A stretch of 64,000 bases of DNA, from the NCBI GenBank assembly GCA_016703645.1, contig JADJBR010000009.1, forward strand, positions 1,065,501-1,129,500. The letters run 5' to 3'. The DNA comes from Zoogloea sp. (GTDB lineage: Bacteria > Pseudomonadota > Gammaproteobacteria > Burkholderiales > Rhodocyclaceae). Shown piece by piece: positions 1-64,000 of this stretch (position 1 is the first letter of the stretch; each line of letters begins with the position of its first letter). Both the position numbers and the translations under genes were made by a program. Under the pieces are notes generated by a model. That model did not search any database and was not told the origin of the DNA. It saw only the letters and a list, made by a program, of their open reading frames with translations.

Positions 1-1
1 T

Positions 2-499
2 AGCGGCTGGCAGGATCTCGAACTGAAACAATGGACGGGCGGCGAGGGCTTTGCCCGCCCGGGCTGGCCGCCCCGGCCCGCCAGCCTGTCCATCCACGTG
101 GATGGGCGCGGGCAGGTGGATGTGGACGATGTGCAGGCGTTTGACGGTCAGCTGCGCCCCCTGTTGCGCAACGGGGATTTCGAGCGCGGGGTGGACTACT
201 GGTTCTTCTCCTCCGACCGGGATCACCTGCCCTGGCACGCCAAGAACATCTTCGTACACAGCTACGTGGAACAAGGCCTGTTCGGTTTGGCGACGCTGGT
301 GCTGGCCTTGCTGGCCGCCGCAGCGCATCTGCTGCGGGCGCCCACCCGGCTGCATCCGCTGGCGCCCGTGCTGCTTGCCTCCCTGGCCGGCATCACGACG
401 GTGGGCCTGGTGGATAGTCTGCTGGACATGCCGCGCATCACCCTGATGATCATGCTCGTCCTGTGGCTGAGCCTGAGTCTGCGTCAACCGTCGCAATGA
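2..499 (+). CDS. O-antigen ligase/polymerase-like membrane protein, C-terminal part
   Basis: The reading frame is already open at base 2, so the gene starts outside the window; 165 residues are visible. A soluble stretch is followed by a segment reading HAKNIFVHSYVEQGLFGL, which resembles the His/Glu motif after the large periplasmic loop of Wzy polymerases and WaaL ligases. Three hydrophobic segments follow (near bases 280-340, 355-425 and 430-485). Such proteins polymerise or transfer polysaccharide repeat units at the periplasmic face of the inner membrane. The stop overlaps the ATG of the next gene (ATGA), so the two are probably co-translated and belong to an exopolysaccharide locus lying to the left. 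The substrate cannot be told from this fragment. Confidence 0.72.
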   Translation, partial: SGWQDLELKQWTGGEGFARPGWPPRPASLSIHVDGRGQVDVDDVQAFDGQLRPLLRNGDFERGVDYWFFSSDRDHLPWHAKNIFVHSYVEQGLFGLATLVLALLAAAAHLLRAPTRLHPLAPVLLASLAGITTVGLVDSLLDMPRITLMIMLVLWLSLSLRQPSQ

Positions 500-1740
500 G
501 GTGCGGGCCGGCAAGGTGGTGCCGTGCTGGCCTGTATGGTCTGGCCCTGCTGGCCTGTCCGCTGCAGGCTGCGGTAATCACCGTCGGGCCGCAGGAAAGT
601 GTGCGCCGCATCGCCGATGCGGCACGTCTGGCCAAGGATGGCGATACCGTTTTGATCCAGCCCGGCACCTACGCCGGCGACGTGGCGGTGTGGCGTCAGA
701 AATCCCTGGAGATTCGCGGCATTGGTTCCCGTCCGGTACTGGATGCGCGTGGCACCGTGGCCGAGGGCAAGGCCATCTGGGTGTTTTCCGACGGAGACTT
801 CAAGGTCAGCAACATTGCCTTCCGCGGTGCCCGTGCCGCCGATTACAACGGTGCCGGCATCCGCTTCGAGCGGGGGCGCCTGGAGGTGCGCGACTGCCTG
901 TTCGAGGACAACGAAATGGGCCTCCTGACCGCCAATTTCGAGGATGCGGCCTTGCGTGTCCTGGATAGCGAATTCCGCGATGCGCCCCGGGATACGCGAT
1001 CCCTGCATCACCTCCTTTACGTTGGCCGGATTGCGCACCTCTCCGTGGAGGGCAGCCGTTTCCATGGCGGCTACCAAGGACACCTGTTGAAAAGTCGGGC
1101 CCGCCGCAGTGAGATCCGCTACAACCTGCTGATCGACGGCAAAGACGGGCGGGCGTCCTACGAGCTGGAGTTTCCCGAGGGCGGTGTGGCGGTGGTGGTG
1201 GGGAACGTGATCGGGCAGGGGGCGGACAGTGCCAACCCCACCGTGCTGGCCTATGGTGCCGAAGGCAGCCATTGGCCGGAGAACCGACTGCTCCTGACCC
1301 ACAACACCCTGATCAGCGAGGGCTGGCGGCCAGCCCTGTTCGCCCGGACATGGGGCGACAGGCTGCCCGCCGATACCCGCTTCGTGGTGCGCAACAACCT
1401 CACGGTGGGCCTGGGGCTGTTCACCCTCGGCCTGCCCGGGTGGCACCAGGGCAATCATGCGCTGCCCCCCGGTGCGCTCGATCCGGCGCAGGGGGATCTC
1501 ACCCTGGCGGAAGACAGCCTGCTGCGCGGTCGGGTCAGCCCCCCGCCGGAGGCCGGGCTGCGGCCGACAGCGGAATTCCGTTTTCCCGTGGGCACCGTGC
1601 CCCTGGTGGTGCCCACGCGCTGGGTGCCCGGGGCCTTTCAGCGCCCGGCGACGATGCTCCCCGGACGACCCGCCGCGCCAGGGGCGACGGGATGGCGCGC
1701 GGGCTTGCCCGTGGCGCTTACTGGCGTCGCCTCGCCCTGA
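496..1740 (+). CDS. Secreted right-handed parallel beta-helix protein
   Basis: The 414-residue product has a clear signal peptide (charged MRCGPARWCR, hydrophobic core, cleavage near LQAA). A repetitive body rich in N-N-L, G-N-V and short turns follows, typical of the pectate-lyase-like right-handed beta-helix. The start at 496 is preferred over an in-frame ATG at 463 because it overlaps the upstream stop as ATGA and begins directly with the signal peptide. Relatives often sit in exopolysaccharide clusters as putative lyases or binding proteins acting in the periplasm or outside. I cannot see a convincing catalytic triad, so enzymatic activity is not claimed. The C-terminal 60 residues are proline-rich and may be disordered. 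Confidence 0.75.
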   Translation: MRCGPARWCRAGLYGLALLACPLQAAVITVGPQESVRRIADAARLAKDGDTVLIQPGTYAGDVAVWRQKSLEIRGIGSRPVLDARGTVAEGKAIWVFSDGDFKVSNIAFRGARAADYNGAGIRFERGRLEVRDCLFEDNEMGLLTANFEDAALRVLDSEFRDAPRDTRSLHHLLYVGRIAHLSVEGSRFHGGYQGHLLKSRARRSEIRYNLLIDGKDGRASYELEFPEGGVAVVVGNVIGQGADSANPTVLAYGAEGSHWPENRLLLTHNTLISEGWRPALFARTWGDRLPADTRFVVRNNLTVGLGLFTLGLPGWHQGNHALPPGALDPAQGDLTLAEDSLLRGRVSPPPEAGLRPTAEFRFPVGTVPLVVPTRWVPGAFQRPATMLPGRPAAPGATGWRAGLPVALTGVASP

Positions 1741-1750
1741 GGGGCGGTGC

Positions 1751-2677
1751 TCATTCCGCCGGTCTGGGTACTGCCTTCTCTCCGTCGGGAATGACTGTGA
1801 CGCGGACTTCCGGCACCTGGGCCAGACCGCCGAGGATCACGCCCCGCAAGGGCGACACGTCCTGGAAGTCGCGGCCCCAGCCCAGGGTGACGTGACGCAC
1901 GTCGGGCTGGATGCCGTTGGTGGGGTCGTACTCGACCCAGCCGTTTTCCGGGCACCATACCGCGACCCAGGCGTGGGAGGCGTCCGCACCGATCAGGCGG
2001 GGTTTGCCCGGTGGCGGGTCGGTGAGCAGATAGCCCGACATGTAACGCGCCGGCACACCTACCGAGCGCAGGGCGGCGATCATCAGGTGGGCGAAATCCT
2101 GGCATACCCCGCGTTTCTTCTTCAGCACTTCGTGCACCGGGGTGCTCACTTCGGTGGCCTTGGCGTCAAAGGTGAAGGTCTTGAAGATCAGGTCCATCAG
2201 CGCCCGTGTCGCCACCAGCAGGGGCAGGCCGGGCTTGAAGGCAGCCCGGGCGAACTCTGCCAGCTGGGCATCGCGGGGGACCCGCGGCGAGGCGTAGAGA
2301 TAGCGCAGGGCATCCAGGGTGTCGGCGTCGCGGGGCTCGGGGCGGTAGCGCAGGCTGTCGCGAACGTCCTCCCATTCCGGCGAATCCTCCGCCTTGGGCA
2401 GGGGGCGGCCGATCACGGTCACATGGCTCTCGGCGCGCACCAGCAGGCCATCGTGAGGGACATCGAGGGACAGCCACGCAACGGGGTTGCCAAAGGCGTC
2501 TTCGCCTTCAGCGAGCTGGGCCAGATCGGGCTCGATGGTGATCGTTCCCGACTCGCGGGTCTGCCAGGGTAGCTCCCGGGGGATCAGGTGCAGCAGGTGC
2601 TGGGCCAGGGAGACCGGTACGCCGCAGGGGGCGTATTCCGTCTCGTGGAGAATGGTGTAGGGGACGCGACGGGTCAT
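1751..2677 (-). CDS. Transglutaminase-like cysteine protein
   Basis: This 308-residue protein has an N-terminal beta-domain (bacterial transglutaminase N-region) and a transglutaminase core. The catalytic triad is visible as Cys192 (RGVCQDFAH), His235 (DASHAW) and Asp251 (YDPTNG). Bacterial members usually act as cysteine peptidases or amide-forming enzymes rather than classical cross-linkers. It has no signal peptide and is probably cytoplasmic. It is the last gene of a three-gene minus-strand operon, 12 bp after the ATP-grasp/Alpha-E gene. That association is known from predicted amidoligase systems, where the transglutaminase is thought to cleave or process the peptide made by the ligases. 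The natural substrate is unknown. Confidence 0.88.
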   Translation of the reverse strand: MTRRVPYTILHETEYAPCGVPVSLAQHLLHLIPRELPWQTRESGTITIEPDLAQLAEGEDAFGNPVAWLSLDVPHDGLLVRAESHVTVIGRPLPKAEDSPEWEDVRDSLRYRPEPRDADTLDALRYLYASPRVPRDAQLAEFARAAFKPGLPLLVATRALMDLIFKTFTFDAKATEVSTPVHEVLKKKRGVCQDFAHLMIAALRSVGVPARYMSGYLLTDPPPGKPRLIGADASHAWVAVWCPENGWVEYDPTNGIQPDVRHVTLGWGRDFQDVSPLRGVILGGLAQVPEVRVTVIPDGEKAVPRPAE

Positions 2678-2689
2678 GGTGGCGGGCGC

Positions 2690-5215
2690 TCAGGCGGCGA
2701 AGGTGGCCTGGCCGGCCCCGCCGACATGGCTGAAGAAGCGCATGGCCAGCCGGTCGGACAAGGCGCGTCCGGCGCGCGTCAGGTGGTCCAGATGGTCTGC
2801 CAGCGCCAGGGTGGCTTCGGCGCGTTCGTCTTCGGGTACGGTGGCCTCCAGCTTGGCCCAGGGGAAGCGCTGCAGGGCCGCATAGCTGGCGTCCAGCTCG
2901 TCGATACCCAGTTCGTTGCCATCCATCTCGAAGTTGCGCAGGTAGTTGGTCAGCATGCGCACCTGGAAGGCCAGGGCATGGGGGTTGGCGCCGTCCATGG
3001 TGAGCAGGTGGATGGCGGGCAGCAGTTCCGGCTGGGCACGATAGCGGGTGCGGTAGGTGATGATGGAGTCGCACAGTTCGAGCAGGGCCTCCACCGCCAG
3101 CTCCCGCTGCAGTGGGCCGGCAATGTCCACATGGCGCCTCAGGAAGCGAGCAAGGCTGCCGGCCAGGGTGTCCAGGCGCTCGATGCGCCGCCCGACGATG
3201 TGCAGGCGCCAGCCCATGTCGCGGGTCATGGTGTCCATCGCGAAGCCCGACAGGGAGACGAAGGTGGTGAGGGCTTCGTCGAGGAATTCGAGCAGGGCGG
3301 AGACATCGGAGACCCGTCCGCGGGCACTCTCGAGGTCGGCGGAGAGGCGCTTGAGGGCATGCCAATGGTCGAGGGAGAGGTGCTCCCGGGCCTGGGTGGC
3401 GCACCAGGTGAGGCGCTGCAGGTTGGCCGCCAGGCCACTGTCGGCGCGCCGGTCGAGCACGGCACGGAAGAGATCCAGCTCGGCCTTGGCCAGGGGCAGG
3501 GTGGCCACGTCCTTTTCCACCAGGCCGGCGCCGGCCGCCAGTTCGAGCATCATCGACAGGGCGCCGGCCCGTTCGGTGCGGCGTCCTTCCGAGAGGCGCG
3601 ACAGGGCCAGCCGGGCCAGTCGCGCCACCGCATCGCAGCGTTCGCCATAGCGCCCGAACCAGAACAGGTTCTCGGCCAGACGTGACGACAGGGTGCCGGT
3701 CTCGTTGATCAGGTCGTCCATCCGGATGGTGTTGTGGAGCAGGCTGAAGGTGGACACCGGGCCGTCGGAGAGCACCCAGGTGTCCTTGCTGCTGCCGCCC
3801 TTCTGCATGGTCAGGATGCGGGTGTTGTCCATCCCCGCCACCCGGGCCAGTCCGCCGGGCAGCACGCTGTAGCCTTCCGGGGTGATGGCGGCATAGACCC
3901 GCAGGCCCATGGCCCGGGTCAGCAGCTTGCGGCGCTGACCGCCGGACCACGCCGGTGCCCGGGACAGCTTGACCAGCTCCTGGGCAACGAAGGCGGAGGG
4001 GTCGGCCTCGATGCGTCGGGTGAGGGCGGCCAGTTGTTCGTCGTTGAGCTGGTCGCCGAAGATGACTTCGCTGGAGCCCCCGGGGAAGGTCGGCTTGATG
4101 ACCAGATCTTTTATGTTCTTGATGACCTCGGCCAGGGCCGGCTCTTCGCCGCACCACCAGGTGGCGACGGAGGGCATGGCCAGTTCTTCCCCGAGCAGGT
4201 GACGCGAGATACCCGGCAGGAAGCCCGGCAGGGCGGCGGATTCGAGCAGGCCGCTGCCCAGGGCGTTGGCCACCAGCACCCGGCCGGCACGAACGGCGCT
4301 GAGCAGGCCGGGAATACCGAGGGCCGAGTCGGCGCGCAGCTCGACGGGATCGCAGAAGTCGTCGTCCAGGCGGCGCAGGATGGCGTGAACCCTTTTCAGG
4401 CCGGATACCGTCTTCAGGTAAACGGTGTCGTGGCGCACGGTGAGATCCTGCCCCTCGACCAGGGGAAAACCCAGGTAGCGGGCCAGATAGACGTGTTCGA
4501 AGTAGGTTTCGTTGAAGGGCCCCGGGGTGAGCAGCACGGTCAGGGGCGGCTCGCCGTCCGACGGTGCCTGACTGCCCAGGCTGCGCTGCAGGCCGCGGAA
4601 GAAGCCGGCCAGGGTCTGCACCTGCAGGTCGCGGAACAGATCGGGGAAGGCGCGGGACACCAGCAGGCGGTTCTCGAGGGCGTAGCCGGCACCGGAGGGA
4701 GACTGGGTGCGGTCGGCGATGACCCACCACTGCCCGTCCGGTGAGCGCGCCAGATCGGCGGCGTAGAGATGCAGGTAGGTGTCGCCGATGGGCTGGATGC
4801 CCTTGCAGGGCCACAGGAAGCCCTTGTGCCCATGGACCAGCTCAGGGGGCAGGAGGCCTTCGGCGAGGGTGCTCTGCTCGCCATACAGATCGGCCAGCAG
4901 GGCGTTGAGCAGGCGTACCCGCTGACTGATGGCAGCGGCAATGCCGCGCCACTCGTCCGCCGGGAGGATCAGCGGCAGGAGGTCAAGCGACCATGGACGA
5001 TCGGTACCGCGGGGGTCGGCATAGACGTTGTAGGTGACGCCGTTCTGCTGAATGCCGCGGGATAGCTGGGCGGCGCGGGCCTTCAGGGTGTCGGCACTCA
5101 CCTCGTCGATGTGATCGAGGAATTCCTGCCAGTGGGGGCGAACGCCGTCTTCTCCGAACAGCTCGTCGTAGCTGTCGGGGCGATAGGGGTAATGGGCAAG
5201 GATCGAACTGGGCAT
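2690..5215 (-). CDS. Circularly permuted ATP-grasp and Alpha-E domain fusion
   Basis: This 841-residue protein joins a circularly permuted ATP-grasp domain (DUF404/DUF407 type, roughly residues 70-480) to an Alpha-E all-helical domain (DUF403 type, roughly 505-830, beginning around SSRLAENLFWFGRYGER). In many genomes these two are separate genes; here they are one chain. Circularly permuted ATP-grasp enzymes are predicted to form peptide or amide bonds with ATP. Alpha-E is of unknown function but almost always accompanies them. The glycine-rich GGSSEVIFGDQ and KPTFPGG stretches fit the nucleotide-binding part. It lies between a DUF2126 protein (118 bp upstream) and a transglutaminase (12 bp downstream). 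No biochemical function is established, so the product is assigned only by family. Confidence 0.87.
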   Translation of the reverse strand: MPSSILAHYPYRPDSYDELFGEDGVRPHWQEFLDHIDEVSADTLKARAAQLSRGIQQNGVTYNVYADPRGTDRPWSLDLLPLILPADEWRGIAAAISQRVRLLNALLADLYGEQSTLAEGLLPPELVHGHKGFLWPCKGIQPIGDTYLHLYAADLARSPDGQWWVIADRTQSPSGAGYALENRLLVSRAFPDLFRDLQVQTLAGFFRGLQRSLGSQAPSDGEPPLTVLLTPGPFNETYFEHVYLARYLGFPLVEGQDLTVRHDTVYLKTVSGLKRVHAILRRLDDDFCDPVELRADSALGIPGLLSAVRAGRVLVANALGSGLLESAALPGFLPGISRHLLGEELAMPSVATWWCGEEPALAEVIKNIKDLVIKPTFPGGSSEVIFGDQLNDEQLAALTRRIEADPSAFVAQELVKLSRAPAWSGGQRRKLLTRAMGLRVYAAITPEGYSVLPGGLARVAGMDNTRILTMQKGGSSKDTWVLSDGPVSTFSLLHNTIRMDDLINETGTLSSRLAENLFWFGRYGERCDAVARLARLALSRLSEGRRTERAGALSMMLELAAGAGLVEKDVATLPLAKAELDLFRAVLDRRADSGLAANLQRLTWCATQAREHLSLDHWHALKRLSADLESARGRVSDVSALLEFLDEALTTFVSLSGFAMDTMTRDMGWRLHIVGRRIERLDTLAGSLARFLRRHVDIAGPLQRELAVEALLELCDSIITYRTRYRAQPELLPAIHLLTMDGANPHALAFQVRMLTNYLRNFEMDGNELGIDELDASYAALQRFPWAKLEATVPEDERAEATLALADHLDHLTRAGRALSDRLAMRFFSHVGGAGQATFAA

Positions 5216-5334
5216 CCGTGGAAGCTAACACTCTTGCCGGCAATCGGGAAATGGCGAAATGCGCAGAGCGCAGACAGTTCTCGGGCATGGGGGTGCTGCC
5301 CCCATGCCCGAACGCCTCGCTGGAGGTGCGCCGG

Positions 5335-8300
5335 TCAGCGCCGCAGATCGAGGGTGAAGGGGAATTCCCGCTCCACCGGCGAGATCTTCACCTGGGGTTC
5401 GCCCGGGGTGTGCCCCATGCGGAAGAAGCGCGCCAGGCGGCGGCTCTCCGCCTCGAAGGCATTGATCGGGAAGGTCTCGAAGCTGCGGCCGCCCGGGTGG
5501 GAGACGTGGTACTGGCAACCCCCCAGGGAGCGTCCGGTCCAGGTATCCACCAGGTCGAAGACCAGCGGCGCATGGGGCGGAATGGTGGGGTGCAGGCAGG
5601 ACGGCGGCTGCCAGGCCCGGTAGCGCACCCCGGCCACATGCTCGCCCACCGTGCCGGTGGGCTGCAGCGGGATGGTGCGTCCATTGACGGCGAGCAGGAA
5701 GCGATCATCCGACATGCCGGTGGCCCGTACCTGCAGGCGCTCGACGGACGAGTCGACAAAGCGCACGGTGCCGCCGATGGCCCCTTCCTCACCCATCACA
5801 TGCCAGGGTTCGAGGGCGCTGCGCAGCTCGACCTCGATGCCGCGCACGGCGAACTCGCCGATCTTCGGGAAACGGAACTCCATGTGCGGAGCAAACCACT
5901 CCGACTTGAAGGGCAGGCCGTGGGCCTGCATGTCTTCCATGACGTCGTTGAAGTCCTGCTGCACGAAATGCGGAAGCAGGAAGCGGTCGTGCAACTCGGT
6001 GCCCCAGCGCACCAGGCGCTCGGGTGCGTAGGGGGTTTCCCAGAAGCGTGCCAGCAGGCCGCGCAGCAGGAGCTGCTGGGCCAGGGACATGCGCGCATGG
6101 GGCGGCATTTCGAAGGCGCGCAGCTCAAGCAGGCCGAGGCGCCCGGTGGGGCCGTCCGGCGAGTAGAGCTTGTCGATGCAGAACTCGGAGCGGTGGGTGT
6201 TGCCGGTGACGTCGATCAGCAGGTTGCGCAGCAGGCGGTCGATCAGCCACGGCGGCACGCTCTCGCCCACCTTCGGGAACTGGCGGAAGGCGGTTTCGAT
6301 TTCGTACACCGAATCGTTACGTGCTTCATCGATGCGCGGTGCCTGGCTGGTCGGGCCGACGAACATGCCGGAGAACAGGTAGGACAGGCTGGGGTGGTTG
6401 TGCCAGTAGGAGATCAGGCTGCGCAGCAGGTCCGGGCGCCGCAGGAAGGGCGAATCGGACGGCACTGCGCCGCCGAGCACGAAGTGGTTGCCGCCGCCGG
6501 TGCCGGTGTGGCGACCATCGACCATGAACTTCTCGCTGGTCAGGCGTGAGTAGTGGGCCGACTCGTAGAGGTGGGTGGTGCGCTCAACCAGCTCTTCCCA
6601 GTTGCTGGCCGGGTGGATGTTCACCTCGATCACGCCGGGGTCGGGGGTGATGCGGAAGTGCTGCAGGCGCGGGTCGGAGGGCGGCTCGTAGCCTTCCAGC
6701 ACCACCGGCATGCCGAGGTCCTCGGCGGTGGCTTCGATGGCGGTGACCAGTTCGAGGTACTTCTCGAGGCTGGACAGGGGCGGCATGAAGATGTGCATGG
6801 TGCCGTTGCGCGGTTCGGCGCACATGGCGGTACGCACGATCCAGTCGGCCGACTTGAACATCTCGGGCTGACGGTCGGTGGGGCTGAGCTTCTCGGCGTC
6901 GCGGGCGGCCTTCAAGGCTGCTGCGGCGCGGGCCGCGGAAGAGGAGCCAAAGCCGGCCTCGTCGTCCTTGAGGGCGTTGAGCACGGCTGTCTGGCCGCCG
7001 GGGAGCTGGCGGCGGATGGCTTTGTACTCGGGCAGTGGCGGGAAGGATTGGTGGCTGTCGACGGGATTGACGTAAGGGTAGTCACCCTTGGCCACCCAGG
7101 GCTGGGAATCCAGGGGCAGGCGATAGCCCAGAGGGGAATCACCAGGGATCAGGTAGCAGCGCTCGTCGCGCAGGAACCACGGCCCGGTCTGCCAGGCGCC
7201 GGTGTAGGCGTCGAGGCTGATCGGCAGCACGTAGCCGATCGGATTGGGCAGGCCGTGTTCATACACGCGGCGGATGCGGTCGCGCTCCAGCGGGTCGTCC
7301 AGGCGGGCATCGAAGGGGTCTACGTTGCCCGGCAGGCGGCGTTCACGCCACAGGTAATAAAAGGCATCCTCGTAGGCCGGGAAGACCCGGCGCTGATCCA
7401 CCTCGAGGCGGGCGGCAACGCCGGCCAGGAAAGTGTGGGCCTTGTCCACCTTGACGTCGCCGGGGGTGCTGGCGTCGCCGATGAGGTCCGGGTTCATCCA
7501 CACCGGCTGGCCGTCCTTGCGCCAGAAGCAGGTCAGGGACCAGCGCGGCAGCTGTTCGCCCGGGTACCACTTGCCCTGACCGAAGTGGGCCAGGCCGAAG
7601 GGGGCGTACTTGTCGCGCAGGCGGTGATACAGATCCTCGGCACGGACGCGCTTGGTGGGACCCATGGCCTCGGTGTTCCACTCGGCGCCATCCGGATCGT
7701 CGATGGACACGAAGGTCGGCTCACCGCCCATGGTCAGGCGCATGTCGTTGGCTTCGATGTCCGTGTCGATGAGGTGGCCGAGGGCTTCGATCTCGGTCCA
7801 CTGTTCTTCGGTGTATGGTTTGGTGACCCGCGGCGCTTCCTTCACGCGGGTGACCTTCATCACGTGCTCGAACTCGCATTCGCAATCGTCGATCAGACCG
7901 GACACCGGCGCGGCGGAGGAGGGATCGGGCGAAGCCGCCAGGGGGATGTGGCCTTCGCCGGCAAACAGCCCGGAGGTCGGGTCGAGGCCGACCCAGCCGG
8001 CGCCGGGCAGGTACACCTCGGTCCACGCGTGCAGGTCGGTGAAGTCCACCTCCGTGCCGGACGGGCCGTCGAGGGACTTCACGTCGGCCTTCAGCTGGAT
8101 CAGGTAGCCGGACACGAAGCGCGCGGCCATGCCCAGGTGGCGCAGCAGCTGGACCAGCAGCCAGGCGGAGTCACGGCACGAGCCGGTGCGCTTGGCGAGG
8201 GTTTCTTCCGGCGTCTGGACGCCCGGCTCCATGCGGATCACGTAGCCGATGTGCTTCTGCAGGTCGGCGTTGATCTTGACCAGGAAGTCCACCATGCGCA

Positions 8301-8715
8301 GCTTGTCGCGGGGAATGGTGTCCAGGTATTTCTGGAATTCGGGAGTGGCTTCTTCCTTCAGGAGATACGGGGCCAGCTCATGGCTGAGGGCGCCGGCGTA
8401 TTCGAAGGGGAAGTTCTCGGCTTCGGGTTCCAGGAAGAAGTCGAAGGGGTTGATGACCGACATCTCGGCGACCAGGTCCACTTCCACGCTGAACTCGGTG
8501 ACTTTTTCCGGGAAGACCAGGCGGGCGAGGTAATTGGCCTGGGGGTCCTGCTGCCAGTTGATGAAGTGCGGCTTGGGCAGCACCCGCAGGGAGTAGGACA
8601 GGATGCGGGTCCGGCTGTGGGGCGCAGGGCGAAGACGAACAACCTGCGGGCCGACGGTGATCGGGCGGTCGTACTTGTAGGAGGTCAGGTGATTGAGGGC
8701 AACGTGAATGGTCAC
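5335..8715 (-). CDS. Transglutaminase-DUF2126 fusion protein (predicted amidoligase)
   Basis: The product is 1126 residues when started at GTG 8715. That start has a GGAG ribosome site six bases upstream, whereas the in-frame upstream extension to 8769 overlaps the predicted sigma54 promoter. Residues 1-290 form a transglutaminase N-domain and core with catalytic Cys near 180 (GSCRDSAW), His near 229 (DLHAWTEV) and Asp near 245 (GLDPTSG). The remainder is DUF2126, which comparative studies relate to glutamine-synthetase/GCS-like carboxylate-amine ligases. The protein would therefore carry a bond-breaking and a bond-making module. It is the first gene of the operon with the ATP-grasp/Alpha-E fusion and the second transglutaminase. 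The substrate is unknown, and the ligase role is inferred from family analyses. Confidence 0.88.
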
Positions 8716-8764
8716 GGGATACTCCGTTCTTGGGGCTGCGGGTTTCAGGCTTGCTTGTACCTCT

Positions 8765-8780
8765 AGCAAACTTCACGCCA
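8765..8780 (-). promoter_or_regulatory. Predicted sigma54 (-24/-12) promoter of the amidoligase operon
   Basis: On the minus strand the sequence reads TGGCGTGAAGTTTGCT. The invariant GG and GC are separated by exactly ten bases, as required for sigma54 promoters (consensus TGGCACG-N4-TTGCT; two mismatches in the less conserved centre). Transcription would start near 8755, giving a leader of about 40 bases before the GTG at 8715. Potential NtrC sites lie about 130-190 bp upstream, a usual distance for enhancers. Confidence 0.6.
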
Positions 8781-8896
8781 CCCGGTTTATCCCGTTCCGA
8801 TGACAATCCTGTTGCAGCGTCAGCCCTTTTTCGGGCTTTCTGAGGGGAGGATGATCGCTCCGATCTCTCGAAGGGCGCTCGGCGAGTGCTCGCCAC

Positions 8897-8943
8897 GGTG
8901 CATGCACCAGAATGGATAGCGGGTGATGCACCAATAGCGTGCA
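8897..8943. promoter_or_regulatory. Predicted NtrC enhancer sites
   Basis: The stretch TGCACCAATAGCGTGCA at 8927-8943 fits the NtrC consensus TGCAC-N7-GTGCA exactly in both half-sites. Just beside it lies a perfect 12-bp palindrome GGTGCATGCACC (8897-8908), whose right half starts a second, half-degenerate site (TGCAC followed by AATGG). The cluster sits upstream of the predicted sigma54 promoter of the DUF2126 operon and downstream of the stop of the SUMT gene, so the DUF2126 operon is the only obvious target. Confidence 0.55.
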
Positions 8944-8986
8944 TGCGTGCACGGAAGAATAACGCATCGGGCCGCGTCACCCGACC

Positions 8987-9895
8987 TCATTCAGTGGCTG
9001 CGGCGACGCATTGAGCCTTGCCGGCAAACCAGCTCAGCTTGCCGGCAAGGCTCACCACCTCACCGACGATGAGCAGGGCGGGGGGCCGGATGCCGGCCTC
9101 CAGGGCCCGTGCGGGCAGGCTCTCCAGGGTGCCGGTGACCACCCGCTGGCGGGCCGTTGTGCCGTTCTCCACGAGGGCGGCAGGGGTGTGCGCCGCACGC
9201 CCGTGGCCGACCAGCGCGGCGCAGTGCGCGGCCAGCTGGCCGACGCCCATGTAGATCACCGCGGTCTGGTGCGGCCGGGCCAGGGCGGCCCAGTCCAGGG
9301 TTGATTCCCCGTCGCGCCGGTGGCCAGTGGCAAACACCACTGACTGGGCATGATCCCGGTGGGTCAGGGGAATGCCGGCATAGGCGGCCACGCCGCAGGC
9401 GGCGGTGATGCCCGGCACCACCTCGAAGGCCACGCCGGCCGCCACCAGCGCCTCCACCTCTTCGCCGCCCCGCCCGAAGATGTAGGGGTCGCCCCCCTTC
9501 AGGCGCACCACCCGTCGGCCCGCCGTGGCCAGGCGCACCAGCAGCTGGTTGATGTCCTCCTGGGGCAGGGTGTGATGGCCGGATTCCTTGCCCACGTAGA
9601 TCCGCTCGGTGCCCGGGCGGGCCAGCTCCAGCACGCCCTCCCCCACCAGATGATCGAGCACCAGCACGTCGGCTTCTCCGATCAGGCGTGCGGCGCGCAG
9701 GGTCAGCAGCTCCGGGTCACCCGGGCCGGCGCCCACCAGGGCCACTCTGCCAGGTGCCGTGCCGCCGAGGCGTCTCGAGCCCGGGCTGGGTTCCAGCCCT
9801 CGGCCGTGCTTGCTGACAAGGTGATCGAGAAAGGCACGCAGGGCGCCGGCGGCAGGGGCAGGCATTGCGAGGCTGGCAGTGACGGGCGGAGGCAT
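8987..9895 (-). CDS. cobA: Uroporphyrinogen-III C-methyltransferase (SUMT; probable NirE)
   Basis: This 302-residue enzyme methylates uroporphyrinogen III at C2 and C7 with S-adenosylmethionine to give precorrin-2, the branch point to siroheme, cobalamin and heme d1. Family motifs are clear: [32 protein letters not shown] and [20 protein letters not shown]. The start at ATG 9895 has GGGAG eight bases upstream; the longer in-frame start at 9967 would overlap the FNR-type box. It is divergent from nirS and shares a 154-bp control region with it, which argues that it serves heme d1 synthesis (NirE) rather than siroheme. The roughly 55 N-terminal residues before the domain are unusual and of unknown role. 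Confidence 0.9.
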
Positions 9896-9917
9896 TGCGG
9901 AACTCCCGGGATCATGA

Positions 9918-11771
<1,854 letters not shown>

Positions 11772-11836
11772 GCATCGTTGTCTGCCGCCGCCCCGGTCCG
11801 CCGGGCCGGCGGAAACTTTCCGCAAGGGGATTGAAA

Positions 11837-12154
11837 ATGAAATATTCGTTTGTTCTTGCCGCTCTGCTGGTGACCGTGGCCAGTGGCGGCGCTCTTGCTG
11901 CAGATCCGGCCGCCGCTGCCCAGAAGGCCGGTTGCATGGCCTGTCATGCCATGGACAAGAAGCTGGTGGGTCCCTCGTTCAAGGACATAGCGGCCAAGTA
12001 CAAGGGGCAGGGCGATGCCGTCGCCAAGCTCAGCGACAAGGTACGCAAGGGTGGTAGTGGTGTGTGGGGGCCGATCCCGATGCCGCCCAATCCCGATACG
12101 AAGATTGGCGATGCGGACCTGAAGGAGATGCTGGCCTGGATCCTGAAGGCCTGA
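11837..12154 (+). CDS. nirM: Cytochrome c551/c8-type electron donor (NirM-like)
   Basis: The 105-residue precursor has a signal peptide (cleavage near GGALA-AD), a single CMACH heme site and a downstream Met in IPMPPNP suited to be the sixth heme ligand. These are features of small class I cytochromes c551 that feed electrons to NirS in the periplasm. ATG 11837 is chosen over the in-frame TTG at 11831 because AAGGGGA lies six bases before it. It follows nirS by 65 bp and is probably co-transcribed. The exact assignment (nirM versus another c8 cytochrome) comes from position. A GC-rich hairpin follows the stop. Confidence 0.88.
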   Translation: MKYSFVLAALLVTVASGGALAADPAAAAQKAGCMACHAMDKKLVGPSFKDIAAKYKGQGDAVAKLSDKVRKGGSGVWGPIPMPPNPDTKIGDADLKEMLAWILKA

Positions 12155-12167
12155 GCGGCCCCTGCAG

Positions 12168-12190
12168 GGGTGCCCTGCTTCCGGGCGCCC
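12168..12190 (+). terminator. Possible terminator hairpin after nirM
   Basis: GGGTGCCC and GGGCGCCC form an 8-bp stem (one G-U pair) around a 7-base loop, 13 bases after the nirM stop. There is no T-run, so it could also be an RNA-stabilising stem. Confidence 0.35.
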
Positions 12191-12229
12191 CAGAGGGGAC
12201 CGGAAATGCAGGTGATCAACGGCCAGTGC
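12190..12229 (+). repeat. 40-bp inverted repeat, left copy
   Basis: The sequence containing AAATGCAGGTGATCAACGGC recurs in reverse complement at 14045-14084 with about 38 of 40 bases identical. The pair brackets the IS1111-group element and its flanking hairpin repeats. No protein is encoded. Its nature is unknown; it looks like part of a non-autonomous mobile repeat. Confidence 0.7.
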
Positions 12230-12240
12230 GGTAGATCCTG

Positions 12241-12310
12241 TGGGGTCGAATGAATTGGCTATGTTCGCGTTAAGTGTGGAAAGCGCTTTCGCCCCGACAG
12301 GGAAGGCTTG
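12241..12310 (+). repeat. Dispersed palindromic repeat, copy A (truncated)
   Basis: It begins TGGGGTCGAATGAATTGGC and continues with GCGTTAAGTGTGGAAAGCGC. The first 39 bases are repeated in reverse complement at 14439-14477. A further direct copy lies at 50502-50570, upstream of nirC. In copy B the inner part is preserved and shows that the whole unit is a long palindrome, so this looks like half of a MITE-like element. It lies in the 436-bp gene-free stretch between nirM and the transposase, which otherwise holds only the repeats listed here. Confidence 0.68.
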
Positions 12311-12350
12311 TGCCCTTACTTACGGGCGTTCCGATGTTTTGCGTATCGTT

Positions 12351-12402
12351 GGCCGGGATTTCGCCCCGGCGGGCGACCTCCTTTCTTGCTTCGCCAAGAA
12401 AG
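12351..12402 (+). repeat. REP-like hairpin repeat split by the IS element
   Basis: It has a GC-rich arm (GGCCGGGATTTCGCCCCGGC) followed by a hairpin with stem CTTTCTTG (12381-12388) and CAAGAAAG (12395-12402). Its continuation, GAGGCAAAGAAGGCGACCCG, resumes at 13918 after the IS. A related uninterrupted unit in opposite orientation lies at 14218-14283. Repeats of this make-up are widespread in betaproteobacterial intergenic regions. Confidence 0.68.
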
Positions 12403-12590
12403 ATGATATGGACGCCTCCCGCCCACCTCCGCCCACGAAATGACCGACTGCCGGTGCTGACACCGTCAAAGCGGTTCGGCAAGGGGGAAAGGCCCCTCCT
12501 GCGGTGCTGAAGGGGGGGAACCTCGCGTCTGACGGCATCAAGTGCCAAAGTGGAGTTCCGAACAACCACCTGCGACGAGAGGTCCCCGAG

Positions 12591-13609
12591 ATGAATGCTA
12601 CAACGTACGGCATGGATATCGCCAAGAACGTTTTCCAGGTTCACTGGGTTGATGGCAACACGGGAGAGATCTGCCGCAAGAAGCTCCCGCGCGGCAAAGT
12701 GACCGAATTCTTCGCCGTGCGTCCGGCCGGTCGGATCGCCATGGAAGCGTGCGGCGGCGCCCACCACTGGGGGCGCACCCTCGGTCCGCTGGGCCATCAG
12801 ATCGAATTGTTGCCCACGCACCAGGTCCGCCCCTTCATCAGCGGCAACAAGGATGACGCGGCCGACGCCCGGGGATCTGGCTGGCGGCCCAACACGGAGA
12901 CATCCGCCGGGTGGCGGTCAAGAGCAGCGAGCAGCAAGCCATGCTCAGCCTGCACCGCATGCGCACCCACTGGGTCAGCGTCCGGACAGCGACGGTGAAT
13001 GCCCTGCGCGGGCTGCTCTACGAATTTGGCGTGACCCTTCCCCGAGGTCGGCACTCAGGCCTGCGACAACTGGCCCAGCAGCGGGCCGAGATCAACGACG
13101 CCGTGCCGGCGGTCATGGTGCGGCTGGTGGACGATCAACTGCTCGCCCTTGCGGACATCGAACGGCACGTCCAAGCGATGGAAGAGGAGATCAGCCTGAT
13201 GCTCAAGAGCCAGGAAAGCGCCCGTCGTCTGCGTGACACCCCGGGGATCGGCGTTCTCGGCGCCACCGCCCTGGCAGCGACCCTGGGCGATGGCACGAGT
13301 TGGCGCAACGGGCGTGAATTTGCCTGCTGCCTCGGTCTTGCTCCGGGTCATCGGGGCACGGGCGGCAAAGTGCGCATAGGGAGCATCAGCAAGCGTGGGA
13401 ACGCCTACCTGCGAACCCTGCTGATCAACGGCGCCCGCGCTTTGGCCAGCCGCGAGCACCCGGCCCCGTGGATCGTGGCGCTGCTGGGGAGGCGCCCCTT
13501 CAACGTGGTGGTGGTCGCCATCGCGCACAAGCTGGCACGCATCGCGTGGGCTTTGGTGGCGCATGGGCGGGCCTACGAAGCGAGCTGGAAAGCGTCAGCT
13601 CCCCGGTAG
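12591..13609 (+). pseudogene. IS1111-group transposase, frameshifted
   Basis: The N-terminal half (frame of ATG 12591, GAGAGG upstream) shows YGMDIAKNVFQVHW, MEACGGAHHWGR and NKDDAADAR, which carry the acidic residues of the RuvC-like DEDD domain. At 12871-12874 the frame breaks: family proteins continue AADARAIWLAAQHGD, and that sequence resumes in the next frame from ATC 12875 to the stop at 13609. A single lost base in GCCCGGG(C)GATC explains it. The second half contains the IS110/IS1111 C-terminal domain (DTPGIGVLGATALA, GHRGTGGKVRIG, SKRGNAYLRTLLINGARA). Intact, the protein would be about 340 residues. No programmed-frameshift signal is evident, so the gene is probably dead. Confidence 0.85.
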
Positions 13610-13899
13610 CGAGTGTAGGCGCGGTGTAAGCCCGTGCTCCATGATCAAAGGCGTGGTGACGCCCCACAGTGTGCATAGGTGAGTTGATGACGTGATGGCA
13701 AAGCGGTCAGACCGTGGGTTGGCAAGGCAGATTGCCTCCTTGGGCGAGCCCCGTGCAAAGCCCCAAAGAAAGATGAGCCCCAACCTCGCGAATGACCATC
13801 AGGGCCCGCAGCGGACAAGCGTCCGGACTGCACCAACAGGCCGGATATAAGACCGCAATGAATCCGCCGAGCCAAAACTCAAAAACTTGCTTGTCACAC
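13610..13899 (+). ncRNA. Candidate bridge-RNA region of the IS1111-group element
   Basis: About 290 bases of noncoding DNA lie between the transposase stop and the right inverted repeat. IS110-family recombinases use a structured bridge RNA from the element's noncoding end, and in the IS1111 group that end is the one after the transposase. Several short complementary segments are present (for example GGCAAGGCAGATTGCC near 13720-13735). I have not folded it or matched its guide loops, so this rests on family knowledge and position. Confidence 0.3.
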
Positions 13900-14044
13900 G
13901 GGAGGCGTCCATATAAGGAGGCAAAGAAGGCGACCCGCCACCCCCGGTCGGCCTGCGGCCGACTTCCCCGCCTGCTGGTGCGCTGCTCGGCGGGGTCGGA
14001 ACGGGCTTTTCGGATGCACCGAGCCCCTGCGGAACTTGAGTCGA

Positions 14045-14084
14045 GCACTGGCCGTTGATCACCTGCATTTCCTCTCCCCTCTGG
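14045..14084 (-). repeat. 40-bp inverted repeat, right copy
   Basis: Reverse complement of 12190-12229 with about two mismatches. It lies in the gene-free stretch 13918-14566 between the IS element and hpt. That stretch otherwise holds the resumed REP-like sequence (13918-13940), the REP-like hairpin at 14218-14283 and repeat copy B at 14376-14477. I see no gene in it. Confidence 0.7.
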
Positions 14085-14217
14085 CGCGCCGACTGGAGGT
14101 GATGACGGGCGGAAAAGGGCTTCGCATGTCTGAGCCCGCAGGGCGAGTTTGCGAAGACCCCGCCCGGCATTGCCGGAAGGAGGGAACCCCCGAAGGGGGC
14201 GCGACAGCGGGGTACGT

Positions 14218-14283
14218 TTCTTTGCCTTCTTTCTTGTCGTACAACAAGAAAGAAGGTCGCCCGCCGGGGGCGAGTCCCCGGCC
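14218..14283 (-). repeat. REP-like hairpin repeat, uninterrupted copy
   Basis: A perfect 13-bp stem, CCTTCTTTCTTGT (14225-14237) with ACAAGAAAGAAGG (14244-14256), is followed by the GC-rich arm GCCCGCCGGGGGCGAGTCCC. It is the same unit as 12351-12402 in opposite orientation and shows what the IS target looked like before insertion. Confidence 0.7.
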
Positions 14284-14375
14284 AATGTGACGTCGTACAA
14301 CGGAAAGCCGCCCGTAATGGCTCAACGGTTCAAGGTCGAAGGGAGGGACTCAACGACATTCGGATAAAGTCTGAA

Positions 14376-14477
14376 AAGCGCTTCACCCCTGACAGGCAAG
14401 GCTCACCGAGCCCGGTGCGCCTGCCAGGGGCAGGGTCTACATACCTAACGCGAACATAGCCAATGAATTCGACCCCA
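14376..14477 (-). repeat. Dispersed palindromic repeat, copy B
   Basis: Bases 14439-14477 are an inverted copy of the terminus at 12241-12279 (roughly 34 of 39 identical). The inner part contains AGCGCTTCACCCCTGACAGG and its near-palindromic partner CCTGCCAGGGGCAGGG, separated by CACCGAGCCCGGTG. The whole unit could fold into a long cruciform or RNA stem. The outer left arm of this copy is missing or degenerate. Confidence 0.65.
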
Positions 14478-14566
14478 TGGGCCCTCCAGTCAGCGTCAGT
14501 GCCTCCGGAAAGCCCCTTTCGCCTCATCCAGCGGGTGAGCCGGCCCTCGCCATCCGAGGCCGGGCT

Positions 14567-15124
14567 TCAGTGCCCCTTTAGGGCATAGATGCCCGGTGCG
14601 TTGCGCCAGTAGCCCTTGTAGTCCATGCCACCGCCGAAAAGGAAGCGGTCGGCCACGTCCAGCCCGGTGAAATCGGCGCGCATCCCCGGATAGGCCTTGC
14701 GGTCGTGCACCTTGTGCACCAGCACTGCCGAGTGCACCTCGCGGGCCCCTTCCTGCTTCAGGTAATCGATGATCGCTGCCAGGGTGTGGCCTTCGTCGAG
14801 GATGTCGTCGAGGACCAGCACATTGCGGTCGCGCAGGTCTTGGGTGGGGCGGACGCGCCAGTCCAGCAGCGTGCCCTGCAGGGCGTGGCCGTAGCGGGTG
14901 GCGTGGAGGTAGGCCAGTTCGAGGGGGAAGGGCAGGCGCGGCAGCAGGCGCCCGGCGAGGATCAGCCCGCCGTTCATCACCACGTACACCAGCGGGTTCT
15001 TGTCCTGCAGGCGTACGGTGATGTCGGCGGCGAGCTGGTTGAGGGCGGCATCCACTTCCGCGGGGGTGCACAGGCAGTCCGCTTCCTCGCGGGCGCGGCG
15101 GATTTCTTCCAGATCGACGGTCAT
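14567..15124 (-). CDS. hpt: Hypoxanthine-guanine phosphoribosyltransferase
   Basis: This 185-residue cytoplasmic purine-salvage enzyme makes IMP or GMP from hypoxanthine or guanine and PRPP. The PRPP-binding signature reads VLVLDDILDEGHTLAAI (residues about 97-113). The flexible-loop and purine-binding C-terminus (VADRFLFGGGMDYKGYWRN) are present, and length is normal for the type I family. The start is ATG 15124. The yqjK/E/D genes lie 16 bp or more upstream on the same strand, so read-through is likely. Assignment to hypoxanthine-guanine rather than xanthine specificity follows overall resemblance. Confidence 0.9.
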   Translation of the reverse strand: MTVDLEEIRRAREEADCLCTPAEVDAALNQLAADITVRLQDKNPLVYVVMNGGLILAGRLLPRLPFPLELAYLHATRYGHALQGTLLDWRVRPTQDLRDRNVLVLDDILDEGHTLAAIIDYLKQEGAREVHSAVLVHKVHDRKAYPGMRADFTGLDVADRFLFGGGMDYKGYWRNAPGIYALKGH

Positions 15125-15140
15125 GGCAGTACGGTGGAGT

Positions 15141-15425
15141 TCAGGAAATCAGGTTGCGGGCGCGGCGCAGCAGCTGCCAGCCCAGCCAGCCACGGCGGGC
15201 CCAGCGCAGGGCCGCCCGGGGCCGGGCGACCAGCAGGAAGAGGGCCAGGCCGGAAAGGATGGGGGCGTTGTTGCGGGCCCACAGCACGCCATTTACCACC
15301 CGGTCGACGCCGTGGAACACAGGGGTGAAGGCCTGGGCATGATGAATCAGGGCCTCGCGCTGTTCGGCGCTGCGGGCTTGCAGGCGCTGCTTGCGCAGGG
15401 CCAGTTCGACGAGCTCGGGTTTCAT
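15141..15425 (-). CDS. YqjK-like small protein
   Basis: This 94-residue protein starts at ATG 15425, which overlaps the upstream stop as ATGA. The first half is charged and helical (MKPELVELALRKQRLQARSA), followed by a hydrophobic stretch around NAPILSGLALFLLVARP and a basic Trp-rich tail. That layout and the order after YqjD- and YqjE-like genes match the yqjK gene of enterobacterial yqjDEK operons. Its biochemical function is unknown; it is presumed membrane-associated. Confidence 0.7.
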   Translation of the reverse strand: MKPELVELALRKQRLQARSAEQREALIHHAQAFTPVFHGVDRVVNGVLWARNNAPILSGLALFLLVARPRAALRWARRGWLGWQLLRRARNLIS

Positions 15426-15805
15426 TCCCGGGGGCGCAGGGCTTCCCGGTCCTGGGCGATCTCGGCCAGGCTGGAAGCAAACAGGCGCGAACCGGAGCGC
15501 AGGCGACCGGCCGCCCGGGTGGCCGCCCACACGCCGGCGATGAACAGGCCGGTGGTGCCCAGGCCCAGGGCCAGCAGGCGATGGCTGTCCCAGAACAGCA
15601 CGGTGAGGAAGGCCATCAGAAAGATCACGCCGAAGCCGATGAACAGGGCGGCGAGCACCGTATCGAACAGGAAACCGCCGGCGCGCAGCTTTTCTTCCTT
15701 GATTTCGACGGAGAAGAGTTCGAGCCGGGTCTGGAGCGTGGCCAGACCCGAATCGGCGAGCCCCTTCAGGGACTCGCCGAGGCGCGTGGGCGCGGGATCG
15801 CTCAT
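15422..15805 (-). CDS. YqjE-like (phage holin superfamily 3.6) membrane protein
   Basis: This 127-residue protein has an amphipathic N-terminus and two transmembrane helices (about LAALFIGFGVIFLMAFLTVL and ALGLGTTGLFIAGVWAAT), the usual layout of the YqjE/DUF1469 family. The start is ATG 15805; an in-frame GTG at 15818 directly after the previous stop is the alternative, and neither has a good ribosome site. The middle gene of the yqjD-E-K set, it overlaps yqjK by 4 bp. YqjE proteins sit in the inner membrane; no reaction is known. Confidence 0.78.
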   Translation of the reverse strand: MSDPAPTRLGESLKGLADSGLATLQTRLELFSVEIKEEKLRAGGFLFDTVLAALFIGFGVIFLMAFLTVLFWDSHRLLALGLGTTGLFIAGVWAATRAAGRLRSGSRLFASSLAEIAQDREALRPRE

Positions 15806-15820
15806 GGGGGAGCGAGGCAC

Positions 15821-16129
15821 TTAGCGGCGGTTGACCAGCAGGCCGAGGAGGAAGCCGACACCGGCAGCCACGCCGACAGCCTTCCACGGGTTGTCGTGCA
15901 CGTAGTCGTCGGTGGCGCGGGCGGCCGCCTTGGTCTTCTGGACCACGGCGGCTTCCAGGTCCTGCAGCTTGTACTTGGCGGCGCTGAGCTTCTCGGTGAG
16001 GCGGCCGCGCACGTCGGCGACCTTGTCCCCGGCCTGGCCGGCGGTGAGCTTCAGCAGCTCTTCGGTATCGGCTACAACGGCCTTGAAATCGGAAACCAGT
16101 TTGTCCTTGGTGGCTTGTGCTTCGCTCAT
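15821..16129 (-). CDS. ElaB/YqjD/DUF883 family membrane-anchored ribosome-binding protein
   Basis: The product is 102 residues: a long helical, charged region, then HDNPWKAVGVAAGVGFLLGLLVNRR at the C-terminus (a single membrane anchor ending in the RR typical of the family). The E. coli relatives YqjD, ElaB and YgaM bind 70S/100S ribosomes and tether them to the inner membrane in stationary phase. The start at ATG 16129 has GGAGAG six bases upstream. It is the first gene of the yqjD-E-K group. Confidence 0.88.
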   Translation of the reverse strand: MSEAQATKDKLVSDFKAVVADTEELLKLTAGQAGDKVADVRGRLTEKLSAAKYKLQDLEAAVVQKTKAAARATDDYVHDNPWKAVGVAAGVGFLLGLLVNRR

Positions 16130-16204
16130 GGTGCTCTCCAGGTGAAAGGCGATGAAAGGTGTGTGGGCCGGTGGTCTGCGGCCACCTGTATATCCGGACC
16201 TAGG

Positions 16205-19200
16205 CTAATCCGATTTGTTCCCGGTGGCAATGCAGGTGGCTTGCCTTATGTGGGCTGGAGAACGCTGGAACAGTCGCGCCAGCAGGTTTTCGAGATCGTC
16301 CACGTAGGTGTATACCGCAGGAACCACCAGCAGGCTGAGCAGGGTCGAGCTGATCAGGCCGCCGATCACGGCGATGGCCATCGGCGCGCGGAAGCTCGGG
16401 TCGGCGCCCAGGCCCATGGCGATGGGCAGCATGCCGGCACCCATGGCCAGGGAAGTCATGACGATGGGGCGGGCGCGTTTGCGGCAGGCATCCACCAGGG
16501 CGTCGAAGCGGTTCATCTCCACGCCACCGCGGCCACGACGGGCCTCGATGGCGTATTCGATGAGCAGGATCGAGTTCTTGGTCACCACGCCCATCAGCAT
16601 CAAGAGGCCGATCAGCGAGGGCATGGAGAAGCTGCTGCGGGTGGCCAGCAGGGCCACGAAGGCCCCGCCGATGGCCAGGGGCAGGGCCGCCAGGATGGTC
16701 ACCGGCTGGGTGAAGCCCCGGAACAGCAGCACCAGCACCATGTAGATGCACAGCACGCCGATGCCCATGGCCAGGCCGAAGCTGCCGAACAGCTCCTGCA
16801 TCATCTCGGCGTCCCCGGAATCGGCCAGGCGTACTCCGGGGGGCAGGTTCTGCAGGGTCGGCAGGGCCAGTGCCTCGTTGTACACCTCGCCCAGCTCGCG
16901 CTGACCGAGCTCCACCTCGAGGATCACGTTGCGACTGCGGTCCAGACGGTTCACCTGGGCGGGGCCGCTATCCATGCTGATGCTGGCCACGTTGGCGAGC
17001 TGCACCGGGCCGTTCTTGCCCGGCACGGTGAGGCGGCCGATGGCCTCCAGGTCGGCACGCACGGCGTTGGGCAGACGCACCCGGATGGGTACCTGGCGGC
17101 GCTCCAGGTTGAGCTTGGCCAAACCGACGTCGTAGTCGCCGGCGGTGGCCACGCGCACCGTCTCGCCGATGGCATCAGCTGTCACACCCAGGTCGGCAGC
17201 CCGGGCGAAATCCGGGCGCAGCACCACTTCGGGACGCACCAGGCTGGCGCTGGAGGTGATGTTGCCGACCCCCTTGAGGGTGCGCAGGTCGCGGGTGGCG
17301 GCCTGGGCCACCACGGCGAGGGCGGCCGGGTCGTCGCTCTTCAGTACCAGGATCATCTTCACCCCGGAGTCGGCCGGGCCGACCGTGACGCGCACGCCCG
17401 GCAGCAGGCCGAGGCGCTCGCGCATCTCCACCTCCACCGCCTGCTGGTTGCGGTGGCGTTCGGTGCGATGGCTGAGGGTGACGGTGAGCACCGCCCGGCG
17501 TACTTCGGCCGCTGCGCCGGGGTTGAAGCCGTCACCGGCGGCACCGCCGCCGATGGAGCTGAAGACCGCCTTCACGTCGGGCATCGTGGCGATGGCGGCG
17601 CGGGCGGTTTCGGCGGCTGCCCAGGTCTCCTTGAGGGTGCTGCCCGGCGGCAGCTCCACATTCACCAGGGTCTGGGCCCGGTCGGCCGGGGGCACGAAGC
17701 CGGTGGGCAGCAGCGGGATCAGCATCACCGAGCCGACAAAGAAGGCGATGGCGCCGAGCAGGGTCAGGAAGCGGTGGCGCAGGCACCACTGCATGCTGCG
17801 CATGTAGGTGCGCATGATGCGGCCCTCCGGCATCTCCCCCTGGGCCGCCGGGCGCATGAAGTAGGCCGCCATCATGGGTGTGAGCAGGCGCGCCACCACC
17901 AGCGAGGCGATGATGGCGAGCACCGCGGTCCACCCGAACTGCTTGAAGAACTTGCCGGCGATGCCGGCCATGAAGGCCGTGGGCAGGAACACCGCCACCA
18001 GGGCGAAGGTGGTGGCGATGACCGCCATGCCGATCTCGTCGGCGGCTTCCAGGGCTGCTTGCAGGGGCGTCTTGCCCATGCGCAGGTGGCGGGCGATGTT
18101 CTCGATCTCGACGATGGCATCGTCCACCAGGATGCCCACCACCAGGGCCAGGGACAGCAGGGTGACGGTGTTGAGGGTGAAGCCGAACCAGGCCATGCCC
18201 AGAAAGGTGGGAATCACCGACAGGGGCAGGGCCAGGGCGGCGACGAGGGTGGCGCGCCAGTCGCGCAGGAACCACCACACCACCAGCACCGCCAGCAGGG
18301 CGCCCTCGTAGAGCAGTTGCATGGAGCCGTCGAAGTTCTCCTGCACGGCGGCCACGTTGTCGTAGGCGTGGGTGAAGCGCAGCTCCGGGTGGGCGGCCTG
18401 CAGTTCGGCCACCGCCTTCACCACGCCTTCCGTCACCGTGATCTCGCTGGCGCCCCGGGTGCGCGAGACCTCGAAGCCCACCACCGGCTTGCCGTCGAGC
18501 AGGGCCACCGAGCGGCGTTCGGCGGTGGTGTCGGTGATGGTGGCGATGCGCTCCAGGCGCACGCTGCGCCCGCCGGGCAGGGGAATGTCCATGGCCGCCA
18601 GGGCCTGGGCACTGGCGACGGTGGCGATGGTGCGCACGGCCTGTTCGCCGCCGCCCACATCACCGCGGCCGCCGGGGGCCTCAAGCTGGGCCTTGCGTAG
18701 CTGGCGGGACACGTCGGCGGCGCTGACGCCGAGGGCGGCCATGCGGTCGGCGTCCAGCTCCACACGCAGCTCGCGGGTCAGGCCGCCCATGCGCTTGACG
18801 GCGCCCACGCCCTTCACCGCCAGCAGGCGGCGGGTCACGCTGTCGTCCACCAGCCAGCTCAGGGCCTCCTCATCGAGGGTGTCGGAGGTGAGGGTCCAGG
18901 CGCCCAGGGGCCGGCCGGCGGTGAGAATCTTCGCCACCACCGGGTCGCGCACGTCGGCGGGGAGGTCGGAGCGTACCCGGCTGACGGCGGCGCGAACCTC
19001 GGTCTCGGCCTCGTTGGCGTTCTTTTCCAGCTCGAACTCGATGGAGATCGTCACCTCCCCGTCGAGGATGGTGGTGTACATCTTCTTGATCTGGGCCAGG
19101 GTCGCAATGCTGTTCTCCAGCTTGCGGGCGACCTCGGTTTCCAGGGTGCCGGGGGCGGCGCCGGGCAGGCTGGCGCTGACCGTGACCACCGGTAGTTCGA

Positions 19201-19318
19201 TGTCCGGGAAATCCTGGATGCCGGCGCCCCGGAAGGCCAGCAGGCCGGCCAGGGTGAGCAGGGCGAAGAGCAGGATCGCCGGGATGGGATTGCGGATGGA
19301 GAGGGCGGAGAAGTTCAT
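16205..19318 (-). CDS. RND efflux transporter permease (AcrB/MexB-like HAE1 family)
   Basis: This is a 1037-residue inner-membrane proton/drug antiporter. The start is ATG 19318 (MNFSALSIRNPIPA), 7 bp after the stop of the adaptor gene; the longer in-frame ORF to 19465 overlaps that gene. Twelve membrane helices with two large periplasmic loops are evident. The proton-relay aspartates of TM4 are present in LVVGILVDDAIVEIENIARH, and the second repeat shows LIGLLMLMGVVTKNSILLIEYA. Together with the adaptor and the outer-membrane channel it forms a tripartite pump. It is the last gene of a TetR-led operon. Substrates cannot be predicted reliably. Confidence 0.94.
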   Translation of the reverse strand: MNFSALSIRNPIPAILLFALLTLAGLLAFRGAGIQDFPDIELPVVTVSASLPGAAPGTLETEVARKLENSIATLAQIKKMYTTILDGEVTISIEFELEKNANEAETEVRAAVSRVRSDLPADVRDPVVAKILTAGRPLGAWTLTSDTLDEEALSWLVDDSVTRRLLAVKGVGAVKRMGGLTRELRVELDADRMAALGVSAADVSRQLRKAQLEAPGGRGDVGGGEQAVRTIATVASAQALAAMDIPLPGGRSVRLERIATITDTTAERRSVALLDGKPVVGFEVSRTRGASEITVTEGVVKAVAELQAAHPELRFTHAYDNVAAVQENFDGSMQLLYEGALLAVLVVWWFLRDWRATLVAALALPLSVIPTFLGMAWFGFTLNTVTLLSLALVVGILVDDAIVEIENIARHLRMGKTPLQAALEAADEIGMAVIATTFALVAVFLPTAFMAGIAGKFFKQFGWTAVLAIIASLVVARLLTPMMAAYFMRPAAQGEMPEGRIMRTYMRSMQWCLRHRFLTLLGAIAFFVGSVMLIPLLPTGFVPPADRAQTLVNVELPPGSTLKETWAAAETARAAIATMPDVKAVFSSIGGGAAGDGFNPGAAAEVRRAVLTVTLSHRTERHRNQQAVEVEMRERLGLLPGVRVTVGPADSGVKMILVLKSDDPAALAVVAQAATRDLRTLKGVGNITSSASLVRPEVVLRPDFARAADLGVTADAIGETVRVATAGDYDVGLAKLNLERRQVPIRVRLPNAVRADLEAIGRLTVPGKNGPVQLANVASISMDSGPAQVNRLDRSRNVILEVELGQRELGEVYNEALALPTLQNLPPGVRLADSGDAEMMQELFGSFGLAMGIGVLCIYMVLVLLFRGFTQPVTILAALPLAIGGAFVALLATRSSFSMPSLIGLLMLMGVVTKNSILLIEYAIEARRGRGGVEMNRFDALVDACRKRARPIVMTSLAMGAGMLPIAMGLGADPSFRAPMAIAVIGGLISSTLLSLLVVPAVYTYVDDLENLLARLFQRSPAHIRQATCIATGNKSD

Positions 19319-19325
19319 GGCGCGC

Positions 19326-20474
19326 TCAGCGGGTGGTCGGGGCGAGGGCCTGGACGCTCGGTGGCACAAGCTGGACCAGATCGCCGTCGTTGAGGAAGCC
19401 GGCGCCGCTGGCCACCACGCGGGCGTCGGGCTTGATGCCGGCGAGGATCTCGACCCGCTCTGCATCCCGATAGCCGACTTCCACCTTGGTCTGGGTGACG
19501 CGGTTGTCGGTGCCCACCAGGAAGACGTGATTGAAGCCGTCGCGCATGGCCACGGCCTGGCGCGGCAAGGTCAGGCCGCGGGACTTGCCGAGGGCAAATT
19601 CGCCGCGGGCGAACATGCCGGCCTTGAAGGCGGCGTCCGGGCCATCGCCGGCACCGCCGGGGAGGTCGACGTAAACCAGCGCGTTGCGGGTTTGCGGGTC
19701 CACGGTTGGCGCCACGGTGCGTACGGTGCCCGTGGTCTGGCTGCCACCGGGCGCGGTGATGCGCACCTTCTGCCCCCCACGCACCCGGGCCAGTTCGGCG
19801 GCGGGCACGTCGGCGCGCCATTCCAGGCGATGCTGGCGGATCAGGCGGAACAGCTCCTGGCCCTGGGGGACCACGGCGCCGAGGGTGGCGGCCGGGGCGC
19901 GGAAGGAGATCACACCGTCGTCGCTGGCCAGTACCTTGGTGTGGCGCAGGCGCAGGTCGGCGGCGGCCAGAGTGGCCCTGGCGGCCTTCACCCGGGCGTC
20001 GGCGGCGGCCTCGGCGGTGAGGTATTGCTGGAGCTGCTGGGCGCTCAGGGCGCCGCTCCCATCCACGCTACGGGCCCGGCCGGCGTTGGCTCGGGCCTCC
20101 TGCAGGGCGGCCTCGGCCTCGGCCAGGGCGGCACGGGCCTGGGCCTGGTCGGCCACGGGGATGTCGGCGGCGAATTCGGCCAGCAGTTCGCCGCGCTTTA
20201 CGCGGGCACCTACGTTCACCTTCACGTCGATGAGGCGCAGGCCGCCTGACTCGGCACCCAGGGAGGCCTCCTGCCAGGCGGCGATGCTGCCATTGGCGGC
20301 CAGGTTGCGCTCCATGTCGCGGCTCTCGGGGGTCGCGACGGTGACGGTCAGGGCAGGCTTGGCCGGGCTCGCCGTTGCGGTGGTCGCCGCCGGAGCGGCC
20401 TCGTCGCCGGATGAGCAGGCGGCCAGGCCGATGAGGCCAAGAAGGGCGATAAGGGTGTGGCGGGCGGCGATCAT
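19326..20474 (-). CDS. RND efflux periplasmic adaptor lipoprotein
   Basis: This 382-residue membrane-fusion protein has a lipobox (GLIGLAACSSG, Cys20), so it is anchored to the inner membrane and reaches into the periplasm. A barrel-sandwich/lipoyl half (VNVGARVKRGELLAEFA), a helical hairpin (AQARAALAEAEAALQEAR...) and a beta-barrel domain follow in the usual order. Its start overlaps the end of the outer-membrane gene by 4 bp, and its stop lies 7 bp before the permease start, so the three are translationally coupled. Confidence 0.93.
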   Translation of the reverse strand: MIAARHTLIALLGLIGLAACSSGDEAAPAATTATASPAKPALTVTVATPESRDMERNLAANGSIAAWQEASLGAESGGLRLIDVKVNVGARVKRGELLAEFAADIPVADQAQARAALAEAEAALQEARANAGRARSVDGSGALSAQQLQQYLTAEAAADARVKAARATLAAADLRLRHTKVLASDDGVISFRAPAATLGAVVPQGQELFRLIRQHRLEWRADVPAAELARVRGGQKVRITAPGGSQTTGTVRTVAPTVDPQTRNALVYVDLPGGAGDGPDAAFKAGMFARGEFALGKSRGLTLPRQAVAMRDGFNHVFLVGTDNRVTQTKVEVGYRDAERVEILAGIKPDARVVASGAGFLNDGDLVQLVPPSVQALAPTTR

Positions 20475-21907
20475 CGGGCGTCTCCGGGGAGGGCGTTGGG
20501 GGAGGGAGATGTGGGGTCGGTGCCTGGCCAGCCGCCGCCGACCGCCCGGTACAGGGCGACCCAGGCGGCGACGCGTTCCTGCTCCCAGCCGGCCAGGGTG
20601 GTGTCGGCGGCGAGCAGGGTGCGGCGGGATTCCTCAAGTTCCATCAGGCTGGCAAAGCCGGCGCGCTGGCGGGCCTCGGTGGCGGTGAAGGCCACCCGGT
20701 AATCCCGGGCGGCGCGGCGCACGTCGGCTTCCCGGGCGGCGGCGGCGTCCAGGCGCACCAGCGCCTGTTCCACCTCGGCCACGGCGTCGCGCACTTTCTG
20801 GCGGTAGGCCGCGGCAGCGGCGGCGTAGTCGGCCTCGGCGGCGTCCACGCGGGCACCGATGCGGCCGCCGTCGATCAGGGGCATGGACAGGGTCGGGCCA
20901 ATGGACCAGGTGGTGGCCGACATGCGGTCGCCGTCGGTGTTGAGGCGCAAGGGGGTGATGAAGCCACTCAGGTTCAGGCGCGGGTAGCGGGCGGCCCTGG
21001 CGCTGCCGATGGCGGCGCTGGCGGCGGCCACATCGCGCTCGGCGGCGGCCACGTCGGGGCGTTGGCCCAGCAGATCGGCCGGCAGGGCCTTGATGGCGAA
21101 GGCCGCGGGGCGCGGAAAGCGCCCGTCGGCGGCCTTCAACTGGCTGCGCAGGGCGGTCTCGTCCAGGCCGGTGAGGGCCACCAGGGCCTTGATCTGCTGG
21201 TCGCGTCCGGCGCGCAGCTCGGTCAGGGCGCCAGCGCCATCGGCGGCGCTGGCGCTGGCCAGGGCCACCTGGGCCGGGGCGCTGAGGCCGGCACGGCCGA
21301 GGGTGTCGATGAGGCGCGCCGTTTCGGCCCGCGAGGTCGCATCGGCTTCGGTCTGGGCCAGCCGGCGTTCCTGGTAGCGCAGTTGCAGATAGGCATTGGC
21401 CGTTTCGGCGGCCACCGACACGCGGGCCTCGTGCCAGCGCGCCTGGCTGGCGGTGAGGCGGGCTTCGGCGGCTTCCTGATCCCGGGCGATGCCGCCAAAG
21501 AGATCAATCTCCCAGTTGGCCATCACCGAAGCCTGGCGGGTGGTCTGAAAAGTGGTGGGGCTGCCGAAAGTGAAGGCGGCACGCTTGGCGGCAAGGCTGC
21601 CGTCCACCGTGGGCAGCCCCGCCACGCCGGCGGCCACCGCATCGGAACGGGCCCGCACGATGCGGGCGCGGGCCTGGGCAAGGGTGGCGCTTTCGCGCTC
21701 GGCGGTGTCGATCAGACTGGACAGCACGGGGTCGCCGAGTTGGCTCCACCAGTCGGTGAGGGCGCCGAGCTCGCCGCCGTGGGGTAGCGGGGCGTGCCAG
21801 CCCACCGGGGTGGCCAGGGGGAGCGGCTGATAGTCGGGGCCGACCCGGGGCAGCAGGGAACAGGCGGGCAGGGTCAGCAACAGGCTGAGCAGATAAATGG
21901 GGCGCAT
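20471..21907 (-). CDS. Outer-membrane efflux lipoprotein (OprM/NodT family)
   Basis: The 478-residue TolC-like channel begins MRPIYLLSLLLTLPACS, with a lipobox Cys at position 16. The two outer-membrane-efflux repeats are rich in Ala and coiled-coil segments. The start at 21907 overlaps the TetR stop (TGATG), so the regulator, channel, adaptor and pump form one transcript. It exports substrates through the outer membrane for the adjacent RND pump. Confidence 0.93.
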   Translation of the reverse strand: MRPIYLLSLLLTLPACSLLPRVGPDYQPLPLATPVGWHAPLPHGGELGALTDWWSQLGDPVLSSLIDTAERESATLAQARARIVRARSDAVAAGVAGLPTVDGSLAAKRAAFTFGSPTTFQTTRQASVMANWEIDLFGGIARDQEAAEARLTASQARWHEARVSVAAETANAYLQLRYQERRLAQTEADATSRAETARLIDTLGRAGLSAPAQVALASASAADGAGALTELRAGRDQQIKALVALTGLDETALRSQLKAADGRFPRPAAFAIKALPADLLGQRPDVAAAERDVAAASAAIGSARAARYPRLNLSGFITPLRLNTDGDRMSATTWSIGPTLSMPLIDGGRIGARVDAAEADYAAAAAAYRQKVRDAVAEVEQALVRLDAAAAREADVRRAARDYRVAFTATEARQRAGFASLMELEESRRTLLAADTTLAGWEQERVAAWVALYRAVGGGWPGTDPTSPSPNALPGDAR

Positions 21908-22611
21908 CAGATCGTGTCTCCACACGTATTGCGTCGGCGCGCTTCGGCATCGATCGCGCCAGACGCCCAGCCGGCCAGACGCTCGGCCAGCACATCAATG
22001 GATTCGGGCTGGGCGACCAGTTCAGGGCTGACCTGGTCCACCAGTTCCTGGGCAACGAAGAAGTGCATGGCCATGCCGAGCACGGCGTGGGTCAAGCGCA
22101 GCGTGTCGGCGTCCGGGGTGTCGAGGCCCAGCCGTTGGCTGATGAGTCGGCTCATGTTGCGAAAGAGGTCGGCCAGATCGTCATCCATCTCGCTGCCCAT
22201 CACCCCGCTGGGTTCCACCAGTTCGCGGAAGTGCAGGCGCATCACCAGACGGATCAGCGCGCCCTGCTTGAGGGGGTGCAGGAAATTGAGGAAGAAGGCT
22301 GCCAGCGCTGCGTCCGGATCGAGCCGGCTGGTTGCGGGGTCGGGCAGGCAGTCCCGCGCCTGCAGGATGTCTGGCGCGGCCGTGGCGTCGCAGAAGGACT
22401 CGCAGAACACCGCCCGGTACAGGCCGGGCTTGTCGCCGAAGTAGTAGCTGATGGAGCCCAGATTCACCCCGGCCGCGTCGGCGATCTCGCGGGTGGATGT
22501 CTTCTGGTAGCCCTTGTCGGCAAAGAGCTGCAGTGCCGCCTCCAGCAGGCGCCGGCGTGCCAGTGCGCCATCGCTGCGGGTCGGGGTGTGGCTGGTTGGG
22601 GGAACGGTCAT
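21907..22611 (-). CDS. TetR/AcrR family repressor (CerR/DUF1956-type C-domain)
   Basis: The 234-residue regulator has an N-terminal TetR helix-turn-helix (LLEAALQLFADKGYQKTSTREIADAAGVNLGSISYYFGDK, residues about 21-60; key residues T39, G48, Y55-F58). A ligand-binding domain of the DUF1956 type follows. It is the first gene of the efflux operon and probably represses it and itself. A 12-bp perfect palindrome lies 51 bp upstream of its start and is the likely operator. The inducer is unknown. Confidence 0.9.
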   Translation of the reverse strand: MTVPPTSHTPTRSDGALARRRLLEAALQLFADKGYQKTSTREIADAAGVNLGSISYYFGDKPGLYRAVFCESFCDATAAPDILQARDCLPDPATSRLDPDAALAAFFLNFLHPLKQGALIRLVMRLHFRELVEPSGVMGSEMDDDLADLFRNMSRLISQRLGLDTPDADTLRLTHAVLGMAMHFFVAQELVDQVSPELVAQPESIDVLAERLAGWASGAIDAEARRRNTCGDTI

Positions 22612-22661
22612 GGGGAGCCCTGTGCCATCGGGGAGTCTGGGTCAAACGACTGAGTTAAGTT

Positions 22662-22673
22662 AGTCGATCGACT
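22662..22673. promoter_or_regulatory. Likely TetR operator
   Basis: AGTCGATCGACT is a perfect 12-bp palindrome, flanked by the direct repeat CGACTGA (22647-22653 and 22669-22675). It lies 51 bp upstream of the tetR-efflux operon and 175 bp upstream of the divergent PEBP gene. Related TetR efflux regulators bind palindromes of this kind (TTAGTCGATCGACTAA-like). Confidence 0.6.
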
Positions 22674-22848
22674 GAAGTAAGGCAAGCGTTCGATGAGTTC
22701 ATCCCATTGCGATGACCCGTGGATGCCGGGACGAGCCAGCAAGGGGACAAAAATTGATCGCTTTCCGGCTAATCGAAACGGCCGGAACGGCCTAGCATGA
22801 TGAAAGGCTCGTCATGCCATGAGTGGTCAACCAACAGGAGCGTCTTCC

Positions 22849-23403
22849 ATGCGCCAATTCATCAAGTACCTGATACCTTTGTCCGTGCTCGCCTCCTCCC
22901 CGGCCCTGGCGGAATCCTTTCTGCTCGAGAGCAAGGACATTGCCCATGGCAAGTTCATGGGCAACGCCCAGGAGTTCCAGGGCTTCGGTTGCAGTGGCGG
23001 CAACATGTCTCCCCAGCTTTCCTGGCGCGGTGCGCCCAAGGGCACCGAAGCCTTCGCGGTGTTTGCCTATGATCCCGACGCACCGACCGGCAGCGGCTGG
23101 TGGCATTGGCAGCTCGTGAATATTCCGAAGGACGTCACCAGCCTGGCCGCCGGTGCGGGCGATGCGGGCAAGGGCATGACGCCGCCCGGCAGCCTGAGCA
23201 TACGGAATGATTATGGCATGAGCGGTTTTGGTGGCGCCTGTCCACCGAAGGGACATGGTGTGCACCGCTATCAGTTCACCGTGTTTGCCCTCCCCGGGAA
23301 GCTCGACTTGCCGAAGGACGCTTCGTCCGCCCTGGCCGGTTACATGGTGCGTGCCAGCGCGCTCGCGTCGAGCACCATCGAGGCCTTGTACAAGCGGGAT
23401 TGA
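22849..23403 (+). CDS. Secreted YbhB/YbcL-type PEBP (Raf kinase inhibitor-like) protein
   Basis: The 184-residue precursor has a signal peptide (MRQFIKYLIPLSVLASSPALA). The PEBP fold motifs are present: GGNMSPQLSWRGAPKGTEAF, YDPDAPTGSGWWHW and GACPPKGHGVHRYQF, which line the anion-binding pocket. The start at 22849 has AGGAG eight bases upstream. Bacterial PEBPs bind phosphate-like or phospholipid ligands, but their role is unclear. An AraC-type regulator follows 37 bp downstream and may be co-transcribed. Confidence 0.9.
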   Translation: MRQFIKYLIPLSVLASSPALAESFLLESKDIAHGKFMGNAQEFQGFGCSGGNMSPQLSWRGAPKGTEAFAVFAYDPDAPTGSGWWHWQLVNIPKDVTSLAAGAGDAGKGMTPPGSLSIRNDYGMSGFGGACPPKGHGVHRYQFTVFALPGKLDLPKDASSALAGYMVRASALASSTIEALYKRD

Positions 23404-23440
23404 CGGCGCGGCCCCCGCTGGCGCATTGAATGAAGAGGCC

Positions 23441-24247
23441 ATGAAAGCACTGATCGATCTTGCAAAGAAAATCGCGGAAGAGCACAGCCCTCTGCCGTAC
23501 TCGGTCGTGTCATCACTCAAGGAGCAGCGTATCTCCAATGCGCCGGTCATCAAACCGCTGCTGATCTTCGTGCTCGCTGGCGTCAAGCAGCTGGGAAAGG
23601 ACGGAAACATCGTGTGCCCCAGCGGCACTTTCCTGTTCCTGTCCAGTGCGCCCGATATCGACATGCGCAATGTCCCGGATGGCGAGTATTGCGCCTTGCT
23701 GGTCGAATTCGATCACAGTGACTTCGACCAGTTTCGGCGCTGGTCTTCCGGGGGCCGTCCGGTTCATTTCCAGGGGGCCATCGACGGGATACTCGAGAAG
23801 GCCTTGCAGCAGTTCATCGAATTTCCGGCCTATGCGCCGCCGGCCTTGTGGAGCGCGAGAAAGCAGGAGTTGCTCCGGCTTCTGCATCTATTGGGCCACG
23901 AGCAGGTGAGTGCCATCGTCGAGCGCCCCGGCGTCAGCCATCGCCTGCACGACATGGTGATCGACGATGTCCAGGCGAGCTGGACCATGGGCCGGTTCGC
24001 CAGCAGGATGGCCATCAGCGAGCCGACCCTGCGCCGGAAACTGAAGGCCGAGGGCATCGGCATCAAGACCATTGTCAGCCGGGCAAAGCTGGGCTTTGGC
24101 CTGCACCTCGTGCAGACGACGCTTGAGCCGATCGGCCGCATTGCCGAGCGCTGCGGCTATGCCTCCCAATCGCGTTTCACCGACCGGTTCAAGGCCCTGT
24201 TCGGCGTCACGCCCACCGATCTCCGCAAGACCCGCTTCCAGGACTGA
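23441..24247 (+). CDS. AraC family transcriptional regulator
   Basis: The product is 268 residues with a cupin-like N-terminal sensor region and a C-terminal double helix-turn-helix (MGRFASRMAISEPTLRRKLK, then IGRIAERCGYASQSRFTDRF; residues about 175-268). It resembles the Rns/GadX-like group in size. The start at ATG 23441 has GAGG very close (2 bases); an in-frame TTG at 23426 is possible. It follows the PEBP gene, suggesting control of that gene or of the porin operon 214 bp downstream. The effector is unknown. Confidence 0.85.
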   Translation: MKALIDLAKKIAEEHSPLPYSVVSSLKEQRISNAPVIKPLLIFVLAGVKQLGKDGNIVCPSGTFLFLSSAPDIDMRNVPDGEYCALLVEFDHSDFDQFRRWSSGGRPVHFQGAIDGILEKALQQFIEFPAYAPPALWSARKQELLRLLHLLGHEQVSAIVERPGVSHRLHDMVIDDVQASWTMGRFASRMAISEPTLRRKLKAEGIGIKTIVSRAKLGFGLHLVQTTLEPIGRIAERCGYASQSRFTDRFKALFGVTPTDLRKTRFQD

Positions 24248-24340
24248 TGTGCGGCCGGTGGTCGATGGCGCAGAGGCTTCGGTCGGGTCAGCGGGATAGG
24301 GGAGAGTAGAGGCGGGTGCCACTCCGGTGCGCCATTCGGG

Positions 24341-24367
24341 TAAAGAAATGTCGCCGGCGGCCGATAA
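24341..24367 (+). promoter_or_regulatory. Predicted sigma28 (FliA) promoter
   Basis: TAAA (24341-24344), exactly 15 bases, then GCCGATAA (24360-24367) match the enterobacterial FliA consensus TAAA-N15-GCCGATAA without mismatch. It lies 94 bp before the porin start, in the correct orientation for the porin, binding protein and GGDEF/EAL genes. Confidence 0.7.
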
Positions 24368-24461
24368 GTCCATAGACTTTTTACATCGGTGCGTCAGGCG
24401 AAGTGGGTATTTCCACGGCATGGCAGCTCCCAGATACCAACAAGAACCCGGAGTGTCCGTG

Positions 24462-25601
24462 ATGCCCTTCCAGCGCGCAGCTTTCCTTTTTGCCCTTGGC
24501 GCCCTGCTCTGCCCCCTCCCGTCCCATGCCGTCGATCTCCAGGGGCTGGAGTTCACGGGTTCTGGCTTCATGACGCTGGCGGCCGGCCGCGTCTTTGGCG
24601 GTACCCGCGATGCGGCAGTCGACCAGGGCTTCCATTGCCCTTGTTTCATCTCCGATTATGCCCAGCGCGGCGTTTACGAGGCGGGCCACTGGCAGGCCGG
24701 GCCGGACTCCAAGCTCGGCCTGCAGGGCAGCGTCAGTGCTGCCGATGGTCGATTCAGCTTGACCGGTCAGGCGGTTTCCCGCGGGGCCGCCAACGGTGCG
24801 GCGAATCTGGAGTGGTTGTACGCCACGGTGGAGCTGTCCGGCAATCTGACCGTCCAGCTTGGCCGCAAGCGACTTCCACTGTTCAGTTATTCGGAGGCCC
24901 AGGATGTTGGCTACGCCTTGCCCTGGATCCATCTCCCGCCGCAGCTATACGGTTGGGAAGTGGTCAACTATGACGGCGGCAGTCTCGTATGGCGTGACCA
25001 GTGGGCGCAGTGGAACGGTACCGTGCAGGTCTTTGGCGGCAGTGAGACGCGCAAGGACAGCGGCTTCTGGCGCATCTACAACGGCCGCAACTCACGCACC
25101 GACGTGCGCTGGTCCGATATCCTCGGTACCGAGCTCAGCGTCAGCCGGGAGTGGTTCTCGGCGCGGGTCGTGCGCATCCAGTCCCATACCCAGAACAAGC
25201 TTGTCTCCCTTGGCGAGACGAGCTTTTCCGAGCGCAAGCGGCAAGTCATCCACGGGCTTTCCCTGGGGGCTGAAGTCGACAACTGGTTCGCCCGCGGCGA
25301 GTTCCTCTACATCGACCGCCGCGACGACTACGGCAAGGACTACGCCAACCTGCTGGCCATCGGTTACCGGCACGGTCCCTGGCAACCGCTGCTGTCCCGC
25401 GCCATCTATCGGCAGCGGCTCAATACAGACAGCGTGCCCGAACGCCATGGCACCTGGTCGGCGGTACTGCGCTACGATCTGACCGACGACAGTGCCATCA
25501 AGGCCCAGCTTGATCTCTGGAAAGACAGGACCGCACCGGGCTACGGCAGCATGCATGGCGATGCCCGCCAATTCACCGTCAGCTACGACAGGGTGTTCTG
25601 A
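24462..25601 (+). CDS. Outer-membrane porin-like beta-barrel protein
   Basis: The 379-residue precursor starts at ATG 24462 (GGAG eight bases upstream) with a signal peptide ending PSHA. The rest alternates short amphipathic strands and ends in Phe (SYDRVF), the outer-membrane insertion signal. A CPC motif (HCPCFISDY) near the N-terminus is unusual for a porin. The layout resembles small channel proteins found beside phosphate-binding-like proteins. It is translationally coupled (TGATG) to the next gene. Solute specificity is unknown. Confidence 0.78.
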   Translation: MPFQRAAFLFALGALLCPLPSHAVDLQGLEFTGSGFMTLAAGRVFGGTRDAAVDQGFHCPCFISDYAQRGVYEAGHWQAGPDSKLGLQGSVSAADGRFSLTGQAVSRGAANGAANLEWLYATVELSGNLTVQLGRKRLPLFSYSEAQDVGYALPWIHLPPQLYGWEVVNYDGGSLVWRDQWAQWNGTVQVFGGSETRKDSGFWRIYNGRNSRTDVRWSDILGTELSVSREWFSARVVRIQSHTQNKLVSLGETSFSERKRQVIHGLSLGAEVDNWFARGEFLYIDRRDDYGKDYANLLAIGYRHGPWQPLLSRAIYRQRLNTDSVPERHGTWSAVLRYDLTDDSAIKAQLDLWKDRTAPGYGSMHGDARQFTVSYDRVF

Positions 25602-26053
25602 TGCGCCTCACCGATATTCTTTGCCGACTCCGGAAAGCCCTCCCCCGTGCACTTGCGCCGCTGGTGTTGCTGCTCGCTGCCCACGGTGCCATCGCCGAGG
25701 AGGAGATGGTGGTCATCACCAATCTGGAAAACGCCAACGCCATCGACCGCGCCTACGTCATCAAGGTGTATACGGGCGCAGTCAAGGGATGGCCGGATGG
25801 CTCCCCCATCTTCCTCCTCGACTATGGCCAGGACAGCGAGTTGCGCAAGATCTTCTATGCCAAAGTGATTGGAAAGAGCCCCGCGGCCATGCGGGCCATC
25901 TGGTCCCAGAACATCTTTACCGGCAAGGCCATGCCGCCTCGGGTCACCCAGGAGGACAACGAGATGAAGCGCATCGTGGCTGGCAACCGCAATGCCATCG
26001 GCTACATCCGCGCCTCCCAGATAGACCGGACCATCAAGGTGGTCGATAGGTAA
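25601..26053 (+). CDS. Small periplasmic PstS-like (phosphate-binding family) protein
   Basis: This 150-residue precursor has a signal peptide (cleavage near HGAIA). It is much shorter than full PstS (about 330 residues) and corresponds to a single-lobe PBP-like domain. Typical segments are ENANAIDRAYVIKVYTGAVKGWPDG and RIVAGNRNAIGYIRASQID. Such mini proteins often accompany sensor kinases or GGDEF proteins and may serve as ligand-binding partners rather than transport components. No PstCAB genes are near. Its stop is 7 bp before the GGDEF/EAL gene. Confidence 0.8.
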   Translation: MRLTDILCRLRKALPRALAPLVLLLAAHGAIAEEEMVVITNLENANAIDRAYVIKVYTGAVKGWPDGSPIFLLDYGQDSELRKIFYAKVIGKSPAAMRAIWSQNIFTGKAMPPRVTQEDNEMKRIVAGNRNAIGYIRASQIDRTIKVVDR

Positions 26054-26060
26054 ACGCGTC

Positions 26061-28325
26061 ATGAACAAGCCGGGCACCGTCAAGACCCGGGTCTGGCAGG
26101 ACGAGTCACGCCTCGCCACCGTCGTTACCTGGATCGCCACCACCACCGCGCTGATCGTGGCGCTGGCGGCACCGCTCGGTTACTTCCTGCTGTCCCGCGA
26201 GGCCGAAGTGCGCGATGCCGCGATGGCGGCGCGCCTGCATGCAGCCTTCGTCACCCAGCTGGTCAGCGCCAGCCCCGATGATTGGCGGCAGGATGTGGGT
26301 GGCCTGCTGGACACCGACCTTGCCCCCAGCGATGTGCCGGAGCAAAGGCGCGTGGAGGATTCCGCCCATGTCGTGGTGGCAACCGCAGGCGCCGTGCTCC
26401 ATGGGCCGGTGGTCGAGCGCGCCGCACTGGTGACGGGGCCGGAGGGGCCGGTGGGTGCGGTGGTCATTGCACGTTCCCTGCAGCCCATCCTCACCCAGAC
26501 CGGTCTGGTGGCCCTCCTCGGCGTGGCCCTGGGCCTGAGCATCTACGGCTCCCTGCGGGTGTTGCCCCTGCGTGCCCTGCGGCGCACCTTGGCGGCATTG
26601 CAGCGGGAGGAGAGCAAAGCGCGGGAGGAGGCCGAAGAGCACCTGCGGGTGGTGTTTCAGAACGCGGTTGAAGGCATTGCCATCCTCACGCCAAACCATC
26701 TCATCACGTCCTGCAACCCGGCGTTGGCAGACATGTTCCGCTACCCCATCGACGCCGTGCCGGGCATGCGCATCACCGACTTGCTGCGGCCCGTTCCCGG
26801 CCCCGACGGTGCTGCCGCCCTTCTTCCGGGGCAGGGTGAGACCATCGCGTTTCGTGCCGGCGGGGAGTCCTTTCCGGTGGAGATGAGCGTCAATGAGACG
26901 CGCCTTGCCGACCGCCCCCATCTGATTGCCATCCTGCGTGACATCACCGAACGCAAGCAGGTCGAGCGGCGTCTTTCGTACATGGCCAACTACGATAGCC
27001 TTACCGGCTTGCCCAACCGCAGCCTGTTCCGCGAGCGTCTGGAACGGGCCATGGATCGTACCCGGCGCAGCGGACGGCAACTGGCGCTGATGTTCCTCGA
27101 TCTGGATCGGTTCAAGAACATCAACGACACCCTCGGCCACGAGGTGGGAGACCAGCTCCTCAAGCATGTGGCCAACGCCCTCACGGCGAACCTGCGCAGC
27201 ACCGACACCGTGAGCCGCAATGCCGAGGACGAGTCCGAGAGCATCACCGTGTCGCGCCTAGGCGGCGATGAGTTCACGGTGCTGGTGGAGGACATCATCA
27301 ATCCCAACGCGGCGACCCATGTGGCCACCCGCATCCTCGCCGCCATCGCCCAACCCTTCGAGATCAACGGAGAGCGGCTGTACATCTCCACCAGCATCGG
27401 CGTCACGCTTTACCCCCACGAGGCGGAAGACCTGGACGGGCTGGTCAAACAGGCCGACATGGCCATGTACCGGGCCAAGGAGCTTGGACGCAACACCTAC
27501 TTCTTCTACAACGACGAGCTGAACACGGCCATGGCCGAGCGCCATGCCCTTGAAGCGAGCCTGCGGCACGCGTTGGAGCGTCAGGAGTTCCGCCTCCATT
27601 ACCAGCCCAAGGCCGACCTGCGCAGCGGCCGCATCACCAGTGTGGAGGCCCTGTTGCGTTGGGCGCCGTCCGAGGGGCCGGCCATCGGCCCGGATCGCTT
27701 CGTTCCGATCCTTGAGGAGATCGGACTGATCAGCCAGGTGGGCACCTGGGTTCTGCGCACCGCCTGTGCCCAGATCGCCGCCTGGAAGGCGGCCGGATTG
27801 CCGGCCCTGCGCCTGGCCGTCAATGTTTCGGCCCACCAGTTCCGCCAGCGCAATCTTCCGGACCTGATCGCCGGGCATTTGTCGGAAAACGGTCTCCTGC
27901 CGTCCGATCTGGAGGTGGAGCTGACCGAGAGCATCCTGATGGAGGACAGCGAGCAGAGCCGCGAGATCCTCTCCCGCCTCGGCGCCATGGGTATCCACCT
28001 GGCGATCGACGATTTCGGTACCGGCCATTCCTCCCTGGCCTACCTGAAGCGCTTCAACGTCCACACCCTCAAGATCGATCGTTCCTTCATCCGGGATCTG
28101 CCGGACGATGCGGATGACAGCGCGATTGCCACCGCCGTGGTCAGGCTCGCGGCAAGCCTGAAGATCCGGGTCGTCGCCGAGGGCGTGGAAACCCGGGAGC
28201 AGGCAGCGTTCCTGCGGGAAATGGGGTGTGACGAAATGCAGGGCTATCTGCTCAGCGCGCCGCTTCCGGCAGAGGCGTTTCCCGCCTGGCTGGCCGACCG
28301 GGTGGACGGAATGGAAACCGCCTGA
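26061..28325 (+). CDS. Membrane-bound PAS-GGDEF-EAL c-di-GMP enzyme
   Basis: In this 754-residue protein two membrane helices (about residues 20-45 and 140-165) enclose a periplasmic domain of roughly 95 residues. A PAS domain (about 200-310), GGDEF (about 315-485) and EAL (about 500-745) follow. The GGDEF motif is intact (RLGGDEF near 400), as are EALLR, ELTES, DDFGTGHSS and AEGVET, so both cyclase and phosphodiesterase activity are possible. The inhibitory-site-like RSTD is displaced by a 13-residue insertion between TVSR repeats. The periplasmic sensor is probably the partner of the PstS-like protein encoded just upstream. The operon's sigma28-like promoter suggests a role in motility control. 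Confidence 0.93.
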   Translation: MNKPGTVKTRVWQDESRLATVVTWIATTTALIVALAAPLGYFLLSREAEVRDAAMAARLHAAFVTQLVSASPDDWRQDVGGLLDTDLAPSDVPEQRRVEDSAHVVVATAGAVLHGPVVERAALVTGPEGPVGAVVIARSLQPILTQTGLVALLGVALGLSIYGSLRVLPLRALRRTLAALQREESKAREEAEEHLRVVFQNAVEGIAILTPNHLITSCNPALADMFRYPIDAVPGMRITDLLRPVPGPDGAAALLPGQGETIAFRAGGESFPVEMSVNETRLADRPHLIAILRDITERKQVERRLSYMANYDSLTGLPNRSLFRERLERAMDRTRRSGRQLALMFLDLDRFKNINDTLGHEVGDQLLKHVANALTANLRSTDTVSRNAEDESESITVSRLGGDEFTVLVEDIINPNAATHVATRILAAIAQPFEINGERLYISTSIGVTLYPHEAEDLDGLVKQADMAMYRAKELGRNTYFFYNDELNTAMAERHALEASLRHALERQEFRLHYQPKADLRSGRITSVEALLRWAPSEGPAIGPDRFVPILEEIGLISQVGTWVLRTACAQIAAWKAAGLPALRLAVNVSAHQFRQRNLPDLIAGHLSENGLLPSDLEVELTESILMEDSEQSREILSRLGAMGIHLAIDDFGTGHSSLAYLKRFNVHTLKIDRSFIRDLPDDADDSAIATAVVRLAASLKIRVVAEGVETREQAAFLREMGCDEMQGYLLSAPLPAEAFPAWLADRVDGMETA

Positions 28326-28501
28326 ATCCGGACGCCACCCTTGATTGCGTTGGGCCACCCGGCCCGGCGCACGAGGCACGTCAGCCGGCGCCTTTACATA
28401 GTTTGTCCATCCGTTAACGGCACTTCACGGGGGGCGCACCGAGAATCCGTCCCATCGTGCAGGTTCTCCATCCGGGAGGGCCCACGCCAAACGGAGTCAT
28501 C

Positions 28502-29041
28502 GTGAATACTTCCAGCCCATTGTGGAAAAAGCGTCTCGTCCTCAGCGCACTGGCCGCGATCCTGCCCCTGTCCGCCGTGGCGGATGGCCGTCATTCGGCG
28601 TCTTCCCTGCACGGACGTTGCGACGGGCCGCCGCCCGTGGGGAACGTCGCCATGTATCCGCATCATGAGATGGGGCGGCCGGGCATGCATCCGGGCATGA
28701 TGCCGCACCTCCCCTTCCTTCATCGTATCGAGTTGAGTGAAGCGCAGCAGGACAAGGTCTTTGATCTGATGACCGCCAACCTGCCCGCCGAGCGGGCCAA
28801 GGCCAAGCTTGCCCGCAAGGCCATGGACGATCTGCGCAAGCTGGGTGCGGCCGATGCCTTTGATCCCGTCAAAGCGCGGGAACTGGCGGCCGCCCACAGT
28901 CAGGCCATGGCGGATCTGTTGGTGATGCGGGCGGAGACCGAGGCCAAAGTGCGCGCGCTGCTCACAGCCGAGCAGCGCAGCAGGATCGATGCCGCCGAAC
29001 GTGACGGTGGCGGGCGCTGCGCCCCGTCGAAGCGTTCGTAG
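28502..29041 (+). CDS. Spy/CpxP-like periplasmic protein
   Basis: The 179-residue precursor starts at GTG 28502 (CGGAG five bases before). It has a signal peptide ending AVADG, a His/Met-rich segment (MYPHHEMGRPGMHPGMMPH) that could bind metal, and a helical region with LTXXQ-type repeats (LSEAQQDKVFDL and LTAEQRSRI). Spy and CpxP are periplasmic chaperone or stress proteins. The convergent two-component genes next to it may be its regulators. Confidence 0.8.
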   Translation: MNTSSPLWKKRLVLSALAAILPLSAVADGRHSASSLHGRCDGPPPVGNVAMYPHHEMGRPGMHPGMMPHLPFLHRIELSEAQQDKVFDLMTANLPAERAKAKLARKAMDDLRKLGAADAFDPVKARELAAAHSQAMADLLVMRAETEAKVRALLTAEQRSRIDAAERDGGGRCAPSKRS

Positions 29042-29171
29042 GCAGGTGATCTGCCTGCACGGCCGCGGCCTGTATGTTCGCCCACGCGGCCACCCGGAGG
29101 CTCGCTAGAGGGCAAGAGTGACCCCATCACCGGGCATAGCCATCGTCACTCTCCTGCCTGGCGCACCGTGA

Positions 29172-29900
29172 TCATTCCATGTGGCAAGGGGCGGTAAGGA
29201 GGTAGCCATAGGCCGTGACGGTCTTCACTGGAAGGGGTTGGCCACCTTCTTCCAGGCACTTGCGGCGCAGGCGGGTCAGGAGGACGTCAATCCGCGCGAA
29301 GTCGACGCTGAGGTGGTTGCCCCACAAGCTGTCGGCGATCTCGCGTTTGCTGACCTGGGCGTTGCAGCCGACCTTGACCAGACATTGCAGGAACTTGAAT
29401 TCCTGAGCGGAGAGGGAGATCGCCCTTCCTTCCGGTGAACGCAGAACCCAGTCGACCGGGTTGAGCCTCCACCCCGGCGTGGTGGCTTGGGGAGGCAAGG
29501 GCATCGGTGCCTGGCTCAGGCGCCGGGACAGGGCTTCGATGTTGGCAACGATTTCCCGCATGGCTGCCGGTTTCTGCAGGTAGATATCGGCGCCGCACTC
29601 AAAGGCACGAACGCGATCCTCGACGGTATCGTGCGCGCTAATGACGATCACACCGAGTGTTGGAATCTGGCGCAGGTGACGGCAGGCGGAATAGCCGTCC
29701 TCGCCGGGGAGCCCGAGGTCGAGAAGAACGATGTCCACCGGTTCGACCACCAGTTGCCGATATGCCGCTTCGGCACTGTCCGTGCCCCAGGTTTGATAGC
29801 CGGATGCCACCAGGTAATCCACAACGGCATCGCGCAGATCATGCTCGTCTTCGACGACGGCGATGCGTGGCCGGGGTGTGGTCCGGGCGGGACTTGTCAT
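29172..29900 (-). CDS. OmpR-family response regulator
   Basis: In this 242-residue protein an N-terminal receiver (phospho-Asp in DIVLLDLGLPGEDGY, Lys in YLQKPA) is followed by a winged-helix DNA-binding domain (about residues 145-240, with SLSAQEFKFLQCLVKVG and RIDVLLTRLRRK). Its ATG overlaps the stop of the upstream sensor kinase (ATGA), so the two form a two-component pair. Target genes are unknown; the nearby Spy-like gene is a candidate. Confidence 0.93.
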   Translation of the reverse strand: MTSPARTTPRPRIAVVEDEHDLRDAVVDYLVASGYQTWGTDSAEAAYRQLVVEPVDIVLLDLGLPGEDGYSACRHLRQIPTLGVIVISAHDTVEDRVRAFECGADIYLQKPAAMREIVANIEALSRRLSQAPMPLPPQATTPGWRLNPVDWVLRSPEGRAISLSAQEFKFLQCLVKVGCNAQVSKREIADSLWGNHLSVDFARIDVLLTRLRRKCLEEGGQPLPVKTVTAYGYLLTAPCHME

Positions 29901-32086
29901 CCAAGATCCTCCGCGGAATCGGGGCTGGGGTCGGTAAGGGGAAGGCGGACGGTGGCGACCGTGCCTTCTCCACCTCTACTTTCCAAGTGTAGCTGACCAT
30001 TGTGCAGGGTGACGATCCGGGACACGAGGGTCAATCCCAAGCCGGCGCCCGGCACCTGAGCGACATTCTTGCCCCGATGGAACTTCTTCATCACCAGATC
30101 CATGTCCCCAGCGGGTATCCCGATACCCTGATCCCGCACCCACAGCACCAGCCAACCCGCCTGATCCAGTCGGGCGCCGAGCGTCACCGTGGTGCCGGCC
30201 GGGGAATACTTGAGCCCGTTGTCCATCAGATTGATGAGTAGCACTTCGAGGAGGTGCGCATCCGCCTTCAGTACCACTCCCGGTGCGCGGTTGTGCAGTT
30301 CCAGGGTATGTTCGGGCCCCGCCAGCCGGGCCTTGTCCAGCACCGTTCTCAGGAAGCCATCCAGTTCAATGGGCTGCACCTGCAAGGTCCAGCCCAGGCT
30401 CTCCAGACGGTCCTGAGTCAGGCAGTTCTCGAAGAAGTCTGCCAGTCGCCTCGCGCCCCGGCGGATGCGGGCGATCGCCGCCGATGAAGAAGCCAATGGA
30501 TCCGCATGCACTTGCAGCACTTCGCAGTTTGATTCGATGATCGCCAGGGGGACGCGGACTTCGTGGGAGATCATTGACAGGAACTGGCGCTGGTCGGTCA
30601 GCAAGGTCTGCAGGTGAGCCGTCAGCTGTTCGGCAACCTCCTTGGCATCGCGGATTTCGGCCTCCAAGGCGTGGCGTGCCGTGACGTCCATTCCAATGGA
30701 GAGGGTGCCAAGCGGGTTTCCCAGGTCGTCGAAGTAGCGGGCGTTCTGCCACTGGCACAGGAGTTCACGACCATCCTTGGTGACGTTTCGGTTGATCGAA
30801 TGGGTGGAGACGTCCTGACGCGCTGCGGTGTTGAGCACCAAGGCCACATGGTCGCGCTCCCTTTCAGGAACCAGGACCTGGATATCCTTGCCGCGGGCCT
30901 CGACTGCGCTCCAGCCGAAGATGTCTTCTGCGGCCCGATTCCAGTCCAGGATGATGCCTTGTGCGTCTGCCACGATGAAGGCGACAGGGGCATTGTCGAA
31001 GACGGTGAGTTGGCGTTTCAGGCTGGCTGCCTGACGTCGGCTGTTTCTTGAAACGTATATGAACGCGCATGCCAGGAGCAGCAACAGCAGGCCCGCTGCC
31101 CCGATTATCTTGTAGAAGCTCCGCATGTCGAGGGAGGGGGGCGCCGGATCAAAGACGAAGCCTTCCAGATCAAAGCCCGGACGCATAAGACCCAGCTCGG
31201 TATAGACTTCGGCGATGTGTTGCCAGCGTCCCGGATGCATGTATCCCACAGGCAGCAGATCCATCGCCATGAGGGGCCGCATGGCCTCGGCCTCAAACAG
31301 GAGTTCGTCGAGCTTGGCCGCAGGGTTGTAACGCCGCTGGATCAACTCGGCGATCTCCTTGGGGTGGGCCATGGCGTATTCCCACCCTTTGAGACTCGCT
31401 TCGCGGAAGGCGCGTACCCGTCCCGGATGTGCCCGCAGGTACGCCTCGGTAGTGCACAGGTTATCGCCGTAGAAGTCGATGCCTGCCGACCGGGGTGAGA
31501 AAAGCTGGTAGTTCAGGTTGAGGCGCTGGATGTGGTAGGTCTGGTTGGTGATGTATACGGTGAAGGCATCCACCGAGCTCCGGAAGTGGTCTTCCAGTTT
31601 CTGGCTCGGCGGGACCGGATTGAACCGGTCCTGGGTCAGCCCTTCCCGCTTCATGTAGGCATAAATCTCGGCGGCAGCGGGGTCCAGCATGATGTGCTTT
31701 CCCGCCAGATCATGAATGGAGCGGATACCCGTTTCGTTCCGCACCGCCAGGGCGAGCGCCGAATGCTGGAACACGGCTGCCAAGGCAACCACGGGTGCGC
31801 CGGCTTCCCGGTCCAGCAGCAGGCTTGAATTCCATACCCCGAAGTCGGCGCGACCGTCCAGCAGGCGGGGGATGACGTCCTGCGCCGGCCCTGCTTCCAG
31901 GATTTCGACGTTCATGCCCGCCGCTTCGTAATAGCCCTTCTCTTTGGCCGCGTAGTAGCCGGCGAACTGGAATCGATGCTGCCACTTCAGCTGCAGGCGA
32001 ACGAGTGGCAGCGCTTCCGCCTGGACGACCGGGCCGGAGAGCAACAGCAAGTGCCCGACGAGGGCGACGGCTATGATTCGGGGCAT
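29897..32086 (-). CDS. Sensor histidine kinase with fused NMT1/THI5-like solute-binding domain
   Basis: In this 729-residue protein a signal peptide leads a periplasmic domain of the NMT1/THI5/SsuA type (about residues 28-300). Its opening, RLQLKWQHRFQFAGYYAAKEKGYY, is nearly that of pyrimidine-precursor (HMP) binding proteins. A membrane helix (about 330-352), PAS (about 365-485), HisKA (MISHEVRVPLAI, His near 507) and a HATPase domain (NLMDNGLKYSPAG, DQGIGIP, GAGLGLTLV) follow. It would sense a small molecule in the periplasm and phosphorylate the coupled OmpR regulator. The ligand could be a thiamin precursor, sulfonate or nitrile-like compound; the sequence does not decide. Confidence 0.92.
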   Translation of the reverse strand: MPRIIAVALVGHLLLLSGPVVQAEALPLVRLQLKWQHRFQFAGYYAAKEKGYYEAAGMNVEILEAGPAQDVIPRLLDGRADFGVWNSSLLLDREAGAPVVALAAVFQHSALALAVRNETGIRSIHDLAGKHIMLDPAAAEIYAYMKREGLTQDRFNPVPPSQKLEDHFRSSVDAFTVYITNQTYHIQRLNLNYQLFSPRSAGIDFYGDNLCTTEAYLRAHPGRVRAFREASLKGWEYAMAHPKEIAELIQRRYNPAAKLDELLFEAEAMRPLMAMDLLPVGYMHPGRWQHIAEVYTELGLMRPGFDLEGFVFDPAPPSLDMRSFYKIIGAAGLLLLLLACAFIYVSRNSRRQAASLKRQLTVFDNAPVAFIVADAQGIILDWNRAAEDIFGWSAVEARGKDIQVLVPERERDHVALVLNTAARQDVSTHSINRNVTKDGRELLCQWQNARYFDDLGNPLGTLSIGMDVTARHALEAEIRDAKEVAEQLTAHLQTLLTDQRQFLSMISHEVRVPLAIIESNCEVLQVHADPLASSSAAIARIRRGARRLADFFENCLTQDRLESLGWTLQVQPIELDGFLRTVLDKARLAGPEHTLELHNRAPGVVLKADAHLLEVLLINLMDNGLKYSPAGTTVTLGARLDQAGWLVLWVRDQGIGIPAGDMDLVMKKFHRGKNVAQVPGAGLGLTLVSRIVTLHNGQLHLESRGGEGTVATVRLPLTDPSPDSAEDLG

Positions 32087-32257
32087 GCTGGAAGGAGAAG
32101 CTGGCAGCGCGACACAACGCGCTTGATGGACAACGATACGCGATCCATTGGTGTGGGCACAGGAAAGAAAGGGAAAGAACCTGTTAGGCCTTGAGGCCCA
32201 CGCCAGGCGTTACGATTTGCAGGTCGTCGGATTCCCCGATCATCCCTTGCCCCACCG

Positions 32258-33286
32258 ATGTCGCCCATTCGCATGTCCTCCCACCGCCCAGGCCGGCTGC
32301 CGCGGCTGCCCTTTGGCGAGCGGTGGACAGGGCCGGAGCGCGTCATTGATCCGGAACAGACGGACCTCACGCTCCATGCACGTACCGTGAGGCGGCTCGC
32401 GTTTCCGGATACCGCCGAGATGCTTGCCGTGAGAACGGCCGCGGTGCAAGTCGGGGCGCTGGAGTTCATAGCGGCCATCCACCCGCCGATGGTGATGGAC
32501 CTGGGAGAAGCGTCCGACCCTTCCGTCATCATTCCCCGATACGGTGCGACGACGTGTTCAACCGGCATGACCCGCTACACGGCGAGGGCCGGACTGAGTG
32601 TCGCCTTCCTGTCCGGCGCCGCCCAGGTGGTGGAAACGGGCCTGGTATCGGTGGTGGCAGTTCGTCTCGATAGCATCCGCCTGCGTCACACCGCCCGAAG
32701 CATGCATGGTGATCGTCCGGGGAGGCCACCTGACCTGGATCTGGCGGGCAATCGGGAGTTGTCCCTCCATGCGGGTGGCCTTCCGATGGAGCGGATGCTT
32801 GGTCATCTTTTCGAACTCTTCGATCTCGTCCCTGCCTCCGGGCTGGCGCAGTTGGGCCTGGACGATCTGTTCTACCGTTACATGGTGAACCTGCTGTGCC
32901 CCGAACTCCATGGGCCGATGGCGAATCCGGTACTTGCCCCGCCTGGTTCGCTCAGGCGTGAAGTTGATGTGGTATGTGAATACGTCCGCGCCCATTTTTC
33001 CGAACCGATTACCCTGACCGTACTGGAAAGCATCAGCGGCCTCTCCCAGCGCAGCCTGCAGCTTGCCTTTCAAAAGCAGTTTGGCTGTACTCCGATGCAA
33101 TGGGTACGGCAGATCCGCCTCGACATGGCCCGCAAAGTGCTCCTGAATGCGCGTCCGGGCGACACGGTGACCAAAATTGCGCTGGACTGCGGATTTACCC
33201 AGTTGAGCGGATTTTCCCAGGCGTTCCTCGCTCGTTTTGGCGAGTTGCCTTCGGATACGTTGCGTCAGAACCTGGCGGGCCCCTGA
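32258..33286 (+). CDS. AraC family transcriptional regulator (AraC_binding_2-like)
   Basis: The 342-residue protein has a long N-terminal sensor region and a C-terminal AraC helix-turn-helix pair (LTVLESISGLSQRSLQLAFQ and VTKIALDCGFTQLSGFSQAF; residues about 235-335). This size fits the group with an AraC-binding-like domain that controls aromatic degradation genes. It is divergent from the sensor kinase operon. ATG 32273 (MSSHRPG) is an alternative start. Target and effector are unknown. Confidence 0.85.
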   Translation: MSPIRMSSHRPGRLPRLPFGERWTGPERVIDPEQTDLTLHARTVRRLAFPDTAEMLAVRTAAVQVGALEFIAAIHPPMVMDLGEASDPSVIIPRYGATTCSTGMTRYTARAGLSVAFLSGAAQVVETGLVSVVAVRLDSIRLRHTARSMHGDRPGRPPDLDLAGNRELSLHAGGLPMERMLGHLFELFDLVPASGLAQLGLDDLFYRYMVNLLCPELHGPMANPVLAPPGSLRREVDVVCEYVRAHFSEPITLTVLESISGLSQRSLQLAFQKQFGCTPMQWVRQIRLDMARKVLLNARPGDTVTKIALDCGFTQLSGFSQAFLARFGELPSDTLRQNLAGP

Positions 33287-33293
33287 AGCCATC

Positions 33294-34298
33294 TCATTTC
33301 CTTCGCCCGAGTTCCAAAGCCCCCTCGGGCAAATCCCCGGCTCGCGGCGAGGCGACATAACGCACGATGCCGCTTTCCGCACTTTCTGCCGGTTGGCCGC
33401 AAGCAAAATGGCCATGCTCGCCCAGCGCCTGTCGCTCCCCTCTGACGAAACGTTCCGGCCCGCCGGATTCGAGGAGGTAGGTGCCGTTGGTGCTGGTGTC
33501 GATCAGGTAGAAGCGATTGTTCTGCCACTCGATGCGCGCATGTTGCCGGGAGGTGAACTGATCGTCGACCACGATGTGATTTGCGGGGTCGCGGCCCACG
33601 AGTAGCGGTGGATGGTCCTCATCAAGCGTCCAGGAGCGGCCTTGATGGCCGATCCACAGTGTAGGGCGCTGTGTCCGGGTGTGTTTCCGTAGCTCGGCGG
33701 GCGTGGGCAGGGACGTGTCGGCGAGTTTGAAGACTGGGCCGCAGGGTTTGCCGTCCTTGCCGGCTTCCAGAGGCGCGAGCCGCAGCAGCAGGGGGGCCGG
33801 CAGGGCGTCCCGCAGGGCACTGGAAACGAGCACGCCGTCTGGATCGGACACGAGTTCGGCCACGTTGCGTGCAAGGTTTTCTGCGGGTTCGTTGCACGCC
33901 TCGGCGTCCCTCACCATGACCGCACCCGCCCGCAGTGTTAGCTTGATCCCCTTCATCGGTAGCAGGGCGCGAATCCGCTCGAGCATTTCCCGGGCGGCCA
34001 GCAAGGTCAGAGTGGGGGCTGGAAAGCTGGCGATCAGACGGTCCTCGAAGACATCGGTGCGGCTGGCTGAATGGCGTCGTGCGCAGTGGGTGATGCGATT
34101 GAGACACCGCTCCATGGCGTAGGCCGCCTCGGTTGGGCCGAGCCGTTCGGATAGCTGCAGTTTGCCCGCCACCTCGGCATGGAGCACGCAGAGCCCGATG
34201 CGTGGGATTTCATCCGTGTCGTGCATCGATTGCGGCAGTATCTGCCCGGATTCTCCGTTGGCGAGGAGCGCTTTGCCCGGAGGGTTGGGGCCCATCAT
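33294..34298 (-). CDS. Degenerate class III cyclase-like domain with C-terminal FHA domain
   Basis: The N-terminal region of this 334-residue protein (about residues 32-180) has the layout of a class III nucleotide cyclase (LCVLHAEVAGKLQLSERLG). The usual metal-binding Asp of FADVVGST is Glu here, and the GDE turn is replaced by FED, so it is probably not catalytic. The C-terminal FHA domain (about 215-315) keeps the phosphothreonine-binding residues: GRDPANHI, SRQHARI and STNGTYL. FHA domains bind phosphothreonine peptides, suggesting a partner Ser/Thr kinase elsewhere. It lies 25 bp after a hypothetical gene on the same strand. ATG 34226 is a shorter alternative start. Confidence 0.82.
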   Translation of the reverse strand: MMGPNPPGKALLANGESGQILPQSMHDTDEIPRIGLCVLHAEVAGKLQLSERLGPTEAAYAMERCLNRITHCARRHSASRTDVFEDRLIASFPAPTLTLLAAREMLERIRALLPMKGIKLTLRAGAVMVRDAEACNEPAENLARNVAELVSDPDGVLVSSALRDALPAPLLLRLAPLEAGKDGKPCGPVFKLADTSLPTPAELRKHTRTQRPTLWIGHQGRSWTLDEDHPPLLVGRDPANHIVVDDQFTSRQHARIEWQNNRFYLIDTSTNGTYLLESGGPERFVRGERQALGEHGHFACGQPAESAESGIVRYVASPRAGDLPEGALELGRRK

Positions 34299-34323
34299 GG
34301 TCTGTATGTCCTGCTCGGGAGAT

Positions 34324-34701
34324 CTATCCGGCGTAGGGGTGCGAGGCGCTTGTGCCGGCGGAATGGCCGTCGCGTTTGTCTGCCGGGGTGCAGGATTGGT
34401 GTTCAGGCCGATTTCGGAATGCCACCGTTTCGCGGGTATTCGAGGCGGGCACCGCCGCGATGTCGACGGCGAGCGCGTGGTTCGTCAAGATCAGGCCGAA
34501 GTCGCCCCTCCAGGTGGGAGAGTTGCCGCTGATGCCTGGTTCCTGCTTGGCGCTCATGTCGTCGATATGGCGGCTCGCGAAGATTTCGGCGGCAAGAATC
34601 GCCAGTGCCGGATCATCGAAACCGTCTGCCGAAGGAACCCTCTTGAACATATGGAGCGGGATTCCCTTGCAATCAAGGATGTCGTACATCCCGTCCCACA
34701 T
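34324..34701 (-). CDS. Hypothetical protein upstream of the FHA gene
   Basis: This 125-residue protein starts at ATG 34701, which has GGGAG eight bases upstream; the longer ORF (34767) lacks such a site. The first 70 residues look folded (MWDGMYDILDCKGIPLHMFK, ASRHIDDMS), and the C-terminal third is polar and low-complexity. There is no signal peptide or membrane segment. I do not recognise a family. It is probably in an operon with the FHA protein (25-bp gap). Confidence 0.55.
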   Translation of the reverse strand: MWDGMYDILDCKGIPLHMFKRVPSADGFDDPALAILAAEIFASRHIDDMSAKQEPGISGNSPTWRGDFGLILTNHALAVDIAAVPASNTRETVAFRNRPEHQSCTPADKRDGHSAGTSASHPYAG

Positions 34702-34980
34702 GTGCGTAACTCCCTTCCGTCGTAACGCGTAGGCTCGAAAGGAGAGGGGGCATGAAGGTTTGGGCATTGGTCTTTCCTGCTTCCGGGATCAGCGTGTCGT
34801 CCAATGGGGAGCGTTGTGCTGGGTGTGTTACTCCGCGAACGGGTTGGATCGGACAGTCATGCCAGGATCACCCCCGTTACGTGTTCGCGCTCAACTGAGC
34901 GGGCAAGTGTATTTCCCCGAGGCATACCCCACTATCGAAAATCCGCAATGCAGGGCTGTCAAAGCGAAATCAGGGTGTGG
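34702..34980. other. Gene-free region between the hypothetical gene and katG
   Basis: The 323-bp gap to katG holds the upstream region of the 34324-34701 gene and, at its right end, the hairpin after katG. I see no convincing ORF, RNA or repeat in the rest. Confidence 0.5.
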
Positions 34981-34985
34981 TAAAT

Positions 34986-35018
34986 GGCCCGGTGCGGGGG
35001 ATAGGCCCGCGCCGGGCC
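34986..35018 (-). terminator. Hairpin after katG
   Basis: GGCCCGGTGCGGG (34986-34998) pairs with CCCGCGCCGGGCC (35006-35018), 12 of 13 positions matching, around a 7-base loop directly after the katG stop on the minus strand. The following T-rich stretch is short (ATTTACC), so efficiency as a rho-independent terminator is uncertain. Confidence 0.55.
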
Positions 35019-35024
35019 ACGGGC

Positions 35025-37235
<2,211 letters not shown>

Positions 37236-37393
37236 TTATGGGTATGGGACAGGTGAATCGAGTCTAGGGTTGCACTGTCACCGCATCCAATTGCATTTGG
37301 CGATGCAGACCATAGCCTCCGGACGCCCGGGGTGAATCTCAGGGGAGGCGGCCTTTCCTGCCGGGGTGGCGAAAAGGCCTGTGGGGGCCGGGC

Positions 37394-38041
37394 TCAGGGG
37401 GCCAGGCGCTGCCGGATCCAGCCGCCGCCCTCGGCGAGGCGATAGGCAATCCGGTCGTGGAGGCGGGAGCTGCGTCCCTGCCAGAATTCCCAGTAATCGG
37501 GTTCGAGTCGGTAGCCGCCCCAATGGGGCGGGCGGGGAGGATTGAGGCCGAACCGGAGACCGTATTCCGCGGCGCGGGCGACGATGGTGCCGCGGCCGGG
37601 AATGGGCTGGCTTTGTTCTGAAGCCCAGGCGCCGATGCGGTGGGTGAGGGGGCGGCTGGCGAAATAGGTGTCGGATTCTTCGGCCGAGACCTTGCTTACC
37701 CGGCCTTCGATACGCACGACCCGCTCAAGCTCGACCCAATGAAACTGCAGGGCTGCGAAGGGATGGGCATCGAGTTCGCGGCCCTTGCGACTGGCGTAGT
37801 TGGTGTACCAGACGATGCCGCGGGCATCGAACCCCTTGATCAGCACCACCCGTGTGGATGGCCGGCCGTCGGCGCCGACGGTGGCGACCGTCATGGCGTT
37901 GGGCTCCGGCAATTGCTGGGCCAGGGCTTCGTCGAGCCAGCTACCGAATTGGGCCAGCGGGTCGGTGGCCACGTCGTCCACGTCGAGGCTGCCACGTTCG
38001 TAGGATTTGCGTAGGTCGGCGAGCTTGGAGGTGTCGCTCAT
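37394..38041 (-). CDS. pdxH: Pyridoxamine 5'-phosphate oxidase PdxH
   Basis: This 215-residue FMN enzyme oxidises pyridoxine or pyridoxamine 5'-phosphate to pyridoxal phosphate. FMN and substrate motifs are visible: [56 protein letters not shown] and the C-terminal RLHDRIAY. Length and order match the family. It starts 28 bp from a 123-bp palindromic repeat that separates it from the upstream GGDEF/EAL gene. The minus-strand c-di-GMP operon may read through into it. Confidence 0.96.
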
Positions 38042-38069
38042 GGGAGGCTTTCCGGGAGCTTGAGATGTC

Positions 38070-38192
38070 AGAGGGTGTAAATAAATCTACTGCGCGACCC
38101 GATTTCGCCCCTGGGATGCTCGCCGTACCCTTGTACGGCTGCGCTTCTCGGGGCGAACTCGAACCGCTCGCTATAACTTCTTCACACCCTCT
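38070..38192. repeat. 123-bp imperfect palindrome (MITE-like), copy 1
   Basis: It starts AGAGGGTGT (38070-38078) and ends ACACCCTCT (38184-38192). The arms are imperfectly complementary and the centre is GCCGTAC-CCTT-GTACGGC. A second copy lies at 62770-62892. The right arm overlaps the 3' end of the GGDEF/EAL gene and supplies its last codons and stop (38171-38173). It could act as a two-way terminator. Confidence 0.75.
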
Positions 38193-41131
38193 CCGCTCTG
38201 ACCGCAATCCACGCGCAGGGTTTCGAATTCAGCTGCCGGAACAGCGCGGGAGAACAGGAAGCCCTGGGCATAGTCGCAGCCGATCTGACGCAGCAGGTCG
38301 CGCTGCAGTTCCGTCTCGACGCCTTCGGCGACCACCTTCAGGCCAAGCTTGTGGGCCATCACGACGATGGCCTCGCAGAGGGCGAAATCGGCGCCTTCGG
38401 GGGCCAGGTTGCGGGTGAAGGACTGGTCGATCTTGAGGATGTCGATGTCGAACTTCTTGAGGTAGGACAGGGATGAGTAACCGGTGCCGAAATCGTCGAT
38501 GGCCACGCCGATACCGGCGTCGCGGAAGCGCAGCAGGGTGTCACGGATGCCCGGGTCGGTGCCCATCAGCAGGCCTTCGGTGATCTCGATCACCAGGCTG
38601 CTGCCGGGCAGGCCCGCAGCCTGCAGGGTGTCGATCCAGCGCAGGAAGGTCTGCTCGCCGGAATTGAACTGCACGGGCGAGATGTTGATGCTGACCTGGA
38701 AGTCCGGGCCGAGGATGCCGCGCCAGCGCAGGGTCTGGTGCAGGACCTGTTCGAAGACCCATTCGCCCAGTTCGTGGATGGTGCCGGTGTCCTCGGCGAT
38801 GGGGATGAAGGTGGCCGGGCTGACGAAGCCCTGGGTGGCATGCTTCCAGCGGATCAGGGCTTCGGCCTTGGTGATGCGGCCGCTGTCCAGTTCGACGATA
38901 GGCTGGTAGTACACCTCCATCTGACCGGCGTCCAGGGCCCGCCGCAGTTCGCCGGCCAGGCGCACGCGCATCTCGGCGCTCTCCTGCAGGGCCCGGGTGA
39001 AGAAGCGGAAGCAGCCGCGTCCCGCATCCTTGGCCAGGTACATGGCCTGATCGGCGTGCTTGATGAGTTCGCTGATGCTGGTGCCGTCGGCCGGGTAGAT
39101 GGCGATGCCGATGCTGGCCGAGACGAAGTGCTCGCTGCCATTGAGGTCGAAGGGGGCCGAGAGCTGGTCGATCACATCCTGGGCGATGCGCCCGATATCG
39201 GTGCCCCCATTCAGCTCCGACAGGATCACCATGAACTCGTCGCCACCCAGCCGTGCCACCGTATCGTAATCGCGCACGCTCTGACGGATGCGGCTGGCCG
39301 CTTCGACGAGGAGCATGTCGCCGGCCTCGTGGCCCTGGGTTTCATTCACCTCCTTGAAGCGGTCCAGGTCGATGAAGAGCAGGCCGATCACCGTTTCGTC
39401 CCGCTGGGCCTTTTTGATCTCCCGCTCCAGGCGGTCGTTGAAGAGACGCCGGTTGGGTAGCTGGGTGAGGTGGTCGTAGTTGGCCTGGGTCCAGATCAGG
39501 TTGTCGGCCTTCTTCTTCTCGGTGATGTCGGAGAACAGGATGACCCGCCGGTGCACGCCGTCGTCGCGGAAAACGGTGCTCACGGTGATCCAGGCAATGA
39601 AGTTGCTCCCATCGGCCCGCCGGCTGCATATCTCGCCCTGCCAGCGGCCGCTGGATTTGACGGCGGCCCACAATTCCCGGTAAGAGTCCTCGTCGAGCTG
39701 ATCGCACTGGAGCAGCCGGGGCTCCCGCCCGGCCATGTCGCCATGGCGATAGCCGGTGATCTCGCAGAAAGCCGGGTTGATCGTCAGGACGCGGTTCTCG
39801 GCGTCGGTGATCATGACCGCTTCGGACGTGTTGGCGAAGACCGTGGCGGCGAGGTGCAGTTGCTCTTCGGCCATGACCCGTTCGGTCACATCCCGGTTGG
39901 TGCCGCGGGTACCCAGGAAGCGCCCGCGTGCATCGATCACCGGCTGGCACATGTGTTCTATCCAGCGCTCGGAGCCGTCGCGGGCGCGGATGCGGAAGGG
40001 GGTGAGGCGATGGCCGCCCGGGGTGACCACCTTTTCGTCGTGGCCCAGCCAGATGGGCAGATCTTCCGGATGGATGATCTTGCGCATCAGGTCCGGGTCG
40101 CCGATGAAGTCCACCGGGCCGTAGCCCGAGACATCCTGACAGGCGGGCGAGATGTAAAGGTAATAGCCGTGGGGGTCCACCCAGTATTCCCAGTTGGGCG
40201 AGTACTCGGCCAGGATGCGATATTTCTCCTTGCTCTCGGCAAGGGCTTCGTTGGCTTCCTGGATGGAGGCCATGCGCTCGTCCACCAGGTCTTCGAGGGA
40301 GCGCTGCAGGCGGCTCAGGTCCAGGTGGGTGCGCACCCGGGCGCGGACTTCGTCAATGTCGAAGGGCTTGGTGATGTAGTCGGCCGCGCCAATGGAAAAG
40401 CCCTGGACTTTGTCCACCACGCTGTCCACCACGGTGACGAAGATCACCGGGATGCGGCTGCCCACTGGGCTGCTCTTGATGCGGCGGCAAACTTCGTAGC
40501 CATCCATCTCCGGCATGATGATGTCAAGCAACACCAGGTCCGGCGGGCTGCTGCCGGTTGCCAGTTCCACGGCCCTGCTGCCATTGGGGGCCACCATGAT
40601 GCGGTATTCGTCCTGGAGGGCGGTGGCCAGGCCGTGGAGGTTCTCGGGGATGTCGTCCACCAGCAGCAGGGCGGGTTTGTCCTGGCGCAGCAGGGCTTCG
40701 GCACCCAGCCCGACCGCACTGCGGCGGCGGTGGCGGCGTAGCTCCAGCTGGTTGTTGACGCGCAGCAGGAGCAGTTCGGGGTTGATCGGCTTGGTTACGT
40801 AGTCGGCGGCACCCAGGCGCAGCCCGACCGCCTCGTCGGCGGTTTCGGCCAGGGCCGTGACGAAGATCACCGGGATGTCCGCGGTGACCGGGTCGGACTT
40901 GAGGCGGTGCAGGACTTCGTAGCCGTCCATCCCGGGCATGCGGATGTCGAGCAGGATCAGGTCGGGTACGGGCTGGCGTGCGGCCAGTTCCAGCGCCTTG
41001 GGACCGTTGGTGGCGACGATGATGGCAAAGTCGTTACGGAGGATGCCAACCAGGATGTGCAGGTTCTCGCTGACGTCATCAACGACGAGAATCCGTGGCT
41101 TGGTCTTGTCCGGTGTGGGGGTGTCGCTCAT
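38171..41131 (-). CDS. Dual-receiver PAS-PAS-GGDEF-EAL c-di-GMP enzyme
   Basis: In this 986-residue protein two receiver domains (about residues 12-130 and 155-275; phospho-Asp in [16 protein letters not shown] and [16 protein letters not shown]) are followed by two PAS domains (about 305-420, 425-545), GGDEF (about 550-715) and EAL (about 725-975). The cyclase motif is intact (RLGGDEF near 629), and an inhibitory I-site RDYD lies five residues before it. The EAL motifs [15 protein letters not shown] and AEGVET are also intact. There is no membrane segment, so it is a cytoplasmic output for the hybrid kinase it overlaps by 4 bp (ATGA). The final residues and stop come from a repeat. Confidence 0.95.
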
Positions 41132-44100
41132 GTTGGTCCGACCAGTTGCGTTTTCAGGTCATTCAGCAATGCCAGTGCTTCGTCAATCTCGAACAGGTCG
41201 ATCTTCTCGGCCACATTCCGCACCTGCGTCTCCAGGGGGCTTTCGGCGATGCCGCCGCGCAGCTCGGCGAGGGTCGCCTGGGCGGCGCCGAGGTCGGTCT
41301 CCAGTTGCCCCATCAGGCGCGTCACATGGAGGGCGATCTCGGGGTCGCTGAGGGCCGTGCCCGTGCCGAGCACTGCCCGGGCGGGTGCCTCCAGGCTGTC
41401 AATGTCGTTCATGACCTTGCCCAGCAGCGTGTGCATCTCTTCCAGGGATTCGGGCTCGGGCCGGCTCATCTGCTTGAGTTGGGCGTCTATGGTGGCGATG
41501 CAGGCAAACAGTGCGTCGGCCCCGATATTGCCACAGACGCCCTTGAGGGCGTGGCAGTACTCTTCGGCAGGCCGCAAGGCCCCTTCGGTGAGCAGATTGG
41601 TGAGCTTCTCGACGGCATCGCCGTAACGGGCTCGGAAGCGCCGCAACTGTTTTCGGTACGCCTCGGCATCGCCGCCGATGCGGTGTATGGCGCGGGCGGT
41701 ATCGAGGTTTGTAAGCGCGTGCAGATCATCGGGCAGGGCGTCAGGAAGCCCGCCCGGCGCGGCCGGGTCGACGGTGATGCTCAGCCAGCGGGCCAGGGCG
41801 GCCTGCAGGCGCTCGGGTGAGACGGGCTTGGTGATGTGGTCGTTCATGCCCGCGGCCAGGCTCTGTTGTTCGTCCCGGGCCATCGCCAGGGCGGTCATGG
41901 CGATGATCGGCAGTGTGCGGAAGCGTTCGCCTCCGGCCCGCTTGCCGAGGGCGCGGATGCGCCGGCTGGCTTCCAGCCCGTCCATCACCGGCATGTGGAT
42001 GTCCATCAGCACCGCGTCGTAGTGGCGCGCCTGCACCAAGGCCAGCGCCTCCTGGCCGTTCTCGGCGCAATCCACCTCGGTGTTCATGCGATGCAGGAGT
42101 TCGGTGGCGAATTCCCGGTTGATGTCGTTGTCCTCGACCAGCAGCAGGCGCGCGCCGTGGAGGTCGCAGATGCCGCCGCGGGGACTATCGCCGGCTTTCT
42201 GTTCGAACAGGCGGCCGCGGCCAAGGCAGGTGAGCAGGGTGTCGAGCAGGATGGAGGGTGACACGGGCTTGACCAGCAGACCCGCGACGCCCGCCTGTTC
42301 GGCGGCGCGGATGACGTCCTGCCTCCCGTAGGCTGTCACCATGACCACTTTTGGCTTGGGCTGGATGGCGGGATTGGCGTGGATGCGCCGGATGACTTCA
42401 TCCCCGTTCATGGGGGGCATGCGCCAGTCCATCAGGACGACGTCGAAGGGCCGCACGCTCTTGTCCTGGAGCATGCGCATGGCACTGGCGCCATTGGAGG
42501 CGACGGCCGGCTCCAGGCCGAAGAAGCGCAACATCTCGGCCAGAATTTCACGGGACACTTCGTTGTCGTCCACGACCAGCACGCGAATGTCCTTGAGCAG
42601 AGGCCCTGCTTGCTCGACCAGCTGGCGGGGGTCCGTGCGCGCTTCCCGTGCGACCCGGAGGCGTACCGTGCAACACACGGTGGTGCCCTTGCCCGGGGAA
42701 GACTCCTCGATCCACAGGCGCCCGCCCATCAGCTCGGCCAGGTGCTTGCTGATGGCCAGCCCGAGGCCGGTGCCGCCAAAGCGGCGGGTGGTGGTCTGAT
42801 CGGCCTGGGTGAACTTCTGGAACAGGCGCTGCACCACTTCGGGCGTCATGCCGATGCCGGTGTCACGCACGGAGAAGTGCAGCACCATTTCGTCCTCGGT
42901 GCTCGACAGGCAGTGGAAGGCGAGCTCGACCTCGCCCTTCTCGGTGAACTTGATGGCGTTGTTGCACAGGTTGAGCATGACCTGGCCAAGGCGCAGGGGG
43001 TCGCCCACCAGGACCGGCGGAAGATTCACATCGTAGCGGATCAGGAATTCGATGCCCTTCTGTTCGGCCAGCAGGCCGATGGAATCCTTGAGCTGCTCCA
43101 GCACGCTGTCCAGGCCGAATTCGATGGATTCGATCTCGAGCTTGCCGGCCTCGATCTTCGAGAAGTCGAGGATGTCGTTGATGATTCCGAGCAGGGAGTG
43201 GGCAGCGCCCTGGGCTTTGGACAGATAGTTGTGGAGGCTGGGGCTCAGTTCAGCGTTGAGGGCCAGGTAAAGCATGCCGATGATGGCGTTCATCGGCGTG
43301 CGGATCTCATGGCTCATGGTGGCCAGGAAGTCCGACTTCATGCGCGAGGCTTCCTCCGCCAGGGTCTTGGCGCGGATCATTTCCTCCAGCGCATCCCGTT
43401 CGGCCGTGATGTCTTCGATGACACCCACCATGCCCCGATCCGGATCGCCCGGGTCGATCACCCGGCGCGACAGGCGCACCCAGAAGCGATGGCCGTCCCT
43501 GGCCCGCACGGGCATGTCGCGGCGCAGGGTTTCGCCGCGGGCGAGCCTGTCGGCGTCGTCGCCATCGAGTTCCGCCGCGGGGTCATCCGGGTCGGCGAGC
43601 CAGATGCGGGCGGGCTGCCCGATCTGCTCACCGGGGGGGTAGCCGAAGAGCTCGTCCAGGCGCCGGTTGCTGTGCACGATGAGGCCGCCGCGGAGAAGGA
43701 CGATGCCGACGCTGGCCGAGTCGAACAGGGCCTGCAGCTCGGCGGTACGTTCGGCCACGCGCTGTTCAAGGCGCTCGTTGGTGGCTTTCAGTTCGCTCTC
43801 GTTGTCGGACAGGCGTCGATTGGTGGTGAGCAAGGCCTGGTTGCGATCCTCGATGGCCTCCAGCATGCCGTTGAAGACCGCCACCAGGGTGCCGATCTCA
43901 TCCTTGCTCTCGGTCGCAGCACGGACGCTGTAGTCCTTGCTGACGGCGATGGTCTGCATGGTGTGCGTCAGGCGTTCGATGGGGCCCGAGACGATGCGTT
44001 GCCAGCGCGTGGCCACCATCAGGGTAAGCGCTGCCGTGACGGCGGCAATCAGGCCGGCAAAGAGCAGGAAGTTCCGCCATAGCAGGTCGAGCTCCCGGAA

Positions 44101-44547
44101 GCTGGCGCGGATGAACACCGTGCCGATGGCCGTGCCGCCTTCCATCACCGGCTCCCGCAGATGCAGGTACCCGTCCACCACGTCGGCCTGGCTGCCCCCA
44201 GCCTGCAGGGCAGGGAAGTTGAAGGCGCTTTCCTCGCCGCTGTCGTAGCGGGCAAACACCTTCCCTTCGGCGTCATAGAGACAGGCGGCGGTGATCGGCC
44301 GCTTGACCTTGAGGGCGCCGAGGGTCTCGATGGCGACCTTGTCGTCGTTGAAGATCAGGGCCGCGGTGCTGCGGTCGGCGACGATGCGGGCGAGGGAAGA
44401 GAGGTCGCGCACCAGCTCTTCCTTGACCCGCATCCGCTCGTAGACGATGAAGCCTGCGGCCTGGATCAGCAGTGCCGCCAGGCTGGTGATGACGATGATC
44501 ATCACCAACTTGGTCTTGATCTGCATGCCGTCGAAGAAGCTGCGCAT
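41128..44547 (-). CDS. Hybrid sensor histidine kinase (BarA-like: HAMP, PAS, HisKA, HATPase, REC, REC, Hpt)
   Basis: The protein is 1139 residues from ATG 44547, 11 bp after the YfiR stop; the longer ORF to 44796 runs into that gene. It has TM1 (about 8-32), a periplasmic domain, TM2 (about 163-185), HAMP and PAS (about 285-400). HisKA ([12 protein letters not shown], His near 416), HATPase ([18 protein letters not shown]) and two receivers ([14 protein letters not shown] and [14 protein letters not shown]) follow. An Hpt domain ([12 protein letters not shown], His near 1002) ends the phosphorelay. The phosphate could pass to the receivers of the coupled GGDEF/EAL protein. The periplasmic YfiR-like protein encoded before it is the likely signal partner. 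Confidence 0.94.
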
Positions 44548-44558
44548 GGCCGTCGGGC

Positions 44559-45107
44559 TCAGGGCACGGTCCGCGCCAGCTCGAGGAGCTTGGCGCTGAT
44601 CCGCAGGTTGGCACTGCGGGCCGCATCGGGGTTGATCTCGAGCTTGATCTTGCCGCCCTCCGGGTAGAGTCCGACGATGCCCCCGCCACGGGCAAAGCCG
44701 TCCTGGTCGCTGACCGTCAGCACGGCCTGCCCGCGCAGCTTGGCTTGCAGTTCGGGCCAGCGCCGGTCGGGACGCCCCAGGTAGAGCACCTGGCACTGGG
44801 ATGGGTCGAAGCTGCCATCGTTATCGACCTTCAGGGCGCGGTCCTTGATCTGCTTGCCGGCCAGGTCACCGAGCAGCAGGGTGACGCCATCGCTTCCCGC
44901 CACGCACAGGTGCAGCGTGTCGGCGGGGAGGTTCGGCCAATCAACGAACTTGATGATGTGAAAGACATAGGCGGCCTTGATCTTCGCTTCGAGTTCGCCC
45001 GGAGGTGCCGCATGGAGGGGCATCACACCGGCGACCAGAAAGGCGAGCCCGCACCGACGCAGGCGGAGCAGGAGGGAGGGGCCGGTGCGCGGTGCGCGGT
45101 GCTTCAT
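44559..45107 (-). CDS. YfiR family (DUF4154) periplasmic protein
   Basis: The 182-residue precursor from ATG 45107 has a basic signal region and cleavage near PLHA. The DUF4154 signature is clear: [19 protein letters not shown], then [34 protein letters not shown] and [16 protein letters not shown]. In Pseudomonas, YfiR sits in the periplasm and restrains a membrane diguanylate cyclase (YfiN). Here no YfiN or YfiB is adjacent; instead a hybrid kinase and a GGDEF/EAL protein follow, with a TonB receptor upstream. Confidence 0.93.
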
Positions 45108-45129
45108 CGCTGCGGGCGTATGGCGTCGC

Positions 45130-47181
45130 TCAGTAGCGGACGTCCACACCGACAAAGGCGTTGAAACCGGGGTCGCGGAAATCGAAGGGCATGCGGTATT
45201 GCCGGTCGGTCAGATTGTTCAGATCCAGGGTGAGGCGGACCTCATGGCGGGTATTGTGGATCAGATCCGTGTAAAGGCGTGCATTGACCAGCCCGAAGTG
45301 CCCGAAGGCCTGGCGGCCGCCGCGGGAGGTGCTGTCGTAGTAGCGCCCGATCCAGTGGTAATAGGCCGAGGCGCGGATGTTGCCGGGAAGGCGCAGGGAT
45401 AGCCCGGCATTGGCCAGCTCGGCGGGTGCAAAGGGGATCTCGGTGCCATCGTGGTCGGCGCTGCTCGGATCCTTGACGCGGGTGTGGGTCCGGGTCAGGT
45501 TGGCAAAGAGGCTGAAGTCCGGCGAGGGTGCATAGCGGGCATCCAGTTCGAAGCCCAGGGCACGGGCGCTGCCGGCGTTCTCGGAGCGGACCTGGGACGG
45601 GGCGGCATTGACGATGTTGGTGACGATGGCGTCGCCAATGGTGTTGAGGAAGCCGCGCACATCGACGGCCAGCGCGCGGGTGGGCTGCCAGGCCATGCCC
45701 AGGTCGCGGCCAATGCCGCTTTCGGGCCGGAGCCCGGGGTTGGGCAGCTCGCCGCTGGTGGCCGGCGACGAAACCGTGCCGCCGATCTGCTTGGCTGCCG
45801 GCGCCATGAAGCTGGAGCCGGCGTTGGCGTAGAAGGCCAGCTCGGGCGCCATGTTGTAGCGGGTGCCCAGGCTCCACAGGTTCTTGCTCCAGCGCGCGGA
45901 GGTCGTGGCGGGGATATTGCCGCCGAGCAGCGCATAGTCGTGCTCGAGGGTGTTGCGCCGCACGCCGCCGCGCAGGATCCACTGTTCGAGCTGGATTTTT
46001 TCCTGGATGAAGTAGCCGGTGGAGCGGGCCTGGGCCCGATTCTCCGCCGTGACCCCGGCCGCCGGGCGGCGGACGTCGGTTTCGTAGTCCACCCATTGGG
46101 CATCCACACCCAACGTGAGCAAGGCCCCTTGACCATGGCGATGGCTGAGGGTCAGATCGAGGGGGCGGATCGTCTGGCGGGTGTTCTCGTTGTTCACGAG
46201 CGCCAGGCTGGCGGGAAAGGCATCGTTGGCGAAATTGCGATCGTAGCGCCGCTCGCCGTACTTGAGCTGGAGATGCCAGTTGGTGGCGAAGGTGTTGTTG
46301 TAAGCGAGGTTGAGCGTGTCGTAATGGTGTCCGAAATCCCGGTTGGGGCGGCCCATGTTGCCCTGATGGAAGGTGTGCTGGTAATACAGGGACAGGGTGT
46401 GGTCCGGTCGGTCGAGGGCTTGATTGAGCTTGAGGAAGAACTTGTCCTTCTCATAGCGTGGCGACTGGGTGGTCTGCAGCCACGAGCCGGGCAGGCCGTA
46501 GGGTGTGTAGTCGCTGCGCTCGTGCCCGGCGCTCAGGATGTAGCTGAGGTGGCCGGTCTTGCCCTGGGTGTAGGCACTGCCGCCAAAGGTGGCCCAGGCT
46601 CCTGCGCCTGCACTGAAACGGGTCAGCGGTGTGTCGATCCGGTCCTTGAGGACGAAGTTGGTGGTGCCGGCCAGGGGTGTCTGGTTGCCCACGAAGTCCA
46701 TCGACAGGTAGTTGGAATACAGCACCGAGGCCGGCCCCTTGTGCACCTCGACGCGCTCGATGGCGGCGCTGTCGAGGCTCATGGCGTCGACAAAGGCATC
46801 AATGGGCAGGCCGTCAAGGAGGTAACTGTTGTACTTGGGGCCCAGCCCGGCGTAAGACCCCCAGTTGGCGTCGTTGCGCGACAGGACGTTCACGAACTGC
46901 CCCGAGGTGTGGCGCATCAGCTCGGCGAGGTTGCGGTTGGGGGTGGGCAGGCGCTCGATTTCCTCGCTGCGCAGGACGACAATGCGCTGGGTCACCGTAT
47001 CGGCGGATTGCCCCAGCTTGGTGTCCGTCACCACCAGATTGCCCAGTTGTTCGAGGCTGGTGACCTCCACAAAGCCGGCCAGGGGCAGGTTCTCGATGGC
47101 TGCCGCGTCCCGCGAAACCGGGTTCGCCGACGCAAAGGCGGGCATCAGGAGCAGGGCGGGGGCGATTCGGGGGAATATCAT
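45130..47181 (-). CDS. TonB-dependent outer-membrane receptor
   Basis: In the 683-residue precursor (ATG 47181; signal peptide ending FASA) a plug domain (about residues 50-170, with RNLAELMRHTSGQFVNV and SAAIERVEVHKGPASVLY) is followed by a 22-strand barrel ending in the aromatic VGVDVRY. These are features of siderophore or cobalamin/metal receptors. It leads an operon with YfiR, the hybrid kinase and the dual-receiver GGDEF/EAL protein (22-bp gap to YfiR), which suggests that ligand uptake or occupancy is linked to c-di-GMP signalling. No FecR-type signalling extension is visible at its N-terminus. The ligand is unknown. Confidence 0.92.
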   Translation of the reverse strand: MIFPRIAPALLLMPAFASANPVSRDAAAIENLPLAGFVEVTSLEQLGNLVVTDTKLGQSADTVTQRIVVLRSEEIERLPTPNRNLAELMRHTSGQFVNVLSRNDANWGSYAGLGPKYNSYLLDGLPIDAFVDAMSLDSAAIERVEVHKGPASVLYSNYLSMDFVGNQTPLAGTTNFVLKDRIDTPLTRFSAGAGAWATFGGSAYTQGKTGHLSYILSAGHERSDYTPYGLPGSWLQTTQSPRYEKDKFFLKLNQALDRPDHTLSLYYQHTFHQGNMGRPNRDFGHHYDTLNLAYNNTFATNWHLQLKYGERRYDRNFANDAFPASLALVNNENTRQTIRPLDLTLSHRHGQGALLTLGVDAQWVDYETDVRRPAAGVTAENRAQARSTGYFIQEKIQLEQWILRGGVRRNTLEHDYALLGGNIPATTSARWSKNLWSLGTRYNMAPELAFYANAGSSFMAPAAKQIGGTVSSPATSGELPNPGLRPESGIGRDLGMAWQPTRALAVDVRGFLNTIGDAIVTNIVNAAPSQVRSENAGSARALGFELDARYAPSPDFSLFANLTRTHTRVKDPSSADHDGTEIPFAPAELANAGLSLRLPGNIRASAYYHWIGRYYDSTSRGGRQAFGHFGLVNARLYTDLIHNTRHEVRLTLDLNNLTDRQYRMPFDFRDPGFNAFVGVDVRY

Positions 47182-47276
47182 CCTTGCGTACACGGCCTGC
47201 AACAGGCATTCGGTAGGTTGGAAAACGTCGCGAAACAAAATGTGACAATGACTGCCAAATCTTATCTGGGTATGAA

Positions 47277-48326
47277 ATGAAGATCAAACCAAGGTCCTTG
47301 CGTTTTCTGGCAGCCATCGGTGCTGCCTGCTGGCTCGCGACCCCCTCCCAGGCGATGGGTGCCAACGGGTTGCCGGCCTGCTTTGGCGAGGTCCAGCCCC
47401 TGGCTGTGTCCAGTCAGATGCCCTATGCGCTGGTGACGGTGGACGGGCGTCAGGGCTATTTCGTGCTCGATTTCGGCGCCACCTTCAGCACCATCGTGCC
47501 CCAGGCCTTCTTCGGTCAGCAGAAGCCCCGGCCTGCTCCCGGTACCATTGACCGCTATGACGACTTCAGCTTCTTCGGCGCCTGGGGGCAGGTACGCCTT
47601 CCCCCGGGGGGGCAGACCGGGCTGCTCGGCAGCGTGCCCCAGGCCGGAATCATCGGGACCGATTTCCTGGCGTCCCACATCTACACCCTGGACTACCCCG
47701 AGGGTCGCCTCCATCGCGCCCGGCAGGGGGCCTTCTGTGCCGACGATGCGCTGGAGGCAGCCGGTTTCCTGGCCCTGAGTACCCGTGACTACTATGCCGA
47801 CAGCACGGGACGACTCAGCTGCCCACGGGCAGGCAGCCCCGCCTGCCCCAACGTTCCCGCGGTGCCGATCCGCATCGGCCCGGTGGAGGCCGTGGCCCAG
47901 CTGGACACCGGCTATGACGACGGTGCCCAGCCCCTCTCGGTCAATATCAACGTGGCGCTTTTCGAGGCCCTGGGCCGGGCGGGCATCCGGCTCCAGCCGC
48001 GGCCGGAGATCTCCCTGCAGCTCACAACCTGCCAGCCTGGCGTAAGCGAAGCGGTGGATGCCTGGCGCCTGCCGCCGGGGGTGGCACTGGGCTTCGTGGG
48101 GCCGTCGGGTCGGGTGGTGCGCAGCGAGCCCGACGTGACCCTCTTCGTCAAACGCACGCCACCGGCTGCCCGGGTGTGCGGGGGCATCGGCACCTGGCCG
48201 CAGCCGGCCGCCCAGCTAGGGGCGTCCTTCTTTGCCTCCGGGGCACTGGTCGTCGATCCCTTCTCGGCAAGGGTATGGTTCCGCCTTCCGGCGGCGCTCT
48301 CTTCCTCGCAGCGTGGCCGGCCATGA
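47277..48326 (+). CDS. Secreted retropepsin-like aspartic protease-fold protein
   Basis: The 349-residue precursor has a signal peptide ending SQAMG. Two pepsin/retropepsin-like half motifs are visible: VLDFGATFSTIV (about residues 62-73; DFGA in place of DTGA) and AQLDTGYDDGA (about 206-216; canonical DTG). A C-terminal half GASFFASGALVVDPFSARVWF follows. The first site lacks the Thr of the catalytic triplet, so activity is uncertain. It overlaps the next gene by ATGA and is divergent from the TonB operon. Located in the periplasm or on the surface. Confidence 0.7.
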   Translation: MKIKPRSLRFLAAIGAACWLATPSQAMGANGLPACFGEVQPLAVSSQMPYALVTVDGRQGYFVLDFGATFSTIVPQAFFGQQKPRPAPGTIDRYDDFSFFGAWGQVRLPPGGQTGLLGSVPQAGIIGTDFLASHIYTLDYPEGRLHRARQGAFCADDALEAAGFLALSTRDYYADSTGRLSCPRAGSPACPNVPAVPIRIGPVEAVAQLDTGYDDGAQPLSVNINVALFEALGRAGIRLQPRPEISLQLTTCQPGVSEAVDAWRLPPGVALGFVGPSGRVVRSEPDVTLFVKRTPPAARVCGGIGTWPQPAAQLGASFFASGALVVDPFSARVWFRLPAALSSSQRGRP

Positions 48327-48760
48327 CACGCAAACGGATCAAGGCCTGGCACTGGATCCTGGTCGCGGTGGCCCTGGTGTTCGTCGTCGACTGGGCCATC
48401 AAGCGGCCCGATTCCCGGGCGCGCGGCCTCAATGCCGTCCTCGAGGCCACTGCCAGCCCCGCGCTGAAAGCCTATCCCTACCCCTTCCGGGTGTTGCGCG
48501 TGAACGAAGACGGCATGGCCGTGATGGGCACGCCGCGCAACTTTGATGTGCCGGCGCGGCGGGTGATCGCCGCCCTCTACCCCGATATCGATGTAAGCAA
48601 TGCCAACAACCCGGCCTTCGTGGAAGCCCAGCAGACCCTCGCCGCACGCCAGTCCGAGGCGCGGGCCATTGTCGAAGCCCAGCCCGGCATCAAGGGCGTC
48701 AAGTGGGAGCTCGACCGGGCCTGGCTGGGCGCCCGCGGCATTGACCTGCCGCCGCCCTAG
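48323..48760 (+). CDS. Hypothetical single-pass membrane protein
   Basis: This 145-residue protein has a basic N-terminus and one membrane helix (WHWILVAVALVFVVDWAI), then a periplasmic domain containing YPYPFRVLRVNEDGMAVMGTPRNFDVP. The start at 48323 overlaps the upstream stop (ATGA), so it is translationally coupled to the retropepsin-like gene and may act with it. I do not recognise the family. The ORF could extend upstream in frame to 48176, but that would overlap the previous gene widely. Confidence 0.7.
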   Translation: MTRKRIKAWHWILVAVALVFVVDWAIKRPDSRARGLNAVLEATASPALKAYPYPFRVLRVNEDGMAVMGTPRNFDVPARRVIAALYPDIDVSNANNPAFVEAQQTLAARQSEARAIVEAQPGIKGVKWELDRAWLGARGIDLPPP

Positions 48761-48788
48761 CGGGCCGGAGGTTTGCGGGCGCTGCGGG

Positions 48789-49958
48789 TCAGCCCATGAC
48801 CATATGGCTGGCGCACAGGCCGGCCAGGGTGGCCAGACCCCGGTCGATATCCGCCTCACCGGCATGGCTGAAGTTGAGGCGCAGGGTGCCGGTGGCGGCC
48901 GGATCGTCGGGGTAAAAGGCCTCGCCGGGCATGAAGGCCACGCCCGCATCAATGGCCAGGGGCAGCAAGGCGCGGGTGTCGATGGGCTGATGCAGTTTGA
49001 GCCAGAAGAACAGCCCCCCGGCCGGGGTGTCCCAGCTTGCCAGGCCGCCAAAATGGCGTGTCAGCGCGGCGGCAAAGACATCGCGCTTGTGGCGGTAGAT
49101 GTCCACCAGGCGGGCCATCCGCGCCGGGCGTCCGGGGGCGGCCAGTTGCTGCAGCACCAGCCACTGGCTGAGGCGGTTGCTGTGCAGGTCGGCGGCCTGC
49201 TTGAGGCGCACCAGATAGGTGAAGAACTCCGGCGACGCGGCCAGGAAACCCAGGCGCAGGCCCGGCGCCAGGCTCTTGGAGAAGGAGCCCTGGTAGATCC
49301 ACGGGCTGCCCTGCAGGTGGGTGACCACCGGGCGGCGCTCGCAGCGGTCGTACACCAGGTCGCGGTAGGGGTCGTCCTCGAACAGGGGCACGCCGGCCTC
49401 CTCGCAGGTTCTCGCCAGGGCTTCCCGCTCGGCGGCGCTGTAGCAGCGGCCGGTGGGGTTCTGGAAGGTGGGGATGGCATAGGCAAAGGCCGGCCGGCTG
49501 TGGCCAAATCCGCTTGCGGCCAGCGTCTCCGGCGTGAAGGGGGCAAAGCGGGCGCCGAAGAAGCGGAACACCTGCAGGGCGGCCAGGTAGGTGGGGGACT
49601 CCACCGCCACCGCTGTGCCCGGGTCGATGAAGAGCTTGCCCACCAGGTCGATGCCCTGCTGGGAGCCCGACAACACCAGCACCCGCTCCGGGCCACAGTC
49701 GAGACCGAGGCTGGAGAGTTCGTCGGCGATGCGCTCGCGCAGGCGGGGATCGCCCTCGGTGGGGCCATACTGCAGGGCGGAGTCGGGGGCGGCCAGGTCG
49801 AAGTCGGGGAAGGTCTCGGCGGCCGGCAGCCCGCCGGCAAAGGAGATCATGCCGGGCCGGTCGACCACCGCCAGAATTTCCCGGATCGGCGACGGGTGCA
49901 GGTCGTGCACCCGGGCGGAAAGGGAGAGGGGAAGGCTGGCGGTGGATCGGGTCGGCAT
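48789..49958 (-). CDS. PLP-dependent aminotransferase (class I/II, 2-aminoadipate-type)
   Basis: The 389-residue enzyme begins with a short ARVHDLHPSPIREILAV segment, then the fold-type I core. Motifs include LVLSGSQQGIDLVGKLF, PTFQNPTGRCYS, FEDDPYRDLVYD and the PLP lysine in YQGSFSKSLAPGLRLGF. It resembles LysN/KAT-like and MocR-without-HTH aminotransferases that act on 2-aminoadipate, aromatic or branched substrates. ATG 49958 has AGGAG eight bases upstream. It is divergent from a MarR gene, with two MarR-type operators in the 85-bp gap, so the MarR protein probably regulates it. Confidence 0.92.
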   Translation of the reverse strand: MPTRSTASLPLSLSARVHDLHPSPIREILAVVDRPGMISFAGGLPAAETFPDFDLAAPDSALQYGPTEGDPRLRERIADELSSLGLDCGPERVLVLSGSQQGIDLVGKLFIDPGTAVAVESPTYLAALQVFRFFGARFAPFTPETLAASGFGHSRPAFAYAIPTFQNPTGRCYSAAEREALARTCEEAGVPLFEDDPYRDLVYDRCERRPVVTHLQGSPWIYQGSFSKSLAPGLRLGFLAASPEFFTYLVRLKQAADLHSNRLSQWLVLQQLAAPGRPARMARLVDIYRHKRDVFAAALTRHFGGLASWDTPAGGLFFWLKLHQPIDTRALLPLAIDAGVAFMPGEAFYPDDPAATGTLRLNFSHAGEADIDRGLATLAGLCASHMVMG

Positions 49959-49990
49959 GGAGGTTCTCCTGATTGTTTGAAGAAAATAAA

Positions 49991-50005
49991 GTCAATAATA
50001 TTGAC
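49991..50005. promoter_or_regulatory. MarR-type operator 1
   Basis: GTCAATAATATTGAC has perfect 7-bp arms around one central base. It lies between the divergent aminotransferase and MarR genes and shares the pattern GTCAA-N5-TTGAC with a second site 47 bp away. Confidence 0.65.
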
Positions 50006-50037
50006 CTATATAAATCGTGCATCCATCCAACAATAAA

Positions 50038-50052
50038 GTCAACATGATTGAC
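50038..50052. promoter_or_regulatory. MarR-type operator 2, overlapping the marR start codon
   Basis: GTCAACATGATTGAC shares GTCAA-N5-TTGAC with the site at 49991-50005. Its centre is the ATG at 50044, so binding would block marR transcription or translation start. This implies autoregulation. Confidence 0.6.
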
Positions 50053-50478
50053 CTAAACCGTCAGGCCAGGCTGCATGAGGCCATCGAACTGTTCTTCCAC
50101 GCCTATCGTGCGTTTACTGCCCCGCCCGACCGCATCCTCGAAGCCCGCGGCCTGGGGCGGGTGCATCACCGCATCCTGTATTTCGTCGCCCGCAGCCCGG
50201 GTACCACGGTCACGGCCCTGCTGGGTGTGCTGGGCGTCAGCAAGCAGGCCCTCAACGGGCCCCTGCGCCAGTTGGTGGAGGCGGGCCTGGTGGGCACCGC
50301 CACCGGCACCCACGACAAGCGCAGCAAGCTTCTGAGCCTGACCGAGGCCGGCGCCGCCCTGGAGGCCGAACTGTCGGGCACCCAGATGGCCCTGCTGGAG
50401 GAAGCCTTCACCGCCGCCGGCCCCGACGCCGAGCAGGCCTGGCGGGCACTCATGGGGACGCTCGGCGCCCCCGGGTAG
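50044..50478 (+). CDS. MarR family transcriptional regulator
   Basis: The 144-residue product from ATG 50044 has a MarR winged helix (RVHHRILYFVARSPGTTV, LLGVLGVSKQALNGPLRQLVEAGLV, then the wing GTATGTHDKRSKLLSLTEAG). GTG 50017 in the same frame adds nine residues; neither start has a clear ribosome site, which leaves a leaderless transcript possible. It is divergent from the aminotransferase with two shared operator-like palindromes. The ligand is unknown. Confidence 0.9.
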   Translation: MIDLNRQARLHEAIELFFHAYRAFTAPPDRILEARGLGRVHHRILYFVARSPGTTVTALLGVLGVSKQALNGPLRQLVEAGLVGTATGTHDKRSKLLSLTEAGAALEAELSGTQMALLEEAFTAAGPDAEQAWRALMGTLGAPG

Positions 50479-50501
50479 GGCGCGGGTTTGCGACGCTCTT
50501 G

Positions 50502-50570
50502 TGGGGTCGAGTTCATTGGCGCTGCTTGCGTTAAGTGTGGAAAGCGTTTTCGCCCCGCAAGGGCTCACCG
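50502..50570 (+). repeat. Dispersed palindromic repeat, copy C
   Basis: It reads TGGGGTCGAGTTCATTGGC, then GCGTTAAGTGTGGAAAGCG and TTTCGCCCCGCAAGGGCTCACCG over the following bases. This matches copy A at 12241-12310 in the same orientation. It lies directly upstream of the FNR box of the nirC operon. Confidence 0.68.
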
Positions 50571-50610
50571 GTTGCGCGGGATCGGTAGTGCGCTTGCCGG
50601 CCAGGCCTTC

Positions 50611-50624
50611 TTGATGCCCATCAA
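50611..50624 (+). promoter_or_regulatory. FNR/DNR-type box upstream of nirC
   Basis: TTGATGCCCATCAA is a perfect match to the FNR-family consensus TTGAT-N4-ATCAA, 54 bp before the nirC start. With the box centred near -41.5, transcription would begin near 50659. It is the second FNR-type site in the window; the other precedes nirS. Confidence 0.75.
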
Positions 50625-50678
50625 TGCCCCCCGGAGTACGACGCCCTACTGTGGCGCCGTCTTCCGAAGGAGCCTGCG

Positions 50679-51020
50679 ATGGACCGATCCCTGCTGATTC
50701 ACGTCACCGTCCTGCTTGGTCTGACGGCCCTGGCGGTGACGTCCGCGCCCGCCGCCGAGCCCGACTCCGCCCGCCAGAAAGACCTGATCCACCTGGTCCG
50801 CCAGGACTGTGGCTCCTGCCACGGCATGCGCCTGGCCGGTGGCCTGGGGCCGTCCCTGCTGCCAGAGAAGATGGCCGACTGGCCCGATGATTCCCTCGTC
50901 GCCACCATCCTCCATGGCCGTCCCGGCACCGCCATGCCCGGCTGGCAGCGTTTCATGGACGAAGCCGAGGCCGGATGGATCGTCGCCCGCCTCAAGCAGG
51001 GCTTCCCGGCGCTTCCCTGA
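50679..51020 (+). CDS. nirC: NirC-like c-type cytochrome
   Basis: The 113-residue precursor has a signal peptide (cleavage near PAAA) and one heme site, CGSCH (in DCGSCHGMRLAGGLGP). A Met in GTAMPGW is a likely axial ligand. Size and motif fit NirC, a periplasmic cytochrome of nir operons that donates electrons to NirS or takes part in heme d1 maturation. ATG 50679 has AAGGAG seven bases upstream. First gene of nirC-F-DL-G-H; 2 bp before nirF. Confidence 0.88.
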   Translation: MDRSLLIHVTVLLGLTALAVTSAPAAEPDSARQKDLIHLVRQDCGSCHGMRLAGGLGPSLLPEKMADWPDDSLVATILHGRPGTAMPGWQRFMDEAEAGWIVARLKQGFPALP

Positions 51021-51022
51021 CC

Positions 51023-52192
51023 ATGCGCGCCCTCCTGATTGCCGCCTCCCTCGCCCTTGGCCTGTCCGCCTGCGCCGGTACGCCGGCCCTGCGCGGCACC
51101 GGCGACCTGGGCGTGGTCATCGAGCGCGCCGCCGGCCGCGTGCAGGTGGTGGAGCACAGCCAGCGCACCGCCCTCGGCACCGTCGAAGGCCTGGGCGACC
51201 TGTCCCACGCCCATGTCACTTTCTCCCGCGACGGGCGTTACGCCTATGTCTTCGGCCGTGATGGCGGGCTCACCAAGGTGGATCTGCTGACCCGCCGCAT
51301 CGACCGGCGCATCATCCAGGCCGGCAATTCCATCGGCGGCTCCATCTCCCAGGACGGCCGCCTGATCGTGGCCCAGAACTACGAGCCCGGCGGCATCAAG
51401 GCCTTCGACGCCGACACCCTCGAACTCCTCGCCGACGTGCCCGCCGAGTACGCCCCGGGCAAGTTCTCCCGGGTCGTCGGGCTGGCCGACATCCCCGGCC
51501 AGCGCTTTGTTTACGCCCTCTTCGACGCCAACGAGATCCGCGTCACCGACTTCACCGACCCGCGCAAACCCGTCACCACCCGCTACCCGGCCGGCAAGCA
51601 GCCCTACGATGGCCTGGTGACGCCGGATGGACGCTGGTTCCTGGCCGGCCTGTTCGGCGAGGACGGCATCTCCCTGCTCGACCTGTGGCAGCCCGAGGCC
51701 GGCAGTCGCAAGGTGCTCGCCGGCTACGGCCGTGGCGAGGAGAAGCTGCCCGTCTTCAAGATGCCCCACCTGCGCGGCTGGTCCATGGCCGCCGGCCAGG
51801 CCTGGCTGCCGGCCATTGGCCGCCACGAGGTGCTGGTGGCTGACGCCCGTAGCTGGCAGGAGGTGGCCCGGGTGCCGGTGAAGGGTCAGCCGGTGTTCGT
51901 GATGGCCCGCCCGGACGGCCGTCAGGTGTGGGTCAACTTCGCCTTCCCCGACAATGAATGGGTGCAGGTGATCGACACCGTGGACAAGCGTGTGGTGCAC
52001 ACCTTCAGCCCCGGCAAGGCGGTGCTGCACATGGAGTTCACCCCGCGGGGCGAGGAAGTGTGGCTCTCCGCCCGGGACAGCAACCGGGTCACGGTGGTGG
52101 ATACCGCCACCTTTGCCGTGCGCCGCGAGCTCCCGGTGGACGCGCCCTCCGGCATCTTCTTCAGCGCACGCGGCCAGCGCATCGGGTTCTGA
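51023..52192 (+). CDS. nirF: Heme d1 biosynthesis lipoprotein NirF
   Basis: The 389-residue precursor starts at ATG 51023, two bases after the nirC stop. It has a lipobox (LALGLSACAG), so it is membrane-anchored in the periplasm. The body is an eight-bladed propeller related to the NirS d1 domain (HVTFSRDGRYAYVFGRDG, QPYDGLVTPDGRWFLAGLFG). NirF is required late in heme d1 synthesis and is thought to act as a dehydrogenase or carrier. Position between nirC and nirDL is canonical. Confidence 0.94.
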   Translation: MRALLIAASLALGLSACAGTPALRGTGDLGVVIERAAGRVQVVEHSQRTALGTVEGLGDLSHAHVTFSRDGRYAYVFGRDGGLTKVDLLTRRIDRRIIQAGNSIGGSISQDGRLIVAQNYEPGGIKAFDADTLELLADVPAEYAPGKFSRVVGLADIPGQRFVYALFDANEIRVTDFTDPRKPVTTRYPAGKQPYDGLVTPDGRWFLAGLFGEDGISLLDLWQPEAGSRKVLAGYGRGEEKLPVFKMPHLRGWSMAAGQAWLPAIGRHEVLVADARSWQEVARVPVKGQPVFVMARPDGRQVWVNFAFPDNEWVQVIDTVDKRVVHTFSPGKAVLHMEFTPRGEEVWLSARDSNRVTVVDTATFAVRRELPVDAPSGIFFSARGQRIGF

Positions 52193-52193
52193 C

Positions 52194-53237
52194 ATGCAGA
52201 TCATGGATCAAGCTTTGCATACGAAGGAACTCGCCCGCACCGGCAGCACACTGCTGGCGGCCGATGCGCTCGACTTCCGTCTGCTCAACGACTTCCAGCG
52301 GGGCTTCCCGCTGGCGGCCCACCCCTGGAAGGTGCTCGCCGAGCGGCTAAACTGCTCAGCCACCGAAGTCATGGCGCGCCTGGCCTGCCTGCAGGACGCG
52401 GGCAAGATCAGCCGCGTCGGGCCGGTGTTTGCGCCCAATCGCATCGGCGCCAGCACCCTCGCAGCCATGGCCGTGCCCGAAGCCGAGCTGCCCCGGGTGG
52501 CGGCCCAGGTGAGCGCCTTCCCCGGTGTCAACCACAACTACCGGCGCGAGCACCGCTACAACCTGTGGTTTGTGGCCAGTGCCCCCGACGAGGCCAGCCT
52601 CGCCCGTCTGCTGGATGACATGGGCGCCATCACCGCCTGCCCGCCCATCGCCCTGCCCCTGGTCGAGGAATACCACATTGACCTGGGCTTCGACCTGGCC
52701 AGCGGGCGGCGCACCCGCCATGCCGTCAGCCCGGTGCAGCGTCAGTCCCTGACCCGCAGCGAATGGCAACTGATCGACCTGCTCCACGATGGCCTGCCCT
52801 GGGTGGAGCGGCCCTTCCAGGCCATGGGCGACGCGGCCGGGCTGGGGGAGGGCCGGGTGCTGACGACCCTGTCGCGCTGGTTGGCCGACGGCACGCTGCG
52901 TCGTTTCGGCGTGGTGGTACGCCATCGGGAGCTGGGCTGGCGGGCCAACGCCATGTGCGTGTGGCAGGTGCCCGAGGCCCAGGTCAGCGCCTTCGGCCAC
53001 GCCCTTGCCGCCGAGGACGGAGTGAGCCTGTGCTACCGCCGCCGTACCACCTCCGACTGGCCCTACAACCTGTTCTGCATGATCCACGGTCAGGGCCGGG
53101 AAGCCGTCGAGGCCCGTCGTGCTGCCCTGGCCGCGCAGGTGGGCCTCACCACCTTCCCCGCCGCGGTCCTGTTCTCCACCGACTGCTACAAGCAATGCGG
53201 CGCCCGCTACCAGGCCCCGCTGGAGCGGGCGGCATGA
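52194..53237 (+). CDS. nirDL: Fused siroheme decarboxylase subunits NirD-NirL
   Basis: The 347-residue protein has two AsnC/Lrp-like halves, each with a winged helix plus effector-like domain. The NirD-like half (about residues 25-175) contains FPGVNHNYRREHRYNLWFV. The NirL-like half (about 185-345) contains DGVSLCYRRRTTSDWPYNLF. NirDLGH decarboxylates siroheme to didecarboxysiroheme in heme d1 synthesis. The HNYRR and CYRRR stretches carry the His/Arg residues expected near the substrate. Fusion of nirD and nirL occurs in several denitrifiers. ATG 52194 or 52203 may be the start; there is no strong ribosome site, so it is probably coupled to nirF. Confidence 0.9.
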   Translation: MQIMDQALHTKELARTGSTLLAADALDFRLLNDFQRGFPLAAHPWKVLAERLNCSATEVMARLACLQDAGKISRVGPVFAPNRIGASTLAAMAVPEAELPRVAAQVSAFPGVNHNYRREHRYNLWFVASAPDEASLARLLDDMGAITACPPIALPLVEEYHIDLGFDLASGRRTRHAVSPVQRQSLTRSEWQLIDLLHDGLPWVERPFQAMGDAAGLGEGRVLTTLSRWLADGTLRRFGVVVRHRELGWRANAMCVWQVPEAQVSAFGHALAAEDGVSLCYRRRTTSDWPYNLFCMIHGQGREAVEARRAALAAQVGLTTFPAAVLFSTDCYKQCGARYQAPLERAA

Positions 53238-53851
53238 GCGCCGCACGGCCGTCCGAAGGCGCTCGCACCGCAGCCCGCCAGGGCGGAGGTAATCCTACGG
53301 GCGCCGCACGGCCGCCCGAAGGCGCTCGCACCGCAGCCCGCCAGGGCGGAGGTAATCCTACGGGCGCAGCACGGCCGCCCGAAGGCGCTCCGGTGAATGG
53401 CCTCGGCCTGGACGCCCTCGACCGGCGCATCATCAACGCCCTGCAGGGCGGCTTTCCCCTCTCCGACACACCCTATCAGGACGTGGCCGAGGGCCTGGGC
53501 ATTGACGAGGCCACGCTGTTGGCCCGCCTGCAGCGCCTGCTCGACACCGGGGTGCTGACCCGCTTCGGACCCATGTTCCAGATCGAGCGCCTGGGCGGGC
53601 GCTTCGTGCTGGCCGCCCAGGCGGTGCCCGAGGAGCGCTTCGAGGCAGTCACGGCCCTGGTCAATGCCTTCCCCGAGGTGGCCCACAACTATCGCCGTAC
53701 CCACCGCCTCAACATGTGGTTCGTGCTCGCCACCGAGACCCCCGAGGGCATCGATGACGTGATCCGGCGCATTGAGACGGCCACCGGCCTGCCGGTGTTT
53801 GCCTTTCCCAAGCGCCGGGAGTTCTTTGTGGACATGAGGCTGCAGGCATGA
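53234..53851 (+). CDS. nirG: Siroheme decarboxylase subunit NirG with repeat-derived N-terminus
   Basis: This 205-residue AsnC-like protein has the NirG core from GLDALDRRIINAL (about residue 56) to the end, with VAHNYRRTHRLNMWFVLA as the substrate-contact stretch. The first 53 residues are encoded by 2.5 copies of a 63-bp tandem repeat (53239-53392; 21-residue unit containing EGARTAARQGGGNPTGAARP), which is unusual for the family. ATG 53234 overlaps the nirDL stop (ATGA). An in-frame GTG at 53393 would give a 152-residue protein of normal NirG size. It overlaps nirH by ATGA. Confidence 0.85.
   Translation: MSAARPSEGARTAARQGGGNPTGAARPPEGARTAARQGGGNPTGAARPPEGAPVNGLGLDALDRRIINALQGGFPLSDTPYQDVAEGLGIDEATLLARLQRLLDTGVLTRFGPMFQIERLGGRFVLAAQAVPEERFEAVTALVNAFPEVAHNYRRTHRLNMWFVLATETPEGIDDVIRRIETATGLPVFAFPKRREFFVDMRLQA
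53239..53392 (+). repeat. 63-bp tandem repeat at the 5' end of nirG
   Basis: There are two full units (53239-53301, 53302-53364) and a partial third (53365-53392). They are nearly identical, with differences such as CCGTCC versus CCGCCC. The unit is a multiple of three, keeps the frame open and contains CCCGCCAGGGCGGAGGTAAT. It looks like an intergenic repeat expanded within the gene start. Confidence 0.88.
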
Positions 53852-54342
53852 CGACCCGCCCCCCCGATGACCTGGACCGTCGCCTGGTGCTGGCCACCCA
53901 GGCCGGCCTGCCCCTGGTGCCGCGGCCCTACGACGTGCTGGCCGAACAGCTCGGCATCAGCCCCGGCGAAGTCCGCGCCCGCCTCGCCGACATGCTCGAC
54001 AACGGCCGCATCCGCCGCATCGGCGCGGTACCCAACCACTACGCCCTGGGCTACACCGCCAACGGCATGTCGGTGTGGGACGTGCCGGACGAGCGCATTG
54101 TCGAACTGGGCGAAGCCGTCGGCCGCCTGCCCGGCGTGACCCACTGCTACGAACGCCCCCGCGCACTGCCCGACTGGCCCTACAACCTCTTCGCCATGGT
54201 CCATGGCAAGGACCGGGCGAGCGTGCTGGCCCAGGTGGAAGAAATCGCCACCCTGCTCGGCAGCGCCTGCCGGGGGCGGGACGTGCTGTTTTCGACGGCG
54301 ATTCTGAAGAAGACGGGGCTGCGGATCGGGTCGGGCGCTTGA
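53848..54342 (+). CDS. nirH: Siroheme decarboxylase subunit NirH
   Basis: This 164-residue AsnC/Lrp-like protein is the fourth Nir decarboxylase unit. It has a helix-turn-helix-like N-terminus (YDVLAEQLGISPGEVRARLADM) and the effector-like half with GVTHCYERPRALPDWPYNLF, where the Tyr/Arg residues contact the tetrapyrrole. Overlaps nirG by ATGA. It is the last nir gene here; nirJ, which usually follows, is absent and an unrelated minus-strand antitoxin gene comes next. Confidence 0.93.
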   Translation: MTTRPPDDLDRRLVLATQAGLPLVPRPYDVLAEQLGISPGEVRARLADMLDNGRIRRIGAVPNHYALGYTANGMSVWDVPDERIVELGEAVGRLPGVTHCYERPRALPDWPYNLFAMVHGKDRASVLAQVEEIATLLGSACRGRDVLFSTAILKKTGLRIGSGA

Positions 54343-54345
54343 GCC

Positions 54346-54654
54346 TCACCCGCCCTTCTGCGGCACCAGCTTGACCTGCAGCTCGCAGCCCACCGCCTCG
54401 GCGTAGCGCTTGAGGGTTGCGAGGGAGGGGGCGTGTTTGCCGGCGGACTCCAGCCGCGAAACAGCGCTCTTGGTGGTGCCCATCCGCTCCGCAACGGCGT
54501 CCTGGGTCAGGCCGGCGCGGGAGCGTGCCTTGAGCATCTGGTTGGCGAGCTGGTATTCGAGGGCCAGGGCGTCATAGGCCTTGGCGAAGCCTTCCCGGGC
54601 CTCGGCTTTGGCGAGAAAGTCCTTGTGGCTGTGGCGGACGGGTTTGAATTTCAA
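54346..54654 (-). CDS. XRE-type antitoxin (HigA-like), orphan
   Basis: The product is 102 residues with an XRE helix-turn-helix (SRAGLTQDAVAERMGTTKSA, about residues 45-64) after a helical N-terminus (KPVRHSHKDFLAKAEAREGF). This matches antitoxins paired with phage-Gp49/HigB-type toxins. The start is TTG 54654, or CTG 54663, which has AAGGAGG six bases upstream. The toxin gene that should precede it survives only as a 26-codon 3' remnant overlapping the start. Without its toxin it may act only as a DNA-binding protein. Confidence 0.82.
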   Translation of the reverse strand: MKFKPVRHSHKDFLAKAEAREGFAKAYDALALEYQLANQMLKARSRAGLTQDAVAERMGTTKSAVSRLESAGKHAPSLATLKRYAEAVGCELQVKLVPQKGG

Positions 54655-54655
54655 C

Positions 54656-54736
54656 TCATCCAGTTGAAACCTCCTTCATGTGTTTGCGCGCCAGCTTCAG
54701 TTCTCGGTCGGGCGAGCGCAACTTGGCTAACCGCTC
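54656..54736 (-). pseudogene. 3' remnant of a HigB/Gp49-like toxin gene
   Basis: The 26 codons after an in-frame stop (54737-54739) read ...LRSPDRELKLARKHMKEV..., matching the usual C-terminus of Gp49/RelE-type toxins (P-x-x-E-hydrophobic-x-x-A-x-x-x-M-K-E). They end in TGA at 54656-54658, just before the antitoxin start. Everything upstream of this is missing. Confidence 0.6.
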
Positions 54737-54786
54737 TCAACGCCGCTGGGGTGCTGACCGGCCAGTACTGGGCCGGTTCGAGGCAG

Positions 54787-55206
54787 TCAGGCAGCGACGT
54801 AACACGCAATCAGCAGCGCCAATCCAAGTAGCTGAACGACGTAGGCGGCGATGTATCCGGTCTTGTGTTCCGTCCAGACGTCCTTGGGGATCTCGCGCGC
54901 CCTTGCGGTATCAAGGGTCAGCAGGCAATTCGCAATCTCGAAGGTCGCGAGATGCATCTTGCGGAAATAGCTGAAGAACAGCCCGGCCGCCAGCAGCAAC
55001 AAGCCAAGCCCGAAGGCGAGGAATGGTTCGCGCCCGCCCTTGTCCTGCAGAAGCTTTTCGGAGAGGGTCAGGGAGACCACGGCCAGATCGAAGGCGACGT
55101 AAAGGAGTATGGCCTTCTTGTCCTCTTCGACGATGCTCAGAAGAGTCTTGATGTAGTCCTTGCTCAGGTCTTCGGGCACGGCAGTCTCCATGTAAGCGAC
55201 TGCCAT
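54787..55206 (-). CDS. Small three-helix membrane protein of unknown function
   Basis: This 139-residue protein has hydrophobic segments around residues 33-50 (KAILLYVAFDLAVVSLTLSE), 66-84 (FLAFGLGLLLLAAGLFFSYF) and 117-136 (YIAAYVVQLLGLALLIACYV), and a charged cytoplasmic stretch between the last two. The layout resembles small helical effector-like proteins, but I cannot assign a family. ATG 55191 is a possible shorter start. A hairpin (ACCGGCC...GGGCCGGT, 54758-54778) follows. It lies between the orphan antitoxin and the ABC-F gene. Confidence 0.7.
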   Translation of the reverse strand: MAVAYMETAVPEDLSKDYIKTLLSIVEEDKKAILLYVAFDLAVVSLTLSEKLLQDKGGREPFLAFGLGLLLLAAGLFFSYFRKMHLATFEIANCLLTLDTARAREIPKDVWTEHKTGYIAAYVVQLLGLALLIACYVAA

Positions 55207-55251
55207 AAGTATGAGGCAGAACAGGTCTGCCTCAAGTCCTCAGACTGGCTC

Positions 55252-57192
55252 TCAACCCCCCGCGGCTTCGATCTCCTCCGACAGCAGCAGCCACTGTTCC
55301 TCATGGGTATTGAGGCTGGCATCCACCTGGGCCAGTTCGCGTCCCAGTTCGGCGATCTTGTCGGCGGCGGGGTGGCCGGAGAGCTGGGCTTCGAGGGCGT
55401 GCTTGCGGGTCTGCACGTCGAGGATGGTCTGCTCCAGCTTGCCCAGATCGCGCTTGAGGCCCTTGAGCTTGTCGGGGCTGATGCGTGGGGCAGCAGGCGC
55501 GGGGGCGGGCGCCGGGGGGGCGGCCGGCTTGGGGCTCTTGAGGGCGGCCTTGAGGTCTTCCCGGGCGCGGCGGGCTTCTTCCAGCAGGTAGCGCTGGTAG
55601 TCGTCCAGGTCGCCGTCGAAGGGCTCGACGCCGCCGCGGGACACCAGCCAGAACTCGTCACACACCGAACGCAGCAGGGCGCGGTCGTGGGAGACCAGCA
55701 TCACCGTGCCCTCGAACTCGTTGAGGGCCATGGCCAGGGCTTCGCGGGTGGCCAGATCCAGGTGGTTGGTCGGCTCATCCATCAGCAGCAGGTTGGGGCG
55801 TTGCCACACCAGCATGCACAGCACCAGCCGGGCCTTTTCGCCGCCGCTCATGGTGCCGACGGCCTGCTTGACCATGTCGCCGCTGAAGTTGAAGGTGCCC
55901 AGGAAGGTGCGCAGATCCTGCTCGCGGCCGCTCTGGCCGGGGGGCAGGCCTTCGCGGGCCATGCGCACCATGTGTTCGAGGGGGTTGTCCTGGGGGCGTA
56001 GCACGTCCAGCTCCTGCTGGGCGAAGTAGCCGATGCGCAGGCCCTTGCCTTCGGTGACGATGCCGGCGGTGGGGGCCAGGTCGCGGGCCACCGTCTTCAC
56101 CAGCGTGGACTTGCCCTGGCCGTTGGCGCCGAGGATGCCGATGCGCTGGCCGGCCATCACCGATTTGTTCACCCCGCGCACGATCACCGTGGGCGGGGTG
56201 CCGGCCGGAGCGTCCTCCGCCGGCGGGTAGCCGAAGCAGGCGTCTTCCATGGCCAGCATGGGGTTGGGCAGGTTGAGGGGTTCCTTGAACTCGAAGGTGA
56301 AGTCGGCGCTGGCCAGCACCGGGGCCAGGCGGTCCATGCGGTCCAGGGCCTTGACCCGGCTCTGGGCCTGCTTGGCCTTGCTGGCCTTGGCCTTGAAGCG
56401 GGCGATGAACTTCTGCAGGTGGGCGATCTTGTCCTGCTGCTTGGCGTAGGCGTTCTGCTGCAGCTCCATCTGCATTGCGCGGGTGTCTTCGAAGGTGGAG
56501 TAGTTGCCGCCGTAGCGGGTCAGCTTGCCGGCGTCGATGTGCAGGGTGACGTTGGTGATGGCGTCAAGGAACTCCCGGTCGTGGCTGATCACCACCAGGG
56601 TGCCGGTGTAGCGCTTGAGCCAGGCCTCGAGCCACACCAGGGCGTCGAGATCCAGGTGGTTGGTGGGTTCGTCGAGGAGCAGCAGGTCGGACGGGCACAT
56701 CAGTGCCCGGGCCAGTTGCAGGCGCATGCGCCAGCCGCCGGAGAAGCTGTTCACCGGGTTGCATAGCTCGGTGGTCTTGAAGCCGAGGCCGAGGATCAGG
56801 GCCTGGGAGCGGGCCTGGGCATCATGGGCGCCGGCGTCGTGGAGGGCCATGTAGGCGTAGGCCATGCGCTCGCCGTCACCGCTGGCTTCGGCATCGTGCA
56901 CTTCCTGCTGGGCGGCAACGAGGGCGCTGTCGCCCTCGATGACGAAGTCGGTGGCCGACTGTTCGGTCTCCGGCATGTCCTGGGCCACCTGGGCCATGCG
57001 CCAGGCCGCGGGGATGTGGAAGTCACCCGCGTCTTCGTGCAGTGTGCCGTTGAGCAGGGCGAAGAGGGTGGATTTGCCGGCGCCGTTGCGCCCCACCAGG
57101 CCAACCTTCTCGCCGGGGTTGAGGGTGACGGAGGCGTTGTCGAGCAGCACCTTGGCGCTGCGGCGCAGGGTGACGCTCTTGAGGGTGATCAT
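55252..57192 (-). CDS. ABC-F family ATPase (YheS-like)
   Basis: The 646-residue soluble protein has two ABC domains and no membrane part. Walker A motifs are GLVGRNGAGKST (about residue 28) and GILGANGQGKST. Signatures are NSFSGGWRMRLQLA and GTMSGGEKARLVL. Walker B is LLLDEPTNHLDL and LLMDEPTNHLDL. A C-terminal extension (about 560-646) is an Ala/Pro linker plus coiled coil. ABC-F proteins bind the ribosomal E site; YheS-like members help stalled or slow translation. ATG 57192 with GGAG is chosen over the longer ORF. Confidence 0.93.
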   Translation of the reverse strand: MITLKSVTLRRSAKVLLDNASVTLNPGEKVGLVGRNGAGKSTLFALLNGTLHEDAGDFHIPAAWRMAQVAQDMPETEQSATDFVIEGDSALVAAQQEVHDAEASGDGERMAYAYMALHDAGAHDAQARSQALILGLGFKTTELCNPVNSFSGGWRMRLQLARALMCPSDLLLLDEPTNHLDLDALVWLEAWLKRYTGTLVVISHDREFLDAITNVTLHIDAGKLTRYGGNYSTFEDTRAMQMELQQNAYAKQQDKIAHLQKFIARFKAKASKAKQAQSRVKALDRMDRLAPVLASADFTFEFKEPLNLPNPMLAMEDACFGYPPAEDAPAGTPPTVIVRGVNKSVMAGQRIGILGANGQGKSTLVKTVARDLAPTAGIVTEGKGLRIGYFAQQELDVLRPQDNPLEHMVRMAREGLPPGQSGREQDLRTFLGTFNFSGDMVKQAVGTMSGGEKARLVLCMLVWQRPNLLLMDEPTNHLDLATREALAMALNEFEGTVMLVSHDRALLRSVCDEFWLVSRGGVEPFDGDLDDYQRYLLEEARRAREDLKAALKSPKPAAPPAPAPAPAAPRISPDKLKGLKRDLGKLEQTILDVQTRKHALEAQLSGHPAADKIAELGRELAQVDASLNTHEEQWLLLSEEIEAAGG

Positions 57193-57328
57193 GGGGTGAA
57201 GCTCCGTAAGGGGTTTGCTGCAGTGTGCGGCGGGCGGATAGGGGGAGGACGCGCGGGGAGGGCGTGGCGGAACTCGACCGAATCGGGATGGGCGCAAGGA
57301 TACGGGCTTTGGGCGCCGTCCGCACGGG

Positions 57329-57706
57329 TCACTCCGGGGTGTCGGGGCCGTCCAGCAGGCTCTCGCATTCGGCCATCAGGGCGCGGGCCAGGTCGGATTC
57401 GTAGTTGGGGTCGAGGGCTTCCATCATTTCGTGGACGGCGTACAGGCCGGCCTCCCGGGACAGGCTGCCGGCGATGCGCCGGGCCAGTTGGTCACTCAGG
57501 TCGGAAAGATGGCGGCGCTCGGCCAGGGGCAGGCTGCGCCGGGTGCGGCCCAGCCAGTCGGCGACGAGGGTGGCGCCCTGGGCCTCGGTGGGCCACTGGC
57601 CGTGCTCGTACCAGATGGACAGGCGTTCGGCGGCCAGGGCGAAGATCAGCGCGGCGCGGGTGCCACGGCCGTCGGCGGGGGGCGGAGGCGGGGTCTGGGG
57701 GATCAT
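57329..57706 (-). CDS. Hypothetical protein
   Basis: The 125-residue product has a Pro-rich N-terminus ([15 protein letters not shown]) and a largely helical, acidic body with [15 protein letters not shown] and [20 protein letters not shown]. No signal peptide or membrane segment is seen. I do not recognise the family. It lies 136 bp upstream of the ABC-F gene on the same strand. No good ribosome site precedes ATG 57706. Confidence 0.6.
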
Positions 57707-57835
57707 GGAAAGGCGGCTTTGCGGGGCTGCCTACCCTACCACGGACGGGCGTCCGGCATTTCCCTCCCCGTCGCAAAAGCTTATCCTTGCGCGCCTCGGC
57801 CGGCCCTTCGGCCTCCATTTCAGCAAGGAAACCCC

Positions 57836-58168
57836 ATGAGCAGCCTGCCCCCGTGCCCCCAGTGCAAGTCGGAATTCACCTACGAGGACGGCGACAACTT
57901 CGTGTGCCCCGAGTGTGCCCACGAGTGGCCCCGGGTGGCGGCCGCCGAGGAACAGAAGGTGGTGCGTGACGCCAACGGCAACGTGCTGCAGGACGGCGAC
58001 AGCGTGACCGTGATCAAGGATCTGAAGGTCAAGGGCTCATCGTCGGTGGTCAAGGTGGGCACCAAGGTCAAGAACATCCGCCTGGTGGACGGTGATCACG
58101 ACATCGATTGCAAGATCGATGGCTTTGGCGCCATGCAGCTCAAGTCGGAGTTCGTCAAGAAGGCTTGA
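57836..58168 (+). CDS. yjdM: PhnA/YjdM family zinc-ribbon protein
   Basis: The 110-residue protein has an N-terminal zinc ribbon ([12 protein letters not shown]...CPECAHEW) and a C-terminal SH3-like domain ([36 protein letters not shown]). This is the PhnA/YjdM family, historically linked to alkylphosphonate use but with unproven function. ATG 57836 has AAGGAA seven bases upstream; the longer ORF is not needed. It precedes a chemotaxis-like fragment. Confidence 0.93.
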
Positions 58169-58192
58169 GCCTCGGCGGAGGCCACACTGCCC

Positions 58193-58219
58193 TAAAGCTT
58201 TTGGGCACCGTGCCGAAAA
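58193..58219 (+). promoter_or_regulatory. Predicted sigma28 (FliA)-like promoter
   Basis: TAAA (58193-58196), 15 bases, then GCCGAAAA (58212-58219) differ from the FliA consensus TAAA-N15-GCCGATAA at one base. It lies 34 bp before the ATG of the chemotaxis-like fragment, which has GGGAGA before its start. Confidence 0.55.
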
Positions 58220-58253
58220 CTCCCGGAAGCTCACTTCGAACCGGGAGACAGAT

Positions 58254-58700
58254 ATGACAGAAGCAGACGAACGTCGCGGTACCCGTGCCCACATGCCCGA
58301 TCTGGACTGGAGCCAGGTGCGGGAAACCGTGCTCATGCTCGAACTCGCCGTCGGCCAGATCGAGGCGGCCATGAAGGAGGGGGGCAGTTCGGTGGAGGTG
58401 CTCACCGACTCCTTCACGTCCATGGCCGGTTACATGCGCATGATGGGCGCCGCCCTGGAGCAGCTACCCGACACGCCGGCCACCGCCCAGCTCAAGGAAT
58501 CCCTGATCGGCCATGCCGGTGAGGTGGCCGGCCGCGTGCAGCGCTCCATCGTCGCCTTCCAGTTCTACGACAAGTTTTTCCGATCCCGCGCCTGCCACCG
58601 TCGAAGACCGTCCGGCCCCCGGGCGGTCCATCGGTGCGCCGCCCCGGCGCTTAACCTCCGAACGCTACTGCGCCGAAGACGGTGCCCTCTCCATGGGTGA
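58254..58700 (+). pseudogene. Chemotaxis-like helical protein, 3'-truncated
   Basis: From ATG 58254 (GGGAGA upstream) the first roughly 107 residues form a helical protein (PDLDWSQVRETVLMLELA, VLTDSFTSMAGYMRMM, GRVQRSIVAFQFYDK). It resembles CheZ-like or methyl-accepting-associated proteins whose relatives continue past QFYDK into a further helix. Here the similarity stops at about 58575. The frame then runs through foreign DNA in the wrong frame of a cupin gene to a stop at 58700, giving an Arg-rich tail. This is best explained by a deletion joining two genes. The N-terminal part may still be made from its sigma28-like promoter. Confidence 0.6.
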
Positions 58701-58923
58701 CTGGGCCTGCGAGCCGGGAGTCTGGCGCATCGCCTTCCATCCCGGTCGCCACGAATTCTTCCAGGTCATCAGCGGCCGTCTGCGCATCGTCGACACCGCC
58801 GGCCAGGCCCGGGAATTCGGCCCCGGCGACGCGGGCATCATTCCGGCGGGTTTTGCGGGCACCTTTGAAGTGCTGGAGTACGTCACCAAGCGCTACGTCA
58901 TGCTCGACCGGCCGGGCCTGTAG
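58576..58923 (+). pseudogene. Cupin (DUF861-like) protein, 5'-truncated
   Basis: From the deletion joint the next frame reads FSDPAPATVEDRPAPG and then a full cupin fold: MGDWACEPGVWRIAFHPG, EFFQVISGRLRIVDTAG, FGPGDAGIIPAGFAGTFEVL, ending at 58923. This matches small cupin_3 proteins of about 120 residues that lack only their first few residues here. No native start is left. ATG 58513 (inside the chemotaxis-like gene, in this frame) or ATG 58694 might allow translation. It is shown as a pseudogene because the native 5' end is missing. Confidence 0.6.
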
Positions 58924-58953
58924 GGCGCGGGCGACGGCCGTCGCCCGCAAAGC

Positions 58954-59757
58954 TCATGCGTCGGGCAGGGTATCCAGCCAGTCGCCCAGCGCGGCGGCGG
59001 CCTGCGGCCACTGGGGGTCCAGCATCAGCATGTGCCCCGCCCGGGGGATGACGACCTGACGGGCCTTCCACGGCAGGGCCGTGAAGAACAGCATCGAGGC
59101 CGGAAACACCGCATCCTCGCCACCCCCCATCACCAGCGCCGGGATGTCGGGGCGGCGTCCGGCGGGCATGAAGGGCAGGGCCACCATCTCGGCCACGGCA
59201 TGTTCCGATTCGGCCTGGATCATCGGCATGAACTGCAGAACGTCCCGGTGGGGCATGTCCGGTGAGAAATACACCTCCGCCATCACCCGCAGGCTGTGCT
59301 CGTCGGGGTGCCCGGCGATGACCTTGGGCAGCTCCGTGAAGAAATCCGGTTGCAGGAGCGCCAGGCGGCTGGCCGATCCGCCGGTGCCGGTGGGCGGCAC
59401 GGGGGCCAACAGGGCGACGCCGGCGGCGTGGGCCTTCGCCAGGTAGCGCTGGACCACCAGCGTGCCCATGGAGTGCCCGATGAGCACCGGTTCGGCCGGA
59501 AGCTCGGCAACGGCACGGGCCAGATCGTCGGCGTAGTCGGCCAGCCCGAAGCTATCGAGTACGTCACGCCCCTCGCTCTCCCCGTGGCCGGAAAGATCGA
59601 GGGCGAAACAGTCATAGCCCCGGGCATTGAAGTAGGGAATGAAGTTGAGCTGCCAGCCCGTGGCGTTGGTGTAGGCGCCATGGACGAACAACAGGGGCGG
59701 CCGTGCGGACGGCTTGCTGGCGGGGTGGCGGTGGAGCTTGAGCTGACGAGGGGGCAT
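58954..59757 (-). CDS. Alpha/beta hydrolase
   Basis: This 267-residue enzyme has an oxyanion/HG region LLFVHGAYTNATGWQ, a nucleophile elbow LIGHSMGTLV (Ser about 97), an acidic residue in VMGGGEDAVFPASML and a His in IPRAGHMLMLDP. The cap region is short and Pro/Phe-rich. No signal peptide from ATG 59757; the 66-residue upstream extension to 59955 lacks family resemblance. A divergent trmA starts 210 bp away. Substrate unknown (esterase, lipase or haloperoxidase-like). Confidence 0.9.
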   Translation of the reverse strand: MPPRQLKLHRHPASKPSARPPLLFVHGAYTNATGWQLNFIPYFNARGYDCFALDLSGHGESEGRDVLDSFGLADYADDLARAVAELPAEPVLIGHSMGTLVVQRYLAKAHAAGVALLAPVPPTGTGGSASRLALLQPDFFTELPKVIAGHPDEHSLRVMAEVYFSPDMPHRDVLQFMPMIQAESEHAVAEMVALPFMPAGRRPDIPALVMGGGEDAVFPASMLFFTALPWKARQVVIPRAGHMLMLDPQWPQAAAALGDWLDTLPDA

Positions 59758-59966
59758 GGCGGGTGTCGGGGCGAGTGAGGAGCGATTTGGAGCGATGCGT
59801 CGGACCCGGGGTTCCGGACTGCACCGCGGCAGATTCTGGCACGCAATGATGACACCGGGACACGGGGCCGCCGCGGTCTCCCCTGGCGTGGCCGACAGGC
59901 GTATATTCGGCCCTCCGTCGCGATCCCGTGGGGTCGCTCCGTACCGAACATCCACCGTACCACCCC

Positions 59967-61064
59967 ATGTCCCTGCCCCGTATCGATCCCGCCGACTACC
60001 CCAGCCAGCTTGCCGCCAAGGTGGAGAAATTCCGCCATGACTTCGCCGCCTTTGCCGCGCCCGAGCCGGTGGTCCATCAATCCGCGCCCCTGCACTACCG
60101 CCTGCGGGCCGAGTTCCGCATGTGGCACGAGGGCGAGCGGGTGGACTACGCCATGTTCGACAGCGCCGCGCCCAAGACGCCGGTGATCATCGAAGACTTT
60201 CCGGCCGTTGCCGAGCCCATCGCCCGGGCCATGCCCGCGCTGCGTGAGCGCCTGATGGCCAGCCCACCCCTCAAGCGCAAGCTCTTCCAGGTGGATTTCC
60301 TGGCCACCCTGAGCGGTCGGCTGATGATCACCCTGGTCTACCACCGCCCCCTCGACGAGAGCTGGGAGGCCGCCGCACGGGAGCTGGCCGCCGCCATGGA
60401 CATTGAGCTCATCGGGCGCAGCCGCAAGCAGAAGGTGGTCATCGGCCAGGACTGGTTGCTGGAGGAATTTGAACTCGATGGCCGCCCACTGCGCTACCAG
60501 CAGATCGAGGGCAGCTTCTCCCAACCCAATGGAGGCGTGAATCGGCAGATGCTCGGCTGGGCCTGTGCTCAGGTGGCCGGCGTGGGCGGCGACCTGCTGG
60601 AGCTGTATTGCGGCAACGGCAACTTCACCATCGCCCTGGCCCCCCAGTTCGGGCGGGTGCTGGCCACCGAGGTCAGCAAGTCATCGGTGCAGGCGGCCGA
60701 CTACAACCTGGAAGCCAACGGCGTCAGCAACGTGACCATGGTGCGCATGTCCAGCGACGAGATCAGTGACGCCCTCTCCGGTGGCCGGGAATACCGGCGC
60801 ATGCAGGGCGTGGATCTGGCCAGCTACAACTTCTCCACGCTCTTCGTTGACCCGCCGCGGATGGGTTTGGACGACGCCACGGTGGACATGGCCCGGCGCT
60901 TTCCCCACATCCTCTACATCTCCTGCAACCCGTCCACCCTGCGCGACAACGTGGCGGCCCTCCAGGCCACCCACGAGATCAAGGCGGCTGCCGTGTTCGA
61001 CCAGTTTCCCTACACCCCCCACCTGGAATGCGGCCTGCTGCTGAGTCGCCGGCCCGCCGCATGA
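59967..61064 (+). CDS. trmA: tRNA (uracil-54-C5)-methyltransferase TrmA
   Basis: The 365-residue protein is within the normal TrmA length. It methylates U54 in the T-loop of tRNA. The AdoMet motif is LLELYCGNGNFTIALAPQFG, the catalytic Cys is in HILYISCNPSTLRDN, and the C-terminal Glu is in YTPHLECGLLL. The N-terminal YRLRAEFRMWHEG stretch is typical of TrmA and separates it from RlmC/RlmD. ATG 59967 is chosen (MSLPRIDPADYPSQL). The stop overlaps the next gene's ATG. Confidence 0.95.
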   Translation: MSLPRIDPADYPSQLAAKVEKFRHDFAAFAAPEPVVHQSAPLHYRLRAEFRMWHEGERVDYAMFDSAAPKTPVIIEDFPAVAEPIARAMPALRERLMASPPLKRKLFQVDFLATLSGRLMITLVYHRPLDESWEAAARELAAAMDIELIGRSRKQKVVIGQDWLLEEFELDGRPLRYQQIEGSFSQPNGGVNRQMLGWACAQVAGVGGDLLELYCGNGNFTIALAPQFGRVLATEVSKSSVQAADYNLEANGVSNVTMVRMSSDEISDALSGGREYRRMQGVDLASYNFSTLFVDPPRMGLDDATVDMARRFPHILYISCNPSTLRDNVAALQATHEIKAAAVFDQFPYTPHLECGLLLSRRPAA

Positions 61065-61552
61065 TGCCCGCCGACAAGCCCGACGACGGCAGCCCGGTGG
61101 CGAAGGAAGACCGCTTGTGGCGCGACAACGGCTGGACCGCCCGCGTGATCAAGAACCAGGACGACGATGGCTGGGCGGTGGAAATGCTCAAGGACGGCGA
61201 ATCCGAACCGGCCCTGGTGGGGCCATGGACCATGGGGCGGGACAAAAAGAACCCCAAGCCCCTCGACGCCAGCGCCTTCCAGACCCTCGTCAAGACCGCC
61301 TCCGAAGTCCTGCGCCGGCATGAGCAGCACCTCCACGCCATGCTCCACAAACACATCACCGTCAGCACCGAGGGCGGCCCGGTGGAGGTTCAGCTCGACA
61401 TCGTCCCCGACGACTACGAACCCCATGCCATCCTCTCGGCCCGCGACTCCTTCGACGTCATACTGGCCGAAGTGCGCGTGACAGCGGCATTCCGGTTTGA
61501 CCGGCGCAGCGCCGCCGCCTGGGTGGAAAGCGGGTTTTTGCCGCCGGAGTGA
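61061..61552 (+). CDS. Hypothetical protein coupled to trmA
   Basis: The 163-residue protein starts at ATG 61061, overlapping the trmA stop (ATGA); a second ATG follows at 61064. It has a hydrophilic alpha/beta make-up (DNGWTARVIKNQDDDGWAVEM, RRHEQHLHAMLHKHITV) and no signal or membrane segment. Relatives appear in betaproteobacteria next to unrelated genes. I cannot assign a function. Confidence 0.78.
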   Translation: MMPADKPDDGSPVAKEDRLWRDNGWTARVIKNQDDDGWAVEMLKDGESEPALVGPWTMGRDKKNPKPLDASAFQTLVKTASEVLRRHEQHLHAMLHKHITVSTEGGPVEVQLDIVPDDYEPHAILSARDSFDVILAEVRVTAAFRFDRRSAAAWVESGFLPPE

Positions 61553-61630
61553 ACCCCAAGCGCATTCAGACAGGATAAGGTTGACCCCCTGACACCCCCC
61601 TCCGGGGGCGCAGTAGGAGATGCCAGATTC

Positions 61631-62769
<1,139 letters not shown>

Positions 62770-62791
<22 letters not shown>

Positions 62792-62892
62792 CGAGCGGTT
62801 CGAGTTCGGCACCCGGAAGCGCAACCGTAAAAGGCTAAGGCGCGCATCCCAGGGGCGAAATCGGGCCGCGCGGTAGATCGATTCAAACCCGC
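62770..62892. repeat. 123-bp imperfect palindrome (MITE-like), copy 2
   Basis: Related to 38070-38192: it begins AGAGGGCGTG, has GCGAGCGGTTCGAGTTCG, CGCATCCCAGGGGCGAAATC and GTAGAT in the same order as the reverse complement of copy 1, and is more diverged at its right end. It supplies the last codons and stop of the MASE2 diguanylate cyclase and ends beside the stop of the convergent cupin gene. Confidence 0.72.
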
Positions 62893-63219
62893 TCAGCGCA
62901 TGCCGCCGGCAGGCCCGAACATGGCCATCAGGGTCAGATCTTCCGTAATGTTGAAGAAGGAATGTTCCGTGGTCGCGCCCACAAACATCACCATCCCCGG
63001 CCCCACCTCCTGTTGCTGTCCGTCGATGCTCAGCACCGCGCGGCCTTCCAGCACCAGGTAGAGCTCATCCTCCAGGTGCGGTGCCTGCATGTCCTTGGCA
63101 CCGACAGGGAGGCGGTATAGCGCGCAGGACATCTGCGAGCTGCGCAGAAACTCGAAAATGGAAGGCTGATTACCGGCAACCTTGCTCTTGAGTTCATTGA
63201 GGTTGAAGATTTTCCACAC
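62893..63219 (-). CDS. Cupin-2 domain protein
   Basis: The 108-residue protein from GTG 63219 (the ORF could extend upstream, but similarity begins at VWKIFNLNEL). A single cupin barrel is seen: QAPHLEDELYLVLEGRAVLS, EVGPGMVMFVGATTEHSFFN. The first metal motif is HLEDELY with the second His in EHSF, so metal binding is possible. Cytoplasmic, function unknown. Convergent with the diguanylate cyclase. Confidence 0.85.
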   Translation of the reverse strand: MWKIFNLNELKSKVAGNQPSIFEFLRSSQMSCALYRLPVGAKDMQAPHLEDELYLVLEGRAVLSIDGQQQEVGPGMVMFVGATTEHSFFNITEDLTLMAMFGPAGGMR

Positions 63220-63396
63220 GATGGATGACCCCAAGGAAAGTAGGTTTTTGATGGACAGGTCGATAGTGCCAGAGGAATCCCAGCGGTCAAGCATTTCCTC
63301 CACGCCCGGCGCTCCGCCGCAAACCGCCTGCCGTGGCAGAACGGCCCTCAGGCAAGGGGTTTCACCTTTCGGCGCCTCGTGGCAGGGCAGGGGGGC

Positions 63397-63810
63397 ATGA
63401 AGCTCGCCAGTCTCGATACGGCCCGGCCCGGCGGCACCCTGCTGGTGGTCAGCGCGGACCTGAGCCTGTGCCAGACAGTCGGCGGCATCGCAGCGACCCT
63501 GGCCCAGGCCCTCGCCGACTGGGACCGGGTTGTTCCACAGCTCGGCGAGGTTTACGCCGCCCTGTCGGCAGGGCACGCCCGCCATGCCCGACCCTTCACC
63601 GCCCGGGAATGCCTTCCCCTGGCCGACGAAGCGTGGTGGGTAGCCTTTCACCCGCCCGGCACCCCCTGTCTGGTTGCCGCGCCCGGCGATTGCATCGCCA
63701 TGTCCCCCGAAACCCTGCCGGCAGAGCTGAGGGAATGGCTGGAAGCCGAGATCAGGGCTCAGCCTTGCCTGGCAGGGCCTGTCGCCCTCGTGACCGGATG
63801 CCGGACTTGA
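63397..63810 (+). CDS. Fumarylacetoacetate hydrolase N-terminal domain fragment
   Basis: This 137-residue protein from ATG 63397 (GGGGG upstream) has a first part of about 75 residues that matches the FAA_hydrolase_N_2 domain (MKLASLDTARPGGTLLVVSADLS, IAATLAQALADWDRVVPQLG, VYAALSAGHARHARPF). Full-length relatives continue with a catalytic domain of about 250 residues. Here a different short tail follows to the stop. It is either a decayed gene or a stand-alone domain. No catalytic metal-site residues are present. Confidence 0.6.
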   Translation: MKLASLDTARPGGTLLVVSADLSLCQTVGGIAATLAQALADWDRVVPQLGEVYAALSAGHARHARPFTARECLPLADEAWWVAFHPPGTPCLVAAPGDCIAMSPETLPAELREWLEAEIRAQPCLAGPVALVTGCRT

Positions 63811-63896
63811 GTTGATAGCTGATATTTTGCACAGTTGTTCCGTCGGGCTCCAGACTCAACTGCCTCCCACTTCGATTCCAGACACCTTGCAACGCC

Positions 63897-64000
63897 ATGC
63901 CCATGAATCGTCAGACAAGCTTCGAATTTCCCGTCGACGGGGCTGCCTTTCCGGCGCCTGCGGTGCGTGCGGCGCACCGTCGCCGGCTTGTGGTGCCGGA
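63897..64000 (+). CDS. Start of an unidentified gene, truncated by the window end
   Basis: An open frame from ATG 63897 (or 63903) runs off the window: it encodes MPMNRQTSFEFPVDGAA and a following Arg-rich stretch. No good ribosome site is visible, and too little is present to judge. It is listed only because the frame is open at the edge. Confidence 0.25.
   Translation, partial: MPMNRQTSFEFPVDGAAFPAPAVRAAHRRRLVVP

Follow-up and report, generated by a model that had tools for sequence, protein, structure and literature searches.

The intergenic region 8716–8986 of the window (the whole stretch of 64,000 nt analysed here) is, judging from its motifs and their conservation, very probably an NtrC-activated sigma54 promoter that places the DUF2126 operon in the nitrogen-starvation regulon. 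Nitrogen control of this operon family is already in print for B. cenocepacia (PMC5491218, in the part of the text available). As far as our searches show, three points are new: the occurrence of the promoter in the Zoogloea lineage, the extent of its conservation and where this ends, and a paired, unlinked operon in the same genome. The regulation itself is ordinary, and its value is that of a handle on an unsolved enzyme system; the very probable membership of the NtrC regulon, together with the second operon, indicates under which growth condition and on which genes function can be tested.

Operon genes and motifs of the upstream gap

The operon lies on the minus strand and begins with the DUF2126 gene (5335–8715; PF08379, PF01841 and PF09899), which encodes an N-terminal transglutaminase domain followed by DUF2126, a “putative amidoligase”; its GTG start codon at 8715–8713 is preceded by AACGGAG. 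A circularly permuted (CP) ATP-grasp fused to Alpha-E (2690–5215; PF14403/PF04174 and PF04168) and a transglutaminase-like protein (1751–2677; PF08379 and PF01841) follow. The latter was taken as the last gene, and the operon presumably ends with it, because the ORFs beyond, 463–1740 (+) and 484–1458 (−), overlap each other; a Pfam search of the ORF 463–1740 gave no match. According to an AlphaFold model and fold comparison, the C-terminal part of the DUF2126 protein is predicted to adopt a glutamine-synthetase fold. When glutamine synthetases were compared with a DUF2126 domain profile built from the usable sequence of 8 of 23 loci, the result was not significant (hhalign probability 0.3%), so that the fold assignment derives solely from the model comparison.

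As the initial annotation had proposed, the region upstream of the operon is intergenic, extending between the end of a SUMT-like ORF (8987) and the DUF2126 start (8715). The sigma54 −24/−12 element, TGGCGTG-AAGT-TTGC, was located at 8766–8780 (−), where the minus strand from 8780 to 8766 reads TGGCGTGAAGTTTGC; 10 bases separate GG from GC, which is the exact GG-N10-GC spacing that had been described. A loose sigma54 pattern gave 93 matches in the window against 86 expected and was not significant alone, and a stricter pattern was found at 73 places genome-wide against 16 for the reversed control. The element of the window is regarded as significant because it is conserved before orthologous DUF2126 genes.

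The main NtrC-type enhancer box, TGCACCAATAGCGTGCA at 8927–8943, is the exact TGCAC-N7-GTGCA palindrome claimed for this position. In the 64-kb window this palindrome was observed once against 0.09 expected and was present in 9 of 100 shuffles; across the 4,987,483 bases of the genome it occurs at five places, of which 8927–8943 is one. The shuffle p value of the main box was 0.005, the lowest that 200 shuffles allow. A second, weaker NtrC-like box, TGCACCAGAATGGATAG at 8903–8919, matches at 10 of 14 informative positions and stands in tandem with the main box, their centres 24 bp apart; a second TGGTG block comparable to it was found in both other Zoogloea loci (L005 and L006). The nearby palindrome that had been counted with these motifs, GGTGCATGCACC at 8897–8908, is indeed present, but it lacks NtrC spacing and overlaps the end of the weaker box. 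The predicted transcription start lies at ∼8754, 12 bases past the GC, which would centre the two boxes at about −181 and −157.

A scan of 8400–9300 for sigma70-type promoters found none, and a search of the same segment against Rfam returned nothing at the gathering threshold. A terminator-like hairpin at 8966–8985 (−), called by pattern scan only, directly follows the SUMT-like gene and is consistent with a separate transcription unit. Two further symmetrical sequences were seen. One is a short hairpin, AGCCC-TTTTTC-GGGCT, at 8822–8837, in the stretch that separates the sigma54 element from the NtrC boxes. The other, at 9012–9054 within the 3′-terminal part of the SUMT-like gene, is an inverted repeat whose 16-bp arms match perfectly around an 11-bp loop. 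Divergent from the SUMT-like gene is a gene for a nirS-like cytochrome cd1 nitrite reductase (9948–11771; PF02239); an IS110-family transposase-like ORF (12911–13606; PF02371) and genes for an AcrB-type RND pump and an HlyD-type membrane-fusion protein (16208–20474) also lie in the window.

Conservation of the sigma54 element and the NtrC boxes

Upstream regions were scanned with sigma54 and NtrC matrices written from consensus sequences, in the window and 78 relatives (79 loci; L014 and L016, without upstream sequence, were left out of 81). Within −120 to −30 of DUF2126, 53 of the 79 loci reached a sigma54 score of at least 12 against 0.38 expected, and 57 a score of at least 10 against 1.15, the sigma54 expectation being derived from the remaining sequence of the same loci. 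By group, labelled by us from record titles, with the Rhodocyclales including MAGs placed by similarity, the higher score was reached in 30/30 Pseudomonas loci, which are closely related and so weigh less than their number, in 10/17 Rhodocyclales, in 10/22 Burkholderiales and in 3/10 others. Independently of any matrix, no other block of 16 bases lying 5′ of the ribosome site and start codon was as well conserved as the sigma54 element in two alignments; the alignments made comprised 13 of the 81 loci (A1), 14 of the 30 Pseudomonas-group loci (A2), 43 of the 81 loci (A3) and 12 (A4).

Relatives of DUF2126 were present in 35 of 185 genomes sampled class-wide, own genome included. The upstream set held 33 genomes, one of the 34 others (G116), in which only the C-terminal half matched, having been dropped; it includes L180, whose extrapolated start is uncertain, and L152, with just 252 bp upstream. 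A sigma54 score of at least 12 at −120 to −30 was found in 6 of the 33, against ∼0.16 expected by our arithmetic at the rate of the 79-locus scan, and seven genomes scored at least 10. Class-wide, a sigma54 promoter before DUF2126 is thus well above chance and far from universal.

In some bacteria a second-type CP-ATP-grasp gene precedes DUF2126 on the same strand, and the sigma54 element tends to go with whichever gene comes first, standing before the ATP-grasp where this leads the cluster. A score of at least 12 at −30 to −120 from the start of the upstream ATP-grasp match was obtained at four of nine loci (L013, L019, L068 and L069); L071 scored 10.4 and L021 8.8, and three Marinobacter loci had none in range. 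Among class-wide genomes with the ATP-grasp first, four of six have an element scoring at least 12 no more than 250 bp from the estimated start, at −111 to −49 in L151, L160 (its −12 part poor) and L175 and at −174 in L176, the other two being L168 (11.9) and L148 (9.1). A sigma54-like match at −292 from the ATP-grasp match of L061 was excluded from these counts; the sequence before the upstream ATP-grasp was too short to score in L044 and L079, and in L065 a second-type Alpha-E also lies upstream, with the ATP-grasp start outside the available sequence. Where the genes form divergent pairs, the element was found in both directions in two of five (L158 and L167).

Of the 57 loci that have the sigma54 element, 25 carry an NtrC box that beat 200 shuffles (p ≤ 0.05), compared with 1 of the 22 that lack the element. 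The initial annotation had proposed that the motifs be sought in homologous operons; they recur there in part, the sigma54 element as counted above and the strong NtrC box in a group-dependent manner. Among sigma54-positive loci, a box of at least 11 was found in 9/11 Rhodocyclales and 2/3 others, but in only 3/30 Pseudomonas and 0/13 Burkholderiales; at a score of at least 8 the counts were 11 Rhodocyclales, 18 Pseudomonas, 2 Burkholderiales and 2 others, the 95th and 99th percentiles of the background per 210 bases being 8.4 and 11.6. Class-wide, a strong upstream box accompanied the element in two (L155 and L158) of the seven genomes with sigma54 scores of at least 10. At sites before a leading ATP-grasp it was present in 3 of 12 (L068, L160 and L176), with too little sequence in L069 and L071 to judge. 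When L054, L075, L077, L078, L083 and L084 were scanned to −700, NtrC matches reached at most 10/14, and the 11/14 boxes of L080 and L081, at −275 and −307, fall beyond the counted range. NtrC/sigma54 control of the DUF2126 operon is not universal, because none of the 13 sigma54-positive Burkholderiales loci carries a box of at least 11 and the element itself is limited to 6 of 33 genomes class-wide.

The Burkholderiales loci L064, L077, L078 and L082–L084 have a sigma54 element before DUF2126 without a strong NtrC box. NtrC is encoded in 22 of the 23 genomes tested (from 80 genomes sampled), and the Burkholderiales lacking strong boxes encode it where tested, except for one MAG (L076). In a comparison of four loci, NtrC-like boxes were found above a sigma54 element at two Comamonadaceae P-II (glnK-type) loci, L106 and L108, and no sigma54 element was found at L100 and L101.

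Putative nitrogen promoters and a second operon in the same genome

Both regulators are encoded in the genome of the window, ntrC (703.5 bits against a cut-off of 558.6) and rpoN (474.1 bits against 277.35); other enhancer-binding-type proteins match the NtrC model below its cut-off. At L097, where a 247-aa gene, glnK and amtB form a run, a sigma54 element scoring 19.1 lies ∼45 bases upstream of the first gene, and NtrC boxes stand ∼100 bp above the element. The 247-aa gene (L097:2489–3292, contig C9), which has a signal-peptide-like start, thus stands between an NtrC/sigma54-type promoter and glnK-amtB. Before the other glnK-amtB pair (L098) stands a sigma54 element scoring 16.7, and no NtrC box of at least 11 matches was found nearby. 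According to the pattern lists, paired sigma54 and NtrC-like sites lie upstream of nirB (TIGR02374, 947 bits), of a nitrate reductase/formate dehydrogenase-like gene, loosely so named as it is below every cut-off shown, and of an NMT1/SsuA-like ABC transporter, whose box is one of the five exact palindromes. Two of these five have a nearby sigma54 element, for which simple, post hoc arithmetic gives a chance of ∼8e-5.

Weak NtrC boxes were taken among the matches listed, so the set is a partial regulon. Among the same matches, a pilin-like gene has a sigma54 element with weak NtrC boxes; type IV pilin genes are usually PilR-driven, so not every such pair need be bound by NtrC.

Only two Alpha-E matches were found in the genome. 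The second belongs to an operon on another contig (C7; L183:4381–6818, minus strand) that is unlinked to the window operon and has a sigma54 element of its own. Here Alpha-E follows a CP-ATP-grasp gene, whose start lies 64 bp after the first base of the element TTGGCATGCTTCTCGCT (score 14.7, with an imperfect −12 part); three NtrC-like boxes begin 66, 85 and 109 bp above the element. The exact pattern YGCACYA-N5-GTGCR, scanned for before the second operon was discovered, occurs at seven places in the genome, two of which precede the only two Alpha-E matches. The ATP-grasp of the second operon is 74–85% identical to the upstream ATP-grasp of L013, L019, L044, L068 and L079, in which this second type is clustered with DUF2126. 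The two operon halves are unlinked in the window genome and yet, judging from their motifs, have a common switch architecture.

In the mechanism that we propose, phosphorylated NtrC would bind the tandem boxes at 8903–8943 when nitrogen is short and would loop onto sigma54-RNA polymerase held at 8766–8780. Transcription would then proceed from ∼8754 and cover DUF2126, ATP-grasp/Alpha-E and transglutaminase in a single message. The NtrC regulon would be common to the window operon, the glnK-amtB run, the nitrite/nitrate-type assimilatory genes and the second operon, which in some other bacteria is joined with the DUF2126 operon in one cluster. That the Zoogloea organism itself responds to nitrogen in this way is what we infer from its sequence. 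The window promoter resembles the other nitrogen promoters of its genome (glnK-amtB run, nirB, nitrate-reductase-like gene) in having an element with boxes, and differs from them in that its boxes lie further out (about −157 and −181) and that the genes of the operon are not known assimilation genes.

Published systems, rival explanations and possible function

The closest published case, as described in the available part of PMC5491218, is I35_5080-83 of B. cenocepacia H111, four genes listed as common sigma54 and NtrC targets, whose expression drops 6.0- to 9.4-fold when ntrC is mutated. They likewise encode DUF404/DUF407, DUF403, transglutaminase-like and large transglutaminase-like proteins. 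I35_5083 was taken to be DUF2126, an assignment by analogy, because B. arboris (L071) has the matching gene order CP-ATP-grasp, Alpha-E, transglutaminase, DUF2126. The second-type ATP-grasp half stands first in that cluster, whereas in the window genome the halves are separate operons with promoters of their own.

The sigma54/NtrC control suggested by the initial annotation thus gains support from conservation, from the nitrogen genes of the same genome, from the second operon and from the B. cenocepacia cluster. A rival reading, that the motifs are due to chance and that the operon is read either from some other promoter that escaped recognition or through from the SUMT-like gene, has in its favour that the loose sigma54 pattern is common in the GC-rich window; the recurrence of the element in position at most of the 79 loci, the empty sigma70-type scan and the terminator-like hairpin behind the SUMT-like gene make this reading highly improbable. 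It is somewhat less improbable, and still quite unlikely, that the sigma54 promoter is real and is driven mainly by another enhancer-binding protein, the NtrC-like boxes being secondary. Candidates for such an activator exist among the proteins below the NtrC cut-off, and the Burkholderiales keep the element without strong boxes, even though NtrC is encoded in nearly all genomes tested and the P-II loci L106 and L108 have their boxes. Against it stand the strong boxes at most sigma54-positive Rhodocyclales-group loci and the NtrC dependence of the B. cenocepacia cluster (PMC5491218, same part). NtrC activation of the window promoter is the reading we retain.

The Anbu operon of P. putida (PP_2685-2688) and of Y. 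bercovieri (PMC6376114) likewise has ATP-grasp, Alpha-E and transglutaminase genes, with the difference that it contains the proteasome-like Anbu gene, which the window operon lacks; from the gene names in the available texts it follows that the P. putida operon has no DUF2126. As given in the accessible parts of the papers, genes of the P. putida operon rise under nitrogen-limited conditions or with nitrate (PMC7801951, PMC3325844, PMC8050072). Against NtrC/sigma54 control, PP_2686-2688 were still induced 14- to 20-fold in an rpoN mutant, although urtA, which is NtrC-assigned in P. putida, stayed induced too (PMC7801951), and in biosensors the PP_2685 and glnK promoters were nitrogen-agnostic and PP_2688 responded 3.7-fold (PMC8050072). 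Two proteasome-family matches were found in our genome, on contigs C10 and C4, the window being on C9. The gene on C4 (L095:4627–5379; PF00227, 30.6 bits) is probably Anbu-like; no ATP-grasp/Alpha-E operon was found around it, and no sigma54-like site of at least 11.5 upstream.

The four locus tags of the mycobacterial counterpart are absent from the main text of PMC4950008 as available, and a literature search on its nitrogen control found nothing relevant. The available main text of PMC5748707, on nitrogen starvation of Paraburkholderia phymatum, contains no mention of transglutaminase, DUF403 or DUF404. An NtrC peak lies at the Caulobacter transglutaminase homologue hvyA, whose transcription, in the portion of the report available, rises in the ntrC deletion; it was rejected as a parallel, the operon being a different one. 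In the accessible part of a Bradyrhizobium RpoN paper, a sigma54-like box at −247 is listed for an ATP-grasp gene.

As to function, the amide bonds would be made or remade by the predicted glutamine-synthetase-fold and ATP-grasp ligases and cut or transferred by the transglutaminase-like domains. The narrowing to nitrogen storage or scavenging in the initial annotation is not supported, because NtrC control covers other functions too: in B. cenocepacia it extends to exopolysaccharide, motility and other genes (PMC5491218, as available). Two predicted ATP-dependent amide ligases, one with the predicted glutamine-synthetase fold, would suit the synthesis of a nitrogen store by the operon, for instance as an amide-rich polymer. 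Such a store built during starvation would be odd. The Ntr system activates NtrC targets under nitrogen scarcity, a time when a store is consumed, not made; the papers on such operons, in the parts available, link no polymer to them and name no substrate of the enzymes. We consider a store unlikely; rather than laying one down, the enzymes would, as our best guess, modify or turn over peptides or proteins in nitrogen starvation.

A bolder proposal, offered tentatively and rather unlikely, is that Proteobacteria have a single nitrogen-starvation pathway of which the DUF2126 operon encodes one half and the separate CP-ATP-grasp/Alpha-E operon the other, the two being joined by the common NtrC switch where they are unlinked. 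To recycle nitrogen, the pathway would mark or remodel proteins or peptides by ligating amides and by transglutaminase-type cleavage, with a function like that of pupylation or ubiquitin tagging. Tagging or turnover is put forward in the Anbu papers, in the sections available, as a still unproven hypothesis; in one of these papers the Y. bercovieri ATP-grasp is reported to release phosphate from ATP (PMC6376114, PMC5666114). The window also has together the CP-ATP-grasp, Alpha-E and transglutaminase-like genes of the amidoligase operon of Iyer et al. 2009, as cited in the accessible text of PMC6376114. Metagenome correlations link the domains of the operon to urea metabolism domains (PMC3597751, in the part available).
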